DNA from: a virus
DNA: 46,110 nt
IMG/VR virus record: IMGVR_UViG_3300005471_000007
Span: 1 to 46,110 of that record
Reading direction: 5' to 3' (one strand)
Of this stretch, positions 1-46,110 are shown piece by piece. The notes beneath the pieces were generated by a model. The model was given only the letters and a program-made list of their open reading frames with translations, was not told where the DNA came from and did no database searches. Within the stretch, counting starts at the first letter, position 1. The number at the start of each line of letters is the position of its first letter. The translations under genes were made by a program, and so were the position numbers.

Positions 1-110
1 TGAGACAAACCCGGTATAACTGACTCCTGAGACGGAATCAGTGACACTCACCGGCTGGCCTTTGCTGAAATGGCTAGTGCCTGCGTCGTCCTTCACCTTG
101 AAGGCGAGAG
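1..110. repeat. Terminal direct repeat, left copy
   Basis: Bases 1-110 are identical to 46001-46110. The repeat lies inside a tail-hub coding sequence and keeps its frame across the join, so it reflects a closed 46,000-bp unit (circular contig overlap or terminal redundancy), not two genuine gene copies. Confidence 0.97.
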
Positions 111-201
111 TAGACACGGCGTTGATACTATCATCCTCGGCAAAGCTGCCTTCCTTTACCTGCACAGGAATGCTGTTAATGGCAACGCTTAAAGTACCCA
201 T
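1..201 (-). CDS. Tail hub / adhesin, N-terminal end (continues at 46110)
   Basis: This is the true start of the large tail protein whose remainder is at 41912-46110. ATG at 201-199 overlaps the tape-measure stop as TAATG, the coupling used throughout this operon. The first residues read MGTLSVAINS and continue in frame through base 1 into base 46000 of the circle, adding 35 residues before the internal Met at 46096. The full protein is 1,429 residues. Position directly after the tape measure is where distal-tail/hub proteins sit in siphophages. Role inferred; the start is well supported. Confidence 0.9.
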   Translation of the reverse strand, partial: MGTLSVAINSIPVQVKEGSFAEDDSINAVSTLAFKVKDDAGTSHFSKGQPVSVTDSVSGVSYTGFVS

Positions 202-2309
202 TATGCAGCCCTGCCTCTCGCGCCGAGCTTGAGCCGCACAGTCCGGTCTGTACCTGTATTCACGATCTTTGCGAGCTGCACGCTATCTACCTCTAAGATG
301 ATCGTCTGCCCGCCATAGCCGCCAGCACTGGCATGTGCCGGGATTACGCTCTCTCCTGCATGTACCACTGCAATGCCGGTCGACTGAATATAGCCGCCCG
401 AAGCCAGATACGGGATTTGCGGAATATTCGGGTGAATGTGGATAGGCCCGAGATCGATACCGATAGAATCGATACCGCCAATGAAGCCGTTGATCATGCC
501 GATGATCCAGTTGATAGCCTGCCGGATATCCCCGACGATCCCGTTCCACACCCCGGATATGAGCGAGCCCAGACCAGAAAATGCGCCGCCTATGCCTGAA
601 ATGATGCCTTGAATGAATGAGCCGAACTGGGAGAAGGCAGCGCCGGCAAGCTGAAACACCAGCCGCCAGGCTGAGAGCCAGATGGCAATCCGGGTGCCAA
701 TCCAGTCAAACACAGCGCCTATGGCTGCCCCCACCGCATGCGCAACCCCACCAAGCCAACTGAACGCAGACCCTATCGCTGAAGTCACGACATGTGCAAC
801 CCCACCAAGCCAGGAGAAACGAGCCCCGATCCAGCCTGACACCGTGGCCCACACATCGCCCAACCACTTGACGATTTGCCCCCAGTGCTGGATCGCCATG
901 ATGATGCCAAATACAACCGCTGCAATAAGCGCACCAATCAGGATATAGGGTAAGGCGGTTGCGATAGTTGCAGTCGCAACCGCCCATTGGCCGATTGCCC
1001 ACGCTGCAAGTCGGCCAATAAGCGCCGGTAACGTCTGCAAAAACATGGCGAGTTTCATACCGGCGATAGCCAGACCAATCGCAAGTAGTCCATTCTTAAT
1101 GACCTGCACCCAGGGGTTGGCTCCCTGCATCCAAAGCACGAATTGTCCCAATCCAAAGACCAGGTTATCTATAGCAGGTACAAGCACTCCTGTGAAGAAC
1201 GACCCGAGCTGCCCGAGGCCACCTGCAAGTAATCCCTGGACGATAGGAATAAGATTACGCAAGGCTGGCCCGAGAATTTGACCAACTTCGGTAGCCAGTG
1301 TTTGAAAGTCTGCGACGAGTGAGGCAAACCCTTCGCTCTGAAAATACCCCATCACACTTTTGATAATCGGCCCGAGCGCCTTAAAGGCTGGCCCAACGAC
1401 ACTCATGAGTAGCCCGCCTATTTTTGCTAAAGCTGGCATTCCCTCCGAGGTAAACCACTTCATGAGCTGCGTCAGAATAGGCATTACAGCCGTACCGATC
1501 TTGATCTTGAGGTCTTCAAATGTGTTTTTGAGGATACCTATCTGACCCCCGAAGGTCTTCGCCGCAGCTTGTGCGCTGCCTCCAAACTCGGTACCGAGTT
1601 CATGCAAGATTACCTTCTGCGCGCCGATGATGTTGTTGTGGGCCATCATCGTCTTGATCTGCTCTTTTTCGGATGCTGAGAACGTGACCCCGATGCGCTG
1701 CAAGGCGGTCATACCGGTGAGTGGATCGCCTAATGCCTTGCCGACCTGGATCGCACTTGACTTCAAATCCTGGCCCATCGCCTGGCTCACATCTAAGATA
1801 GATTGTGTAGCTTGTGGGAACACGCCCTTGCCGATGTTGGTGAAGGTGAGTAGTAGGTTCTCTCCTGATTGCACGGTATCATGCGAAAAGTCGGTCGTTT
1901 GCGAAAATGCATCGGCCATATCATTGAGCGATTGGGTTGTCTCGCCTGAGACATCTTTTGTCGATTTCAATACCTGGTTGGTCTGCGCTTCGACAAATCC
2001 GTGTTTCTCGGTAACTGCAATGACATCCTCGAACTGGTTTTTGAGTTCCCCTAATGCGCCCCCAACGGTGAATAGTCCTGCATCGATTGCGGCGAATTCA
2101 AGACCCCTCTCAAGCAGATGCTTGAAACTACCGCCCGTCTTTTCAGCAGTATCACCCGTTTTTTTCAGCGAAGATGAGATAGCGTCACTTGACTTTTTCG
2201 CGGTATCACCTACCGAGGACATGTCGGACTTCACCGATTTGACGCCACTGGACAAATTGGAGATATCGGCGCGATATTTGATAAGAATGTCACCCAGGAC
2301 TGTACTCAT
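201..2309 (-). CDS. Tail tape measure protein
   Basis: 702 residues. The tape measure sets tail length and is carried inside the tail tube; at about 0.15 nm per residue this predicts a tail near 100 nm. Visible features are a coiled-coil N-terminus rich in Ser/Lys/Asp, central alpha-helical segments, a long hydrophobic Gly/Ala/Trp region with repeated FSWLGGVAH-like units (about residues 500-560), and a C-terminal GESVIPAHA stretch like that of many tape measures. It follows the frameshifted chaperone pair, as expected. The ATG overlaps the upstream T-frame stop as ATGA, and its own stop overlaps the next ATG. Confidence 0.93.
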   Translation of the reverse strand: MSTVLGDILIKYRADISNLSSGVKSVKSDMSSVGDTAKKSSDAISSSLKKTGDTAEKTGGSFKHLLERGLEFAAIDAGLFTVGGALGELKNQFEDVIAVTEKHGFVEAQTNQVLKSTKDVSGETTQSLNDMADAFSQTTDFSHDTVQSGENLLLTFTNIGKGVFPQATQSILDVSQAMGQDLKSSAIQVGKALGDPLTGMTALQRIGVTFSASEKEQIKTMMAHNNIIGAQKVILHELGTEFGGSAQAAAKTFGGQIGILKNTFEDLKIKIGTAVMPILTQLMKWFTSEGMPALAKIGGLLMSVVGPAFKALGPIIKSVMGYFQSEGFASLVADFQTLATEVGQILGPALRNLIPIVQGLLAGGLGQLGSFFTGVLVPAIDNLVFGLGQFVLWMQGANPWVQVIKNGLLAIGLAIAGMKLAMFLQTLPALIGRLAAWAIGQWAVATATIATALPYILIGALIAAVVFGIIMAIQHWGQIVKWLGDVWATVSGWIGARFSWLGGVAHVVTSAIGSAFSWLGGVAHAVGAAIGAVFDWIGTRIAIWLSAWRLVFQLAGAAFSQFGSFIQGIISGIGGAFSGLGSLISGVWNGIVGDIRQAINWIIGMINGFIGGIDSIGIDLGPIHIHPNIPQIPYLASGGYIQSTGIAVVHAGESVIPAHASAGGYGGQTIILEVDSVQLAKIVNTGTDRTVRLKLGARGRAA

Positions 2310-2901
2310 GTTTGCCTGTTTCTCTCGGCCTCTACTTCTGCTTTCGCTTCCTCTTTGGCCTTTGCTATCTCCGCTTCATGGTCCTCTTTTTCCAACTGAT
2401 AGAAAACGACCCACTCATGAAATTCTGTGGCCGTCATACGCTCGAAGAATTCATCGAGGGTAAGGCCACTGCCGGCGGCTCCGAGTTCACGGTAGAGGAA
2501 GAGTTGGAATCGGGCAATTGGGCTGCGGCTAACTTTTTTTTAGCCTCGGCTAAGAGGTCTACCCCGATATTGGATGCCTCGGACGCCAGGTCAGAGAGCG
2601 GCTTCAAGGCAGCAAGGCCGAAGTCGGCCACGGTATCAATGTCCGTATCGCTGAACAGGCGTTCTTTGGTATCGAGCATAATCAACGACCTGGCAACGAC
2701 CGCTGCCATCATGAGTATTTCATCCGTGCCATCGGGCGTATCAGAGAGCTTCTCGCACCATTTCAACTCGGTCGCTCTGAGTTCAAGCATCGAAAGTTCG
2801 CCGTCCAATTCCTCTACCCCTGGAATAGAGAAGATGACCGGCTTCTCTTGCAATTTGCGTTGAAACAGTAAGGCCCGCGCCTCTAATGCTGAATGTGCCA
2901 T
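2306..2901 (-). CDS. Tail assembly chaperone, frameshift product (gpGT-like)
   Basis: Predicted -1 frameshift product of about 198 residues: 123 residues of the upstream chaperone, then 75 in the -1 frame ending just inside the tape-measure ATG. The -1 frame reads ARFQLFLYRELG, LTLDEFFERMTATEFHEW, then a Glu/Lys/Ala-rich coil, the usual look of the T half of lambda-like GT proteins. That frame has a stop at 2542-2540 and no upstream start, so it can only be reached by slippage at the A8G run. The pair coats the tape measure during tube assembly. Typical position between tube and tape measure. Confidence 0.85.
2434..2901 (-). CDS. Tail assembly chaperone (gpG-like)
   Basis: 155 residues; the unshifted product of the chaperone pair. 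It is an acidic helical protein with no recognisable catalytic motif. It sits between the tail-tube gene and the tape measure, which with the frameshift signal identifies it. It ends 29 residues past the slippery site with a Ser/Pro-rich tail. Lambda gpG is normally made in large excess over gpGT; the same ratio control is inferred here. Confidence 0.85.
   Translation of the reverse strand: MAHSALEARALLFQRKLQEKPVIFSIPGVEELDGELSMLELRATELKWCEKLSDTPDGTDEILMMAAVVARSLIMLDTKERLFSDTDIDTVADFGLAALKPLSDLASEASNIGVDLLAEAKKKLAAAQLPDSNSSSTVNSEPPAVALPSMNSSSV
2533..2539 (-). promoter_or_regulatory. -1 ribosomal frameshift slippery site A AAA AAG
   Basis: On the minus strand a GCT codon is followed by eight A then G. 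In the chaperone frame this is A AAA AAG, the same heptamer used by E. coli dnaX. Both tRNALys can re-pair after a one-base back-step, moving ribosomes into the only open frame that reaches the tape measure. Confidence 0.85.
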
Positions 2902-2912
2902 ATCGGTCCTTT

Positions 2913-3863
2913 CTAAGAATTAAAGAACTCGTCAGTCAGCAGGAATACCAAATCCTGCGTCACCACCTTGCCCACATCGTCTTTGATGTTGCAATCGCTT
3001 GCATAACAGAAACCCTCATAGCGGTTCCCCGGCGGTGTCTGGAATGAGACAATCAAGAAATCACGAGCTACCAGGCTTTGCGCCCGAGCAATGTTGATCC
3101 AGAATGAACCATACTTTAATGTTCCCTCAAGCAGCGTTGGCGTGAAACTGTGCGCGCCACCGGAAGCCGTCGCACTCACAAACGTCGTGGTGTCCTCGGT
3201 GTTCATCTTGCCGGTGAATTCACAGGATGCCGCCTCGGCAATAACAGCATAGGGGAAGTAGTTACCTGAGTGAAAGCGCACGAGTGCGCCCGGTATGGCT
3301 TGCGTGAACACAATACGCGCATTGGCCCGAAACAGTGTAAAAGGTGGCGAGCCAGTAGGGGTGATCGTAGTATAGACGTTACTGCCACCGACGATGCGCG
3401 TGATTACCGCATCAGGAGATGTACCACCTGTCAGGCTATTTGTGGTGCGTGTGATTAACGCTTCAGCCGTCTTTGCCAACGTGCTAGCAAATTCAACGAC
3501 CCACGGCGCAGCAGGCCCAGGCCCACCGGTCACCAGAGCATTACCTGCACCGATGCTCGACAGGGCTTGTAACCTGGTTTGCACGGTTGAGGCCGGGTCA
3601 TTCCAGTTGATTGTTCCTGTCGTCTGACCGCCGAAGGTGAGAGTGAACGTCCCACCGGTCGGGTTGCCTGTGAGCGCAATTTGCTGCACTTCGTCAAATT
3701 GCGCCTGTACCACCGTTGCTACCGATTTGTCCAGGTAGCGATGGGCAGCCACCGACGTCACATAGGTGATACCTCCGTCTACCGTCGCGGTCGCATCGTC
3801 AGTCAAGGCCACAGACGGTAGAGACGCGACTAAAACTTGCGATGAGTAACCAGCTACAGCCAT
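2913..3863 (-). CDS. Second tail-tube-like protein with inserted domain
   Basis: 316 residues. The C-terminal half aligns by eye with the neighbouring 132-residue tube protein (TTxF, SGGA, PTLLE, a shared DxNIK motif, V/DFxxL near the end), and both start MAVA. It differs by an insertion of about residues 55-160 with the pattern LTGNPTGGTFTLTFGG ... VQTRLQAL ... VTGGPG, an Ig/bacterial-repeat-like module often seen decorating phage virion proteins. Probably a minor tube subunit or tube decoration; which paralogue forms the main tube cannot be decided from sequence. Confidence 0.7.
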   Translation of the reverse strand: MAVAGYSSQVLVASLPSVALTDDATATVDGGITYVTSVAAHRYLDKSVATVVQAQFDEVQQIALTGNPTGGTFTLTFGGQTTGTINWNDPASTVQTRLQALSSIGAGNALVTGGPGPAAPWVVEFASTLAKTAEALITRTTNSLTGGTSPDAVITRIVGGSNVYTTITPTGSPPFTLFRANARIVFTQAIPGALVRFHSGNYFPYAVIAEAASCEFTGKMNTEDTTTFVSATASGGAHSFTPTLLEGTLKYGSFWINIARAQSLVARDFLIVSFQTPPGNRYEGFCYASDCNIKDDVGKVVTQDLVFLLTDEFFNS

Positions 3864-3887
3864 CGTGTGGCCTTCCTTTCTTAGTTA

Positions 3888-4286
3888 TTAAGCCAGGGTA
3901 ACGGTACCGTTCATCAGGATGCTAAAATCGACGGTGACTCGTGACTTGGGATCCGTCTTGATGTTATAGTCCGTGATCCAGGCCGAGAACGTGTAGGTAT
4001 TTGTGCCATTGGGCGAGAACACGAACGTCGTCAGCGTCCTGGCAAAGAACGCGGTTTCGATCACGAGCTGCCCGTTGGTATCCGCCTTGTTCCACGATCC
4101 CGATATCTTACACTGCAGTTCTAGCAGGGTTGGAACAAACGTTTTTGTCCCGACAGCAGCACCACCGGAACCGCTAAAAGCAGTAGTTTCGTCGGTGCCC
4201 ATCTTAAACGGCAAATCGTGGGTTTGAATGTCCAGAATGGCGTTCGCGCCAATCTTCAGCGTCGCTGGATATGCAGCTACAGCCAT
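3888..4286 (-). CDS. Tail tube protein
   Basis: 132 residues, beta-rich, compact, and placed between the tail terminator and chaperones where the major tail protein belongs. No signal peptide or membrane segment. It lacks the inserted module of its larger paralogue at 2913-3863. A GGAGAT ribosome site precedes the ATG. Likely the polymerising subunit of the flexible, non-contractile tube; there is no sheath gene in the window. Confidence 0.72.
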   Translation of the reverse strand: MAVAAYPATLKIGANAILDIQTHDLPFKMGTDETTAFSGSGGAAVGTKTFVPTLLELQCKISGSWNKADTNGQLVIETAFFARTLTTFVFSPNGTNTYTFSAWITDYNIKTDPKSRVTVDFSILMNGTVTLA

Positions 4287-4297
4287 AGTGGCATCTC

Positions 4298-4735
4298 CTA
4301 TTCTTGTGTAAAGATTTCATACTCTACAGAGGTGTGTAAGACTTTATAATCGCCTGGGTCGTTCATCTGGATCGCCGCCTGGTAGAGAAAGTAGACCAGG
4401 GATTGACTTGCAAGCGTCATCGGTTTTTGATCGAGCAGGAAGTTCATCCTGGCAAGGATCGCTTGAGACTTCGCAAAGCCACCGAACTGACTATCCCAAA
4501 TGTGCAGTTTGTATGCGGTGAGATATCCTCGTCGGCCAAACGCATTAAAGGGCTGCTCATGCGCATCGCCCACCGTGATGTAAGGGAATGGCTGGCTTTC
4601 AGGCACGGTAGCGAAATCGAACACGGCATACGTTCCCATGAGCGGAGTCGCTAGCATCGCCATCAAGGTAGTATCGCCGGTGAGACGGGCATAGACAGCC
4701 GCCTGCACTTCGCCTAAGGATGTTTGCGTGCTCAT
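4298..4735 (-). CDS. Tail terminator protein (DUF3168-like)
   Basis: 145 residues. The pattern VQAAVYARLTGDTTL ... FPYITVGD ... W(D)SQFGG ... near the C-terminus EYEIFTQE is that of the DUF3168/tail-terminator family, which caps the tail tube and joins it to the neck. It follows the HK97 gp10-like gene and precedes the tube, the canonical order. Its start overlaps the stop of the 4732-5079 gene by four bases (ATGA). Confidence 0.8.
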   Translation of the reverse strand: MSTQTSLGEVQAAVYARLTGDTTLMAMLATPLMGTYAVFDFATVPESQPFPYITVGDAHEQPFNAFGRRGYLTAYKLHIWDSQFGGFAKSQAILARMNFLLDQKPMTLASQSLVYFLYQAAIQMNDPGDYKVLHTSVEYEIFTQE

Positions 4736-5079
4736 GTCATTTCCTCAATCGCACGAAGCATCGCATCTGGATGCAAGCGCACGCCTTGCTTCATTTGAGC
4801 ATTGCTGATTGCGGTCACAGCCTGTTTCATATACTCATCGATGATCGGCAAGATATGCGCTACCTCGTCCCTATCCGATTGCTTCTCTTTCTCAGAGAGC
4901 CCGGCGTATGGCGTATCGGCTTGCCGTTTCCATCGCTGTACCAGTTCATGCGGGATGATATAACGAAAGTGATTCCTCCCTTGCTCAAGGTCACATCGGT
5001 TGAAAAGATAGTCCATCCATCGTGCCCAGCTCGCATGTTCTTTATCGGCTAATTGCTCGATCAGCGCTTGCCTATTCAA
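4732..5079 (-). CDS. Hypothetical neck-operon protein with RyR-like motif
   Basis: 115 residues. Contains H-A-S-W-ARWMDYLF followed by IPHELVQRW and PYAGLSEKEKQSDRDE, a pattern like the short RyR-type motif in assorted phage proteins. ATGA overlaps at both ends tie it into the operon between gp10-like and terminator genes. Its role in the virion, if any, is unknown; an accessory cargo gene is equally possible. Confidence 0.6.
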   Translation of the reverse strand: MNRQALIEQLADKEHASWARWMDYLFNRCDLEQGRNHFRYIIPHELVQRWKRQADTPYAGLSEKEKQSDRDEVAHILPIIDEYMKQAVTAISNAQMKQGVRLHPDAMLRAIEEMT

Positions 5080-5447
5080 ATGCTCACTCCTAGCTCAGCC
5101 TGCAACTGCTTGGACCCTGCATCAAAACCCTTTCTCAAGAACGGCCTACCTTGCATCTTGCGCGTCCCCTCATGCACCCACAGCGCATAATAAACATTTG
5201 TTCCAACCGTGCTTTCCAGGTATTTCGAGTTATCCACATGGAGCGACGCCCGCAGCCGCCCGCCATGATAACCTTTGATGCCTGTGCTTTCAGGCGTGCC
5301 AACCGGACAGTTGATCTTGGCGACTTTCTGAGCCGTGAACCCGGCGCTGTGTACGGCTTTATTGGCGTGCTCAGCTTGCCTGGTGTATTCCTCATCGATA
5401 TTCTTGAATGCCGCTTCCATGCCGCTGATCGTGACTTCATCGCTCAT
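5076..5447 (-). CDS. HK97 gp10-like tail completion / neck protein
   Basis: 123 residues from ATG 5447. A TTG seven codons upstream would also open the frame but lies in the promoter of the divergent island, so ATG is preferred. The motifs GYHGGRLRASLHV, YYALWVHEGTRKMQGRPFLRKGF are typical of the HK97 gp10/SPP1 gp16.1-like family that helps join tail to head. The upstream intergenic space is occupied by the homing-endonuclease island, so this gene has probably lost an original stop/start overlap with the 6166-6555 gene. Confidence 0.82.
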   Translation of the reverse strand: MSDEVTISGMEAAFKNIDEEYTRQAEHANKAVHSAGFTAQKVAKINCPVGTPESTGIKGYHGGRLRASLHVDNSKYLESTVGTNVYYALWVHEGTRKMQGRPFLRKGFDAGSKQLQAELGVSI

Positions 5448-5461
5448 GAGTGAACCGTCCC

Positions 5462-5504
5462 TTGACAACGTAGTGCATACTGTGCTACAATTGCACTACG
5501 TTGT
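5462..5504 (+). promoter_or_regulatory. Promoter with overlapping palindromic operator
   Basis: TTGACA at 5462-5467 and TACAAT at 5486-5491 are 18 bp apart. A perfect 13-bp inverted repeat, ACAACGTAGTGCA (5465-5477) and its complement (5492-5504), brackets the -10 element. It immediately precedes a ribbon-helix-helix gene, so autorepression is likely. Confidence 0.8.
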
Positions 5505-5528
5505 ATTACATCACCAGGAGGAACATCT

Positions 5529-5681
5529 ATGAACCATCCCTCTCGTAAACCAAGCAGTATTCGTCTCAGTGCCGAAGCTAAACGATTGCGGGCTGCTCTT
5601 GCACAGAAACTTGGTGTTACCCAAACTGCTGTTATTGAACTAGCAATCCGTGAACTCGCTAAGAAGGAAGGCGTCCAATGA
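5529..5681 (+). CDS. Ribbon-helix-helix transcriptional regulator
   Basis: 50 residues, ATG 5529 with AGGAGG nine bases upstream. The reading SSIRLSAEAKRLRALAQ ... TQTAVIELAIRELAKK has the beta-strand then two-helix pattern of CopG/Arc-type dimers. The stop overlaps the endonuclease start (ATGA at 5678-5681), so the two are translationally coupled. The 13-bp palindrome over its own promoter is the obvious candidate operator. It is transcribed against the surrounding late operon. Confidence 0.8.
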   Translation: MNHPSRKPSSIRLSAEAKRLRAALAQKLGVTQTAVIELAIRELAKKEGVQ

Positions 5682-6169
5682 CTCCAGAAACTTTGGCTTA
5701 TACGGCTGGTTTGATTGATGGAGAAGGCAACATTGGCGTCCAGGGAATCAAGCCAGCAGGGCATCACAAACGTCCGAATCATTACCTGGTTGTGCGCATC
5801 AGCATGTGCGACCTGCCTATCATTGAATGGCTGCATGACACATTTGGTGGCTTCGTCACCACTCGCACTAACCACCCAAGCCGCCAGAACAACAATCGCC
5901 GCCCTCAATGGGCATGGGCTATTTACAGTTCCGATGCACAAATTTTCTTGGAGCAGGTACTTCCCTACCTTCAAGTAAAGCGACGACAAGCGGAGCTGGC
6001 TATTGAGTTTCAAACTTTTACCTCTGCTCATCCAATGCATTGGAAAAAGAACCGCACAGCAGAAATTGTGAACCGCAAAGATGAATATCGTCATCAGATC
6101 AGCCAACTGAACTTGAACCGTGGCGCTTTGGTAGAACTGCATCATGATTATCTTCATCCTTCTTTCTAG
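5678..6169 (+). CDS. LAGLIDADG homing endonuclease
   Basis: 163 residues with a single LAGLIDADG-type motif, AYTAGLIDGEGNIGV near residue 10, so it should act as a homodimer. Downstream VVRISMCDLPIIEWLHDTFGG and LPYLQVKRRQAELAIEF match the family's fold. These enzymes cut a specific DNA site and spread by repair. It is free-standing, not in an intron or intein: both neighbouring late genes are intact. Its stop TAG at 6167-6169 interlocks with the convergent stop at 6166-6168. Confidence 0.9.
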   Translation: MTPETLAYTAGLIDGEGNIGVQGIKPAGHHKRPNHYLVVRISMCDLPIIEWLHDTFGGFVTTRTNHPSRQNNNRRPQWAWAIYSSDAQIFLEQVLPYLQVKRRQAELAIEFQTFTSAHPMHWKKNRTAEIVNRKDEYRHQISQLNLNRGALVELHHDYLHPSF

Positions 6170-6555
6170 TGGACAGTTCCCGTGGCTTGCCATTCTTCCA
6201 GGTAGAGAATGATATCGGTGTTCGCCTCGTCGTAGTTGCTCACACCGCGTATCCAGTACGTGTGATTGCCGTACATCATGCGCCATTGCACGAGAATGTT
6301 GACGCCGCGCCGCCAGCGCATGAACGCCCTGCTCTGCACGCCCGGGTAGAGTTGTTGCGCCATGAACTTCTCATAAGGCGACCAGGTTCTAATCGTGATA
6401 GGCACTTCCGTTAGTCCTGGCACATCCGTCCAGGTGCCACCGCCGACGAAGCCGCCTTGCCCGTCTGGTGTGCCGGTGAGCTTCTGGAATTTGGCATAGA
6501 CCTTGCGCCCTGATGCTGTCGAACTGACTTGTTTGCGGCTTGAGAGCGATGGCAT
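6166..6555 (-). CDS. Head closure / head-tail joining protein
   Basis: 129 residues, SPP1 gp16/phage head-tail-joining-like: KLTGTPDGQGGF ... TWTDVPGLTEVPITI ... FMAQQLYPGV ... ILVQWRMMYGNHTYWIRGVSNYD. The W-x-IRGVsn(p)D element is characteristic of this neck family. It seals the connector after DNA packaging. It lies between the small 6559-6816 gene and, across the homing island, the gp10-like gene. Confidence 0.8.
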   Translation of the reverse strand: MPSLSSRKQVSSTASGRKVYAKFQKLTGTPDGQGGFVGGGTWTDVPGLTEVPITIRTWSPYEKFMAQQLYPGVQSRAFMRWRRGVNILVQWRMMYGNHTYWIRGVSNYDEANTDIILYLEEWQATGTVH

Positions 6556-6558
6556 GAG

Positions 6559-6816
6559 TTACCCTTTTGCAGGCGAAATGACGAGATCGAATTCTTGCCC
6601 GATATGGGCATTGAAAAAGACCGCCGCCGCCGCTGGATTGACGATCAGCATTTCCAGGTGCGCCGAGGGCGTTGCACTCCCAAACGGTTCGCCCTGCACG
6701 CCATTGAGTTGGACAAAAGCTCCCTCAACGGATTGCGCTTCTTCGGCTCCCGGTTCTTTATAAAAGGCACGCGAGCGACTTACCTGATCAAGTCGAAATC
6801 GTGCACGTATACTCAT
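6559..6816 (-). CDS. Conserved-looking small head-tail protein
   Basis: 85 residues from the ATG at 6816, chosen because it overlaps the upstream stop as ATGA; an ATG three codons upstream is also possible. Contains VQLNGVQGEPFGSATPSAHLEMLIVNP and a hydrophobic AAAAVFF stretch, but no membrane helix. No function recognised. Position between connector and head-closure genes suggests a neck or head accessory role. Confidence 0.65.
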   Translation of the reverse strand: MSIRARFRLDQVSRSRAFYKEPGAEEAQSVEGAFVQLNGVQGEPFGSATPSAHLEMLIVNPAAAAVFFNAHIGQEFDLVISPAKG

Positions 6817-7478
6817 AACACCCATGTCTTTCTGCCTACGAAGATGTTTCGTAGCTCGTCTGATTTGTCCTCACCGAGCCGGTTTTCATACTTCCAGGCG
6901 ATGTACTGCAACAACAGTAGTTTCAGTTCAGGCGGTAATGTCGTATAACCCGCGGTATATGTCAGCCGGTACTGGTAGGCCGGAGGCGGATATTGCAGGT
7001 AGACCACGCCAGGAATAGGCAACGTGTCCACCACATACTGCGACACTCCACTGACCGATTGAGGCCAGGTCTGCCAGGCTGCGAACGCGGTTTGCCGGTA
7101 CTCAAACAGGCTCACCGCCACTAATGGTGGTTGTGGCATGGGCAAGATGAACGGAGCCGGGCTAAACGGGTTCGCTCCCAACGACTCGTTGTACTGGTAG
7201 AAATCCTGGTCATAGAGCAAGCCAGGGCCGGTGAGACTCCCGGCATTGATTTGAGGCATGGTCCACTGTGCTTGCAGCGTCTGCGGGGCAAATGATTTCC
7301 CGGTCAGCCGCTCCGCATCGGCGCGACATTGCGAGATCAAGGCAGTAAGTAGCGTATCGTCATCGCTAAAATCTACGCGCAGGTAGGAACCTGTGACGAG
7401 CGACCGTAGATCGGGAAGCTGCACAGGTTCTACCGCTACCGGTACCGTGACTTGCCAATCAAGTTTCAAGCTATCCAT
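6813..7478 (-). CDS. Head-tail connector protein (gp6/gp15-like)
   Basis: 221 residues. Starts with a region containing SYLRVDFSDDDTLLTALISQCRADAERLTGK, the standard opening of HK97 gp6/SPP1 gp15 connectors, and ends in a helical LLLLQYIAWKYENRLGED segment. The middle part is longer and Pro-rich (FILPMPQPPLVAV, YLQYPPPAYQYRLTYTAGY). These proteins form a ring below the portal. Placement after the capsid genes agrees. Confidence 0.85.
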   Translation of the reverse strand: MDSLKLDWQVTVPVAVEPVQLPDLRSLVTGSYLRVDFSDDDTLLTALISQCRADAERLTGKSFAPQTLQAQWTMPQINAGSLTGPGLLYDQDFYQYNESLGANPFSPAPFILPMPQPPLVAVSLFEYRQTAFAAWQTWPQSVSGVSQYVVDTLPIPGVVYLQYPPPAYQYRLTYTAGYTTLPPELKLLLLQYIAWKYENRLGEDKSDELRNIFVGRKTWVL

Positions 7479-7495
7479 GCGCCATGCCTCAATTC

Positions 7496-7960
7496 TTACG
7501 CAGCCGGGAAGATGTTCGGCGCTGCCAGGAGAGCCAGCACGGAGTAGACCGCGCCGGTAGTGACACCTGCTTCAACAGAACGCACGCGCACCCATTGCTT
7601 GCGCCCAATATAGTCGATCCTCTGCACGACGGTAGAGGCTGCGTTGAAAGGCAAGAACGTAGCAGCCGTGCCATATACCCCCACTTCAGGGCCAGGCATC
7701 AAGTCAGCTGCAACGACAGTGCTATACGTGCCAGGCGAGCCTGAGCCGTTGTCGTCCGCCTCCTCAATCACAAAGGTGTGTGTCCCGTCAGTCCAGAGCC
7801 CTGGAATGAACACCAGGGCAAGCGCACTATAACCGCCATTGCGATAGCGGTTGATATCGGCTCCTGATGTGCCTGTACCTATATAGGCTTTCGGCAAAAG
7901 CGTCTGGATCGCCCAGAGGTATTTACTCGGGTTTTTCCCGATCACACCCGGAAAAGACAT
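7496..7960 (-). CDS. Putative head decoration / minor head protein
   Basis: 154 residues, rich in Gly, Ala, Thr and Val, predicted beta-sheet. Motifs TFVIEEADDNGSGSPGTYS and VVQRIDYIGRKQWVRVRSV resemble small proteins encoded just after the capsid gene in many tailed phages. Enzyme motifs are absent. Expected to be a virion accessory protein; decoration role is inferred from position only. A GGAGATAG ribosome site precedes ATG. Confidence 0.55.
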   Translation of the reverse strand: MSFPGVIGKNPSKYLWAIQTLLPKAYIGTGTSGADINRYRNGGYSALALVFIPGLWTDGTHTFVIEEADDNGSGSPGTYSTVVAADLMPGPEVGVYGTAATFLPFNAASTVVQRIDYIGRKQWVRVRSVEAGVTTGAVYSVLALLAAPNIFPAA

Positions 7961-8004
7961 GTGTTCTATCTCCTTTGTCTTTTGCCTTTACAGCAAAAGG
8001 ACAA

Positions 8005-9333
8005 CTAGGCCATCTTCAGTACAGAGATCGCTTCAGGAAGCACGACCTTACCACCCACGCGCACGCGCGCGAGGTAGGCCACCTGGTTCTGAATGGCGAA
8101 CAGTTCTTTCAAGGTTTGGAAGGTCAGGCCGACCCTATCCACAATCTGGTAGCCTTGCCCGATATCGCCGAAGATCACAGGCAGCTGACCGGCGGTGTAG
8201 ACGTTCGCGCCTGTAGTTGGGTTAGGCATATCAGGCATTTCAACTATGGGCCTCCCGAAGAGGGTTTCCCGGAATTCGTCACCGAACATGGTCCAGAGTG
8301 GGCGGGTCGTGGTGTCGGCAAACAGCCGACACGCGCCTATGGTGGCGTTGCTCATAAGCCAGGTTGCGGTCGGTCGGTACCCTGATTTGCCAACGTGCAT
8401 GAGCGAGATGATATCGGTTGGCAGGATTTTATGGTTGGTACTGTCGGTACCGACCAATCCGTTCATGCCGCCAAAGGAAGCCTGCGCCGCGACCGTCAGG
8501 ATGCCTTCAGGACGCGCCACGCCGTTACCCAGGATGAATGCCGTGCCTTCCTTTTGGGCAAATTGACGGGTGAGACGCTTGAGGATATAGGCTTCCACGT
8601 CAAACACGCTATCCTCGAGGTTCTGCCGACTGAGTTTGAGGTAACCGTTGAGTTCGCGGGCAAACACCTCGATCATACCCAGGTTCGGATCAGGGGACGC
8701 CTGGAAGCCGGTCTGCTCATCCGACCAGAAGATGTTAGTGTCTGTGGTTCCCTCACTCGGGATCAGCAATTTCTCACCGCCGATGGTCTGCGTATCGGCT
8801 AAAGAGCGCAGGGGTGAAATCAAGAACAGCTTTTGGATAAACTTGTCACTTAAATCCGTTCCAGCAAAAAATCCTCCAAGATCCGCTGCAGCGCTGACCA
8901 TAACCTTCTGTTCGGGCGTAAACTGGTCGTAGTCCATGTGGTTGAAGGAGATGTACGAAAGTTCTTCCCTGGTAAGCGCGGTTGCATCGCCGCCTTTTCT
9001 CAGGAACTTCTCAATCGCTTTCGTAGCAGGGGGTTTGTAAGAGCCAGCAGTAGAGCCAGGATAGCCGCCCGCGACAGGGGGGCGCTGCATGGCAAGCATC
9101 TCTTCTTTATGCTGCAACACCAGCTTTTTGTATTCTTTAATCTCGCCGCTGATCTTCTCGTTGATCTTGTTCAGTTCAGCCCGGGCCTCGGCCGCGATGG
9201 GCCCGCCCTGGCTGATCTTCAGTTCGGTCTTGTCTTGCCGCTCCTCGATGGTTTTGACACGGTCGTCGAGGTGCTTGTTGAGCTTCTGAATCTCGTCCGT
9301 CAGCTCTTTGAGTTCTACAAAACTCGTTGTCAT
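8005..9333 (-). CDS. HK97-fold major capsid protein
   Basis: 442 residues from ATG 9333, preceded by GGAGG nine bases upstream; an ATG seven codons earlier would place that ribosome site inside the gene. Residues 1-90 are a Lys/Glu/Gln-rich coiled coil, the delta/scaffolding domain cut off by the protease. The body carries family features: KVMVSAAADLGGFFAGTDLS, LLIPSEGTTDTNIFWSDEQ, FAREL(N)GYLKLSRQNLEDS, GTAFILGNGVARPEGIL, LFGRPIVEMPDMP, VIFGDIGQGYQIVDR. A 280-base leader with three repeated hairpins precedes it. Confidence 0.95.
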   Translation of the reverse strand: MTTSFVELKELTDEIQKLNKHLDDRVKTIEERQDKTELKISQGGPIAAEARAELNKINEKISGEIKEYKKLVLQHKEEMLAMQRPPVAGGYPGSTAGSYKPPATKAIEKFLRKGGDATALTREELSYISFNHMDYDQFTPEQKVMVSAAADLGGFFAGTDLSDKFIQKLFLISPLRSLADTQTIGGEKLLIPSEGTTDTNIFWSDEQTGFQASPDPNLGMIEVFARELNGYLKLSRQNLEDSVFDVEAYILKRLTRQFAQKEGTAFILGNGVARPEGILTVAAQASFGGMNGLVGTDSTNHKILPTDIISLMHVGKSGYRPTATWLMSNATIGACRLFADTTTRPLWTMFGDEFRETLFGRPIVEMPDMPNPTTGANVYTAGQLPVIFGDIGQGYQIVDRVGLTFQTLKELFAIQNQVAYLARVRVGGKVVLPEAISVLKMA

Positions 9334-9382
9334 AAAAAATCTACCTCCGTTCATGGCTGAAATTTACGTTTCATCCACGCTC

Positions 9383-9516
9383 GCGGGGTAGATATACAGC
9401 GCCCACTGCGTTTATTCGGTTGTTATGTCACGAAGGGTAGTCTAAGCAGCGCCTTCGTTTGTATTCAATTGTGCCAGGGTCATTGTGTTAACGGGGTAGA
9501 TAAATCAGCGCCCGTT
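9383..9516 (-). ncRNA. Capsid-gene leader: three tandem look-alike hairpins
   Basis: The 300-bp gap 9334-9633 holds three hairpins on the capsid mRNA strand: 9516-9490, 9458-9430 and 9406-9383. Loops are CGCTGATTTATCTAC, CGCTGCTTAGACTAC and CGCTGTATATCTAC, i.e. CGCTG-N5/4-rich-CTAC. Stems differ but still pair: AACGGG/CCCGTT, ACGAAGG/CCTTCGT, GTGGG/CCCGC (the last with a G-U pair valid only in minus-strand RNA). Each is preceded by AATA. The last lies about 50 bases before the capsid ATG. No known family recognised; a regulatory or protein-binding leader is inferred. Confidence 0.72.
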
Positions 9517-9617
9517 GGTGTTATTGGCGGAAACCAGCCCCTCAGTACTTGGTGGTAGGCAAGGGACTAGCTCTAGAAAGGACCGTTTTTCTTATGCCAA
9601 AAAACCGACCTGTTAAT

Positions 9618-9626
9618 AGTATACCA
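9618..9626 (-). promoter_or_regulatory. Extended -10 promoter before capsid leader
   Basis: Minus strand TGG-TATACT (TATACT at 9623-9618). The TGn extension can replace a weak -35; no good -35 hexamer is seen 17 bp upstream. It starts just after the protease stop codon and would give a capsid leader of about 280 bases. Confidence 0.45.
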
Positions 9627-9633
9627 TACCGGA

Positions 9634-10803
9634 CTAGATACCCCGAAACGAGTTTTGTGCGTGTAGCACGTTGACCAGATCATCCAGCAGCGTGTGCATA
9701 TCCGCAGGAGGCGCTTCCGCGTTACCGTCCTGCTCATCTTGTTTCTGCTCAGGCGTCGGGTCGTTCTCAGAGGATGAATAGACGGGGTATCCTTGCAGGT
9801 CTGCCGCTCGTTGGGTCGCCGCCGACTTGAGCACTTCCTTGATAGCCTTCACATGCTCATGGATACCATCAGCTGCTTTGGTCAGTTTGGTGTGATTAGC
9901 CGCTGAGATCACCCGGCCCGCTTTAGCTTCTTTCGTCTCCGGATTATCATCGGCGCTCATATATAGCGGCATGGCGGTACTCTCATCGTCGTCAGGTTGC
10001 AGGTACTCGGTCATGTTTAGCGCGATCCCTTGCTGCACATACGCACGCACAGCTACGCCAAACTGCTCTAAAGCTGTATCGACATCCTCTGCTGGCCGAT
10101 CGCCAATTGCGAACGCCTGGGTCATGGCATTCCTGAACGGATACCAGAGATTCCAGAGGTCCGAAACCCAGTCCTGTTGTGTCACTTGCGCATAATCTGA
10201 CGCATAATCTTTGGTTGTGATCACAGCAGGCGATTCCTGCTTTATTTTACCTTTCATAAAAAAACTCCTCATACCGTTTTTTACGATGTTTACCTGGGAT
10301 AAGTCATTCATGGGGAAGACAACAGCGCTTCCCTCTTTTACTTCTACTTCCAGCAAATTGCGGATAGAGCGGCCTTCTTCTTTCACCCAATCAACTTGCT
10401 GCGCTATATACCCCATCGATTGCTTGGTGATCGTTCTGGCTTTGAAACTGGCGTAGAGTTCCCGGCCTATCTGAATTTCTTGCAAGAGCTTCACTTTGAT
10501 GTAGAGCCCTTTGTGATCCTCATCGGCATCGAAAATGCCACCTGGGACAAGAAGAGGATTATCATAGTTGTGATTCCAGAGATAAGGCCACAAGTAATCC
10601 AGGTCTTGTGCTGACTTGCGCGCATACGAGACTTTCAGCGTCTTCTGAAACGCGCCTTTCATCGTGCGATCATCGCCAAAATCGATGTTCCCAATATAGT
10701 TGAGGTAGCCCTCAACGATACCCTGTGCATCGTTAGTGGCTTTGATCTCGCCGCCCAGGATGGGGAAGTATTCGGTTTTGCGTTCGATCTTTGGTGTTCT
10801 CAT
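9634..10803 (-). CDS. Prohead maturation protease (HK97 family, S78-like)
   Basis: 389 residues. The N-terminal 190 residues form the protease: IVEGYLNYIGNIDFGDDRTMKGAF, catalytic His in LWNHNYDNPL, Ser in KARTITKQSMGY, then RNLLEVEVKEGSAVVFPMN. It cleaves the capsid delta domain inside the procapsid. The remaining 200 residues are an acidic Gln/Glu/Asp-rich extension, longer than usual, possibly an internal scaffold-like or cargo segment. ATG 10803 follows the small 10807-11031 gene with a one-base gap. Confidence 0.9.
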   Translation of the reverse strand: MRTPKIERKTEYFPILGGEIKATNDAQGIVEGYLNYIGNIDFGDDRTMKGAFQKTLKVSYARKSAQDLDYLWPYLWNHNYDNPLLVPGGIFDADEDHKGLYIKVKLLQEIQIGRELYASFKARTITKQSMGYIAQQVDWVKEEGRSIRNLLEVEVKEGSAVVFPMNDLSQVNIVKNGMRSFFMKGKIKQESPAVITTKDYASDYAQVTQQDWVSDLWNLWYPFRNAMTQAFAIGDRPAEDVDTALEQFGVAVRAYVQQGIALNMTEYLQPDDDESTAMPLYMSADDNPETKEAKAGRVISAANHTKLTKAADGIHEHVKAIKEVLKSAATQRAADLQGYPVYSSSENDPTPEQKQDEQDGNAEAPPADMHTLLDDLVNVLHAQNSFRGI

Positions 10804-10806
10804 AGC

Positions 10807-11031
10807 TCACCACATCCTTTGTTTCGTCTCATAGAGGCGATATGCTTTGGGTAAGGCATCCCTGACCAGCATCGCCGCCTGCGCCATCATGGCCGCTGTG
10901 ACAGACGCGCCCTCGGCTTCCTGCTCAAGTAATAACGCCAGTGCATAATCATAGCCTTTCGCGCTCACCTGGCTGCGCGAAAGGCCCAGACTCAGTAGGT
11001 TGGCGATATACTCTTCGACTTGTGTATTCAT
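10807..11031 (-). CDS. Small helical protein between portal and protease
   Basis: 74 residues, mostly alpha-helical (VEEYIANLLSLGLSRSQV, YALALLLEQEAEGAS, AAMMAQAAMLVRDAL). Start overlaps the portal-MuF stop by four bases (ATGA) so it is translated with the head genes. No homologue recognised; could be a head accessory protein. Confidence 0.6.
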   Translation of the reverse strand: MNTQVEEYIANLLSLGLSRSQVSAKGYDYALALLLEQEAEGASVTAAMMAQAAMLVRDALPKAYRLYETKQRMW

Positions 11032-13349
11032 CGCTTTGCCTTTAATAATGCTCTATACTGATCTCGCGGTACGGCTACTTGCGGTAACGACCTGGCTAAC
11101 CGCGTCAATGCTTTACTGATATCATCTTCCAGGCTACTGTCAGGCGCATTTTCGTAGTATTGCGTGCAGCGACAATTCACGATCTCGCCAGCGCTGGCCC
11201 CTAATGACGTATCGCCTGGAAACATCAACTGTGAGCCGCCAACCTCAAACGGTTCGTCCATGCCTACTGTTTGCCCGTCTGCTTCTCTATGGTCAGGCCG
11301 GGTATGACCGTCGTTCGTAGCCAGCCACACCTTATTCAGCGACAGGTCAGACGCTTTAGCTGCCTCCTGGCTACCATAGTTCGATGCTGCTACGACTTCT
11401 GTACTGACTATGGTCTTGATCCGTTCTTCGGTCTGGAATGCGTATAGATCATCGACCCTTTGTGAAAGCTGCGGGATGCTTTCTCCTGCCTCGACTCCAT
11501 CGGCCAGAGCGCTTTGGAGCAACGCGAGCGTATACTCATCGATCTGCTTGACCTTCGTGCCCGCCATCGACAAAAGATAGACCAGCACATCCGGTGAATA
11601 CAGGTTAAAATCAAGTGCAAGTTGTTTCTGCTCAAACGGCTTCTCTCCATATTTCAAGTCCTTTATGACGGATTCCCCGCTGTCTGTCCCGACATCTTGA
11701 TAAACACTCACAATCAAGTTTTTCAGCGTCCCTTGCTGCTCTAAGACGGTCAGAGCGTGTGCTGCGTTGGGGGCTGCATCTGAGATATCACCTCTACTCA
11801 CAGCCGCGGCAATCGTCTTATGTTCGTCCTTAAAGTAGTCTTGCAGCCTGCTCACGATCACCTTCTCCCATTTTATCCTTTGGCTCTCGACCGATTTCAT
11901 GTAGGCCGCTTTCTCATCGGCGGTCTGTAAGTCCAGCACTTTGATTTGCACAGTAGGAGGCAGCATTTTCTGAGGCGGCTTATTATCAGGAAGCGGTTGG
12001 TTATCATCCACCGGGTTATCCGGGTTATTATCATCCACCGGGGTAACGATCGTATGTGGTAGGAGTTGAGGCGGAGGTGACGGCGGATTAATCGTCTTGC
12101 CGGATAGCGCCTCGATGTACTCGTCCAGGTCTTCGATGTGAACCGGGATATTATTAATGATCACGAAGTCTTTCACTGGCAATGGCTTCTTGCCTTGTAT
12201 TTCGCGCGCTTCCAGGAAGGTCGCGGTACTGCCCGTGAATTCAGCCTGTGCTCTATCGCTATCCTGCGCTTTGGCCTCTTTGAGCTGGTCAGCGATCGTC
12301 TCTACATCATCTTTGTCGTAGCCCAAATACCCGCCATAGCGCGGGGTGAGCCACATGTTGAGCGAGTCCTCGAACATGTCCATGAGTGGAAACACTATGT
12401 CCGTGTAGAGGAACCTCTTTGCCGCATCCTGATTATCAAAAGTAGCGTCCGCAAGTCCAAGTAGGAAGGTTGGAAAGTTAAAGAAGATGCCAGCAATGTC
12501 GCGGTCGCTCTTCGTATCTGATTCGAGCCAATCCAACTCCATCGGGCTCATGCTCATGCTCTGCCACTTGACACCGCCATGCAAGATCGCCGTTTCGCCG
12601 GCATTGCGCGGCCCGGAGAATTTCTTGCGTATCTCATCTTTCAGACTCTTATATTCCTGATCGCCCAAGAGCGCATCAGTCACCCACGCGCCGCCTGGTC
12701 GCGCCATATTGTTCAGCAGACCCAGGTTCCACTTTTGCCCGGCTTTCTGTACGTCAATCAGCATGGCCGCCACCTCTACCGGTGACATGCCGTAGATATC
12801 ATCGTTACCTGCGAATAGTTTGTTGTGCATCACGAACGGGTCAGGATAGCGGCGCGGCGGTGTGAACGTGCCGAATTCATAATAGACCGGCCCATTCTCA
12901 TCGGCCTTGATCTTGGTCAAATCAGGGCGCAGGTTATACAACTCATCGAACTTGGACGCCGGGCGCATACTGGCATTGATGCCCAGGACATACGAGTTAC
13001 CAGTCAGGCAATAATAGGCGAGCATCGCTTCTCTGAACTGGCTACCCGAGATTTTAGGCGCAGGTGTATCCCATAGCGTCATCAGTTCGTCATTCTGCCC
13101 GGTGATCTCTTTTTGCTTGCTCTTGTCGGTATAATGCTTCCATTTGATACCGGCTCCGGCCCTGGCGATATGCCCAACTACACGGAAGACAGTTTTTGAG
13201 CGATAACCTTCCTGGATGTACGCTCGCATATTCCTCGGCATTGTAGCAGGTGTGCCGACGCCCTGATTTTGCACGACGACCGCGACGTTCGGGTTGTCCT
13301 TTTGCTGCGTGCTATGGCCGTAGCCTCTGTTTCTATTGCGTCTACTCAT
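11028..13349 (-). CDS. Portal protein fused to MuF-type minor head domain
   Basis: 773 residues from ATG 13349 (AGAGGTG site upstream; overlaps the preceding stop as ATGA). Residues about 1-400 are an HK97-type portal: KTVFRVVGHIARAGAG, LTGNSYVLGI, YEFGTFTPPRRYPDPFVMHNK, GMSPVEVAAMLIDVQ, DRDIAGIFFNFPTFLLGL. A Pro/Asp/Asn-rich linker (about 425-475) leads to a helical C-terminal part ending in a MuF domain: KTIVSTEVVAASNYGSQEAAK, KVWLATNDGHTRPDHREADG, GEIVNCRCTQYY. Portal and MuF are usually separate genes; the fusion is intact. It forms the packaging ring in the capsid vertex. Confidence 0.93.
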   Translation of the reverse strand: MSRRNRNRGYGHSTQQKDNPNVAVVVQNQGVGTPATMPRNMRAYIQEGYRSKTVFRVVGHIARAGAGIKWKHYTDKSKQKEITGQNDELMTLWDTPAPKISGSQFREAMLAYYCLTGNSYVLGINASMRPASKFDELYNLRPDLTKIKADENGPVYYEFGTFTPPRRYPDPFVMHNKLFAGNDDIYGMSPVEVAAMLIDVQKAGQKWNLGLLNNMARPGGAWVTDALLGDQEYKSLKDEIRKKFSGPRNAGETAILHGGVKWQSMSMSPMELDWLESDTKSDRDIAGIFFNFPTFLLGLADATFDNQDAAKRFLYTDIVFPLMDMFEDSLNMWLTPRYGGYLGYDKDDVETIADQLKEAKAQDSDRAQAEFTGSTATFLEAREIQGKKPLPVKDFVIINNIPVHIEDLDEYIEALSGKTINPPSPPPQLLPHTIVTPVDDNNPDNPVDDNQPLPDNKPPQKMLPPTVQIKVLDLQTADEKAAYMKSVESQRIKWEKVIVSRLQDYFKDEHKTIAAAVSRGDISDAAPNAAHALTVLEQQGTLKNLIVSVYQDVGTDSGESVIKDLKYGEKPFEQKQLALDFNLYSPDVLVYLLSMAGTKVKQIDEYTLALLQSALADGVEAGESIPQLSQRVDDLYAFQTEERIKTIVSTEVVAASNYGSQEAAKASDLSLNKVWLATNDGHTRPDHREADGQTVGMDEPFEVGGSQLMFPGDTSLGASAGEIVNCRCTQYYENAPDSSLEDDISKALTRLARSLPQVAVPRDQYRALLKAKR

Positions 13350-13552
13350 ATAGCCACCTCTACGACATTCCAGCAATCGGCTACGTCGGTAAGCAGTACA
13401 TCAAACACACGGGTGATATTCTCCGGCTGGTATTGATGCACGGAGACTCTGAAATGCGCCTCTGTGACTTCCCACGCCTTTGTCAGCGTGAAGAGCGTCT
13501 GCTGACGAACCAGGTAGCTCATCACTGCACTGACCGCTTCTATTAGCTTCAT
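13346..13552 (-). CDS. Small protein between TerL and portal
   Basis: 68 residues, MKLIEAVSAVMSYLVRQQ to NVVEVAI. Both ends overlap neighbours (ATGA with TerL stop at 13549-13552 and with portal start at 13346-13349), and GGAGGTGG precedes the ATG. No family recognised. Overlaps and ribosome site make it a real gene with moderate confidence. Confidence 0.6.
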   Translation of the reverse strand: MKLIEAVSAVMSYLVRQQTLFTLTKAWEVTEAHFRVSVHQYQPENITRVFDVLLTDVADCWNVVEVAI

Positions 13553-15216
13553 TCCCATCCACCTCCTTCGCCTTCGTGCTCTTGCGCCCATTCCCACGGA
13601 TTGATCAGCAGCCCGCCTTTGGTGAATACCTCCTGCTCTGCTGTTTTCGCCTCTTCCTCTGCTAGTTCAGCTTGCTCGGCTGTCAGCGCCTCGGCCTGGA
13701 TGATGTGCTCTATCGAAAGCGTGGTGTCGATCTCTTCTTCTTCGGCGTCCAGGTCCAGCAGACCTGGACGGCCATAGGTTGAAATGACAAGCGCCATCAT
13801 GGCGTGGCAATCCGGGTACTCATCGTGCGGCGCTTTGGGGAAGCTGAACAGTTCTTTCTCTGCTTCCTCGATGCCCTCCATGTTCTTGTTGTGATAGACC
13901 TTGCCGTTGCTATAGAGGATGGAGCCGGTGGTGGAACGCATGATCTTATCGGTCTTCGGTTGGAACGGCTTGATGGGCAAGCCTAGCGAGATGAGATACT
14001 GGATCATTGCCAGTTGATAGCCCACTTTCTCAACAGCGATGATGCTGTGCATAAAGCGTTGGAAGATGAGCGGTATCTGCTGCTGCTGCTCTGGAAAGTC
14101 CAGGTGCTCGTGGAGCGCGTGCAGCAAGAGCGCATCCTTATACGGCGTGATGGCCCACGTTTCCATCAAGAAGAAGTCGGCGGTGCTTTTCGTGGAGACG
14201 GCCAGGTCAATCACGGCCAGGTTCCAGCAATCCTTGATCGGCACGGTGACACGGCCTCGTGGTGTTTCAAGCAAGTAGGATTGTGTTTGTTGATCGACCG
14301 TGAACCAGCGTCGATCACGCTCTTTGTAGATGAAGCCGCCATAGGGGATCGGGCTTTGCTGGTATTGCGATGAGTAGTGCAGCGGGCCTAAGCCGCGTTT
14401 GAGCGTCTCTAACACCTCGCGTGGGAACTTTGCAGGCCAGAGCAGCTCGCCTTCTTGTGTGCGCACATCGTAATGGCCAAGCGAAGTGCTCTGAGCACGT
14501 GCAGGCTCGTATTCTTCCGGTAGGTCGACGTGCTCCCAGCCCTGCTTGAGAATATGCCCGATCAGATCGTCCTCGTCTAATCGTTGGCCAACGACAATCA
14601 TGGGCCCGTTCTCTTGGTCATTCAATCGGCTCATCCACGTTTTGCCGAACCACTCTTTTGTCGCTTCGATGTCGGCACGGCCAGCCATCGCGTTGTTGGG
14701 ATCGTCGATCAAGAGATGACTAGCGCGTTTGCCGGTGGCAGAACTGCGCACGGCCACGGACATGCAATAGCCGCGCCGGTTGTTCTGAAAGAAGATCTTG
14801 ACGTTCTGGCTCGTGGAGAGCTTGAAGAGATGCCCGTAGCGATCCTGGAACCATTCAGACTCAATCAGGTCACGCCGGTACTTATTGTCTCGCACAGCCA
14901 GGTCTAACGAGTGCGAGGCACATAACCACCTGCTATACGGGTCGTTGATCCAGCACCATACCGGGAAGAGCACCGAGACAAACGAGGACTTGGCGTGCCC
15001 TGGTGCAAGCGTGATGGCTAAGCGTTTGATGCGCCGTTCAAACACCGCTTGCAGGTGATCGCAAATCACGTCCAGGTGCCAGTTCCACAGCAGCGGTGTG
15101 CCCGGCTCAATCACAGGCCAGGCGGCTTTGGCGAAGTGCTTGAAGGTGAGAGCATAGCGCAAGGCTTGCTTCTTTTCATCGTCGGTCAGCGGCGCATTGA
15201 GGAGTGTCATCGCCAT
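13549..15216 (-). CDS. terL: Terminase large subunit
   Basis: 555 residues. ATPase and nuclease of the DNA-packaging motor. ATPase: Walker A-like LAPGHAKSSFVSV near residue 92, Walker B LLIDDPNN, coupling region MIVVGQRLDEDDL. C-terminal RNaseH-like nuclease starts at NLAVIDLAVSTKSTADFF, with the first catalytic Asp in VIDLA. Typical phage length. The ATG overlaps the small-subunit stop as TGATG. The extreme C-terminus is Glu-rich. Confidence 0.95.
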   Translation of the reverse strand: MAMTLLNAPLTDDEKKQALRYALTFKHFAKAAWPVIEPGTPLLWNWHLDVICDHLQAVFERRIKRLAITLAPGHAKSSFVSVLFPVWCWINDPYSRWLCASHSLDLAVRDNKYRRDLIESEWFQDRYGHLFKLSTSQNVKIFFQNNRRGYCMSVAVRSSATGKRASHLLIDDPNNAMAGRADIEATKEWFGKTWMSRLNDQENGPMIVVGQRLDEDDLIGHILKQGWEHVDLPEEYEPARAQSTSLGHYDVRTQEGELLWPAKFPREVLETLKRGLGPLHYSSQYQQSPIPYGGFIYKERDRRWFTVDQQTQSYLLETPRGRVTVPIKDCWNLAVIDLAVSTKSTADFFLMETWAITPYKDALLLHALHEHLDFPEQQQQIPLIFQRFMHSIIAVEKVGYQLAMIQYLISLGLPIKPFQPKTDKIMRSTTGSILYSNGKVYHNKNMEGIEEAEKELFSFPKAPHDEYPDCHAMMALVISTYGRPGLLDLDAEEEEIDTTLSIEHIIQAEALTAEQAELAEEEAKTAEQEVFTKGGLLINPWEWAQEHEGEGGGWE

Positions 15217-15680
15217 CAGCTCACCTGCTCCTGTTCTTGCGCTTCCGCATCCTCATCTAAGAGGCGCTGAATAGCCAACCGTGTGCGAGGCGATATCTTA
15301 TTGAGCGGCACACTGAGCACGTCTTGCGCTTCTGTCTCACGCGGCGCGACAATCAGCACTTTGACGTACTGAGCCAACGCATCGGAAAGTGACTTGTGCG
15401 AGCTAATCGGTAGGATCTCGTCGGCTTGCAGGTGCTGAGCCAGTTGATGCAAGCCGATACGGGCAATGGTTGCAGCGTCATCGGGAATAGGGAAATGGGC
15501 AATAGGACCAGAGATGGGGGTATGCGGTCCGGTCCGTGGTCCAGTGGTCCGGTCCGTGGTCCAACCCTCGCTATTGCGTTTGCGGATAAGGGTTGTCTTG
15601 GAAACGTCGTATTTGGCTGCAAGCGCGCGCAAAGTAGCCCCCTGCTCATACTCAGCCTGAATTGCTTTCCAATCGGTCAA
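15216..15680 (-). CDS. terS: Terminase small subunit
   Basis: 154 residues. N-terminal helix-turn-helix: WKAIQAEYEQGATLRALAAKYDVSKTTLIRKRN, the usual DNA-recognition domain. A Thr/Gly/Pro/Arg linker (RTTGPRTGPHTPISGP) and helical C-terminus follow. Start is TTG at 15680 with GGGGAG eight bases upstream; the ATG at 15687 is out of frame. Recognises the packaging site, which probably lies in or near the structured stretch upstream. Confidence 0.85.
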   Translation of the reverse strand: MTDWKAIQAEYEQGATLRALAAKYDVSKTTLIRKRNSEGWTTDRTTGPRTGPHTPISGPIAHFPIPDDAATIARIGLHQLAQHLQADEILPISSHKSLSDALAQYVKVLIVAPRETEAQDVLSVPLNKISPRTRLAIQRLLDEDAEAQEQEQVS

Positions 15681-15783
15681 GGGTCATCTCCCCGCCTGTA
15701 AAGCCTGTTCTACCGCTATTCTGCGCTGATACATTGCCACTAACAACAATTAGTGTACACGTTGCCTGCTTGCTTACTCCAAT

Positions 15784-15820
15784 AAAAAACGGCGCCTCAA
15801 TCCGTGGATTGAGAACGCCG
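15784..15820 (-). terminator. Intrinsic terminator between late promoter and terS
   Basis: Minus strand: CGGCG-TT-CTCAATC, loop, GATTGAG-G-CGCCG followed by TTTTTTATT. Strong stem and U tract. It lies about 35 bases after the predicted start of the 15862-15890 promoter and 104 bases before the terS start, so late transcripts must read through it. Confidence 0.85.
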
Positions 15821-15861
15821 AAAATCGATGTATTGCGTTACTTGACACGTTCTATAGCAAT

Positions 15862-15890
15862 AGTATAGCCCTGGGTTCACTTAAAGTCAA
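15862..15890 (-). promoter_or_regulatory. Late operon promoter upstream of terS
   Basis: Minus strand TTGACT (15890-15885), 17-bp spacer, TATACT (15867-15862). Points to terS. A weaker match on the plus strand (TTGACA 15842-15847, TATAGC 15864-15869) has no gene ahead of it. The remaining 15681-16099 gap holds this promoter, the terminator and the structured block. Confidence 0.75.
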
Positions 15891-15895
15891 GTTCG

Positions 15896-16078
15896 GGGGC
15901 CTGGCTGATATGCTCCTCAAAGCACCCATCCTTCGCCACAGGGCTAGGATGCACATTGCCTCAGCCAGGCTATGGTAAGCCGGTTAGAAAGGGGACGGCA
16001 GCCCCTCGTGCTATGTCCGGAGCAAGCAGAAAACCGTAACCCGCCTAAACGTCCGGACTCGCCAACGGGTTTGGCCCC
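15896..16078. other. Strongly structured non-coding block (possible RNA or packaging site)
   Basis: Nested inverted repeats: GCCTGGCTGA (15899-15908) with 15961-15970, perfect 10 bp; CATCCT (15927-15932) with 15946-15951; GGGG/CCCC at 15991-16005; GTCCGGA (16015-16021) with 16052-16058; AACCCG (16038-16043) with 16066-16071. The last two interleave as a pseudoknot. GGGG near 15895 and CCCC near 16078 could close the block. No ORF and no known riboswitch core is seen. Lying upstream of terS it could hold the packaging site instead. Confidence 0.5.
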
Positions 16079-16099
16079 ACTGCCGCAAAAAGTAGCTTG

Positions 16100-16297
16100 C
16101 TAATCGTTCGTTTTGCGCGGTCGGTGCAGGATATCCTCGGTAATACGCGCCACGACCGGCTGGCCCAGGCCGCGGAAGATCGCCAGGAGGTCACACCACA
16201 TGCCCCTTTTGCCGACCTCTTCATCTAATTGTTTGACCCAGGTCGGGGATAGGTGTTTCAAGCGTATTACCGGCATCTGATCGGTATCCTGGTCCAT
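16100..16297 (-). CDS. Small protein upstream of the late promoter
   Basis: 65 residues from ATG 16297: MDQDTDQMPVIRLKHLS then TWVKQLDEEVGKRGMW and a basic tail. Ribosome site is weak. Two extended -10 promoters (16334, 16430) point at it. Its position just before the terminated late promoter makes a late regulator conceivable, but no motif shows this. Confidence 0.5.
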   Translation of the reverse strand: MDQDTDQMPVIRLKHLSPTWVKQLDEEVGKRGMWCDLLAIFRGLGQPVVARITEDILHRPRKTND

Positions 16298-16333
16298 GGT
16301 GACCGCACCATTTCTAACAAATCTATACCGTTG

Positions 16334-16342
16334 ATTATAGCA
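16334..16342 (-). promoter_or_regulatory. Extended -10 promoter (TGC-TATAAT)
   Basis: Minus strand TTTTGTGC-TATAAT, about 40 bases before the 65-residue gene. A near-identical block, TTTTGTGC-TATACT, lies at 16438-16430. The gap 16298-16671 contains these two promoters and two terminators and no supported gene. Confidence 0.5.
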
Positions 16343-16429
16343 CAAAATGGAAAGCCTAAAACGGTGAAACGCCAGCTCTGATCCAGCTAGCGTCTCAAGG
16401 AGAATATCTATGAATGTGTAACCATTGGT

Positions 16430-16438
16430 AGTATAGCA
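16430..16438 (-). promoter_or_regulatory. Extended -10 promoter (TGC-TATACT)
   Basis: Minus strand ATTTTGTGC-TATACT, immediately after the terminator at 16441-16479. Same 14-base context as 16334-16342, so transcription stops and restarts here. Confidence 0.45.
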
Positions 16439-16440
16439 CA

Positions 16441-16479
16441 AAATAAAAGCCCTCCGGACGTTCCGCACACGGAGGGCTT
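16441..16479 (-). terminator. Intrinsic terminator
   Basis: Perfect 10-bp stem AAGCCCTCCG (16470-16479 and 16447-16456 as complements) with 13-base loop, followed on the minus strand by TTTTATTTTG. Second of two terminators closing the early operon. Confidence 0.8.
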
Positions 16480-16538
16480 GGGTTGTCTGTGCTTCTTTTC
16501 AGTTGTCAATCTCTTTCGGGTAGCGTCACCTCCCTTGC

Positions 16539-16572
16539 AAAAAATCCCACCTTCGACCTTACCGAAGGTGGG
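16539..16572 (-). terminator. Intrinsic terminator of the early operon
   Basis: Perfect 10-bp stem CCCACCTTCG (complements 16546-16555 and 16563-16572), then ATTTTTTG on the minus strand. It is 100 bases after the HAD-gene stop, so it ends the 22353-16672 operon. Confidence 0.85.
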
Positions 16573-16671
16573 CCAGCGCTGTTCTAGGTCTTATGGTACC
16601 TACCCACCTGCGCCTGGGGGCCACTCGTCATACCGCTCTTATGCTATCATCCGGGTATCGGGTTGTCAATC

Positions 16672-17262
16672 CTACTCGGCTGGAAACTCAGGCAAGAACG
16701 GATCAGGCTCGACCCATGTGCCATTGAGTTTTTCCACAGCTTCAGCGAGGCTCCTGCATAGTTCCCGGGTCTGCACATTGCTGAAGTATTTCAGGTGCTC
16801 GTTGATATTCGCCTGCTCGTCATCGATGATCAAGAGATCAGTTGCGCCATAGAGCGCCGCCAGCGTCTGCACCATACCTGCTTTCCAGACGGTTGTTTTC
16901 ACGTACTGAAATGCCGGGGCTTTCATGAAAACCTGGACATTGCCATCAAGTACATCATGTTCATAAAGCCATACTTCTGTAGCTTCTCGCATGGCTTCCG
17001 GGCGAGAAGTGAGATAGACAAGCTTATAGCCATGACCGCGAATAGCCACGAGAGACTCTACCACACCGTCGATTAGCGTATCCTTCGGCACCTGCGCCGG
17101 GTCGAACACCGCACGCCAGTACACGTTCGTCGCTTCCCGCTCATCATAATAGGGGTAGCCGCCCGCCTGCTTAATGTAGGCTTGTTTCACTTCCTCCGCC
17201 TCTGCGAAGCGAGCATCCACATTAGCAACCACGCCATCAAGGTCAATTATCGCTAGTTTCAA
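16672..17262 (-). CDS. HAD-superfamily phosphatase
   Basis: 196 residues. Motif I DLDGVVANVD at residue 7 (DxD nucleophile/acid), motif II in YLTSRPEAM, basic residue downstream in MKAPAFQYVKTTVWKAG, motif IV in DLLIIDDEQAN. This layout is that of phage HAD phosphatases and polynucleotide-kinase 3'-phosphatase domains; the substrate (nucleotide or DNA end) is not evident and there is no kinase P-loop. Start is TTG 17262 with AGGAG six bases upstream. Last gene of the early operon. Confidence 0.8.
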   Translation of the reverse strand: MKLAIIDLDGVVANVDARFAEAEEVKQAYIKQAGGYPYYDEREATNVYWRAVFDPAQVPKDTLIDGVVESLVAIRGHGYKLVYLTSRPEAMREATEVWLYEHDVLDGNVQVFMKAPAFQYVKTTVWKAGMVQTLAALYGATDLLIIDDEQANINEHLKYFSNVQTRELCRSLAEAVEKLNGTWVEPDPFLPEFPAE

Positions 17263-17315
17263 GACGTTCTCCTTGCTGGCCTATAAGCCGACCAGCGGGC
17301 CGATTGGCGAAACGA

Positions 17316-17522
17316 TTAGGTAAGAGGTGCCTCGTAGGGTTCGCACCACTCGCACCGGCAATTCGGGGGATGTGTGCCTGTTTCATCCTGCTTGTCCTCT
17401 TGCTCATCTGCCCAACACGGACAGGTCTTATCAAGACAGTGAAAATTATTCTGACTGTCATGATAGAAGAGCACGATCTGCTCTTCGTGGATGCGCGGCG
17501 GCGGCGGTGGGAATGTTGTCAT
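17316..17522 (-). CDS. Small Cys-rich protein
   Basis: 68 residues: MTTFPPPPPRIHEEQ, then CLDKTCPCW ... NCRCEWCEPY. Six cysteines in closely spaced pairs suggest one zinc site. AGGAAA precedes ATG. Function unknown; typical of small early phage genes. Confidence 0.6.
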   Translation of the reverse strand: MTTFPPPPPRIHEEQIVLFYHDSQNNFHCLDKTCPCWADEQEDKQDETGTHPPNCRCEWCEPYEAPLT

Positions 17523-17568
17523 GTGCTTTCCTTTCTGGGCTGATAGGCTCAGCCCGAGCCACTATTCG

Positions 17569-18318
17569 CTACTTCGCGGCTTTCTTTTCTTGCGCCGCCA
17601 CCAGGCGCTCATGCAAGACTTCCCCCTGTTTCACGGTCAAGTCCTGGTCGGCAATCACCTGCTTGAAGAGACTCTGTTTCCAGACTTCCCAACGCTTGCG
17701 TACAATGCCCTCATCATCTGAACCCGTCCAGAGCCAGAAATCGCTATAGAGCTTTTCCACATCGCTAGGTTTCATACGCTCAGGGAACGCCGGAGAACCA
17801 TCCCCATTAGTAAGGTGCTCAGTGCCTGGCGTTGCTTTAGGCTGTACTCTATCAGCTTCTACTACCTTGTGCCCATTGTCGGATACTTGACCGCGATCTA
17901 GCGGTGCATCGGCCAGGCGCTCACCCTCGTCAAACTCGTCTCCTGTGAACTGCGTCCCATACCCAAGCATGGCTAACGCTCGCCCGACTGCGCCCGTTTC
18001 ACATTTTTCGATATAATCAGGGAAGCTCGCAGCCTTCTCTGACTTCGTGCCTGTAGCGCTTCCTCCTTTGCCATCAGCAACGGTGGCGTGAAAAACGCAG
18101 AACCCGGTGGCCTGCTTGACAACTTTCTCCTTACGCTTCAACTCATTATTCCAGACCATCACCTCCTCGGTCGTTTCACGGTTCAGGTCCAGTGTTACCA
18201 GTTCCGTACTAATCTCGCCTTCAGGGCAGATATCACGGAACCAGCAGAGCCGCCAGGCGACCGGGAGGTAGTCCTTGCCTTGTAGTTGTATCAGGTGTTC
18301 GTTAGGATTAAATGTCAT
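17569..18318 (-). CDS. Putative single-strand annealing / recombination protein
   Basis: 249 residues. N-terminal domain: LQGKDYLPVAWRLCWFRDICP, a variable ATGFCVFHATVADG(K)GG, then SEKAASFPDYIEKCETGAVGRALAMLGYGTQF. This FPDYIEKCETGAVGRALAMLGYGTQ block resembles Rad52/DdrA-like annealing proteins of phages. C-terminal 100 residues are a linker and helical tail with DVEKLYSDFW. AGGAG site before ATG. Assignment rests on motif appearance only; no exonuclease partner is recognised nearby. Confidence 0.5.
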   Translation of the reverse strand: MTFNPNEHLIQLQGKDYLPVAWRLCWFRDICPEGEISTELVTLDLNRETTEEVMVWNNELKRKEKVVKQATGFCVFHATVADGKGGSATGTKSEKAASFPDYIEKCETGAVGRALAMLGYGTQFTGDEFDEGERLADAPLDRGQVSDNGHKVVEADRVQPKATPGTEHLTNGDGSPAFPERMKPSDVEKLYSDFWLWTGSDDEGIVRKRWEVWKQSLFKQVIADQDLTVKQGEVLHERLVAAQEKKAAK

Positions 18319-18329
18319 TACCTTACTCC

Positions 18330-18701
18330 TTACCAGCCACGAGAATTGCGGCTGGCGTTATCGGCTGCGGATTGCGCCCGTTCTGCTTTACGATCTACAT
18401 CATTTACGCGGTATTCCAGGTTGTCCAGGTCATTGCGCAATCGGTAAATCTGATTCTTGACGCTTTCCTCAGATCGCTCGACATGATCAATACTGGCATA
18501 CTCATCGTGCTCGTGGTTATCCATGTCGCGCTCAAGTGCTTCAATGCGCTCCACGAGCGGCTTGATTGCCTCTTCGATCCAACGCTGTACCATTTCCTTT
18601 TCGTCTTGATCCATTGATTCTTCCTCCGAGAAGAATTCAAGGAGGAAGAAGCGCAATTCCTCGCGCTCGTCCTCCAACAACTTCTGCCAGGGATCGTTCA
18701 T
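18330..18701 (-). CDS. Acidic coiled-coil protein
   Basis: 123 residues from ATG 18701, chosen because it overlaps the upstream stop (ATGA). Almost wholly helical and charged: KLLEDEREELRFFLLEFF, then IEALERDMDNHEHDEY and KNQIYRLRNDLDNLEYRVNDVDRKAE heptads. Role unknown. Confidence 0.6.
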   Translation of the reverse strand: MNDPWQKLLEDEREELRFFLLEFFSEEESMDQDEKEMVQRWIEEAIKPLVERIEALERDMDNHEHDEYASIDHVERSEESVKNQIYRLRNDLDNLEYRVNDVDRKAERAQSAADNASRNSRGW

Positions 18702-19453
18702 AGTCCCTGGCTCAACTCCCAATTCAGGTAGGCCGTGCGACCTGCTGTACGGCCTGCTGCTAAACGTTCACGCTCTATCTGGACAATAAACTCATACAGA
18801 TTCGAGTCATATACCTCGTGGCTGAACTCCCACCCATCGGACGGGTGATAGTATCCCTTGGCATCTTTCGTCGCTTCAAGGCGCTTCCTGGCCTCTGCAA
18901 ACAACTTGCGGATCTCACCCTTGCGCTTATTCAACTCGCGGGGTTGGTCATCCTTATAGAGCAGGAAGACGAACGATTTCCCGCTATCATGGCGCGTGTT
19001 TACAGCGACCACGACCGGTTCGCGTACATCCCCGTAGATGCTCCACTCAGGAGAAAGGAACCGCTCTACCCCATCGATGACGACGGAACCGGGGAGAATG
19101 AAATCCCAATAAGCAAGTGTCGTTCTAGCGCTCTCTCTTGCTTCATTGTGATACGAGGTCGGGGAACTCTCCCACATGTGACCATCAGGAGCCATAAAAG
19201 TGTAATAGAGGTACTCATTATAGGTCGTCTTATTGGTATAACTCCCTACATATTCCAGGGGTATATTGCGCTTATCCCCGAGGAAGCATACTAGGCAGAG
19301 ATTGCGCGCCACTTCCGGGTTAGCTGCATCATAATGAAAGCCGCAGGAGCTGCACGCTTTGCTCGTTTCAATGAGTTGCTTGATCAGCTCATAGCCATCA
19401 TCAGATACCGTGATAGGCTGGCTGTGGGCGTTCTCAAAGTAGATCGTTTTCAT
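18698..19453 (-). CDS. Unknown protein with N-terminal zinc ribbon
   Basis: 251 residues. Residues 34-60 have CSSCGF ... CLVCF, a four-cysteine zinc knuckle. The rest is globular, with SLSPEW-like, PVVVAVNTRHDSGKSFVFLLY and a Lys/Arg-rich helix; a tandem AAGRTAGRTAYL near the end. Linked to the ArdC-like gene by ATGA overlap at its start. No family recognised. Confidence 0.6.
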   Translation of the reverse strand: MKTIYFENAHSQPITVSDDGYELIKQLIETSKACSSCGFHYDAANPEVARNLCLVCFLGDKRNIPLEYVGSYTNKTTYNEYLYYTFMAPDGHMWESSPTSYHNEARESARTTLAYWDFILPGSVVIDGVERFLSPEWSIYGDVREPVVVAVNTRHDSGKSFVFLLYKDDQPRELNKRKGEIRKLFAEARKRLEATKDAKGYYHPSDGWEFSHEVYDSNLYEFIVQIERERLAAGRTAGRTAYLNWELSQGL

Positions 19454-19785
19454 GACGTGACCTCGCGCTTCTCTACCTGAAGGTAGTAGAACAGGCAGAC
19501 GCCTTTAAGATAGCTGCCTCCCGCTTGTTCCTCCTGCTCGTCGCCATTCACGAGTAGACCGTCAGGTTCAGCGCTTTGTGATGCTACGAAGGTATAAGAT
19601 CGGAGGGCTTTCTCGCCCTTTTTGACCTTGAAGCCTTTGGCTCGCCAGGTATTAAACGTGAAGCAGTTCGCTTCGGGGTTGTACTTCTCGGCCTCTTGCT
19701 CACCCCACCGCTCGGCAATTTGCGCCTTGACCATCAGTGCGGTTTTGACTGAACCCTGCCAGTGTGATTGTTGCTGTTGTGTCAT
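19450..19785 (-). CDS. ArdC N-terminal-like ssDNA-binding domain protein
   Basis: 111 residues: NCFTFNTWRAKGFKVKKGEKALRSYTFV then GVCLFYYLQVE. The W-x-x-x-G-x-x-VxKGEKa(l)xxxxF block followed by a Y/F-rich strand is typical of the ArdC N-terminal domain found in antirestriction and DNA-processing proteins; no metalloprotease domain follows. Likely ssDNA binding. Its leader carries the same 34-base element as the DUF932 gene's. Confidence 0.55.
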   Translation of the reverse strand: MTQQQQSHWQGSVKTALMVKAQIAERWGEQEAEKYNPEANCFTFNTWRAKGFKVKKGEKALRSYTFVASQSAEPDGLLVNGDEQEEQAGGSYLKGVCLFYYLQVEKREVTS

Positions 19786-19811
19786 GGTATACTCCTAGTA
19801 TCTCTTCGGAT

Positions 19812-19854
19812 GCCGGTTCCTGTAGAACGTCGCCGGCACCCGATCCACCGCCTG
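19812..19854 (-). repeat. Repeated 5' leader element, copy 1
   Basis: 19812-19845 is identical to 20726-20759 (34 bases); with one mismatch the match extends to 43. It lies in the leader of the ArdC-like gene. On the mRNA strand GCCGG ... CCGGC and GTTC-TACAG-GAAC can pair. An upstream GCCTGGG hairpin is also shared. Confidence 0.8.
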
Positions 19855-19880
19855 AGCCAAAACCCAGGCGTTTTTCTTGA

Positions 19881-20699
19881 CTACGATTCTAACTTGTAAG
19901 CGCGCAGCTCCTGGGCGAACTGCCAGAGCAGGGAATTAACCTTGACGGTCTGGTCAATACCTTTGATTGCGCGTGTGCGTGGGTGGCGGCGGCCACGATC
20001 TCTCACACCACCTTGAAGCACATTCTCTTGAATGACATTCAGAGTCGTATAGAGGTCGTTGCCAGTATCTGCGCGGCGGCGGCGCTCTAAGAGAGCTGCC
20101 GGATCATGTGCCGGTAGTGGAGAAAGCGAACCCTCCACAATAACCGGTTCCCCGAAACGGGCCTTCGTGGCGTACTGTGCCAGGAGCAACTGTTCTTTCG
20201 GCTCAAGCATGATCTGTTTCATCTCCGCGACCGTCTGCATCGTTACCTCGGCCTCTTCTGCGATGAAGTAGGTGGCTTTGAGCACTTCATCTAGGATATT
20301 ACCGCGATGATAAACCTTGAGGGTATTGTTGATGTCGCCGGTGATAAGCCCGTTCGTGCAAACGCACCTGAAGATACCGGCCAGCAGGCTATAAGCACTT
20401 GTCCCGTCGTGGGAATTGACGAGAACGACTTCCGGCACATCGGGCTCATTATTGCCCAGGTAAGAGGATTTGCGAAACCGCAGGAGGTGTTTAGCAAACG
20501 GCTTTTTGCCTTCTAGTCGGCTATATGCCTGCATCGCAGTTGTCGGTACATAGCCCGCGTCACGCAGGCCATCGATGATCTGGATAGTGGGGATATAGAG
20601 GTAACGTTGTGAGCGCGACTCGTGGGCCTGGGTGGCTACTACAGACGGGAACGCTCGCCCGATCTGCTCATTGGTTAAACCGTTGGTATTCTGGATCAT
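19881..20699 (-). CDS. DUF932-family phage/plasmid protein
   Basis: 272 residues. The block EVVLVNSHDGTSAYSLLAGIFRCVCTNGLI at about residues 88-118 is diagnostic of DUF932, and QSRYLYIPT-like and R(F)RKSS features agree. Widespread in phages and plasmids; biochemical function unknown, often near recombination genes. GAAGGAG precedes ATG. The ArdC-like gene follows with a near-identical leader. Confidence 0.8.
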   Translation of the reverse strand: MIQNTNGLTNEQIGRAFPSVVATQAHESRSQRYLYIPTIQIIDGLRDAGYVPTTAMQAYSRLEGKKPFAKHLLRFRKSSYLGNNEPDVPEVVLVNSHDGTSAYSLLAGIFRCVCTNGLITGDINNTLKVYHRGNILDEVLKATYFIAEEAEVTMQTVAEMKQIMLEPKEQLLLAQYATKARFGEPVIVEGSLSPLPAHDPAALLERRRRADTGNDLYTTLNVIQENVLQGGVRDRGRRHPRTRAIKGIDQTVKVNSLLWQFAQELRAYKLES

Positions 20700-20725
20700 G
20701 ATATACTCCTTCTAGCTATTCGAGC

Positions 20726-20768
20726 GCCGGTTCCTGTAGAACGTCGCCGGCACCCGATCTACCGCCTG
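20726..20768 (-). repeat. Repeated 5' leader element, copy 2
   Basis: Leader of the DUF932 gene. Same 34-base core as 19812-19845, with the same pairing potential, preceded by GCCTGGG/CCCAGGC and followed by AGGAGTATAyC-ATG. The repeat includes the ribosome-site distance, suggesting shared post-transcriptional control. Confidence 0.8.
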
Positions 20769-20794
20769 GGTTTCTCATAGCCCAGGCTTTCTTA

Positions 20795-21235
20795 TTAAAT
20801 GCCCTGGTATGCCTGGGCTGCTTCCGTCTCCTGGGCCACATCCAGTGCAAGTTCGCAAAAGTGGTCGAACAGGTCTGTATCCGCCACCTGGATATCGAAG
20901 TGTACCGCAGCCTCTTCGGCCAACTCCGTACACATGACCGCGCCGCAGCTAAAATGCTGATCGACAATGCTGTGCATAAAAGCGGTGACCCCCTCGTCAG
21001 TAATCACTGCTTCCTGTGCCTCGGTTAGAGAGTTTGCAAATTCTCTATACGGATCAACAAAAACTGTATCCTCAGCGAGTTCCTTGAAATCTTTACCGCA
21101 GCCAGCACAGAAGTGATCGTAGGCGCTCACGACGAGCGACCCATGATGGTTTGTGCCAGCAGGTTTGCAATCTTCGCAATACAGGTTGATCGTTCCGTTT
21201 TTGGTCTGGTAGTAAATACCGATAGTTTCTGTCAT
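20795..21235 (-). CDS. Unknown protein with zinc-binding pairs
   Basis: 146 residues. LYCEDCKPAG and FCAGCGKDF give two CxxC pairs; a second half, FSCGAVMCTELAEEAAVHF, is helical and acidic. No family recognised. A GGGCGGG/CCCGCCC hairpin (about 21250-21271) lies in its leader. Confidence 0.55.
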   Translation of the reverse strand: MTETIGIYYQTKNGTINLYCEDCKPAGTNHHGSLVVSAYDHFCAGCGKDFKELAEDTVFVDPYREFANSLTEAQEAVITDEGVTAFMHSIVDQHFSCGAVMCTELAEEAAVHFDIQVADTDLFDHFCELALDVAQETEAAQAYQGI

Positions 21236-21280
21236 CGTCTTGTTCCTTCGGGCGGGAGTGGTTGCCCGCCCTCTCTATAC

Positions 21281-21736
21281 TTACTTCAGTAGTTGAAAGC
21301 CGCGCTGCCCGTTGAGCGTCCCGCGCTCATCGATTGGACGAGCGTTCGCGCGCTCGACGTCTGCGTTGTACTTGTCGAGCGTCACGCCGTTGTGTAAGCG
21401 ATCTGCATAGGCGGCCTGCAAGTCGCGCTCGGCCGATACCAGGTTCGCCAGTCGGCGCTCTTCTCGGGCTTGCAGCTGCGCCACGATGGCCGGAACCTGC
21501 CCGCCCATTGCCGCGGCGATAAGTGCGCGGCGAACCTTCAAAACTTCATTGACCGCCCGCTCATGTTTGCAGGGCTTGGTCGCGGGGCAATTGCACTCCC
21601 AGGCCAGGCGTTGGTTGTTCCAGCGAACGGTGTACCAGATGTGCGGCTGAGAGTCTGACTGGACAACATAAAAGGTTTCGTGGGTGATCTTGTCCTGGCC
21701 GCGCGCGATGGCTGCGGATTGGATTTCTGTTCTCAT
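21281..21736 (-). CDS. SWIM zinc-finger protein
   Basis: 151 residues. IWYTVRWNNQRLAWECNCPATKPCKHERAV has the CxCx(n)CxH pattern of SWIM fingers, expected to bind DNA or protein. The C-terminal half is an Arg/Ala coiled coil. SWIM proteins often associate with recombination; the neighbours fit. Stop/start coupling (ATGA) with the 21733-21936 gene. Confidence 0.75.
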   Translation of the reverse strand: MRTEIQSAAIARGQDKITHETFYVVQSDSQPHIWYTVRWNNQRLAWECNCPATKPCKHERAVNEVLKVRRALIAAAMGGQVPAIVAQLQAREERRLANLVSAERDLQAAYADRLHNGVTLDKYNADVERANARPIDERGTLNGQRGFQLLK

Positions 21737-21936
21737 GATCTTGTTCCTTTAGTAGCTCGGCCTTCTATCCGGGCGGCAGATTTACTCATTGAATGATTTC
21801 CAGCGGCAGCGATCTGCTTCTGTATTGCCAACCAGGCTTCATGCACTTCCTGGTAGCCAGGATTACCTTGGCCGATAGCTTGTTTCTGGCGCATGAGTTG
21901 AATGGCCTGATTGGTGAGTTCTGTAAGTGTCGTCAT
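21733..21936 (-). CDS. Small hypothetical early protein
   Basis: 67 residues from ATG 21936 (AAGGAG upstream): MTTLTELTNQAIQLMRQ, helical, then a basic Ser-rich tail. Overlaps the SWIM gene start. Unknown role. Confidence 0.5.
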   Translation of the reverse strand: MTTLTELTNQAIQLMRQKQAIGQGNPGYQEVHEAWLAIQKQIAAAGNHSMSKSAARIEGRATKGTRS

Positions 21937-21990
21937 GTTCTTGATCTCCTTTATATTTTCTGTGTTTCTTCTATGGGATATCGATAAAAC

Positions 21991-22112
21991 CACGAGCCAG
22001 AATGCCGGTTAGTCAAGGCCCGGAGGCCAATGCAGGTCGGTCAACGGCTCGTGTCCCCTTACGGGGTGTCTGCTTCACCGTTTCCAGGGGAGCAGCCATC
22101 CAGTAACTGGAT
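21991..22112 (-). other. Hairpin-rich intergenic stretch
   Basis: Between two small early genes: CACGAGCC (21991-21998) with GGCTCGTG (22046-22053); CCCC-TTAC-GGGG (22055-22066); CTGCT/AGCAG (22070-22095); ATCCAG-TAA-CTGGAT (22098-22112). On the minus strand the outer stem ends in GTTTTAT, so it may act as a leaky terminator or as a leader RNA. Confidence 0.45.
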
Positions 22113-22134
22113 ATGCTAAACGTCACGCTCTGAT

Positions 22135-22353
22135 CTAGTAGTTGGTATCACAACGTGGAATACCAAGTTTGGCACTCTCTTTTGCTCGCTGGATGCGATA
22201 CTCAAATTCACGCTTGAATAATTGTCCAGCTCTCTCAAGTCCAAGATCCTCACAAAGTTGTATCGCTTCGTGATATTCTCTCGCGCTTAATTCGCGACTC
22301 TGTGATGCCAGTTTGATGTCTTCAAGGTTGCTTCTTTTCTCGTTTGCGTTCAT
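22135..22353 (-). CDS. First small gene of the leftward early operon
   Basis: 72 residues, helical and charged: SNLEDIKLASQSRELSAREY, YHEAIQLCEDLGLERAG. AAGGAGAACGAA before ATG. About 170 bases downstream of the consensus leftward promoter at 22523-22551. Unknown role. Confidence 0.6.
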   Translation of the reverse strand: MNANEKRSNLEDIKLASQSRELSAREYHEAIQLCEDLGLERAGQLFKREFEYRIQRAKESAKLGIPRCDTNY

Positions 22354-22522
22354 TTCGTTCTCCTTATTCTCTTTGACTTCGTTTCTTTTAACCGCTTCAT
22401 CTGAGTGTATCTATCTCATCTACTGTCACGTACGCTATGCTTTAACTTCGTAGCTTCTTGAATGACTCAGAGGAGGCGTATTCGGTTTTTAAGGTTCTGT
22501 GTGTGTCTCATCTTCTATTACT

Positions 22523-22551
22523 ATTATACACTATTTTCAACGCTTTGTCAA
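22523..22551 (-). promoter_or_regulatory. Leftward early promoter, full consensus
   Basis: Minus strand TTGACA (22551-22546), 17-bp spacer, TATAAT (22528-22523): both hexamers perfect. Drives the 22353-16672 operon. Confidence 0.9.
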
Positions 22552-22570
22552 CACTTTTTCAACCAATTTT

Positions 22571-22592
22571 AACGAGTTTAAGCAAACTCGTT
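22571..22592. promoter_or_regulatory. Palindromic operator between divergent promoters
   Basis: AACGAGTTT-AAGC-AAACTCGTT, a perfect 9-bp inverted repeat midway between the leftward and rightward promoters. The gap 22354-22657 holds this switch and no gene. Further CAAC/GTTG motifs flank it. Likely repressor site; the repressor is not recognised. Confidence 0.65.
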
Positions 22593-22601
22593 GAAAACTC
22601 A

Positions 22602-22630
22602 TTGACTTGTAGTTGCCAAAATGTTACACT
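22602..22630 (+). promoter_or_regulatory. Rightward early promoter
   Basis: TTGACT (22602-22607), 17-bp spacer, TACACT (22625-22630). Close to consensus, just upstream of the 22658 gene with its AAGGAGGG site. Confidence 0.75.
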
Positions 22631-22657
22631 TGTTTTAGTAAAGAAAAGGAGGGATAT

Positions 22658-22852
22658 ATGTTCAAGGTGTTTCCAGTCGAGGGAGGCTATCAGATATTCT
22701 GGTGTCCATCCGCACCAATGCATTATGCCGATAAGATACCGCATGATGGGAGAGTGTATTCTAAGAAGCAAGCAGCCTATAGACGGAAGAAGCAATTGCA
22801 GGAGGCGCTCGATAAGACTGATAAGAAGCCAGTGATAAAGCCGGCTGCGTAG
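22658..22852 (+). CDS. Small basic protein at the early switch
   Basis: 64 residues: MFKVFPVEGGYQIFWCPSAPMHY then a Lys/Arg-rich helix (SKKQAAYRRKKQLQEALDK). ATG 22658 follows AAGGAGGG. Candidate regulator by position and charge; no HTH is visible. Confidence 0.55.
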   Translation: MFKVFPVEGGYQIFWCPSAPMHYADKIPHDGRVYSKKQAAYRRKKQLQEALDKTDKKPVIKPAA

Positions 22853-22856
22853 CCCG

Positions 22857-22929
22857 CAGGCCATAGCGTGGCGTCGAAACTAACACTATGGCCTGACGAA
22901 CCTGCTTTGATTATAACATTTTTATAATC
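22857..22929 (+). terminator. Two inverted repeats after the 64-residue gene
   Basis: CAGGCCATAG (22857-22866) pairs with 22886-22895, and GATTATAA (22909-22916) with 22922-22929 across CATTT. The second is AT-only. No U tract follows the first; a weak terminator or protein-binding site is possible. Confidence 0.4.
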
Positions 22930-22943
22930 CGAAGGAGGTTCGT

Positions 22944-23222
22944 ATGCAAGAACTGATACGCACACGATGCAAGCAGGGCTGGCTGGTGATCACCGACGAG
23001 TACATTCGGGTGGAGCTATCGGGCAATCTACGGCAACAAACGCTCTATCGCTCGATGTTGACTGGCGTTGACAGTAAGGTTGCCGGGTTCCCACTATTCG
23101 GCCTGGGTGGAGGAACCAATCTTGTATTTCACGGCCAGGGGCTCGAGCGGCTGCACGCTGATCTGGTGAAGCCGAAAATGGCACAAGAAATTGTAGGGAT
23201 GTTACAGCATCCACAGAATTAA
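22944..23222 (+). CDS. Small PH-domain-like protein
   Basis: 92 residues, ATG after AAGGAGG. GWLVITDEYIRVELSGNLRQ, YRSMLTGVD, LFGLGGGTNLVFHGQG and a final helix resemble short bacterial PH-like domains. Its stop overlaps the convergent integrase stop by four bases. Function unknown. Confidence 0.5.
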   Translation: MQELIRTRCKQGWLVITDEYIRVELSGNLRQQTLYRSMLTGVDSKVAGFPLFGLGGGTNLVFHGQGLERLHADLVKPKMAQEIVGMLQHPQN

Positions 23223-24223
23223 AGGCCATACCGCGCTTCCAAGAGTCTTGCGCCTGGGTCAGCAATACCGCCGATACGCTGCAAATAGCGATAGGTGGTA
23301 TCCAGCCGTTCATGGTCCAGCAGGTCTTTAATGAGGAGGATATCTTGCCCGGCCTGCTGGCGCTCATGGGCTGCACCGTGGCGCAGCGAGTGTAAACTGA
23401 GTCGGTTGACATCAAGATTCGCAGCTAGTGCATACTGCTTGAAAAGAATATTAATATAGTCGTCGTGCAGTGGCGCATCCGTTCCACTGCCAGGTCTGCC
23501 CTGCCCGGGTTTTGTCGAGATGAAAATGAAGTCGTCCGGCTGGATAGTAAACAGCCTGCCTGCGGCTTCAAGGTAACGCTCGATCAGTTGCCAGGCACGT
23601 AGGGGCAGTTCCTTCGTTCTAATTTCACGATGCCTACCTTTAGGCTTATAGCGATAGACATGGCCTGTTCGCCTGGTTCCGTCGCGCTCGACAATGATAG
23701 CGGGCTCAATATCGCGCCAACGGATAGCGGCAATCTCATTGCGCCGGCGAGCGGTCCAGAAGTACATGCCAAAAAGGGCGCGATCCCTGATACCTTTAAT
23801 CGTATCGCCGGGGATCGCCGCAAAGAAGCGCTTCAGTTCGTCGGTACTCATCGAGCGATAGGGCGCATCGGGCTTGAGATAGCGCATCCCCTGTGTCGGC
23901 ATGACCTTCTGGTAGATAGGCGTACCGTTGACCTCGTAAGAGCTGGCGAAGCGATAGAACGAAGTGAGGACACAGAGGCGTTGGTTCTTGGTCGAAGCCG
24001 AGGCCTCGCCGCCAGGGTTACATCGTGCGATACTTGGGCTTTGCATGAAAGCGAGGATATCAGCGCGTGATATCTCGTCGGGCTGCTTGCCACAATGCTT
24101 GAAGAAGCGGGCAAGATTCGAGCGGTACGTCTCGCGGCTTGGCTCAGAGCCGGAGATATCATAGATCGATTGCAGGAACGCAGACGCGCACTCCTGCCAG
24201 GGCATAGGCCAGGTATTGAACAT
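23219..24223 (-). CDS. int: Tyrosine recombinase (integrase)
   Basis: 334 residues from ATG 24223 (TGGAG upstream); a GTG 14 codons earlier sits in a hairpin and is less likely. N-terminal SAM-like arm/core domain: SRETYRSNLARFFKHCGKQ. Catalytic domain carries Arg in ARRRNEIAAIRW, Lys/His in KGRHREIRTKELPL, HxxR in LHSLRHGAAHERQQAG, His in LLDHERLDTT and Tyr in TTYRYLQ. Complete. It should integrate the circular genome at a host attB. Regulated apart from the rightward operon because it is convergent with it. Confidence 0.93.
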   Translation of the reverse strand: MFNTWPMPWQECASAFLQSIYDISGSEPSRETYRSNLARFFKHCGKQPDEISRADILAFMQSPSIARCNPGGEASASTKNQRLCVLTSFYRFASSYEVNGTPIYQKVMPTQGMRYLKPDAPYRSMSTDELKRFFAAIPGDTIKGIRDRALFGMYFWTARRRNEIAAIRWRDIEPAIIVERDGTRRTGHVYRYKPKGRHREIRTKELPLRAWQLIERYLEAAGRLFTIQPDDFIFISTKPGQGRPGSGTDAPLHDDYINILFKQYALAANLDVNRLSLHSLRHGAAHERQQAGQDILLIKDLLDHERLDTTYRYLQRIGGIADPGARLLEARYGL

Positions 24224-24320
24224 AGGGCTCCAGGTGTGAATTGGCGGGAAAGGCTCCCGCCTCACGCCTACATGGTTGCATAAGGGGATGCAGTACAGAC
24301 CTGGCTACAATCTATGGGGA

Positions 24321-24419
24321 AGGTGCAACACCTGTATCGCAAGTGTAGCATACTTTACATAACGTTTCCAGTGACAAACGTTCTAGCGACTCTAAAAACG
24401 TTAAGGTGAATGTAAGGTG
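24321..24419. other. Candidate attP / recombinase-binding region
   Basis: In the 289-bp gap between int and the excisionase-like gene: AGGTG-CAA-CACCT (24321-24333), three AACGTT sites (24361, 24377, 24397) at 16- and 20-bp steps, and two AAGGTG (24403, 24414). Short spaced repeats next to int are the usual look of arm-type sites. The core cannot be named without attB. Confidence 0.4.
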
Positions 24420-24426
24420 TGATCTA

Positions 24427-24455
24427 TGGACATTGTACAGAAGATGTGATATTCT
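24427..24455 (+). promoter_or_regulatory. Rightward promoter before xis-like gene
   Basis: TGGACA (24427-24432), 17-bp spacer, TATTCT (24450-24455), 58 bases before ATG 24513. Confidence 0.5.
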
Positions 24456-24512
24456 AAGAAAATAGCATACATTGTCACATGTTATTAAACTCTGACCGAT
24501 TGAGAGGATTGA

Positions 24513-24713
24513 ATGCTGGAGCTACTCATGGAGCCAATGCTAACCGTTACTCAGGTAGCGCAACGTCTTAATGTATCGGATGCGACGGTTCGTCGTTGGC
24601 TGCGTACAGGATTGCTTTCCGGTCTTCAGGTTGGCAATGAATGGCGTATAGAGCGGGCCGACCTGGAAGCGTTCATTCGCACCTATAAGCGGCCCAAAAA
24701 AGAGAGAAGCTAG
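24513..24713 (+). CDS. Excisionase-like MerR/HTH_17 protein
   Basis: 66 residues: LTVTQVAQRLNVSDATVRRWLRTGLLSGLQVGNEWRIERADLEAFI, a winged helix-turn-helix of the excisionase/HTH_17 type. AGAGG precedes ATG. Adjacent to int and likely attP, so a directionality factor is probable. A second, diverged copy is at 34000-34194. Stop lies in a 10-bp stem (GCTAGAGAGC 24709-24718 with 24738-24747). Confidence 0.75.
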   Translation: MLELLMEPMLTVTQVAQRLNVSDATVRRWLRTGLLSGLQVGNEWRIERADLEAFIRTYKRPKKERS

Positions 24714-24747
24714 AGAGCTTACGTTTTGCCGACCACAGCTCTCTAGC
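24709..24747 (+). terminator. Inverted repeat after xis-like gene
   Basis: Perfect 10-bp stem GCTAGAGAGC/GCTCTCTAGC with 19-base loop; followed by CTGTTTAT, a weak U tract. Possible attenuator. Confidence 0.4.
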
Positions 24748-24836
24748 CTGTTTATCCCTTGATCTATTTGTTGTTAGTATAGCACATACTGACAACGGTG
24801 ACTGAGGGACTATCACACATCCACAAGGAGGATGTT

Positions 24837-24923
24837 ATGTATAAACCCATTATAACGCACTCTAGTATGGCATATCTCGGCGCTCCGCGCAAGCCCCGCG
24901 CCGAAAGGCAGGTGGCGCAATGA
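24837..24923 (+). CDS. 28-residue leader peptide ORF
   Basis: ATG 24837 follows AAGGAGG at ideal spacing: MYKPIITHSS to RQVAQ. Its stop overlaps the next ATG (24920), so it may act mainly to couple translation into the replication operon. Confidence 0.5.
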   Translation: MYKPIITHSSMAYLGAPRKPRAERQVAQ

Positions 24924-25219
24924 ACTACACCCTCACCTTACAGGACGTAGAAAACTACCTCGACAGCAAACGAGACGATGAGGTGATCGGCGTCACATGC
25001 GACAGCATGAAATGCCTGGTAGCCGAGGCGTTCAAGCTGAAGTATCCAGGCTGCAACGTCATGGTTGATCGCCACGCCATTGACGTGTGGCCTCCACGCG
25101 CGATCGATTGGAGCTATATTCGTATTGATCCCGGTGTGAGCGCAATCGTCGAACGCTTTGATACTTTCTTCGGTTGGGATGACGGGCCGGTCACCAAACG
25201 TGAGTGGGAGGCGGTATGA
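24920..25219 (+). CDS. Hypothetical replication-operon protein
   Basis: 99 residues, acidic, TLQDVENYLDSKRDDEVIG ... VDRHAIDVWPP ... FFGWDDGPVTK. Coupled at both ends by overlaps (24920-24923, 25216-25219). No family recognised. Confidence 0.6.
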   Translation: MNYTLTLQDVENYLDSKRDDEVIGVTCDSMKCLVAEAFKLKYPGCNVMVDRHAIDVWPPRAIDWSYIRIDPGVSAIVERFDTFFGWDDGPVTKREWEAV

Positions 25220-25674
25220 TGACAGTACCTATCAAAAACGCAAAGAGCGAGTCATCTCTACCACGTATCTTTGACGCAATTCAGAAAACGCTCGTGAGCC
25301 ACAAAGCACGGCATATCACCTTCTCCTACGAAGGTGAAAGGATCGTTGCCATTGAGTTTGTGATTGCAATCCATGGCGATGAAAGACCGTTCAAGCTGCC
25401 AGCTCGCATTGAGAATGTTGAGAAAATATTGTATCCAGGTAAAACGCCACGCTTCCTTACCACAGCGCAGAAGACACAAGCCTACCGCACTGCCTGGGCC
25501 AATGTAAGGGATTGGATTTCCGCACAAATGGCGATGATCGACACAGGCATGGTACAGCCTGAAGAAATCTTCCTGCCCTACATGATCGGGCGCGACGGTC
25601 GTACTTTCTATGAGGTCATGCAAGAACAGCAGTTCTTACTACCAGGTAGAAATGAGGTGCGCAATGATCACTGA
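25216..25674 (+). CDS. Hypothetical replication-operon protein
   Basis: 152 residues from ATG 25216 (GGGAGG upstream). ARHITFSYEGERIVAIEFVI, then FKLPARIENVEKILYPGKTPRF, YRTAWANVRDWISAQMAMI(D)TGMVQPEEIFLPYM. The last block resembles small phage proteins that act on single substrates, but no motif is firm. Role unknown. Confidence 0.6.
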   Translation: MMTVPIKNAKSESSLPRIFDAIQKTLVSHKARHITFSYEGERIVAIEFVIAIHGDERPFKLPARIENVEKILYPGKTPRFLTTAQKTQAYRTAWANVRDWISAQMAMIDTGMVQPEEIFLPYMIGRDGRTFYEVMQEQQFLLPGRNEVRNDH

Positions 25675-25933
25675 GCAGCTCGTGGCCGAGGTCATTAGCC
25701 GGCTGCGGGGCGACAGAAACGCTTATCGCATTGCTTCCCATCTCAACTACCTGGGCTATCCGGTGGACATGAACCGTATCCGCGATATCCTGGGTGAGAC
25801 ACACCCAGACCTGACCATCGAAGCAAAGCCCGTGCAGCCCAAGGGGCGCAGGAAGCAGAGCCGCAACCACATGAAGAAAGACGAGGGTAGCTATGGGAAG
25901 CGCGCACCTCGACTGAAAGGGGGTGCAGCATGA
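25664..25933 (+). CDS. Small putative DNA-binding protein
   Basis: 89 residues from ATG 25664. VAEVISRLRGDRNAYRIASHLNYLGYPVDMNRIRDIL looks like an HTH (recognition over IASHLNYLGY), then a basic tail with QPKGRRKQSRNHMKK. Overlaps both neighbours. Confidence 0.55.
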   Translation: MITEQLVAEVISRLRGDRNAYRIASHLNYLGYPVDMNRIRDILGETHPDLTIEAKPVQPKGRRKQSRNHMKKDEGSYGKRAPRLKGGAA

Positions 25934-26181
25934 AGGTGCGTTTGCTCGATTCTAGCCTACAATACATTTGGTGGACTATCCCTCGGGGTGGCATGGTCAG
26001 AGTCCATGTTGTTGATAGTCGCCAGCCTTCGGCTTCGATGTGCGGCCGCGCTATTCCATCCGATGCAGTCCCACTCGTGAAGCGCGAGCTTTCTTCTGAT
26101 CGACTATGCGGGCGTTGCCTTGCCTCTCTCAGAACCTATACAAGTGACAAGGTGCAATTTAAGAGTGAGGTGCCCGCATGA
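25930..26181 (+). CDS. Hypothetical small protein
   Basis: 83 residues. MVRVHVVDSRQPSASMCGR and RLCGRCLASL contain three cysteines; possible half zinc site. ATGA coupled at both ends. Unknown. Confidence 0.5.
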   Translation: MKVRLLDSSLQYIWWTIPRGGMVRVHVVDSRQPSASMCGRAIPSDAVPLVKRELSSDRLCGRCLASLRTYTSDKVQFKSEVPA

Positions 26182-26435
26182 ATATACGCCATGAACATAG
26201 CGGCTACTTTGGCCCGCCTCCGTTGCATTGCCCCTGTTGTGGCAAGAAAGAGTCACAAAGCGGGTGTGTGCGCGGCTTCCCCTGCCGGTGTGATTGGGGA
26301 TGGTGTAAAACCTGCCATAAATGCAGCAAGCATTGTACCTGTGAGTCCAGGCTAGACATCACCCTTCCAGCGTTCTTCAAGGCTGTGAGCCTGTTCGCAA
26401 AAGCAGCGGTGCTAGAAAGCTGGTATAAGGAATGA
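26178..26435 (+). CDS. Cys-rich zinc-binding protein
   Basis: 85 residues with CPCCGKK, CVRGFPCRCDWGWCKTCHKCSKHCTC: about twelve cysteines, enough for two to three zinc sites, and a hydrophobic helix at the end. Coupled to the next gene (ATGA). Function unknown. Confidence 0.6.
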   Translation: MNIRHEHSGYFGPPPLHCPCCGKKESQSGCVRGFPCRCDWGWCKTCHKCSKHCTCESRLDITLPAFFKAVSLFAKAAVLESWYKE

Positions 26436-26680
26436 CTGAAGAACAAGCGCCAATAAGTCCTGAAGCAACGGCAGCAGTTAAAGCCTATCTTGAGGATATA
26501 ACAACGGGTAAATGTCCCACCTGCCACCAGCTGGTACAGGAAGAGAAGCAGGTAGGGCGATGTGTCTATGCGCTCCCCTGCTGGCATCGCATGTATCAGG
26601 GCAAGGCTAAACCTAAACCTGAGAAGATACATCCCTATCTCTTGGAGCAACTAGAACAAGAGAGGCGACAAGAGCCATGA
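26432..26680 (+). CDS. Small CxxC protein before the initiator
   Basis: 82 residues: GKCPTCHQLVQEEKQ, CVYALPCWH, and a helical Glu/Gln-rich end. Overlaps the initiator start by four bases. Unknown. Confidence 0.5.
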   Translation: MTEEQAPISPEATAAVKAYLEDITTGKCPTCHQLVQEEKQVGRCVYALPCWHRMYQGKAKPKPEKIHPYLLEQLEQERRQEP

Positions 26681-28296
26681 AACAGTGTGTCAAATTCCCC
26701 GAAGATAAATTCCTGGCTGTGCGTACCTGCCTGGTCGCAATTTGTATGGGCAATAGACCAGCAGCCAACCTACTGAGCATTCTACTCTTCCGCTACAACT
26801 TGCGTATGGAAAACAAGGACGACGCGGAAAATCAGAACGCCGTGAAAGCCGCCAAGGGCGAGTCACCCGATCAGGATACATCAGTGCGCATCTTCCGTAC
26901 GCAAGCCCAACTGGTAGAAGATATGTGCGGAGAAATCACCGAAAAGACGCTGCATGATACAGCAGTACCGATGCTACAGCTTCTAGGCTTTTTAGACCTG
27001 GAAGAGCATATGATTGCCAACTGCTATATCTTGCATATCGATTTAGTTCAGCAAGCCTTGAACCTCTACCTTCCAGGTAAGAAAGAACAACCTCAATTAG
27101 AAAAATTTCTTATCAGCACGATGCAGCCTCAATTAGAAAAATTTCTTATTGATCTGTACGGTCTTCAATTAGAAGAAGTTCTAATTGATAAGAAATTTTT
27201 CTTATCGGGATTAGAAAAAGTTCTTATCCAGAATAGAAAAATTTCTAATCACCAGAGAGGTCGTAAAGTCAAGCCAGAAGCGGTGCGAGTAGCGAAAATC
27301 TGGATACCTAAGAATAGAGAAGAAATTACTAAGAAGGATAGAGAAGAAGAGAGAGAGGGCGTTTCCGCTGACGCGGAAAATCCGCTCGCTTTTTCCCGCT
27401 CTCCTGAAAATGAGTCTTCTTCTCATAGCCATGCGGCTACAGGAAAAGAAGACGAAGAGGACGACACCCCGACCGAGGGAAGTATGCCAGCCATCACGAC
27501 AGGTAAGCAATTCAAGCGAGTCGCAGCGTCGAAGGGAGTAACCAATGATACCCCTACCAGTGGCAATATATCTCATCTTCATGGGAGTGGCCATGCTGAT
27601 CTTAGCACTAGCAGTGCTCATCAGCGTGCTCAAGAAAGACCCTTAGAGCCGAAGGGAATAACCGATGGACAAAGTGAGCATCGCCCTGATCGTCATGGGG
27701 GTAATCCTGATACTGGCCTGCATAATAGTAATCATCCTAGCCGTCCTGTACCCCTGCACCTGCTCATAGAACAAACTACTTCTCAAGCTCGTGAGGTGCC
27801 ACCTGGGAGCGAGGTGGCACAGGGAACCCACGAGCGCAATGACGGCGCGGCTACTGACCGAGGCAGTGAGCCGCGCGCGTCGAGCGGGAATGTTACACAA
27901 GAGAAGTCCAAACGCTCCCGCAAGCAGCCGCAAGAGGTACATCTCACGCTGCATGAGCAGGAGATCAAGCAGTGGTACGAGGAGTTGCGCGGGGTAAGCG
28001 TGTCGTTCTCTAAGCGCAACATCACGGCTCTCGCCGCGCTCGGTAAACGCACGATGAGTAAGGATGACTTCTTGAGCGTCACGGCCATCCTGGATAGCGA
28101 CCCGTGGTTTGAAGAGAAAAAGATAGGCGTGGACCTCTACTGGATTGATCGGCAATGGGAGAACAAGATCGTCTATCTGCACCGCAAGAAAGCAGCATCT
28201 CCGTCTATTGAAAAGACCCCGTACAACAGTATTGAGGCCGCGCTTGCCATTAAGAACGGCACCAAGCAGCAGAAAGCGCAGGGGGGCCATGACTGA
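26677..28296 (+). CDS. Replication initiator with origin inside the gene
   Basis: 539 residues. N-terminal 110 residues are a winged-helix DNA-binding domain (FLAVRTCLVAICMGNRPAANLLSILLFRYN, TQAQLVEDMCGEITEKTLHDTAVPMLQLLGFL). Residues about 140-190 are LEKFLI repeats encoded by DNA iterons. A 220-residue charged, Ser/His/Pro-rich linker follows. The C-terminal 110 residues (EIKQWYEELRGVSVSFSKRNITALAAL) may bind the helicase loader. The layout copies lambda O: initiator with iterons inside, then a loader gene. Coupled to the loader by an 8-base overlap. Binding domain assignment is inferred. Confidence 0.8.
   Translation: MKQCVKFPEDKFLAVRTCLVAICMGNRPAANLLSILLFRYNLRMENKDDAENQNAVKAAKGESPDQDTSVRIFRTQAQLVEDMCGEITEKTLHDTAVPMLQLLGFLDLEEHMIANCYILHIDLVQQALNLYLPGKKEQPQLEKFLISTMQPQLEKFLIDLYGLQLEEVLIDKKFFLSGLEKVLIQNRKISNHQRGRKVKPEAVRVAKIWIPKNREEITKKDREEEREGVSADAENPLAFSRSPENESSSHSHAATGKEDEEDDTPTEGSMPAITTGKQFKRVAASKGVTNDTPTSGNISHLHGSGHADLSTSSAHQRAQERPLEPKGITDGQSEHRPDRHGGNPDTGLHNSNHPSRPVPLHLLIEQTTSQAREVPPGSEVAQGTHERNDGAATDRGSEPRASSGNVTQEKSKRSRKQPQEVHLTLHEQEIKQWYEELRGVSVSFSKRNITALAALGKRTMSKDDFLSVTAILDSDPWFEEKKIGVDLYWIDRQWENKIVYLHRKKAASPSIEKTPYNSIEAALAIKNGTKQQKAQGGHD
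27094..27250. repeat. Origin iterons inside the initiator gene
   Basis: Six 20-bp AT-rich units at 27094, 27130, 27166, 27187, 27208 and 27231, consensus ATTAGAAAAATTTCTTAT. Units 3 (CAATTAGAA/TTCTAATTG) and 4 (GATAAGAAA/TTTCTTATC) are perfect palindromes; the array is far richer in A+T than the rest of the gene. Likely replication origin. Confidence 0.8.
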
Positions 28297-29191
28297 ATTC
28301 ACCAGAGTAACCCACAGCTTCAGCATCCCCGCATGGATGTTCACGACACATCCACACGTCGCCAGCCACGACCCGGCACAAGTACGCTGGACATGCCCGG
28401 TACATGGCGTCATCGAGCCCAAAGCGTGCGCCAACGGCTGGACACGGCGCACATGCCCGTGCGAGATAGCTACCCGCGAGGCACAGCAGTACGGTATGCT
28501 CATACAGACCGCAAAACAGCAGCCCGTGAAAATAAGCCGTACCTACACCTGGCTCGGTAAAGATGCCGAAGAGATTGGCCTCGAGGAAAAAGCGTTCACC
28601 AACTTTGACCCAGGCGCACAGCCGAAAGTCGCTGAGTTCAAGGCGCATCTGGTAGTAGCCAGGATGTTCGCAAGCCAGGTGGTCAACAGCCAGGTACAAA
28701 AGGCGCAGGTCGGTAACCTGCTCATGAAAGGCGGGTTCGGGACTGGCAAAACGCACCTGGCTGCAGCGATCCTGAACGAGCTACGGGCCCGCAGTATCGG
28801 CTGTCTATTCTGTACCGCGCAGAACCTGTTCAATGCGTTGTATGCTGCTAACTTCGATGAGAAGCAGTCCTTGATCGCGCAGCTCGGCATGACGCCGCTT
28901 GCAGTCATTGACGAACTGGATGGGCTGCACCTGGGCCGCGAGCACAATGGCGAGTTTCAGCGCGGGACATTATTCGATATCCTGAACAAGCGCTACCAGC
29001 GGCAAATCCCGACGATCCTGATCACCAATGTGCAGGATGACCTCTCGCCGTGGCTCGACGGTAAAACGTTTTCCCGGCTGTTTGAGCATATGACGGTGCT
29101 GAAGATGACCGGCGCTGATTATCGCTTAGCAAAGTCCGCTGTTGAAAATAATATAACGCCGCGTTACACAAAAGGAAACAAGGGGGAATGA
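28289..29191 (+). CDS. DnaC/IstB-like helicase loader (AAA+)
   Basis: 300 residues from ATG 28289. Walker A GGFGTGKTH near residue 152, Walker B LAVIDELDGL, sensor-like ILITNVQDDLSPW and arginine-finger region FSRLFEHM. The N-terminal 100 residues carry CPVHGVIEPKACANGW and CPCEIATRE, a zinc-type binding module. It would load the host replicative helicase at the iteron origin; no phage helicase gene is seen, so host DnaB is the likely partner. Confidence 0.87.
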   Translation: MTEFTRVTHSFSIPAWMFTTHPHVASHDPAQVRWTCPVHGVIEPKACANGWTRRTCPCEIATREAQQYGMLIQTAKQQPVKISRTYTWLGKDAEEIGLEEKAFTNFDPGAQPKVAEFKAHLVVARMFASQVVNSQVQKAQVGNLLMKGGFGTGKTHLAAAILNELRARSIGCLFCTAQNLFNALYAANFDEKQSLIAQLGMTPLAVIDELDGLHLGREHNGEFQRGTLFDILNKRYQRQIPTILITNVQDDLSPWLDGKTFSRLFEHMTVLKMTGADYRLAKSAVENNITPRYTKGNKGE

Positions 29192-29192
29192 A

Positions 29193-29522
29193 ATGGAACA
29201 TGAACAACTCTTAAAACTGAATCCTGACACGGGTTACTACGAGGGAACTTTCACTGTGCGGGTTGAGGCAGAAATCTTTCGCCGGGTGCTTTTCACCTAC
29301 GTCGAGGATCACTACATCGACCCGGCAGACATGGAAGCCTGGGAAAAGGCCATTAGCGAGGTAGCGCGTACGGCAAAATGGCTTGCACATCCGCGTGCGA
29401 CAGTTGTCTCTCTCGTAGAGAAACCCAAAGCACCGCTAGCGTCACCGGCGCCTGGTCCAGTTCTAATAGAACCGAGAAAGAAATTGAGTGGACACACTAT
29501 TCTTTCTCCGCAGGAAGAATAG
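29193..29522 (+). CDS. Hypothetical protein
   Basis: 109 residues, AAGGGGG before ATG. GYYEGTFTVRVEAEIFRRVLFTYVEDHYIDP ... MEAWEKAISEVARTAKW then a Pro/Lys tail. Not recognised. Confidence 0.55.
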   Translation: MEHEQLLKLNPDTGYYEGTFTVRVEAEIFRRVLFTYVEDHYIDPADMEAWEKAISEVARTAKWLAHPRATVVSLVEKPKAPLASPAPGPVLIEPRKKLSGHTILSPQEE

Positions 29523-29540
29523 ACATTGTGGGATAAAGCC

Positions 29541-29741
29541 ATGCAATTGCCCGTAGATAAGTGGGAATCGCTCTTGACACCCATTCCTACCGGTCTAACT
29601 CACCTGGAGAAACAAAATACCTATTATATCCGGAGTGCGGAGCGCAAATCACTTAAACAACTTGTAAAGCAATTAGAACCGACCCCGTCTGAACGGATAG
29701 AAGCCATAGCGGAAGCCGTCAATGGCAATCGGTTGAAATGA
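29541..29741 (+). CDS. Small hypothetical protein
   Basis: 66 residues from ATG 29541; a TTG five codons upstream (29526) has an AGGA site and is an alternative. Helical, KSLKQLVKQLEPTPSERIEAIAEAVNG. Unknown. Confidence 0.5.
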   Translation: MQLPVDKWESLLTPIPTGLTHLEKQNTYYIRSAERKSLKQLVKQLEPTPSERIEAIAEAVNGNRLK

Positions 29742-29754
29742 AAGGGGAAGTGAG

Positions 29755-30006
29755 ATGACGAAAGTCCTGTATGACTGGAATGACCAGCCCATACGAGTGC
29801 CATCACCGGGCGAAAATCCTTGTATCACCAAGTATGGGATTGGGCCGATAGGTTGGCATTGTAAGGAGTGTGCGCATCTTATCCGCGTAGGTGGTCATGC
29901 ACGCGATTACCGTAAGTGTGACCTGCGCAAGATCACGAATGGCAAGGCAAGCGACCATAAAGTAAGCTGGCCTGCTTGTGCCCGCTTTGAGAAGAAAAAT
30001 TTGTAG
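29755..30006 (+). CDS. Small Cys-containing protein
   Basis: 83 residues, AAAGGGG before ATG. YGIGPIGWHCKECAHLIRVGGHARDYRKCDLRK ... WPACARFEKK gives a four-Cys pattern seen in many phage early proteins. Function unknown. Confidence 0.55.
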   Translation: MTKVLYDWNDQPIRVPSPGENPCITKYGIGPIGWHCKECAHLIRVGGHARDYRKCDLRKITNGKASDHKVSWPACARFEKKNL

Positions 30007-30102
30007 TGCGTGAAACAGGGAGCCCGGCTGCCTCCCTGCTCCGTCGAAAGCAGCCAGTACACTCCTGCTCTTAGAACGGGCGGGAGCAAGAAAGGGGTTC
30101 CA

Positions 30103-30936
30103 ATGAGAAAACTTTTGAAACTCGTACACAATCCAACGGTGGCTATCCTGCTTGGATTGTTATTCGCGCTGGCAGTTCATCTGGCCTTTGCCTTTGGTGC
30201 ATATGGCGCGGGCCTCGCTATCAGCGATAACATTCTCCAATCGCTTCCCGGCGCGAATATCCACATTGCGCCAATCATGGCGTTTCTGTATTCCGTCCTG
30301 CTCTTTGGTGCGTCGATGTGGGCGTTCATCTACAAGAACCATACGCGCAAGGATGTTAAAGCCTATGACATCGCCAACGACCTGCATAAGAGCTTGCTTT
30401 CCACAAAGCACAAATTTGAAATTCTGGTGTGGCTTGTTGGCCTGCTAGAACTGTCAAGTTTGATGTTCCGCCTGTCGCTTATGCCGCCATCAATGGGCCG
30501 AACCTGGCTTGGTGTGTTTGGTGTCGTTGCGTGGTTGTGCGCGTATCTGCTTGGGGATATTCTCCATGCTGTTATTCACCGTCCGGTCGAAGTAGAACTG
30601 GAGCGTTCGCTCGATTATACGGAGCGCCAAATCATTGAAGATGCTATCAAATATCTTCCTAAGGGGACGAATGAGCAGCGCCAACGCTGGCATGATACCC
30701 ACGATCCACAGGTATTAGATGAAATCTTGGATTCAGTTGAGGGGAAGAAACGTAAAATTGCCAATCAGAAAATCACCAAGCAGGAAGAGAAAGACAAAAA
30801 GGAACGCCAGGAGGTTGAGCATTTCAAAGGTCTAACGGCCATCAAAAACAAGTTCTTTGGCGGTCCACGCATGCAAGACCCTGCTGATTTCATTGATCAG
30901 CCGTCAGCGAATGGCACGAGCAAACGACCTTTTTAG
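30103..30936 (+). CDS. Membrane protein with cytoplasmic charged tail
   Basis: 277 residues from ATG 30103 (AAAGGGG). About four membrane helices: VAILLGLLFALAVHLAFAF, HIAPIMAFLYSVLLFGASM, FEILVWLVGLLELSSLMF, WLGVFGVVAWLCAYLLGDIL. Residues 165-277 are a charged helical tail (KRKIANQKITKQEEKDKKE). The stop TAG follows CCT-TTT and the -1 frame continues for 276 Pro-rich codons, so the protein may be longer. Unknown; conversion or exclusion role possible. Confidence 0.7.
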   Translation: MRKLLKLVHNPTVAILLGLLFALAVHLAFAFGAYGAGLAISDNILQSLPGANIHIAPIMAFLYSVLLFGASMWAFIYKNHTRKDVKAYDIANDLHKSLLSTKHKFEILVWLVGLLELSSLMFRLSLMPPSMGRTWLGVFGVVAWLCAYLLGDILHAVIHRPVEVELERSLDYTERQIIEDAIKYLPKGTNEQRQRWHDTHDPQVLDEILDSVEGKKRKIANQKITKQEEKDKKERQEVEHFKGLTAIKNKFFGGPRMQDPADFIDQPSANGTSKRPF

Positions 30937-31763
30937 GCGGCTCAGGCGAAGAGGGTCGGACACCTGAGATACCGCCCTATCCAGACTATGAGCGGGGATA
31001 CCGACCTACCCCTGCTCACGAATTTGAACCGGAACCGGAGCCACGGTTCATTGAAAGGACGATAGATGACCTTCGAAGAGTTCAGCCTGATTATCGGTCA
31101 GACGATCTGGCGACTGAACGACCGGATAGTGGAGTTGGTGATCCGATTATTGGTGAAGATCATTTACCTAATCGCGTGGTTACACCTATCCCTAGCACGG
31201 TTGTACCAATTCCTGAACAACCGAGACGAATGAATGTTCCAATCATACCTATACAGCCTGTATCGATGGAACCTGTGCATGAATATCCAGAGCGGCATGT
31301 GCATCCGATTACGGTTATGCACCCCCCTACTGTGATAGACGATCGGGGAGCGACAAACCCTGCGTCAGTTCCGACGAATTCGGAAGTTCAGGAATTTGTG
31401 CGTAAACCGGAAGAAAAATCTTCCATTCAGAGGAATAATCCTCCGGATCCAGAAGAAAAAACTTCTGGAAGTGACAAAAAACGGAAGTTCAGGTATGAGG
31501 GTGAGGGAGGGAGGATACATACAGAAGCACAGATCGATGAAATTCTGGACTTCTGGTTAATGACGGGTGAACTTCCAACCTATGTTTCTAATCGTCAACG
31601 CTATGATTATCGGCACCATGAGCGGCTGCCAGAAAGGATGGAACTTCTTGAGCAACGTGGGATACCAATCGTCGTCACGGTACCTGGCACTACCGGACAT
31701 TCTAAAAACGTTATTCCCCTTAAAAGAACAAAAGTTCAACGTAACGCAGGCCGCGGCAACTGA
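30930..31763 (+). CDS. -1-frame Pro/Glu-rich extension of the membrane protein
   Basis: The frame is open from 30897 to the stop at 31763 and has no ATG, GTG or TTG until GTG 31176, which has no ribosome site. It reads GEEGRTPEIPPYPDYERGY, HEFEPEPEPRF, then a Pro-rich linker and an HTEAQIDEILDFWLMTGELP segment. Coding bias looks real. Reached from the upstream gene by one back-step at CCT-TTT-TAG. Either programmed -1 frameshift (about 553-residue product), a pseudogene, or a one-base assembly error. Confidence 0.5.
   Translation, partial: FLGGSGEEGRTPEIPPYPDYERGYRPTPAHEFEPEPEPRFIERTIDDLRRVQPDYRSDDLATERPDSGVGDPIIGEDHLPNRVVTPIPSTVVPIPEQPRRMNVPIIPIQPVSMEPVHEYPERHVHPITVMHPPTVIDDRGATNPASVPTNSEVQEFVRKPEEKSSIQRNNPPDPEEKTSGSDKKRKFRYEGEGGRIHTEAQIDEILDFWLMTGELPTYVSNRQRYDYRHHERLPERMELLEQRGIPIVVTVPGTTGHSKNVIPLKRTKVQRNAGRGN
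31409..31468. repeat. Cluster of three A-loop inverted repeats
   Basis: GGAAGA-AAAA-TCTTCC (31409-31424), GAGGA-ATAA-TCCTC (31430-31443), CCAGAAG-AAAAAA-CTTCTGG (31449-31468), in 60 bp inside the Pro-rich frame. Flanked by repeated GGAAGTTC motifs (31382, 31482, 31917). Confidence 0.6.
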
Positions 31764-31980
31764 ATTCGATGAGTTTATCAGTCAATGGGCTGACGTGAAC
31801 GAGCAGAATGTAGACCGTTCAGTATGGCCTATTCATCACAGGTGGAGGGCCATCAATAAAGGCCTGGAACATGGAATATTCACACTTTCGGAAGTTACTA
31901 GTGGGTTCCTGCTGGAAGTTCCGGCGGGGCAAAGTTTTCTTCCGGAACTTCAACTGGAAGCCGCTCAGGAAGGAGCATGA
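31648..31980 (+). CDS. ORF overlapping the Pro-rich frame, start uncertain
   Basis: 110 residues if TTG 31648 (AAAGGATGG upstream) is the start: LPDILKTLFPLKEQKFNVTQAAATEFDEFISQWADVNE... then SVWPIHHRWRAINKGLEHGIFTLSEV. Codons look real downstream of 31763. It is in the +1 frame relative to 30930-31763 and may be a third part of one broken or frameshifted protein. Confidence 0.45.
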   Translation: MSNVGYQSSSRYLALPDILKTLFPLKEQKFNVTQAAATEFDEFISQWADVNEQNVDRSVWPIHHRWRAINKGLEHGIFTLSEVTSGFLLEVPAGQSFLPELQLEAAQEGA

Positions 31981-32005
31981 GATGGTATCAAAAAAGGAGG
32001 TTCCT

Positions 32006-32443
32006 ATGAAACGCTTTCTCATTATTGGAATGTGTGTCATTGTTCTGCTTACCACATGTGGCGATGTTGCTCATGGGAGCGCAGCGCGGCCTGGGCGTGT
32101 AACGCCATCGCGTCCGCATTTCGTTACTTGTACTCTTACAAATCTGACAGGCGCGGCAGCGCAGGAAAACAACCAGTTCTGCTCCACAAACTCGCTAACA
32201 AACGTTGTGACGGACTGTTGTGTATCAGTCTACAAACAGGCCATTCATTTAGCTGAGAAGACTAACGTTATGATAGGGTTTCCCACATCTCTATTTTTCT
32301 CAATCAATTGGGCAGTACCACCTCAACAAGTTACCTGGGTGTGGTTCTCAAGTGGCGTAGCGGCGTGGCATAACAACCCGTCTAACGGGATTGCCACGAT
32401 TTGGGATCCCATTAGAAAGGTCGTCCTCTATTCAGGAACGTAA
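32006..32443 (+). CDS. Secreted or lipoprotein-like hypothetical
   Basis: 145 residues from ATG 32006, chosen for its AAAAAGGAGG site; ATG 31982 would place this inside the gene. MKRFLIIGMCVIVLLTTCGDVAHGSA is a signal peptide whose LTTC could be a lipobox. Mature part has CTLTNLTG, CSTNSL and DCC, and ends with WFSSGVAAWHNN. Phage-encoded surface protein; superinfection exclusion or lysogenic conversion is inferred. Confidence 0.6.
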   Translation: MKRFLIIGMCVIVLLTTCGDVAHGSAARPGRVTPSRPHFVTCTLTNLTGAAAQENNQFCSTNSLTNVVTDCCVSVYKQAIHLAEKTNVMIGFPTSLFFSINWAVPPQQVTWVWFSSGVAAWHNNPSNGIATIWDPIRKVVLYSGT

Positions 32444-32453
32444 GGAGTATGAG

Positions 32454-32633
32454 ATGTTATCACGCCTGAAATGGGGCAAAGGTGACTGGTTTATCGCTAT
32501 TGTGATCTTCCTCGTCATCTTGTTTATAGTCGCGGCTAATAGTGGCCTTGCGATCTATGCCAAAGGCGCATTGCACTTGTTGGGCGCTATATTGATCTGG
32601 GCGGGCAACGCTCTCAACGCTGTAGGGAGGTAA
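32454..32633 (+). CDS. Small two-helix membrane protein
   Basis: 59 residues, TAAGGAG then ATG 32454. WFIAIVIFLVILFIVAANSG and ALHLLGAILIWAGNAL are two membrane segments. Could be an accessory holin or exclusion protein; lies far from the amidase. Confidence 0.55.
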   Translation: MLSRLKWGKGDWFIAIVIFLVILFIVAANSGLAIYAKGALHLLGAILIWAGNALNAVGR

Positions 32634-32634
32634 C

Positions 32635-33018
32635 ATGATCTACGTCAACTACATCGGCAATACACTTATTCTCATCGGGGCAGGCGTCATCGTCGTGGCT
32701 CTAGCTATCTTTGCCATTGCTGTTATCCGGCGCAATAGCCGCTTAGAGCGAGAGAAGAAGCGTCGTGTATATGAACTAGAATCAGCCATAGCAGCTGCGA
32801 AGGCGCTGAAAGAGCAGAGAGAACGGCTGCAAGAAACGAATACCGTTCTCTCTGAGTCGCTGACCCGGGCGAGCCAGGATTACAACCTCCTGGCACGAGA
32901 ACACAGAGAGTTGGAAGCGCGCACCATCGCGTTACAAAAGACGCTGGAAGCACAGCCGACCGCGCCCAAACGAGCAGTACCAAAGCGCGGCACACAAGCC
33001 GCTCAGGAGGGAGTATGA
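32635..33018 (+). CDS. Membrane-anchored coiled-coil protein
   Basis: 127 residues: one N-terminal helix (LILIGAGVIVVALAIFAIAVI), then RRNSRLEREKKRRVYELE and long heptads, then a basic Ala/Pro tail. One base after the 32633 stop. Unknown. Confidence 0.6.
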   Translation: MIYVNYIGNTLILIGAGVIVVALAIFAIAVIRRNSRLEREKKRRVYELESAIAAAKALKEQRERLQETNTVLSESLTRASQDYNLLAREHRELEARTIALQKTLEAQPTAPKRAVPKRGTQAAQEGV

Positions 33019-33299
33019 GCATTATCTACATAGTTTTTGCCGTAGTGATCGTCGTTACTGGCAGTCTCTTCTGTTGGAAGCAATTACGCGATGTCAGTTA
33101 TATAGCGCGAGAGAGTGAGCAGATGCATCGGATCACTGATCCGATGGTTGCCTACCTGGACACGTTGCAAGGACAATCCTACAGCGAAGAAGGTTTCCGT
33201 CAGTTCATGCGCGATTGCTATGGGGAAGAGTATCTACATCGCTATCTGCTAGGATTGCAGGTTGCCCATGCCATGCTCGGAACGAGGAAGCGACGATGA
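33015..33299 (+). CDS. Membrane-anchored small protein
   Basis: 94 residues with N-terminal helix IIYIVFAVVIVVTGSLFCW, then a soluble helical part (YSEEGFRQFMRDCYGEEYLHRYL). Overlaps previous stop by four bases. Unknown. Confidence 0.55.
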   Translation: MSIIYIVFAVVIVVTGSLFCWKQLRDVSYIARESEQMHRITDPMVAYLDTLQGQSYSEEGFRQFMRDCYGEEYLHRYLLGLQVAHAMLGTRKRR

Positions 33300-33574
33300 G
33301 AACCGACGAGCTGACGCCTGAAGAAGTTAAGGCTATCGCCGCCGAGGTCGACGCCTGGCATGCGCGTTTTGAGCATGAGAAATGGCACATCGCTTCGATT
33401 GCGCATCTTTACCATATGCCGATGGAATGCTACCAGGTCGTCTATGGAAACGGACTCTCAACGGTTTTTACACGCGACGAGCGCGGGGTACTCATGCCGG
33501 AGGGAAAGTTTACGTACTACGCACCGGATTTTGACCGAAAGAAGGACGCGCAAGCGTATGAGAAAACTACTTGA
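33296..33574 (+). CDS. Hypothetical protein
   Basis: 92 residues; ATGA overlap at start. ELTPEEVKAIAAEVDAWHARFEHEKW, then ARLYHMP-like and VFTRDERGVLMPEGKFTYY. Not recognised. Confidence 0.5.
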   Translation: MRTDELTPEEVKAIAAEVDAWHARFEHEKWHIASIAHLYHMPMECYQVVYGNGLSTVFTRDERGVLMPEGKFTYYAPDFDRKKDAQAYEKTT

Positions 33575-33776
33575 GGACATGTCCGAGGATGAAGCCCGTG
33601 CCTGGGTACAAGAGCTTGCCAGTCGCCTGCGTAAGAAGCAAGCACGCGAACGCGCTTACCTGGATAGACGCCGCGCACGTGGCACGCATACACCAACCGA
33701 TGAGGCATACGAAGCTGATCAGGAACTAGAAAACGACCTGCTGGAAGTTCTTAGCGCATTGGAGAAGGGTAACTAA
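33558..33776 (+). CDS. Small helical protein
   Basis: 72 residues, charged helix (MRKLLEDMSEDEARAWVQE ... RERAYLDRRRARGTHTPTD). Overlaps the previous gene by 17 bases. Unknown. Confidence 0.45.
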   Translation: MRKLLEDMSEDEARAWVQELASRLRKKQARERAYLDRRRARGTHTPTDEAYEADQELENDLLEVLSALEKGN

Positions 33777-33777
33777 C

Positions 33778-33981
33778 ATGATTCACATTGCTGTACACAA
33801 TGAGGTGGAGGCTGCGCTTGCCCGCATCGAAGCGGCGCTCGTAGGAACTATCGGGCTGCTCAGATGCCTGGAAGTGGAAGGTATACCCGAGCAATGGCGC
33901 AGCCAGGTAGAGGAAAAATACAAGATGCTGCAACAAGCCGCGCTCGACGCGATCAGGTTGCAGCAGGATGTACTGATGTAA
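33778..33981 (+). CDS. Small helical protein
   Basis: 67 residues, MIHIAVHNEVEAALARIE then helices. One base after the previous stop. Unknown. Confidence 0.5.
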   Translation: MIHIAVHNEVEAALARIEAALVGTIGLLRCLEVEGIPEQWRSQVEEKYKMLQQAALDAIRLQQDVLM

Positions 33982-33999
33982 AGAAAAGAGGTTGACCAC

Positions 34000-34194
34000 A
34001 TGATTGAAATCGAAGAAGAGGAACTTTTAACCGTAAGAGAAGTCGCAAAGCGCTTGCGTGTTGATACAACAACAGTGCGACGTTGGATTACGCAGGGTTT
34101 ATTAGAAGCGGTGATACTCCCGCACACAGGGAAGCGCCGGGGATACCGCGTCCATATAAAAACGATCAACGCGCTAATCGATAGAAAGTCATGA
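34000..34194 (+). CDS. Second excisionase-like MerR/HTH_17 protein
   Basis: 64 residues: LTVREVAKRLRVDTTTVRRWITQGLLEAVIL ... RGYRVHIKTINALI, the same winged-HTH family as 24513-24713 but clearly diverged. AAAGAGG precedes. Far from int, so more likely a transcription regulator of the distal operon than a directionality factor. Confidence 0.7.
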   Translation: MIEIEEEELLTVREVAKRLRVDTTTVRRWITQGLLEAVILPHTGKRRGYRVHIKTINALIDRKS

Positions 34195-34538
34195 GCTGTG
34201 ATAATTGCGGTGAAACTGATACCGCAAAGTTTTATGCCTATATGCTCAAGCGTGCGAATGGATACTGCTTTTGTAAGCGGTGTGCATGGGCATATAGAGG
34301 TAAGACATATAGACATGTACAACAGAAAGTGAAGAAGCAGATGGGAGCAAATCAATTTAGCTTTCAGATGAGCGAAGACTTTTTGCGGGGCTATGCAGAG
34401 TATCTCAAGCAGTTGCGCGAGCAGAACCCCGGCAAAACCTACAAGGTGACGTTCTCGGTTGACCTTATCCCTGACGGGATAGGTTATGAGATGAGCGTAC
34501 CTCCGCAAATCACCATCGATGAGGAGGAGTCACACTGA
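34191..34538 (+). CDS. Protein with N-terminal zinc ribbon
   Basis: 115 residues; SCDNCGETD ... FCKRCAWAYRG gives CxxC pairs. Remainder contains FRGYAEYLKQLREQNPGKTY-like helices. ATGA coupled to the HTH gene. Unknown. Confidence 0.55.
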   Translation: MSCDNCGETDTAKFYAYMLKRANGYCFCKRCAWAYRGKTYRHVQQKVKKQMGANQFSFQMSEDFLRGYAEYLKQLREQNPGKTYKVTFSVDLIPDGIGYEMSVPPQITIDEEESH

Positions 34539-34900
34539 TGTTCAAAAAGCTCTGGCACTTATTCCAGGCACGCAGGCGCTACTGCCGGTTATGGCTACCG
34601 CAAGAAGCCCAAACGCTAAAAGCTCCAGGCTTGCCCGCGGTAGACCTAGCTGTCATACCAATCGAGCCAGAACCTATTCCTGTCGTGCCTGGTACTCTAT
34701 TGGCTAAGGATCGGGCAAAAAAGGGGCTCAAAACTATCAAGCTTGAACCTATGAGTTTCCCCTGGTTGCCGGATGATCACCAACTCAATACGCGACCGAA
34801 GTCCCAAATGTCATTCGATGATACGCTCAACCTGCTCGTGCCTGAAACTGTACCTAACCTACCACGGGTGAAAGAGTTCCACGAAAAGAGGAATCACTGA
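34538..34900 (+). CDS. Pro-rich hypothetical protein
   Basis: 120 residues, PIEPEPIPVVPGT, PMSFPWLPDDHQ, basic N-terminus. Coupled to neighbours by one-base stop/start overlaps. Unknown. Confidence 0.5.
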   Translation: MFKKLWHLFQARRRYCRLWLPQEAQTLKAPGLPAVDLAVIPIEPEPIPVVPGTLLAKDRAKKGLKTIKLEPMSFPWLPDDHQLNTRPKSQMSFDDTLNLLVPETVPNLPRVKEFHEKRNH

Positions 34901-35184
34901 TGGATGGAGGCGAATTATTCGCGGGTTTCCTGCTATTCACGGGCTTCCTGGTTGGTGCTCTAGCTGTGCTCATTGCGGGCTGGCTCATGCTGCAAAAACT
35001 CCGGCAACATTTCCGTGGCAAAAGTGAACTACGGCAAGAGCAGGCACGGGCCGTCGCCATAGCTGAAGCACATGTAAAACAGGACTTCAACGACAAGCAC
35101 GTACTATGGCAAGCCTGGTTGCTGGTGCGATTGAAAAACGAGGAAGATCAGATGAGCAAGATAAGCAGAAACGCGCTACAATGA
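34900..35184 (+). CDS. Small membrane protein, end of rightward operon
   Basis: 94 residues. ELFAGFLLFTGFLVGALAVLIAGWLML is one or two N-terminal helices, followed by a charged cytoplasmic part. Last gene before the convergent junction. Unknown. Confidence 0.55.
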   Translation: MDGGELFAGFLLFTGFLVGALAVLIAGWLMLQKLRQHFRGKSELRQEQARAVAIAEAHVKQDFNDKHVLWQAWLLVRLKNEEDQMSKISRNALQ

Positions 35185-35252
35185 CCGCCACTGATCAAGC
35201 AGGTTCCGGTATAGAACCACTAACCGGAACCTGCTTCGGTTCTGTAGGCGGT
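35184..35252. terminator. Nested inverted repeat at convergent junction
   Basis: AAGCAGGTTCCGGT (35197-35210) pairs perfectly over 14 bp with 35223-35236; ACCGCC (35184-35189) pairs outside with GGCGGT (35247-35252). Lies between convergent operons, so a bidirectional terminator is likely, although it lacks a U tract. Confidence 0.65.
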
Positions 35253-35265
35253 CGCTGGTAAACGT

Positions 35266-35505
35266 CTAGGCATGTTCTAGGACGAGAACTGCATGTTCAG
35301 GTGGTAAACCGTTGGCTTCCAACTCTTCCATACCGACGTTGACGATCTGGTGGCAGGTCGCACATTCGTAGCTATGGAACGTCGTCCCTGGCACATCGGG
35401 CAACTGCACAAGCTCACCGGTACAATTGCCGGGCGCTACCGCTTCTACTGCTGGCGCTTCGACAAAAGCCGCTTCCGAAACTGGGGTCGTAATATCTTCA
35501 GGCAT
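35266..35505 (-). CDS. Small zinc-type protein
   Basis: 79 residues, AAGGAGG before ATG. Acidic Ala/Pro N-terminus, then FHSYECATCHQIVNVG (CxxC with an upstream Cys). Unknown; ends the leftward group at the convergent repeat. Confidence 0.55.
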   Translation of the reverse strand: MPEDITTPVSEAAFVEAPAVEAVAPGNCTGELVQLPDVPGTTFHSYECATCHQIVNVGMEELEANGLPPEHAVLVLEHA

Positions 35506-35525
35506 GGTTATTCCTCCTTTCTGTT

Positions 35526-35720
35526 TTAGTTCATGCGTACATTATAGCCGCTGCAAACCCGTTGCATATGCTCCGCATGGCTTTTATGAACAGCTTGCCC
35601 TAGTTGGGCCTGGCGTTGAATTGCGCGTATAGCCTCCGGGGATATAAGCGGTCTATCGCTATCAAACCTTATCTTTATCACAGCCTTTTGTAGCCTTCTA
35701 ATTTCGTCATGTAAGTTCAT
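35526..35720 (-). CDS. Small helical protein
   Basis: 64 residues from ATG 35720, ATGA overlap with the preceding gene. HDEIRRLQKAVIKIRF ... EAIRAIQRQAQLGQ. Unknown. Confidence 0.5.
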   Translation of the reverse strand: MNLHDEIRRLQKAVIKIRFDSDRPLISPEAIRAIQRQAQLGQAVHKSHAEHMQRVCSGYNVRMN

Positions 35721-36166
35721 TCTTCCCCCTCTTCTTCCGGTGCTTCCTCGACGACATGCCATCTGAGGTTCTTTACCTCGCCGGCCATGAGCCCGATCCA
35801 GGTCTGCCCGCAGGTCACACAGCCGCGCAAGGCGTTATGGTTCTGGTTCATGGTCCAGAAGAACGGGCCGTGAACGTGGATGCGCTCGTAGGCTTCTTGC
35901 ATCGTTTCAAGCGCATCCTTGCCTGCCTGCTCTGCTGACTTTTTCTCCTGCTCGTACAAGTACGCCTGCTTCTCGTCTATGTGGTCGAAGTCAGCCAGTA
36001 GCTTCGCATCTTCCTCTGACCGCTTTCTGAGCGATGCTTCCCAGGCTTCTTTCGCTTTCTGGTACGCTCTCCAGGCCGCTGCTAGTGAAGCCTGTGGTTC
36101 GGGCCAGACTTGATATACTACCTCTTCGGGCGCTTGCTCTGTCAATGGCTGTGTGTCGTTATTCAT
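35717..36166 (-). CDS. Coiled-coil protein with CxxC
   Basis: 149 residues from ATG 36166 (AGAAAGG). Long coil (AAAWRAYQKAKEAWEASLRK, DEKQAYLYEQEKKSAEQ), then RGCVTCGQTWIGLM and a Glu-rich tail. Unknown. Confidence 0.55.
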   Translation of the reverse strand: MNNDTQPLTEQAPEEVVYQVWPEPQASLAAAWRAYQKAKEAWEASLRKRSEEDAKLLADFDHIDEKQAYLYEQEKKSAEQAGKDALETMQEAYERIHVHGPFFWTMNQNHNALRGCVTCGQTWIGLMAGEVKNLRWHVVEEAPEEEGEE

Positions 36167-36167
36167 T

Positions 36168-36383
36168 TTAAGCCTTTCTGAGTCTAGTAGCAAAGTCTGA
36201 AGAAGACATTTCTTCAAATTCCAGGCTTCTCCCTATGGGACTGAGCAGAATACGCGACGTCACTTTCTCATGGGGTTCGCAGGTCACTTGCACGTCAGTG
36301 ATATAGCATTTGTGCCAGCCCGGTATCTTGGCCTCAACTGGTGTCTCTGCCTCAAATGCCTCATAGATTTCCTGCTCAGTCAT
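36168..36383 (-). CDS. Small hypothetical protein
   Basis: 71 residues, acidic N-terminus EQEIYEAFEAETPVEAKI, KCYITDVQVTCEPHEKVT. ATGA coupled to 36380-36682. Unknown. Confidence 0.5.
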   Translation of the reverse strand: MTEQEIYEAFEAETPVEAKIPGWHKCYITDVQVTCEPHEKVTSRILLSPIGRSLEFEEMSSSDFATRLRKA

Positions 36384-36682
36384 GTACTCTCCACCCGCGG
36401 CTCAGGCGGGTAGTCGCGTTGCACCTGCTCAAAGTAGCGATGGATGTTCTCGCGTATCTCCTGCTTGACTTCTTCCGGTACGCGATTGTAGATGTCTATG
36501 TCCGCGTCGTCTACAATCGGCGGGATGTAGGTGATCTTGGCCTCCTCTTGTGGCAGATACAGATAGTGGAACTCATGTTCGGGCCAGCGTGGTTGTCTAT
36601 CAATCACCCCTATAACTGGTTGGCCGTACTGCACAATGCGCTGATGAGCTAACTGTTCGGGTTGTTCCTTGAGCGTTGCCAT
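36380..36682 (-). CDS. Hypothetical protein, first of its group
   Basis: 100 residues; GGGAGGTG before ATG, 28 bases after the extended -10 promoter. RQPRWPEHEFHYLYLP, KITYIPPIVDDADIDIYN. Unknown. Confidence 0.5.
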   Translation of the reverse strand: MATLKEQPEQLAHQRIVQYGQPVIGVIDRQPRWPEHEFHYLYLPQEEAKITYIPPIVDDADIDIYNRVPEEVKQEIRENIHRYFEQVQRDYPPEPRVEST

Positions 36683-36709
36683 ACTCGCTCACCTCCCTTT
36701 TTTCTATTC

Positions 36710-36718
36710 ATTATACCA
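36710..36718 (-). promoter_or_regulatory. Extended -10 promoter (TGG-TATAAT)
   Basis: Minus strand TGG-TATAAT (TATAAT 36715-36710), between the holin candidate's stop and the 36682 ATG. Starts the 36682-35266 group. Confidence 0.5.
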
Positions 36719-36727
36719 GACGGGCGT

Positions 36728-37180
36728 CTAGGGTGTAGGAGGGACCGCTACACGTTGCGTTACCTGGTCTGGAATGGCTACCGCTGGCATCTTGGCCTGT
36801 GTCGAGTACGCCATCATCGATGCGGGTTCAGGTGGGATGTACGTTGCCGCAGCTGTGCCAGGCGTCACGAATTGCGTCATCACCGGCGCAGGCCCTGGGC
36901 TCGGTGGCACAATAGTTTGGGTAGGCTGTTGGGTCGCGGCAACCACTGCGGGGAGTGTAGAGAGCGCCTGTGATGTGAGTTGTTGCAGTTGCGCCTGCTG
37001 TGCGGGCGAGGGCGCTTTTGCCGCAACGTTTATCCCGAACAGCCCCGCAACGACAATCAAGAAATTCAGCGCCTCGACATAATTGATTTTGCCGGTGATC
37101 AGCAGCACTGTCATAGCTGCAAGCATAGCCACGCTCAAGACGAGTAGCCCGATTTCGGTCAATGGGTTGTTGTTATTCAT
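36728..37180 (-). CDS. Putative holin
   Basis: 150 residues. Two N-terminal membrane helices, TEIGLLVLSVAMLAAMTVLLITG and YVEALNFLIVVAGLFGINVAA, then a long Pro/Ala/Gln/Thr tail. Next to the amidase, after it in the transcript, and two-helix topology fits class II holins. The long tail is unusual. Confidence 0.6.
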   Translation of the reverse strand: MNNNNPLTEIGLLVLSVAMLAAMTVLLITGKINYVEALNFLIVVAGLFGINVAAKAPSPAQQAQLQQLTSQALSTLPAVVAATQQPTQTIVPPSPGPAPVMTQFVTPGTAAATYIPPEPASMMAYSTQAKMPAVAIPDQVTQRVAVPPTP

Positions 37181-37190
37181 GAGTCCTCCA

Positions 37191-38216
37191 TTATAAACCA
37201 GATGATGTAATAAATGTTTCCAGGTCAGCCGCTTTGAAAGCGGCTGTTTGCAGGAACGCTTTGATCTTCACCGGGTCGATACCTTGTATCGCCGGCGTGG
37301 TAGCTTTCGCCAAGTCTGCTTGCAATTGCTTCACCAGGGCGGCTTTCTCCTGCACCTGATTTCTGGCGAAGGCCAGTTCCCGCCCGACATATTCAAAGAT
37401 CACACCGCGGCTTTGCGTCCAGCCGAGCATTGACCATTCAAAGAGTTGCTGCGTCCCGGGGCCAAGACTTATATTGGATGCTTCTAATTGTGCCGTGCCG
37501 AACTCCGCGCCTACCGGAATGTTCCTTGGATCCCAGTTATGCGCAAGCACATAGTCACGAAAGCCATGCACGACATGCACGCCGTTGGGCGCGGTCAATG
37601 TCGCGCCATCGTCATGCCATCCTGTCGGTATTCCCATAGTTGTTGTACCTCCTTGTAAATAGGTCCATAATTCCTGCCACGGATAATTGCCGGGGCAGCG
37701 CGCCCGGTTGATCGGGTCGATGTCGTTGTGTCCAATGATGCCGCCTAGTCCATCGTTTGTAGCACGTCGCTTCGGAATGTTATGCCGTTCGCAAATGTGC
37801 TGTATAAGCCTGAAACTAGCGGCTTTCTGTGCATCGGTCAATGGAGTGGAATTATCCGAAGTGGGATCGACATGTTCTATAGAAACAGACATGGTATTAA
37901 GGTTTGTAGTACCTCCACCTCCCACATGTAGCGGATTGTATTGTGTCAAAAACGAAGCGTATCCATCTTCCACGCAGCAGTTTCCTGCAGCTCCGTCTTT
38001 CTCTAAGACCGCCTGGACTATGACGCCATCCTGGCCCACGATATAGTGAGTCGAGGCTTTATTCGGGTCGTTGGCAAAGAACGTAGCAATGTTTTGTGCT
38101 GAGCCGCCTGATGCTGTCTTGTGGATCACGAGGAACGTGTGATCATTGGCGTCAATGAAGGTTCGATTTTCATCGACGAGCATGAGGATTGCCCCAGGTT
38201 CATCTGGCGTTGCCAT
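37191..38216 (-). CDS. Endolysin, N-acetylmuramoyl-L-alanine amidase
   Basis: 341 residues. Amidase_2/PGRP fold: zinc His in FLVIHKTASG, His in GIIGHNDIDPI, Cys in RARCPGNYPW; also VSIEHVDPTSDN. About residues 1-185. The C-terminal 150 residues include a HGFRDYVLAHNW segment and a coiled coil, likely cell-wall targeting. AAGGAGG before ATG. Releases phage by cutting the peptide-sugar bond in peptidoglycan. No signal peptide, so holin-dependent. Confidence 0.9.
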   Translation of the reverse strand: MATPDEPGAILMLVDENRTFIDANDHTFLVIHKTASGGSAQNIATFFANDPNKASTHYIVGQDGVIVQAVLEKDGAAGNCCVEDGYASFLTQYNPLHVGGGGTTNLNTMSVSIEHVDPTSDNSTPLTDAQKAASFRLIQHICERHNIPKRRATNDGLGGIIGHNDIDPINRARCPGNYPWQELWTYLQGGTTTMGIPTGWHDDGATLTAPNGVHVVHGFRDYVLAHNWDPRNIPVGAEFGTAQLEASNISLGPGTQQLFEWSMLGWTQSRGVIFEYVGRELAFARNQVQEKAALVKQLQADLAKATTPAIQGIDPVKIKAFLQTAAFKAADLETFITSSGL

Positions 38217-38307
38217 TAGCAGACCTCCTTACCAGTATACAAACGAGCGTACCCCAAAATGCGAGAGTACCCAGGCCGCTCCATAGAACGGCATACAAGA
38301 ATACCAT
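38200..38307 (-). CDS. 35-residue single-helix membrane peptide
   Basis: ATG 38307 after GAAAGGAA; MVFLYAVLWSGLGTLAFWGTL then VCILVRRS and a short polar tail. One membrane helix. Its stop lies 17 bases inside the amidase gene, so they are coupled. Candidate small holin or antiholin; too short for homology from inspection. Confidence 0.5.
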   Translation of the reverse strand: MVFLYAVLWSGLGTLAFWGTLVCILVRRSANGNAR

Positions 38308-38321
38308 ACTTGTTCCTTTCT

Positions 38322-38663
38322 TCAAGGTTCACTCACGACTAATAAAACCTGACTATCCATCGCTACCGGCCCTGACGAGAGTGTCACGACCGGGTACGCA
38401 TTATAGCGTCCAGGCTTGCCCAATGGATTGGTGCTCAGCAGGTCAGCCGCACTCGGCGTAAAAAACGCCACGCCCGCCGACCCATCGCCCTGTAAAGCAT
38501 ATGCGCCCGTACAAATGTATAACGCATAACCGTTGTTGACATCCTGTAGATGGAACTTGATAGCGCTCCCCGCGACACCGACCAGTGGGAAAAGCGCGCT
38601 ATCGGTGGTGAAGTCATGCTCCTGTGTACGTCCGTCTCCTGCCGCCATTGGACTTATCGGCAT
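38322..38663 (-). CDS. Baseplate upper protein-like / tail accessory
   Basis: 113 residues: SAIKFHLQDVNNGYALYIC, GAYALQGDGSAGVAFFTPSAADLL, GRYNAYPVVTLSSGPVAMDS. Resembles N-terminal BppU-type beta domains that attach receptor-binding modules. Between fibre and lysis genes. Assignment from motif feel only. Confidence 0.45.
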   Translation of the reverse strand: MPISPMAAGDGRTQEHDFTTDSALFPLVGVAGSAIKFHLQDVNNGYALYICTGAYALQGDGSAGVAFFTPSAADLLSTNPLGKPGRYNAYPVVTLSSGPVAMDSQVLLVVSEP

Positions 38664-38664
38664 A

Positions 38665-40407
38665 TTATCCTCCTCTCGTTTTCCAGGTTACTTTGTCGTC
38701 CCTGGTTTTCCATGCTGCCTTCTCATCGCGTGTTGCCCACGACGCCCGTTCGTCGCGTGTTTTCCACGAGGTCTTCATATCCCTGGTCTTCCAGGTCGTT
38801 TTCATGTCGCGTGTCACCCACACAATCTTCATGCCCGGTACTGGCGGGGCTACGGGCGCACTTATCATACCTGCTGTGTCACCGGCTGCCAGCAACTCTA
38901 CCCACCCGGCGCTATCCCCGGCAAGCAGGCTCTCGACGATGCCTTGTACTTCTGTAGGCAGATAACTATCAGATGCTATGACTGTATCAGATGCCACCAG
39001 GCTATCTACCGGCCAGCGCTGACCATTACCCATATCACCGGCTGCCAGCGCATCGAGCGGTATATACCCATCCAGTTTTAGCAGGCTATCACTCGCGCTC
39101 AGGCTTTCCGTGGAGCCGCTAGAGAGTAGAGCGACCAGGCTATCACTTGCGCTATTAGCCTCTATCACGCTTGTGCCATCCATGCCCAGGAAACTATCAG
39201 TAATCACCAACGCCTCGGTGAAGCTGAATGTCGTTGTGGTGATACCACCGGACGAACTAGAGGTCATGGTCGATGCGCTATCATCGGCGGATAGGCTCTC
39301 TACCCGGCTATAGAGGTCAATAGCGAGATCAACTTCTACCCCGGAGAGTCCATCAAGCAGAACCGTGCTATCCACTCCTAGCAGGCTATCCGTAGCTGTC
39401 AATGCATCGACAGGCCAGCGTTGGAGGTTGCCCCCGAGGTCACTGACAGTCAGCGCGTCAATGGAAAGCTCGGTGTCTGTTTTCAGGAGCGTATCAGATG
39501 CAGGGATGCTCTCGACGGGAATGGCGCTATCTGTACCAAGCAGGCTATCACTCGCACTGAGCGTATCGACAGGCCACCTATAGAGGCCGCCGCTGTCACT
39601 CACCGTATTGGTATCGATAGGCCAGCTCTGTAGCGCCCCACCGTTGATATCTGCTGCTGTGAGGGCTTCTATCGGGATTTCAGCGTCAGTATAGAGCGCG
39701 GTTTCTGTGACGGTAGTCGCATCGACCGGCCACCTGAAGAGATTACCACTAAGATCAGAGGCCGTGAGAACCTCCACCGGCCATCTATACAATCCGCCGC
39801 TATCACTGACGGGAAACGTCTCTGCATTGAGATAATCTACCGTGTAGAAACTATCAACGGTAGTATTGCTGGCTGACTCATTCTGGATACCAACGCCAAA
39901 TTGGCCTGAGGTGAGCGCACTGTCAGTGGTAGTGACTGTCCAGGTATTCGGCTCCGCGCTGCCATCAGCCCACACGCGCAGAAACAGGCCGGTACCAATC
40001 AAGCGGAAGCGTAGCCAGTACGCAGTTGCTGCTGTATAGGTAAAACTCACACTGGCTATAACGGTAAAGACCCCTGCAACATCCTTGCCAATCTCAGCCG
40101 TCGTGCCATTATCGATAGTCGCATAGTAAAAATTGCTGCTACTGGTACACCGAGCAACCAGTCCATAATAGGTGCTGGCTACAGCAGATGCTGGCGTGAC
40201 TCGTACAAGAAGCTCAGCATCTGCAGGTGTCTTTGATCCAAGCGCAAAGACATTGAAGAAGCCAAGGTTACCATTGGTGGTTCCCTCGTTGGAAGTGATA
40301 GCCCAGGTAGCCGTCCCGCGCACCTGTGCCCACGTTTGACTGTCTGAGGCCGTACCCCATGCTGTTTGATTTGCACGTGCAAAATTGTCGCTTCCCAGGA
40401 CTGTCAT
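38665..40407 (-). CDS. Tail fibre with lectin-like head and two repeat arrays
   Basis: 580 residues. Residues 1-195 form a LamG/concanavalin-like beta sandwich (SDNFARANQTAWGTASD ... YYGLVARC ... YWLRFRLIGTGLFLRVWADG). Residues 200-500 are degenerate repeats of (L/V)SASDSLL, GLYRWPVD and similar. The last 56 residues are tandem octads of WKTRDMKT type. Likely adsorption fibre or tail decoration. Confidence 0.65.
   Translation of the reverse strand: MTVLGSDNFARANQTAWGTASDSQTWAQVRGTATWAITSNEGTTNGNLGFFNVFALGSKTPADAELLVRVTPASAVASTYYGLVARCTSSSNFYYATIDNGTTAEIGKDVAGVFTVIASVSFTYTAATAYWLRFRLIGTGLFLRVWADGSAEPNTWTVTTTDSALTSGQFGVGIQNESASNTTVDSFYTVDYLNAETFPVSDSGGLYRWPVEVLTASDLSGNLFRWPVDATTVTETALYTDAEIPIEALTAADINGGALQSWPIDTNTVSDSGGLYRWPVDTLSASDSLLGTDSAIPVESIPASDTLLKTDTELSIDALTVSDLGGNLQRWPVDALTATDSLLGVDSTVLLDGLSGVEVDLAIDLYSRVESLSADDSASTMTSSSSGGITTTTFSFTEALVITDSFLGMDGTSVIEANSASDSLVALLSSGSTESLSASDSLLKLDGYIPLDALAAGDMGNGQRWPVDSLVASDTVIASDSYLPTEVQGIVESLLAGDSAGWVELLAAGDTAGMISAPVAPPVPGMKIVWVTRDMKTTWKTRDMKTSWKTRDERASWATRDEKAAWKTRDDKVTWKTRGG
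38668..38835 (-). repeat. Octapeptide repeats W-(K/A/V)-T-R-D-x-K/R-x
   Basis: C-terminal end of the fibre: seven copies, WVTRDMKT, WKTRDMKT, WKTRDERA, WATRDEKA, WKTRDDKV, WKTRGG and similar, encoded by 24-bp units. Trp and Arg repeat every eight residues. Confidence 0.85.
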
Positions 40408-40416
40408 GCAAATTCC

Positions 40417-41331
40417 CTAGATTTTTATTGTTATAGTCACCGTCACATTGTTTGAGTTATCGCAACGCATGGGTGTATTCACCTCATGGCAGATGTAGTT
40501 ATTGGTCGTTGGCGCTGAGAGCACATTACAGAGCCACGCATCCGTATAGTTGCCGATGGTCGCTGAACCTCCGTTGGCCGCTGTCTTGAACGTGAATGTC
40601 ACCACCACGTTTCTATTGCCCGCGCCCGTGGTTGCGGTGAATGTATAGGCTCCTGCTGATAGCGCGCCGCTATTCGACTCAACAACCGTGCCCGTCTGGT
40701 TGACCTTCAGGTTCGTGTTGGTCGGGTTCTCAGACACCACCGGAACAGGAACAACCGGCGAACCGATAGCATACGCCGCATTGGAGGTATACGAGACGGT
40801 GGTGAGGGCAACGGCACCCAACACGGCGGCGGCATTCATCACCACTTGCTGTGTCTGTGCTGTGCCATACCCAACCAGGATGTTCGTGACGCCGGTTGCA
40901 GGCGTGATATTGTTGAGTGGGATAGCAGCAGGAAGAGCAGCCACCGCCAGGGAGACGACGGCCGTCTGCCCGTTGGTGAGCGCCGTGGTGAGCGTCGTAC
41001 TCCCTGAGTTGTTGTTGATGTAGATGTTATTAAAGACGGCGGCAGGCACGGCATTGTTGATAGCGCATTTGAGGATTTCAATCGCGCCATCATCGGTGAC
41101 GACGTTCATGTTCCATTCGCGTTTGCGTGTCTCACCCGTTTTTGGATCCCATTGCCGCCATTCCCAGATACCCTTGATCTTGCCTGCGTACCTGGTATCT
41201 TTAGAGGCACTGACCATATCACAGAACTGTTCAAAGTTGCGTGGTTTTTGTGACCTGGTTTTGTGATATTCCAGGAAGTTAACGAGATGTTCAGGCTCAG
41301 GCAACCGCCGAGCGATTACTAACTGTGACAT
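40417..41331 (-). CDS. Putative tail/virion protein
   Basis: 304 residues. N-terminal 110 residues: YHKTRSQKPRNFEQFCDMV, GIWEWRQWDPKTGETRKREW(N)MNVVTDDGA. The rest is Thr/Ala/Asn-rich and beta (SYTSNAAYAIGSPVV, TATTGAGNRNVVVTFTF). Located in the tail module; a short-fibre or attachment protein is inferred. Confidence 0.5.
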   Translation of the reverse strand: MSQLVIARRLPEPEHLVNFLEYHKTRSQKPRNFEQFCDMVSASKDTRYAGKIKGIWEWRQWDPKTGETRKREWNMNVVTDDGAIEILKCAINNAVPAAVFNNIYINNNSGSTTLTTALTNGQTAVVSLAVAALPAAIPLNNITPATGVTNILVGYGTAQTQQVVMNAAAVLGAVALTTVSYTSNAAYAIGSPVVPVPVVSENPTNTNLKVNQTGTVVESNSGALSAGAYTFTATTGAGNRNVVVTFTFKTAANGGSATIGNYTDAWLCNVLSAPTTNNYICHEVNTPMRCDNSNNVTVTITIKI

Positions 41332-41343
41332 TGTTGTTCCTTT

Positions 41344-41898
41344 CTATGGTCTGGTCACAACGATAATAGCAATAATGATGCTGGCGACCGCGATCACGGC
41401 CATGATCACACTCATGATGGTTGCCAGGTTGCCCCGCGTATCAATGCCACCAGCGCGCGCCGTCTCGACCTGTTCGACGTTGCCCTGTTTCTTCGCCTCA
41501 ATGGCGACGATACGGACTTTGAGATCATCGATTTTGTCATCTGATGCCTTGGTTGAGGTAGCCAGCAGTGTTTCGACCGCCTTAATGCGCTCAATGGTTG
41601 CTGTCTCACTCTTCGTGATACTCTTCTCCGACGCGGCGGTTTGTGCCGCTACCGCTTCCTTTTGCGCGGCCAGCGCGGCGTCGAGCGCGTCTTTCGTGTC
41701 CTTCTTCTGTTCGGCTCTCCGCTCGTCAAGCATCCTGAGCATCGTCTCGATCTTCGCTATCTTCTCCTCGAACAGTTCCTGCTGGTGCGCAATCTCCGTC
41801 TGGATCAGGTTGCGGATCATCTCTTCCAGTCGGACAGACGCGGCTGTCGTCAAGACAGTTGGGTCTGGTATCGGGCGAATATCCTGTGTATCGGCCAT
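41344..41898 (-). CDS. Coiled-coil protein with C-terminal membrane anchor
   Basis: 184 residues. Long Lys/Glu/Ala coil, then ATIMSVIMAVIAVASIIIAIIVVT as a final membrane helix. XhlA-like in outline and next to tail genes; could help lysis or anchoring. Confidence 0.55.
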   Translation of the reverse strand: MADTQDIRPIPDPTVLTTAASVRLEEMIRNLIQTEIAHQQELFEEKIAKIETMLRMLDERRAEQKKDTKDALDAALAAQKEAVAAQTAASEKSITKSETATIERIKAVETLLATSTKASDDKIDDLKVRIVAIEAKKQGNVEQVETARAGGIDTRGNLATIMSVIMAVIAVASIIIAIIVVTRP

Positions 41899-41911
41899 CT
41901 TCTTCCCTCTT

Positions 41912-44900
41912 CTATATTCTCTGGTAGAGCTTTTCCCAGCTTCCTACGTCTGGGCCGCTAATCGCTTCAATTTGGTACCAGGGCTGCTGTACCATACTGC
42001 CTGTCGGCCCTTCGGTCGTCAGCGTCGTGTGTATCTGCCTGATCAGGAATTGCCCGTTGATAATGTTGTGCGCGGGCAAGAAGATACTGAGCAGTTGCCC
42101 CGGAGCTAACCCAAAGCGCCTGGTCGTGGCTTTGAGCAACCGCCCGCGCACGCTATACTGGTTCAGTCGATCCTGCGCCAGCGTATCACCTTGCGCTTTG
42201 GTAAGTCCCGTTCCGTCCTCCACCATGACCACAATACCGGATGTGCCTTCTTTGGCTGCCAGCGCCGCCTGCTCTGTCAGGTTATCCGCCTGTGAGTACG
42301 TCAGGAATTGCCCCGGCCCCGAGAAGTTCAAGGTGGACGTCAGGTCATAGACCGGCCCGGAACTATCTTCTGTGATCGTATTATCCCCAACCGCGTAGTA
42401 GAACTGTTTGCCGGTGTCCACGTTCTTGACGCCTACGGTCGCCTTGTTACCGCCCACCGTGATAGTAGGAGCGCCCGCCCATTGATTGCCGAATACCCAG
42501 GATGTTGAAACGCCGTCTCCTTTGCGCGTCTCGTTGATCGTGACGGGGGCCAGCACATTCTCGATGATTTGCCGGTTGCGGTACAGGTCGCTCGAATCTT
42601 CTACGGTGATATTCGCGTCCATGAAATCGCCCTGCGGAATTCCTGTAACCGGTGATCCACCGTCGCTTGCTACCCAGGGCGCGGGGACGGCATTCGACGG
42701 TAAGAAATACGGTGCCTTGTTCTTGTCGAAGTACCACCAGTACCCCGAGCGCTTCGCCAGGTCATCGTTATTCTTGTCGATATAGTTGTGGTAGTAGTTC
42801 GTCTGTGGGACGAGCACGCCTGCTGCAATGGTGTTGCCAAACACGCAGAGCGTCACGTCGAGCACCTGGGGTGTGACTGTGGGATCGGTGGTTGCCAAGC
42901 GTTGACGGGTATAGAGGTTTTTGGCGGTCACGTCATCACCGTAGGGCGCAACGCGCAATGATTGCGCCTGAACCTTATTCGCTGCCACTTGACCCGCCAG
43001 TAAACCAGCCTTGCCAGCGGCTGTGACCGATGCGTCGGTTACTGAATGGATTTGCACCCCATCCATAGATGATTTGATGGTCGTTCCTTGCACGTCCAGC
43101 CTGAAACGGTGATAAGTACCCCGTATGAAATTAATAGCGGTTGGCCCCGCTATCGTCGAGACAACGCCGGCCACGATCTTACGCAGCACGAGCGTGTTTG
43201 AGCCGGAGGATGCGGCGCTATCATGGACTGAGAGAAAGTACGCATTGCTTGCATCTACCATGCGCGCCACTATAGCGCCATCGTCGCTATAGTTGAAATC
43301 AGCCTCCACAAACATATCCGCGTAGGTCGTGAAGCCAGGATATTGCAGCACGCCATCAATGCCGCTCGTTTGCACGCCGACGAGTTGCTTGTTCGCTGTA
43401 TCCCATGTCCAGGCAGCGACCGCGCCACCGGTGAGGAAAGTAGCGGTATAACTTGCACTTGAGTTAACAGGGAACGCATCGAACCACGGCCCGGGCTGCA
43501 CCTTCATGAGCGAGGCCGGGAGCGGCTGCCCGTTGAGCGCCGACACATCAGTCCAAGTCGTGCCATCCGGGCCCGCATCCATACCCAGTGTCGTCCCTGC
43601 CGGAACGTTTGCGTTCCAGGACAGTACATTGGAGCCCATACGGCCAACAGGGGCAAGGGAGAGCACAGGCGTTATACGATTGCCCGATGCCGTTACCTGG
43701 CTTACCGCCCAAATTGATAGCGCTTGCAGAACCGGCGTGACGCTCGCGTTTGGCGTGGTAAAAGTGAAACGCAACTGCACGCTGATACCGACCGTGCTCG
43801 TGCCAGGCGGCAGGTTGCCGATCTGCCCGCCCTGCGCTACTGCTTGCCAGGTTGAGCCGCCATTGATCGTGCTTTCACAGATCAGGCTCCCGCCATTGGG
43901 CACAATCGAATTCCAGAACACGGCGCTCTGGCCGATGGTGGTAAGTGCGTTAAGGCTGACCGCTGGCGAAATCCAGGTTCCGGTCAGAGTAGCAACCACG
44001 CCGAAGTGATCGAAGAACGCTATAGCAGCGCCGCCGCTATTGTTATAGAGCCTCAACCCAATCTGTCCAGTAGCCGTATACGTCGCGTCGGTTGCGTTGA
44101 TATACAAGACGTCATCGATGAAGACTTGATGGTTAGTTCCATTGACGACGACTTTGAGCGTGTACCAGTTGCCAGCAGTCAAGGTCACCGCCGGATTGGC
44201 GATGAGTGTGGACGTAGAGGCCCCGCCGTTGGTCGCGCGATAGAGGATAGGGCCTGCAGTCGTAAGCCCGGCATAATAGGCATAGGTGTCGTTGCCGTTC
44301 ACCCATCCTGTAGTTCTGTACACGATGCCGCTATTGCCAACTGCCAGCGCAACCACCTGCACCAGCACTTGCGCCGTGAAATTCTGGAAGCTATTCCCGC
44401 CAGAGCCATAGCCATCTAAGCGAGACTTCACATCGGTTCCGCTGTTGGTTGCCAGGCGTAGCTGGCGCTTAATGTTAACCTGGCTTGGCTGTGAAGTGCC
44501 AAACACCGTTTGAAACGAAGTGTTTTGCTGATCCTGATAGAAATGCTTGTCCCAATCGTAAAACATGCCGAGCAGCGTGACGCCTATGGAGGTATGAATA
44601 CCCCCGAACGCTGGAATAGCAGGCCCGGCAGGCGTCCAGTTTTGCGTATTGGCATTTGTGCCGGCGGCAAAATCTGTGACCAGCGCATCACTTGTGATGC
44701 TGTTAATCGTCCCTGAGATATAAGCGGTGGTGACCGTAGTGGTAAGTAATGATACAGCAGGGGTAATCTCTGGCGTAGTTCCCGTGATCGCCAGCGCAAT
44801 TTGTGTATACAGGCTCCTACCAGCCACATTGAAGCCAGCCTCAAGTGTTGAAATAGGCGCATTGAAACTAGCGCCTTGCCAGGTCGCTTCACTATCAATA

Positions 44901-46110
44901 CTCGTCAAAATGCTAAGCGTTGTCCCGGCAGGTATAAGGGGCGTTGACCCTGATTGTGAGCTTGGTGTTACACCAGCGGGAACTACGGAAGACCAGGCCA
45001 CAAGCGATGAATTCACCACCTTTACGGCATCAATGCTGATAGCTGGACTGAGGCGGTACCCGAATTGGTCATATGCGGTTATCGTTTGAATGCTGACATT
45101 AGAATATCCTTGATTGCTGACTTGTGCGCTCGTCTGGAGCGGCGCGTTTTGTGGATCGTAAGGATGTGTCGTTGAGTCATAAAAAGTAGTAATGGTTCCA
45201 ATGTTACTGGTAAGTCTCACATTGCGGAAATATGCTTGATAATTGCCAACGTTGTCGCCTTCAAACGCGATATCCAGAAATGCAATCGTTTTGCCAGCCA
45301 GCGCCGTAATATCGATTTTACGGTGATACCAGGTGTCGGTCGCAACGCCAGCAAGATTACTGCCAGGATGCGCTGGAAAGCCAATCTGGTCGACAATGGC
45401 CTGTGAGTTAAAATCGCGCATCGATGTACCATCGGTACACACAAAATCAACCGCTGCTTGCTGTAAGGCGCTGGTTGAAGAAATCCACACATCATATTCG
45501 ATATAATTATTATTAAGGGCGACAATTGCTTGTGAACCGCTCCAAATCTTCCAGTATAGAAACGCATTATTGCCAGCAATCGCACAGGTTCCGGTCAATT
45601 TTATGACGTTGTACGCTTTCAGGTTGAGCTGGTTGTTGCGCGCGTCAACGCTTGCCAGCGTTCCAGCGGCGAATTGCGCGGTCGTGTTGTCGGTCTGTGT
45701 GACGTTCGTTCCTGCCGGGGCGAGTTCCAAATCGCCATCGGTGACGTTGGAGGTCGCACTTACACCGGTAAGTGTCCCTGCTGAAAAGTCTGTCTGCGTG
45801 GTATCACGTCGTACTGCGTATTTGGCGGTGATACCCTCACTATTGAGCGTGTTGAGCATCAAGCAGAACATCGCCCCGGCCAGGATGTTCGTCGCCTCTG
45901 GCCCATCGTAGGTTCGTTTCTCAGCCAGGTAGTGATTGTCCCTGGCGCCGATATCGGTAACGATGAGCGTGTTTGGTGACACCCGGTCTTCTATAGCCGC
46001 TGAGACAAACCCGGTATAACTGACTCCTGAGACGGAATCAGTGACACTCACCGGCTGGCCTTTGCTGAAATGGCTAGTGCCTGCGTCGTCCTTCACCTTG
46101 AAGGCGAGAG
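41912..46110 (-). CDS. Tail hub / adhesin, main part (begins at 201 across the join)
   Basis: Together with 1-201, 1,429 residues. N-terminal about 145 and C-terminal about 295 residues look like one hub protein (GARDNHYLAEKRTYDG, then SGYWWYFDKNKAPYFLPS, RRFGLAPGQLLSIFLP, NGQFLIRQIHT). Between them lie several beta modules: three SPAVSL ... WNSxVPxG ... DGxTW discoidin-like repeats and two or three LamG-like sandwiches (YTLKVVVNGTNHQVFIDDVLYI; FRLDVQGTTIKSSMDGVQI). Likely host-binding insertions in the hub. Follows the tape measure. Confidence 0.72.
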   Translation of the reverse strand, partial: LAFKVKDDAGTSHFSKGQPVSVTDSVSGVSYTGFVSAAIEDRVSPNTLIVTDIGARDNHYLAEKRTYDGPEATNILAGAMFCLMLNTLNSEGITAKYAVRRDTTQTDFSAGTLTGVSATSNVTDGDLELAPAGTNVTQTDNTTAQFAAGTLASVDARNNQLNLKAYNVIKLTGTCAIAGNNAFLYWKIWSGSQAIVALNNNYIEYDVWISSTSALQQAAVDFVCTDGTSMRDFNSQAIVDQIGFPAHPGSNLAGVATDTWYHRKIDITALAGKTIAFLDIAFEGDNVGNYQAYFRNVRLTSNIGTITTFYDSTTHPYDPQNAPLQTSAQVSNQGYSNVSIQTITAYDQFGYRLSPAISIDAVKVVNSSLVAWSSVVPAGVTPSSQSGSTPLIPAGTTLSILTSIDSEATWQGASFNAPISTLEAGFNVAGRSLYTQIALAITGTTPEITPAVSLLTTTVTTAYISGTINSITSDALVTDFAAGTNANTQNWTPAGPAIPAFGGIHTSIGVTLLGMFYDWDKHFYQDQQNTSFQTVFGTSQPSQVNIKRQLRLATNSGTDVKSRLDGYGSGGNSFQNFTAQVLVQVVALAVGNSGIVYRTTGWVNGNDTYAYYAGLTTAGPILYRATNGGASTSTLIANPAVTLTAGNWYTLKVVVNGTNHQVFIDDVLYINATDATYTATGQIGLRLYNNSGGAAIAFFDHFGVVATLTGTWISPAVSLNALTTIGQSAVFWNSIVPNGGSLICESTINGGSTWQAVAQGGQIGNLPPGTSTVGISVQLRFTFTTPNASVTPVLQALSIWAVSQVTASGNRITPVLSLAPVGRMGSNVLSWNANVPAGTTLGMDAGPDGTTWTDVSALNGQPLPASLMKVQPGPWFDAFPVNSSASYTATFLTGGAVAAWTWDTANKQLVGVQTSGIDGVLQYPGFTTYADMFVEADFNYSDDGAIVARMVDASNAYFLSVHDSAASSGSNTLVLRKIVAGVVSTIAGPTAINFIRGTYHRFRLDVQGTTIKSSMDGVQIHSVTDASVTAAGKAGLLAGQVAANKVQAQSLRVAPYGDDVTAKNLYTRQRLATTDPTVTPQVLDVTLCVFGNTIAAGVLVPQTNYYHNYIDKNNDDLAKRSGYWWYFDKNKAPYFLPSNAVPAPWVASDGGSPVTGIPQGDFMDANITVEDSSDLYRNRQIIENVLAPVTINETRKGDGVSTSWVFGNQWAGAPTITVGGNKATVGVKNVDTGKQFYYAVGDNTITEDSSGPVYDLTSTLNFSGPGQFLTYSQADNLTEQAALAAKEGTSGIVVMVEDGTGLTKAQGDTLAQDRLNQYSVRGRLLKATTRRFGLAPGQLLSIFLPAHNIINGQFLIRQIHTTLTTEGPTGSMVQQPWYQIEAISGPDVGSWEKLYQRI
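46001..46110. repeat. Terminal direct repeat, right copy
   Basis: Identical to 1-110; see left copy. The reading frame of the tail hub passes through both copies without change. Confidence 0.97.

Follow-up and report, generated by a model that had tools for sequence, protein, structure and literature searches.

Tandem bulged-C hairpins in the capsid leader of a phage clade: a conserved RNA element and putative ON switch for capsid synthesis

In tailed phages the different dosage of capsid protein, the most abundant phage product and needed in hundreds of copies, and of protease or portal protein, needed in far smaller numbers and encoded in the same operon, is usually ascribed to the strength of promoters and ribosome-binding sites. 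Could RNA structure contribute as well? The question is raised by IMGVR_UViG_3300005471_000007, a 46 kb soil phage record of 46,110 nucleotides that was analyzed over its full length and is referred to here as the window. Its minus strand carries a run of genes for the major capsid protein, the head maturation protease, a portal/Mu-F protein and the terminase, with a polynucleotide kinase/phosphatase-like protein (PHROG 415; 16672-17262, minus strand) encoded upstream of the terminase gene. The leader that separates protease from capsid is 300 nt long and contains three hairpins. The capsid gene starts at ATG 9333, on whose 5' side there are a Shine-Dalgarno (SD) sequence, GGAGG at 9348-9344, and then six U. 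Another in-frame ATG, the first one (9354), is positioned upstream of the SD and is not the start. No close prophage was found in GTDB genomes.

Table 1. Coordinates and properties of the features discussed. Positions refer to the window; embedded hairpins are from relatives.
Feature	Position	Strand	Remarks
Major capsid protein gene	8005..9333	-	PF05065 Phage_capsid; start from SD and relatives
Head maturation protease gene	9634..10803	-	PF04586; hairpins inside its 3' end in one sub-clade
Portal/Mu-F gene	11028-13376	-
Terminase gene	13549-15216	-
Extended -10 box TGGTATACT of the leader promoter	9618..9626	-	Direct reading; conserved in relatives
Window-specific insert of ~90 nt, promoter to H1	9527..9612	-	Absent from L123 (98% identical), leader comparison
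H1, bulged-C hairpin, upstream copy	9490-9516	-	AACGGG-CGCTGATTTATCTAC-CCCGTT; R2 31.6 bits
H2, bulged-C hairpin, upstream copy	9430-9458	-	ACGAAGG-CGCTGCTTAGACTAC-CCTTCGT; R2 27.9 bits
H3, bulged-C switching hairpin, segment 1:2	9383-9406	-	GTGGG-CGCTGTATATCTAC-CCCGC; R2 24.6 bits
Segment 2 AUCUACCCCG, 3' half of H3, SD-complementary	9384..9393	-	Duplex -18.2 kcal/mol; 1/500 shuffles as good
Spacer hairpin CGUGGaUGAAA...UUUCAgCCAUG within the OFF fold	9352..9379	-	Predicted fold
SD region CGGAGGUAGAU, partner of segment 2	9339..9349	-	SD core 9348-9344; in run leading into U6
Small CCCH zinc-ribbon-like protein	35266..35505	-	Homologues directly 3' of the capsid gene in ~20 relatives
Embedded hairpin of L148/L155			GATGA-C-GCGG TAT CCAC-TCATC
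Embedded hairpin of L233			GCTGA-C-GCTG GAATCT CTAC-TCAGC
Embedded hairpin of L234			GAAGA-C-GCGG ATGTTT CCAC-TCTTC

The initial annotation had described three hairpins sharing one loop in this leader. All three are present on the minus strand between 9383 and 9516, each copy with AATA on its 5' side, and the one T·G pair in the stem of H3 allows pairing in minus-strand RNA only, and the capsid mRNA has this same sense. The pattern GCGCTG-N3-9-CTAC occurs three times in the 46 kb, always in the capsid leader, against 0.83 occurrences expected. When a minimum stem length of 5 bp was required, shuffling the leader 400 times yielded 12 hairpins in total, with a maximum of one per shuffle compared with the three observed. 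A cleaner test than alignment counts of collected copies is provided by the covariance model R2, which was trained on relatives with the sequences of the window and of L123 excluded: it recovers H1, H2 and H3 with E-values of 8.5e-6, 7.8e-5 and 5.8e-4, the next match in the window being at 0.13. The window leader as a whole is no more stable than its shuffles (z -0.55). Inside the innermost G-C pair the loops read AUUUAU (H1), CUUAGA (H2) and UAUAU (H3), and in relatives they vary freely. A loose resemblance to leader repeats at 19.8 and 20.7 kb, which had been thought possibly fortuitous, is indeed coincidence, as these repeats form a separate duplicated leader in which the models give no match. 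Its copies (19786-19880 and 20700-20800, minus strand) consist of GCCTGGG..CCCAGGC followed by GGTAGATCGGGTGCCGGCGACGTTCTACAGGAACCGGC and sit before two genes, one of them with a DUF932 domain; a stretch near 35.24 kb, after the zinc-ribbon gene, is partly similar to them.

The proposal that the leader has a promoter of its own is supported: the extended -10 box TRTGNTATACTA is kept here and in relatives, about 20 of which have it 9-20 nt ahead of the first hairpin. A sigma-70 consensus scan of the window leader, however, returned no site, so the -35 element is not clear. Within the stretch searched the box is absent in L126, L132, L134 and L135, and in L132 and L134 the hairpins come right after the protease stop codon. 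The insert between promoter and H1 in the window carries a strong hairpin of its own.

How far does this element extend beyond a single phage? Searched with the capsid protein, viral contigs yielded about 37 close relatives, with L233 and L234 in addition. Around 25 related phages have one to four hairpin copies at a fixed position immediately 5' of the capsid start, in most cases preceded by an extended -10 promoter that belongs to the leader; homologues ahead of other capsid genes, on which the initial annotation had staked its reading, are thus found. The copies are 24-31 nt long and follow the same design with stems that differ among relatives. In an alignment of 35 copies the bulged C and a G-C pair are invariant, the outer stem is variable and the loop is free; following the invariant G-C come C·A or C-G (once A-U), then U·U, G-C or G·U, and then another pair. 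A variant with CC opposite A, in place of CGC opposite AC, is found in L128, L133, L137, L149 and L154. From the aligned copies RNAalifold, unguided, proposes the same hairpin fold. The covariation that had been noticed within one molecule is now seen across many phages, with changes on both sides in 9 of the 11 pairs, a count inflated for the outer stem because copies were gathered partly via outer-stem pairing and obtained with a search pattern that partly included the bulge and inner pairs. With a score of 0.425, covariation exceeds that of shuffled alignments (0.18) and of slid structures (at most 0.16); all sequences belong to one phage clade, mostly from soil metagenomes, and are hence non-independent.

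Across the whole records of 47 relatives, the only credible model matches are located ahead of capsid genes, with nothing credible elsewhere in these genomes, and distant capsid relatives have no motif near the capsid gene. An extra copy in L135 (~5480-5800) consists of the promoter box and a single bulged-C hairpin, followed by a small ORF; this ORF, inserted in the protease-capsid junction, encodes two CxxC pairs, and its C-terminus runs into the next hairpin. Searched as DNA against phage records, the leader gave no match. A scan of viral contigs with the pattern GGGCGCTG-N-CTACCCC yielded mostly isolated, GC-rich matches and a tandem array in L037 only, which is the same phage type as L123; one match, in L238, was rejected as chance coding sequence. 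That no named RNA family fits, as was remarked earlier, agrees with Rfam, which matches none at or above the gathering score and with a lax threshold gives as the leader's best match a chance one. Overall, there is a strong case for a conserved structured RNA element, previously unlisted, in the capsid mRNA leader.

The protease-capsid junction also looks like an insertion hot spot. In L126, L133, L136, L143, L153 and L157 it holds ORFs resembling HNH or GIY-YIG/NUMOD3 homing endonucleases, which were recognised by eye and sit upstream of the hairpin leader.

What could such an element do so close to a start codon? The notion of a structured RNA in the capsid mRNA has held up, yet the conserved part is more than the static loop originally described. 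What had been missed is a complementarity: the last hairpin has a 3' half that matches either the SD region or an attenuator segment. Within the window's leader, AUCUACCCCG (9393-9384) is predicted to form an OFF helix with CGG-A-GGUAGAU (9349-9339), with the spacer hairpin enclosed. The predicted pairing probability of H3 is 0.74 when it is folded alone with 10 nt downstream and 0.000 with the SD present; across leaders, the last hairpin alone ranges from 0.00 to 0.99, and adding the downstream partner brings this value to 0.000. Left unconstrained, 23 of 23 leaders adopt the OFF fold as their predicted ground state, with the last hairpin broken and the ribosome-binding site hidden, and in nearest-neighbour models that leave out proteins and ribosomes this fold is favoured by ~4 to 21 kcal/mol over the hairpin-enforced one. 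The pairing of the hairpin 3' half with its downstream partner is matched by 0-6 of 500 shuffles in 22 of the 23 leaders (21/500 in L142), and on average a leader's own partner beats those of other leaders (-20.2 vs ~-17 kcal/mol). These predictions are strong evidence that the folds around the ribosome-binding site of the capsid gene exclude each other.

The exclusive pairings come in two classes. In class I, to which the window belongs, the downstream partner of the last hairpin's 3' half is the capsid SD region itself. Class II leaders comprise five segments, in which 1:2 is the hairpin, 2:3 rivals 1:2, 3:4 rivals 2:3, and 4:5 is a terminator-like, GC-rich hairpin that contains the SD just ahead of the start codon and has a U tract behind it. 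For 11 of the 13 class II leaders the energies amount to -16 to -21 kcal/mol (3:4) and -14 to -29 kcal/mol (4:5); in the remaining two, L133 and L154, the segments were recognised by eye and not by script. On the capsid tree the classes are scattered and unclustered (7 and 9 changes, with the label of L126 provisional) and even the tree neighbours L143 and L144 differ in class, while the hairpin persists. Both platforms are predicted to share the same polarity: as long as the hairpin is kept, capsid synthesis would be ON. In class II the RNAfold equilibrium still favours 4:5 over 3:4 when the hairpin is enforced, so antitermination would need to be kinetic.

A further hint comes from one position of the inner stem. 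The last hairpin has C·A there in 18 of 18 cases, and in upstream copies the position is mostly paired (17/24; Fisher 2e-6, relatedness ignored). The weakening mismatch fits a conditional last hairpin accompanied by constitutive extra sites upstream; a second explanation is that the A is also needed for pairing with the SD.

Five relatives that make up one sub-clade (L148, L152, L155, L233 and L234) lack an intergenic leader. They had been set aside as element-free, an assignment rejected once the model located hairpins within the 3' end of their protease genes, ~58-112 nt before the capsid start. L148, L152, L155 and L233 carry a second, upstream embedded hairpin. Synonymous shuffling produced an equally long embedded hairpin in 1 to 62 of 2000 trials, and it reproduced the SD complementarity in 1 to 4 of 2000 for L148, L152, L155 and L234. 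In L233 the second hairpin is SD-complementary (8/2000 mononucleotide shuffles) and the first shows no such complementarity. With both features found inside a protease coding sequence, the combination of hairpin and anti-SD segment is, as far as sequence comparison tells, clade-wide, and it would have predated or survived the shift between intergenic and embedded positions.

How do these observations fit together? In riboswitches the aptamer persists and expression platforms can be swapped. The leader has this organisation as a mode of action, with a conserved aptamer-like part and variable, mutually exclusive platforms, and a conserved element combined with interchangeable outputs of the same polarity makes it look like a riboswitch or antiterminator leader. 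We therefore consider it probable that the leader acts as an ON switch of the major capsid gene in this manner, and hold with moderate confidence that the bound state is the ON state. The bulged-C hairpins would be the binding sites, or 'aptamer', and the last one would at the same time provide the 5' half of two exclusive folds. Without a bound factor, its 3' half would pair with the capsid SD region in class I, and in class II the terminator-like hairpin containing the SD would be released; either way the gene would be OFF. A factor acting in trans would stabilise and hold the last hairpin, with upstream copies adding further sites, so that the SD is freed (class I) or segment 3 becomes available to keep the terminator-like hairpin from forming (class II). 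Besides translation, transcription termination may thus be affected. Neither a leader peptide nor rRNA mimicry was indicated: short ATG frames are unconserved in place, length and sequence among leaders, and a comparison with rRNA (E. coli rrnB as stand-in) gave no match. As to the factor, a phage virion protein or a host factor common to the clade would fit best. More specifically, though only tentatively, an assembly component such as the portal, the protease or a capsid intermediate might bind the hairpins and lock the leader ON, which would couple capsid synthesis to head assembly.

The most serious competitor dispenses with any factor. The hairpin could be no more than a transient fold during transcription, or a spacer by which SD sequestration is postponed, and upstream translation or the young age of the RNA would open a window for capsid synthesis. 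Such a ligand-free coupling or kinetic timer would agree with an OFF fold that is the predicted ground state, and with the sub-clade whose hairpins, being part of translated protease sequence, would be unfolded by passing ribosomes. It does not account for an invariant bulged C and G-C pair amid variable stems and loops, nor for tandem copies that have no downstream competitor, nor for last hairpins that are predicted to be too weak to form on their own (pairing probabilities of 0.00 in L139 and 0.04 in L130). We regard it as possible but unlikely.

Should there be a factor, the small zinc-ribbon protein is one candidate, and autogenous control by this protein as an RNA-binding antiterminator was considered. 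Its family is found in this clade only, with the gene directly 3' of capsid in relatives and displaced beyond the endolysin gene in the window. It is also the sole window ORF shared by the larger contigs that have an intergenic leader yet missing from the leaderless sub-clade. This attractive co-occurrence was downgraded after hairpins had been found embedded in the supposedly leaderless relatives: these phages keep the hairpins without such a protein (the L148 contig, at 43.5 kb, is perhaps incomplete), and hence the protein is at best an optional partner. Searches of Pfam, PHROG, PDB and folds gave no assignment and no RNA-binding family match, and it may be a virion protein. The case for it as the trans-acting partner is weak, the corresponding control circuit is rather doubtful, and it is more economical to assume a virion protein or a host factor that all of these phages share.

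Control of the opposite sign, with the capsid or protease protein as a repressor bound to the hairpins, would agree with the restriction of the motif to capsid leaders, and in other phages coat proteins are known to repress their own synthesis. Holding the last hairpin, however, would free the SD in both platform classes, which makes negative autoregulation improbable. Even less can be said for a small-molecule riboswitch with a minimal 26-nt aptamer in tandem: the aptamer/platform logic and the swappable platforms would suit it, but conservation is limited to the bulged C and a few pairs with free terminal loops, there is no Rfam match, and a phage capsid gene would be an unusual target. Least probable of all is a put-like processive antiterminator, whose 5'-end hairpins would modify RNA polymerase directly to pass late-operon terminators. 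The tandem hairpins do begin ~10-20 nt past the -10 box and HK022 putL likewise forms two stem-loops just 3' of a promoter (PMC9378689), but this reading predicts neither the conserved SD complementarity nor embedded copies without a promoter, nor the L132 and L134 hairpins without a promoter box.

The favoured reading, a switch that is ON when bound, can also be set against known systems. HK022 put, with two stem-loops at the transcript start, acts on RNA polymerase alone and in early operons (PMC9378689); it shares tandem stem-loops near a promoter with the capsid leader and differs from its anti-SD logic, no SD-complementary segment being described for put. Parallels also exist in the two-hairpin antiterminators regulated by ANTAR proteins in the eut, nas and ami leaders, with hexanucleotide loops and A1/G4 (PMC3369931). 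There, too, small tandem hairpins occupy a 5' leader, the downstream one excludes a terminator, and binding, which is a proposal for the phage leader, keeps the hairpin and turns the genes ON. In the capsid leader the downstream hairpin can likewise pair alternatively with a downstream segment. Its hairpins, in contrast, lack A1/G4 hexaloops, their conservation resides in bulge and stem, they occur in one to four copies, and in many leaders the predicted target is the SD itself. No PF03861 (ANTAR) match was obtained in the window, and the control genomes likewise gave none. By analogy the leader may work like an ANTAR target, and because the hexaloop signature is missing it is not proposed as a member of that family.

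The RAT of BglG and SacY is a single 29-30 nt hairpin that overlaps a terminator and, stabilised by protein, excludes it. A hairpin that is held by a bound factor and shuts out a downstream terminator is what we propose here, whereas the capsid leaders have one to four tandem bulged-C hairpins of 24-31 nt together with an SD switch. The window-encoded proteins include no CAT_RBD (PF03123), for which controls were positive. In T4, RNA structure hides the ribosome-binding sites of the late genes soc, e, I-TevI and segB, and for the endonucleases the late promoter is positioned so that late transcripts cannot form the sequestering structure (PMC2988022). A phage structural gene with an RNA-hidden ribosome-binding site, soc, is thus on record; in about 20 of the leaders discussed here, by contrast, the -10 box lies 5' of all hairpins, so that a transcript from it would include the complete switch.

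No riboswitch or attenuator in a capsid leader emerged from the literature searches. An RNA switch placed exactly at the protease-capsid junction would, if true, make the timing or dosage of capsid synthesis RNA-regulated, and the bulged-C hairpins would represent a new regulatory RNA family, found only through the comparison of uncultivated phages.
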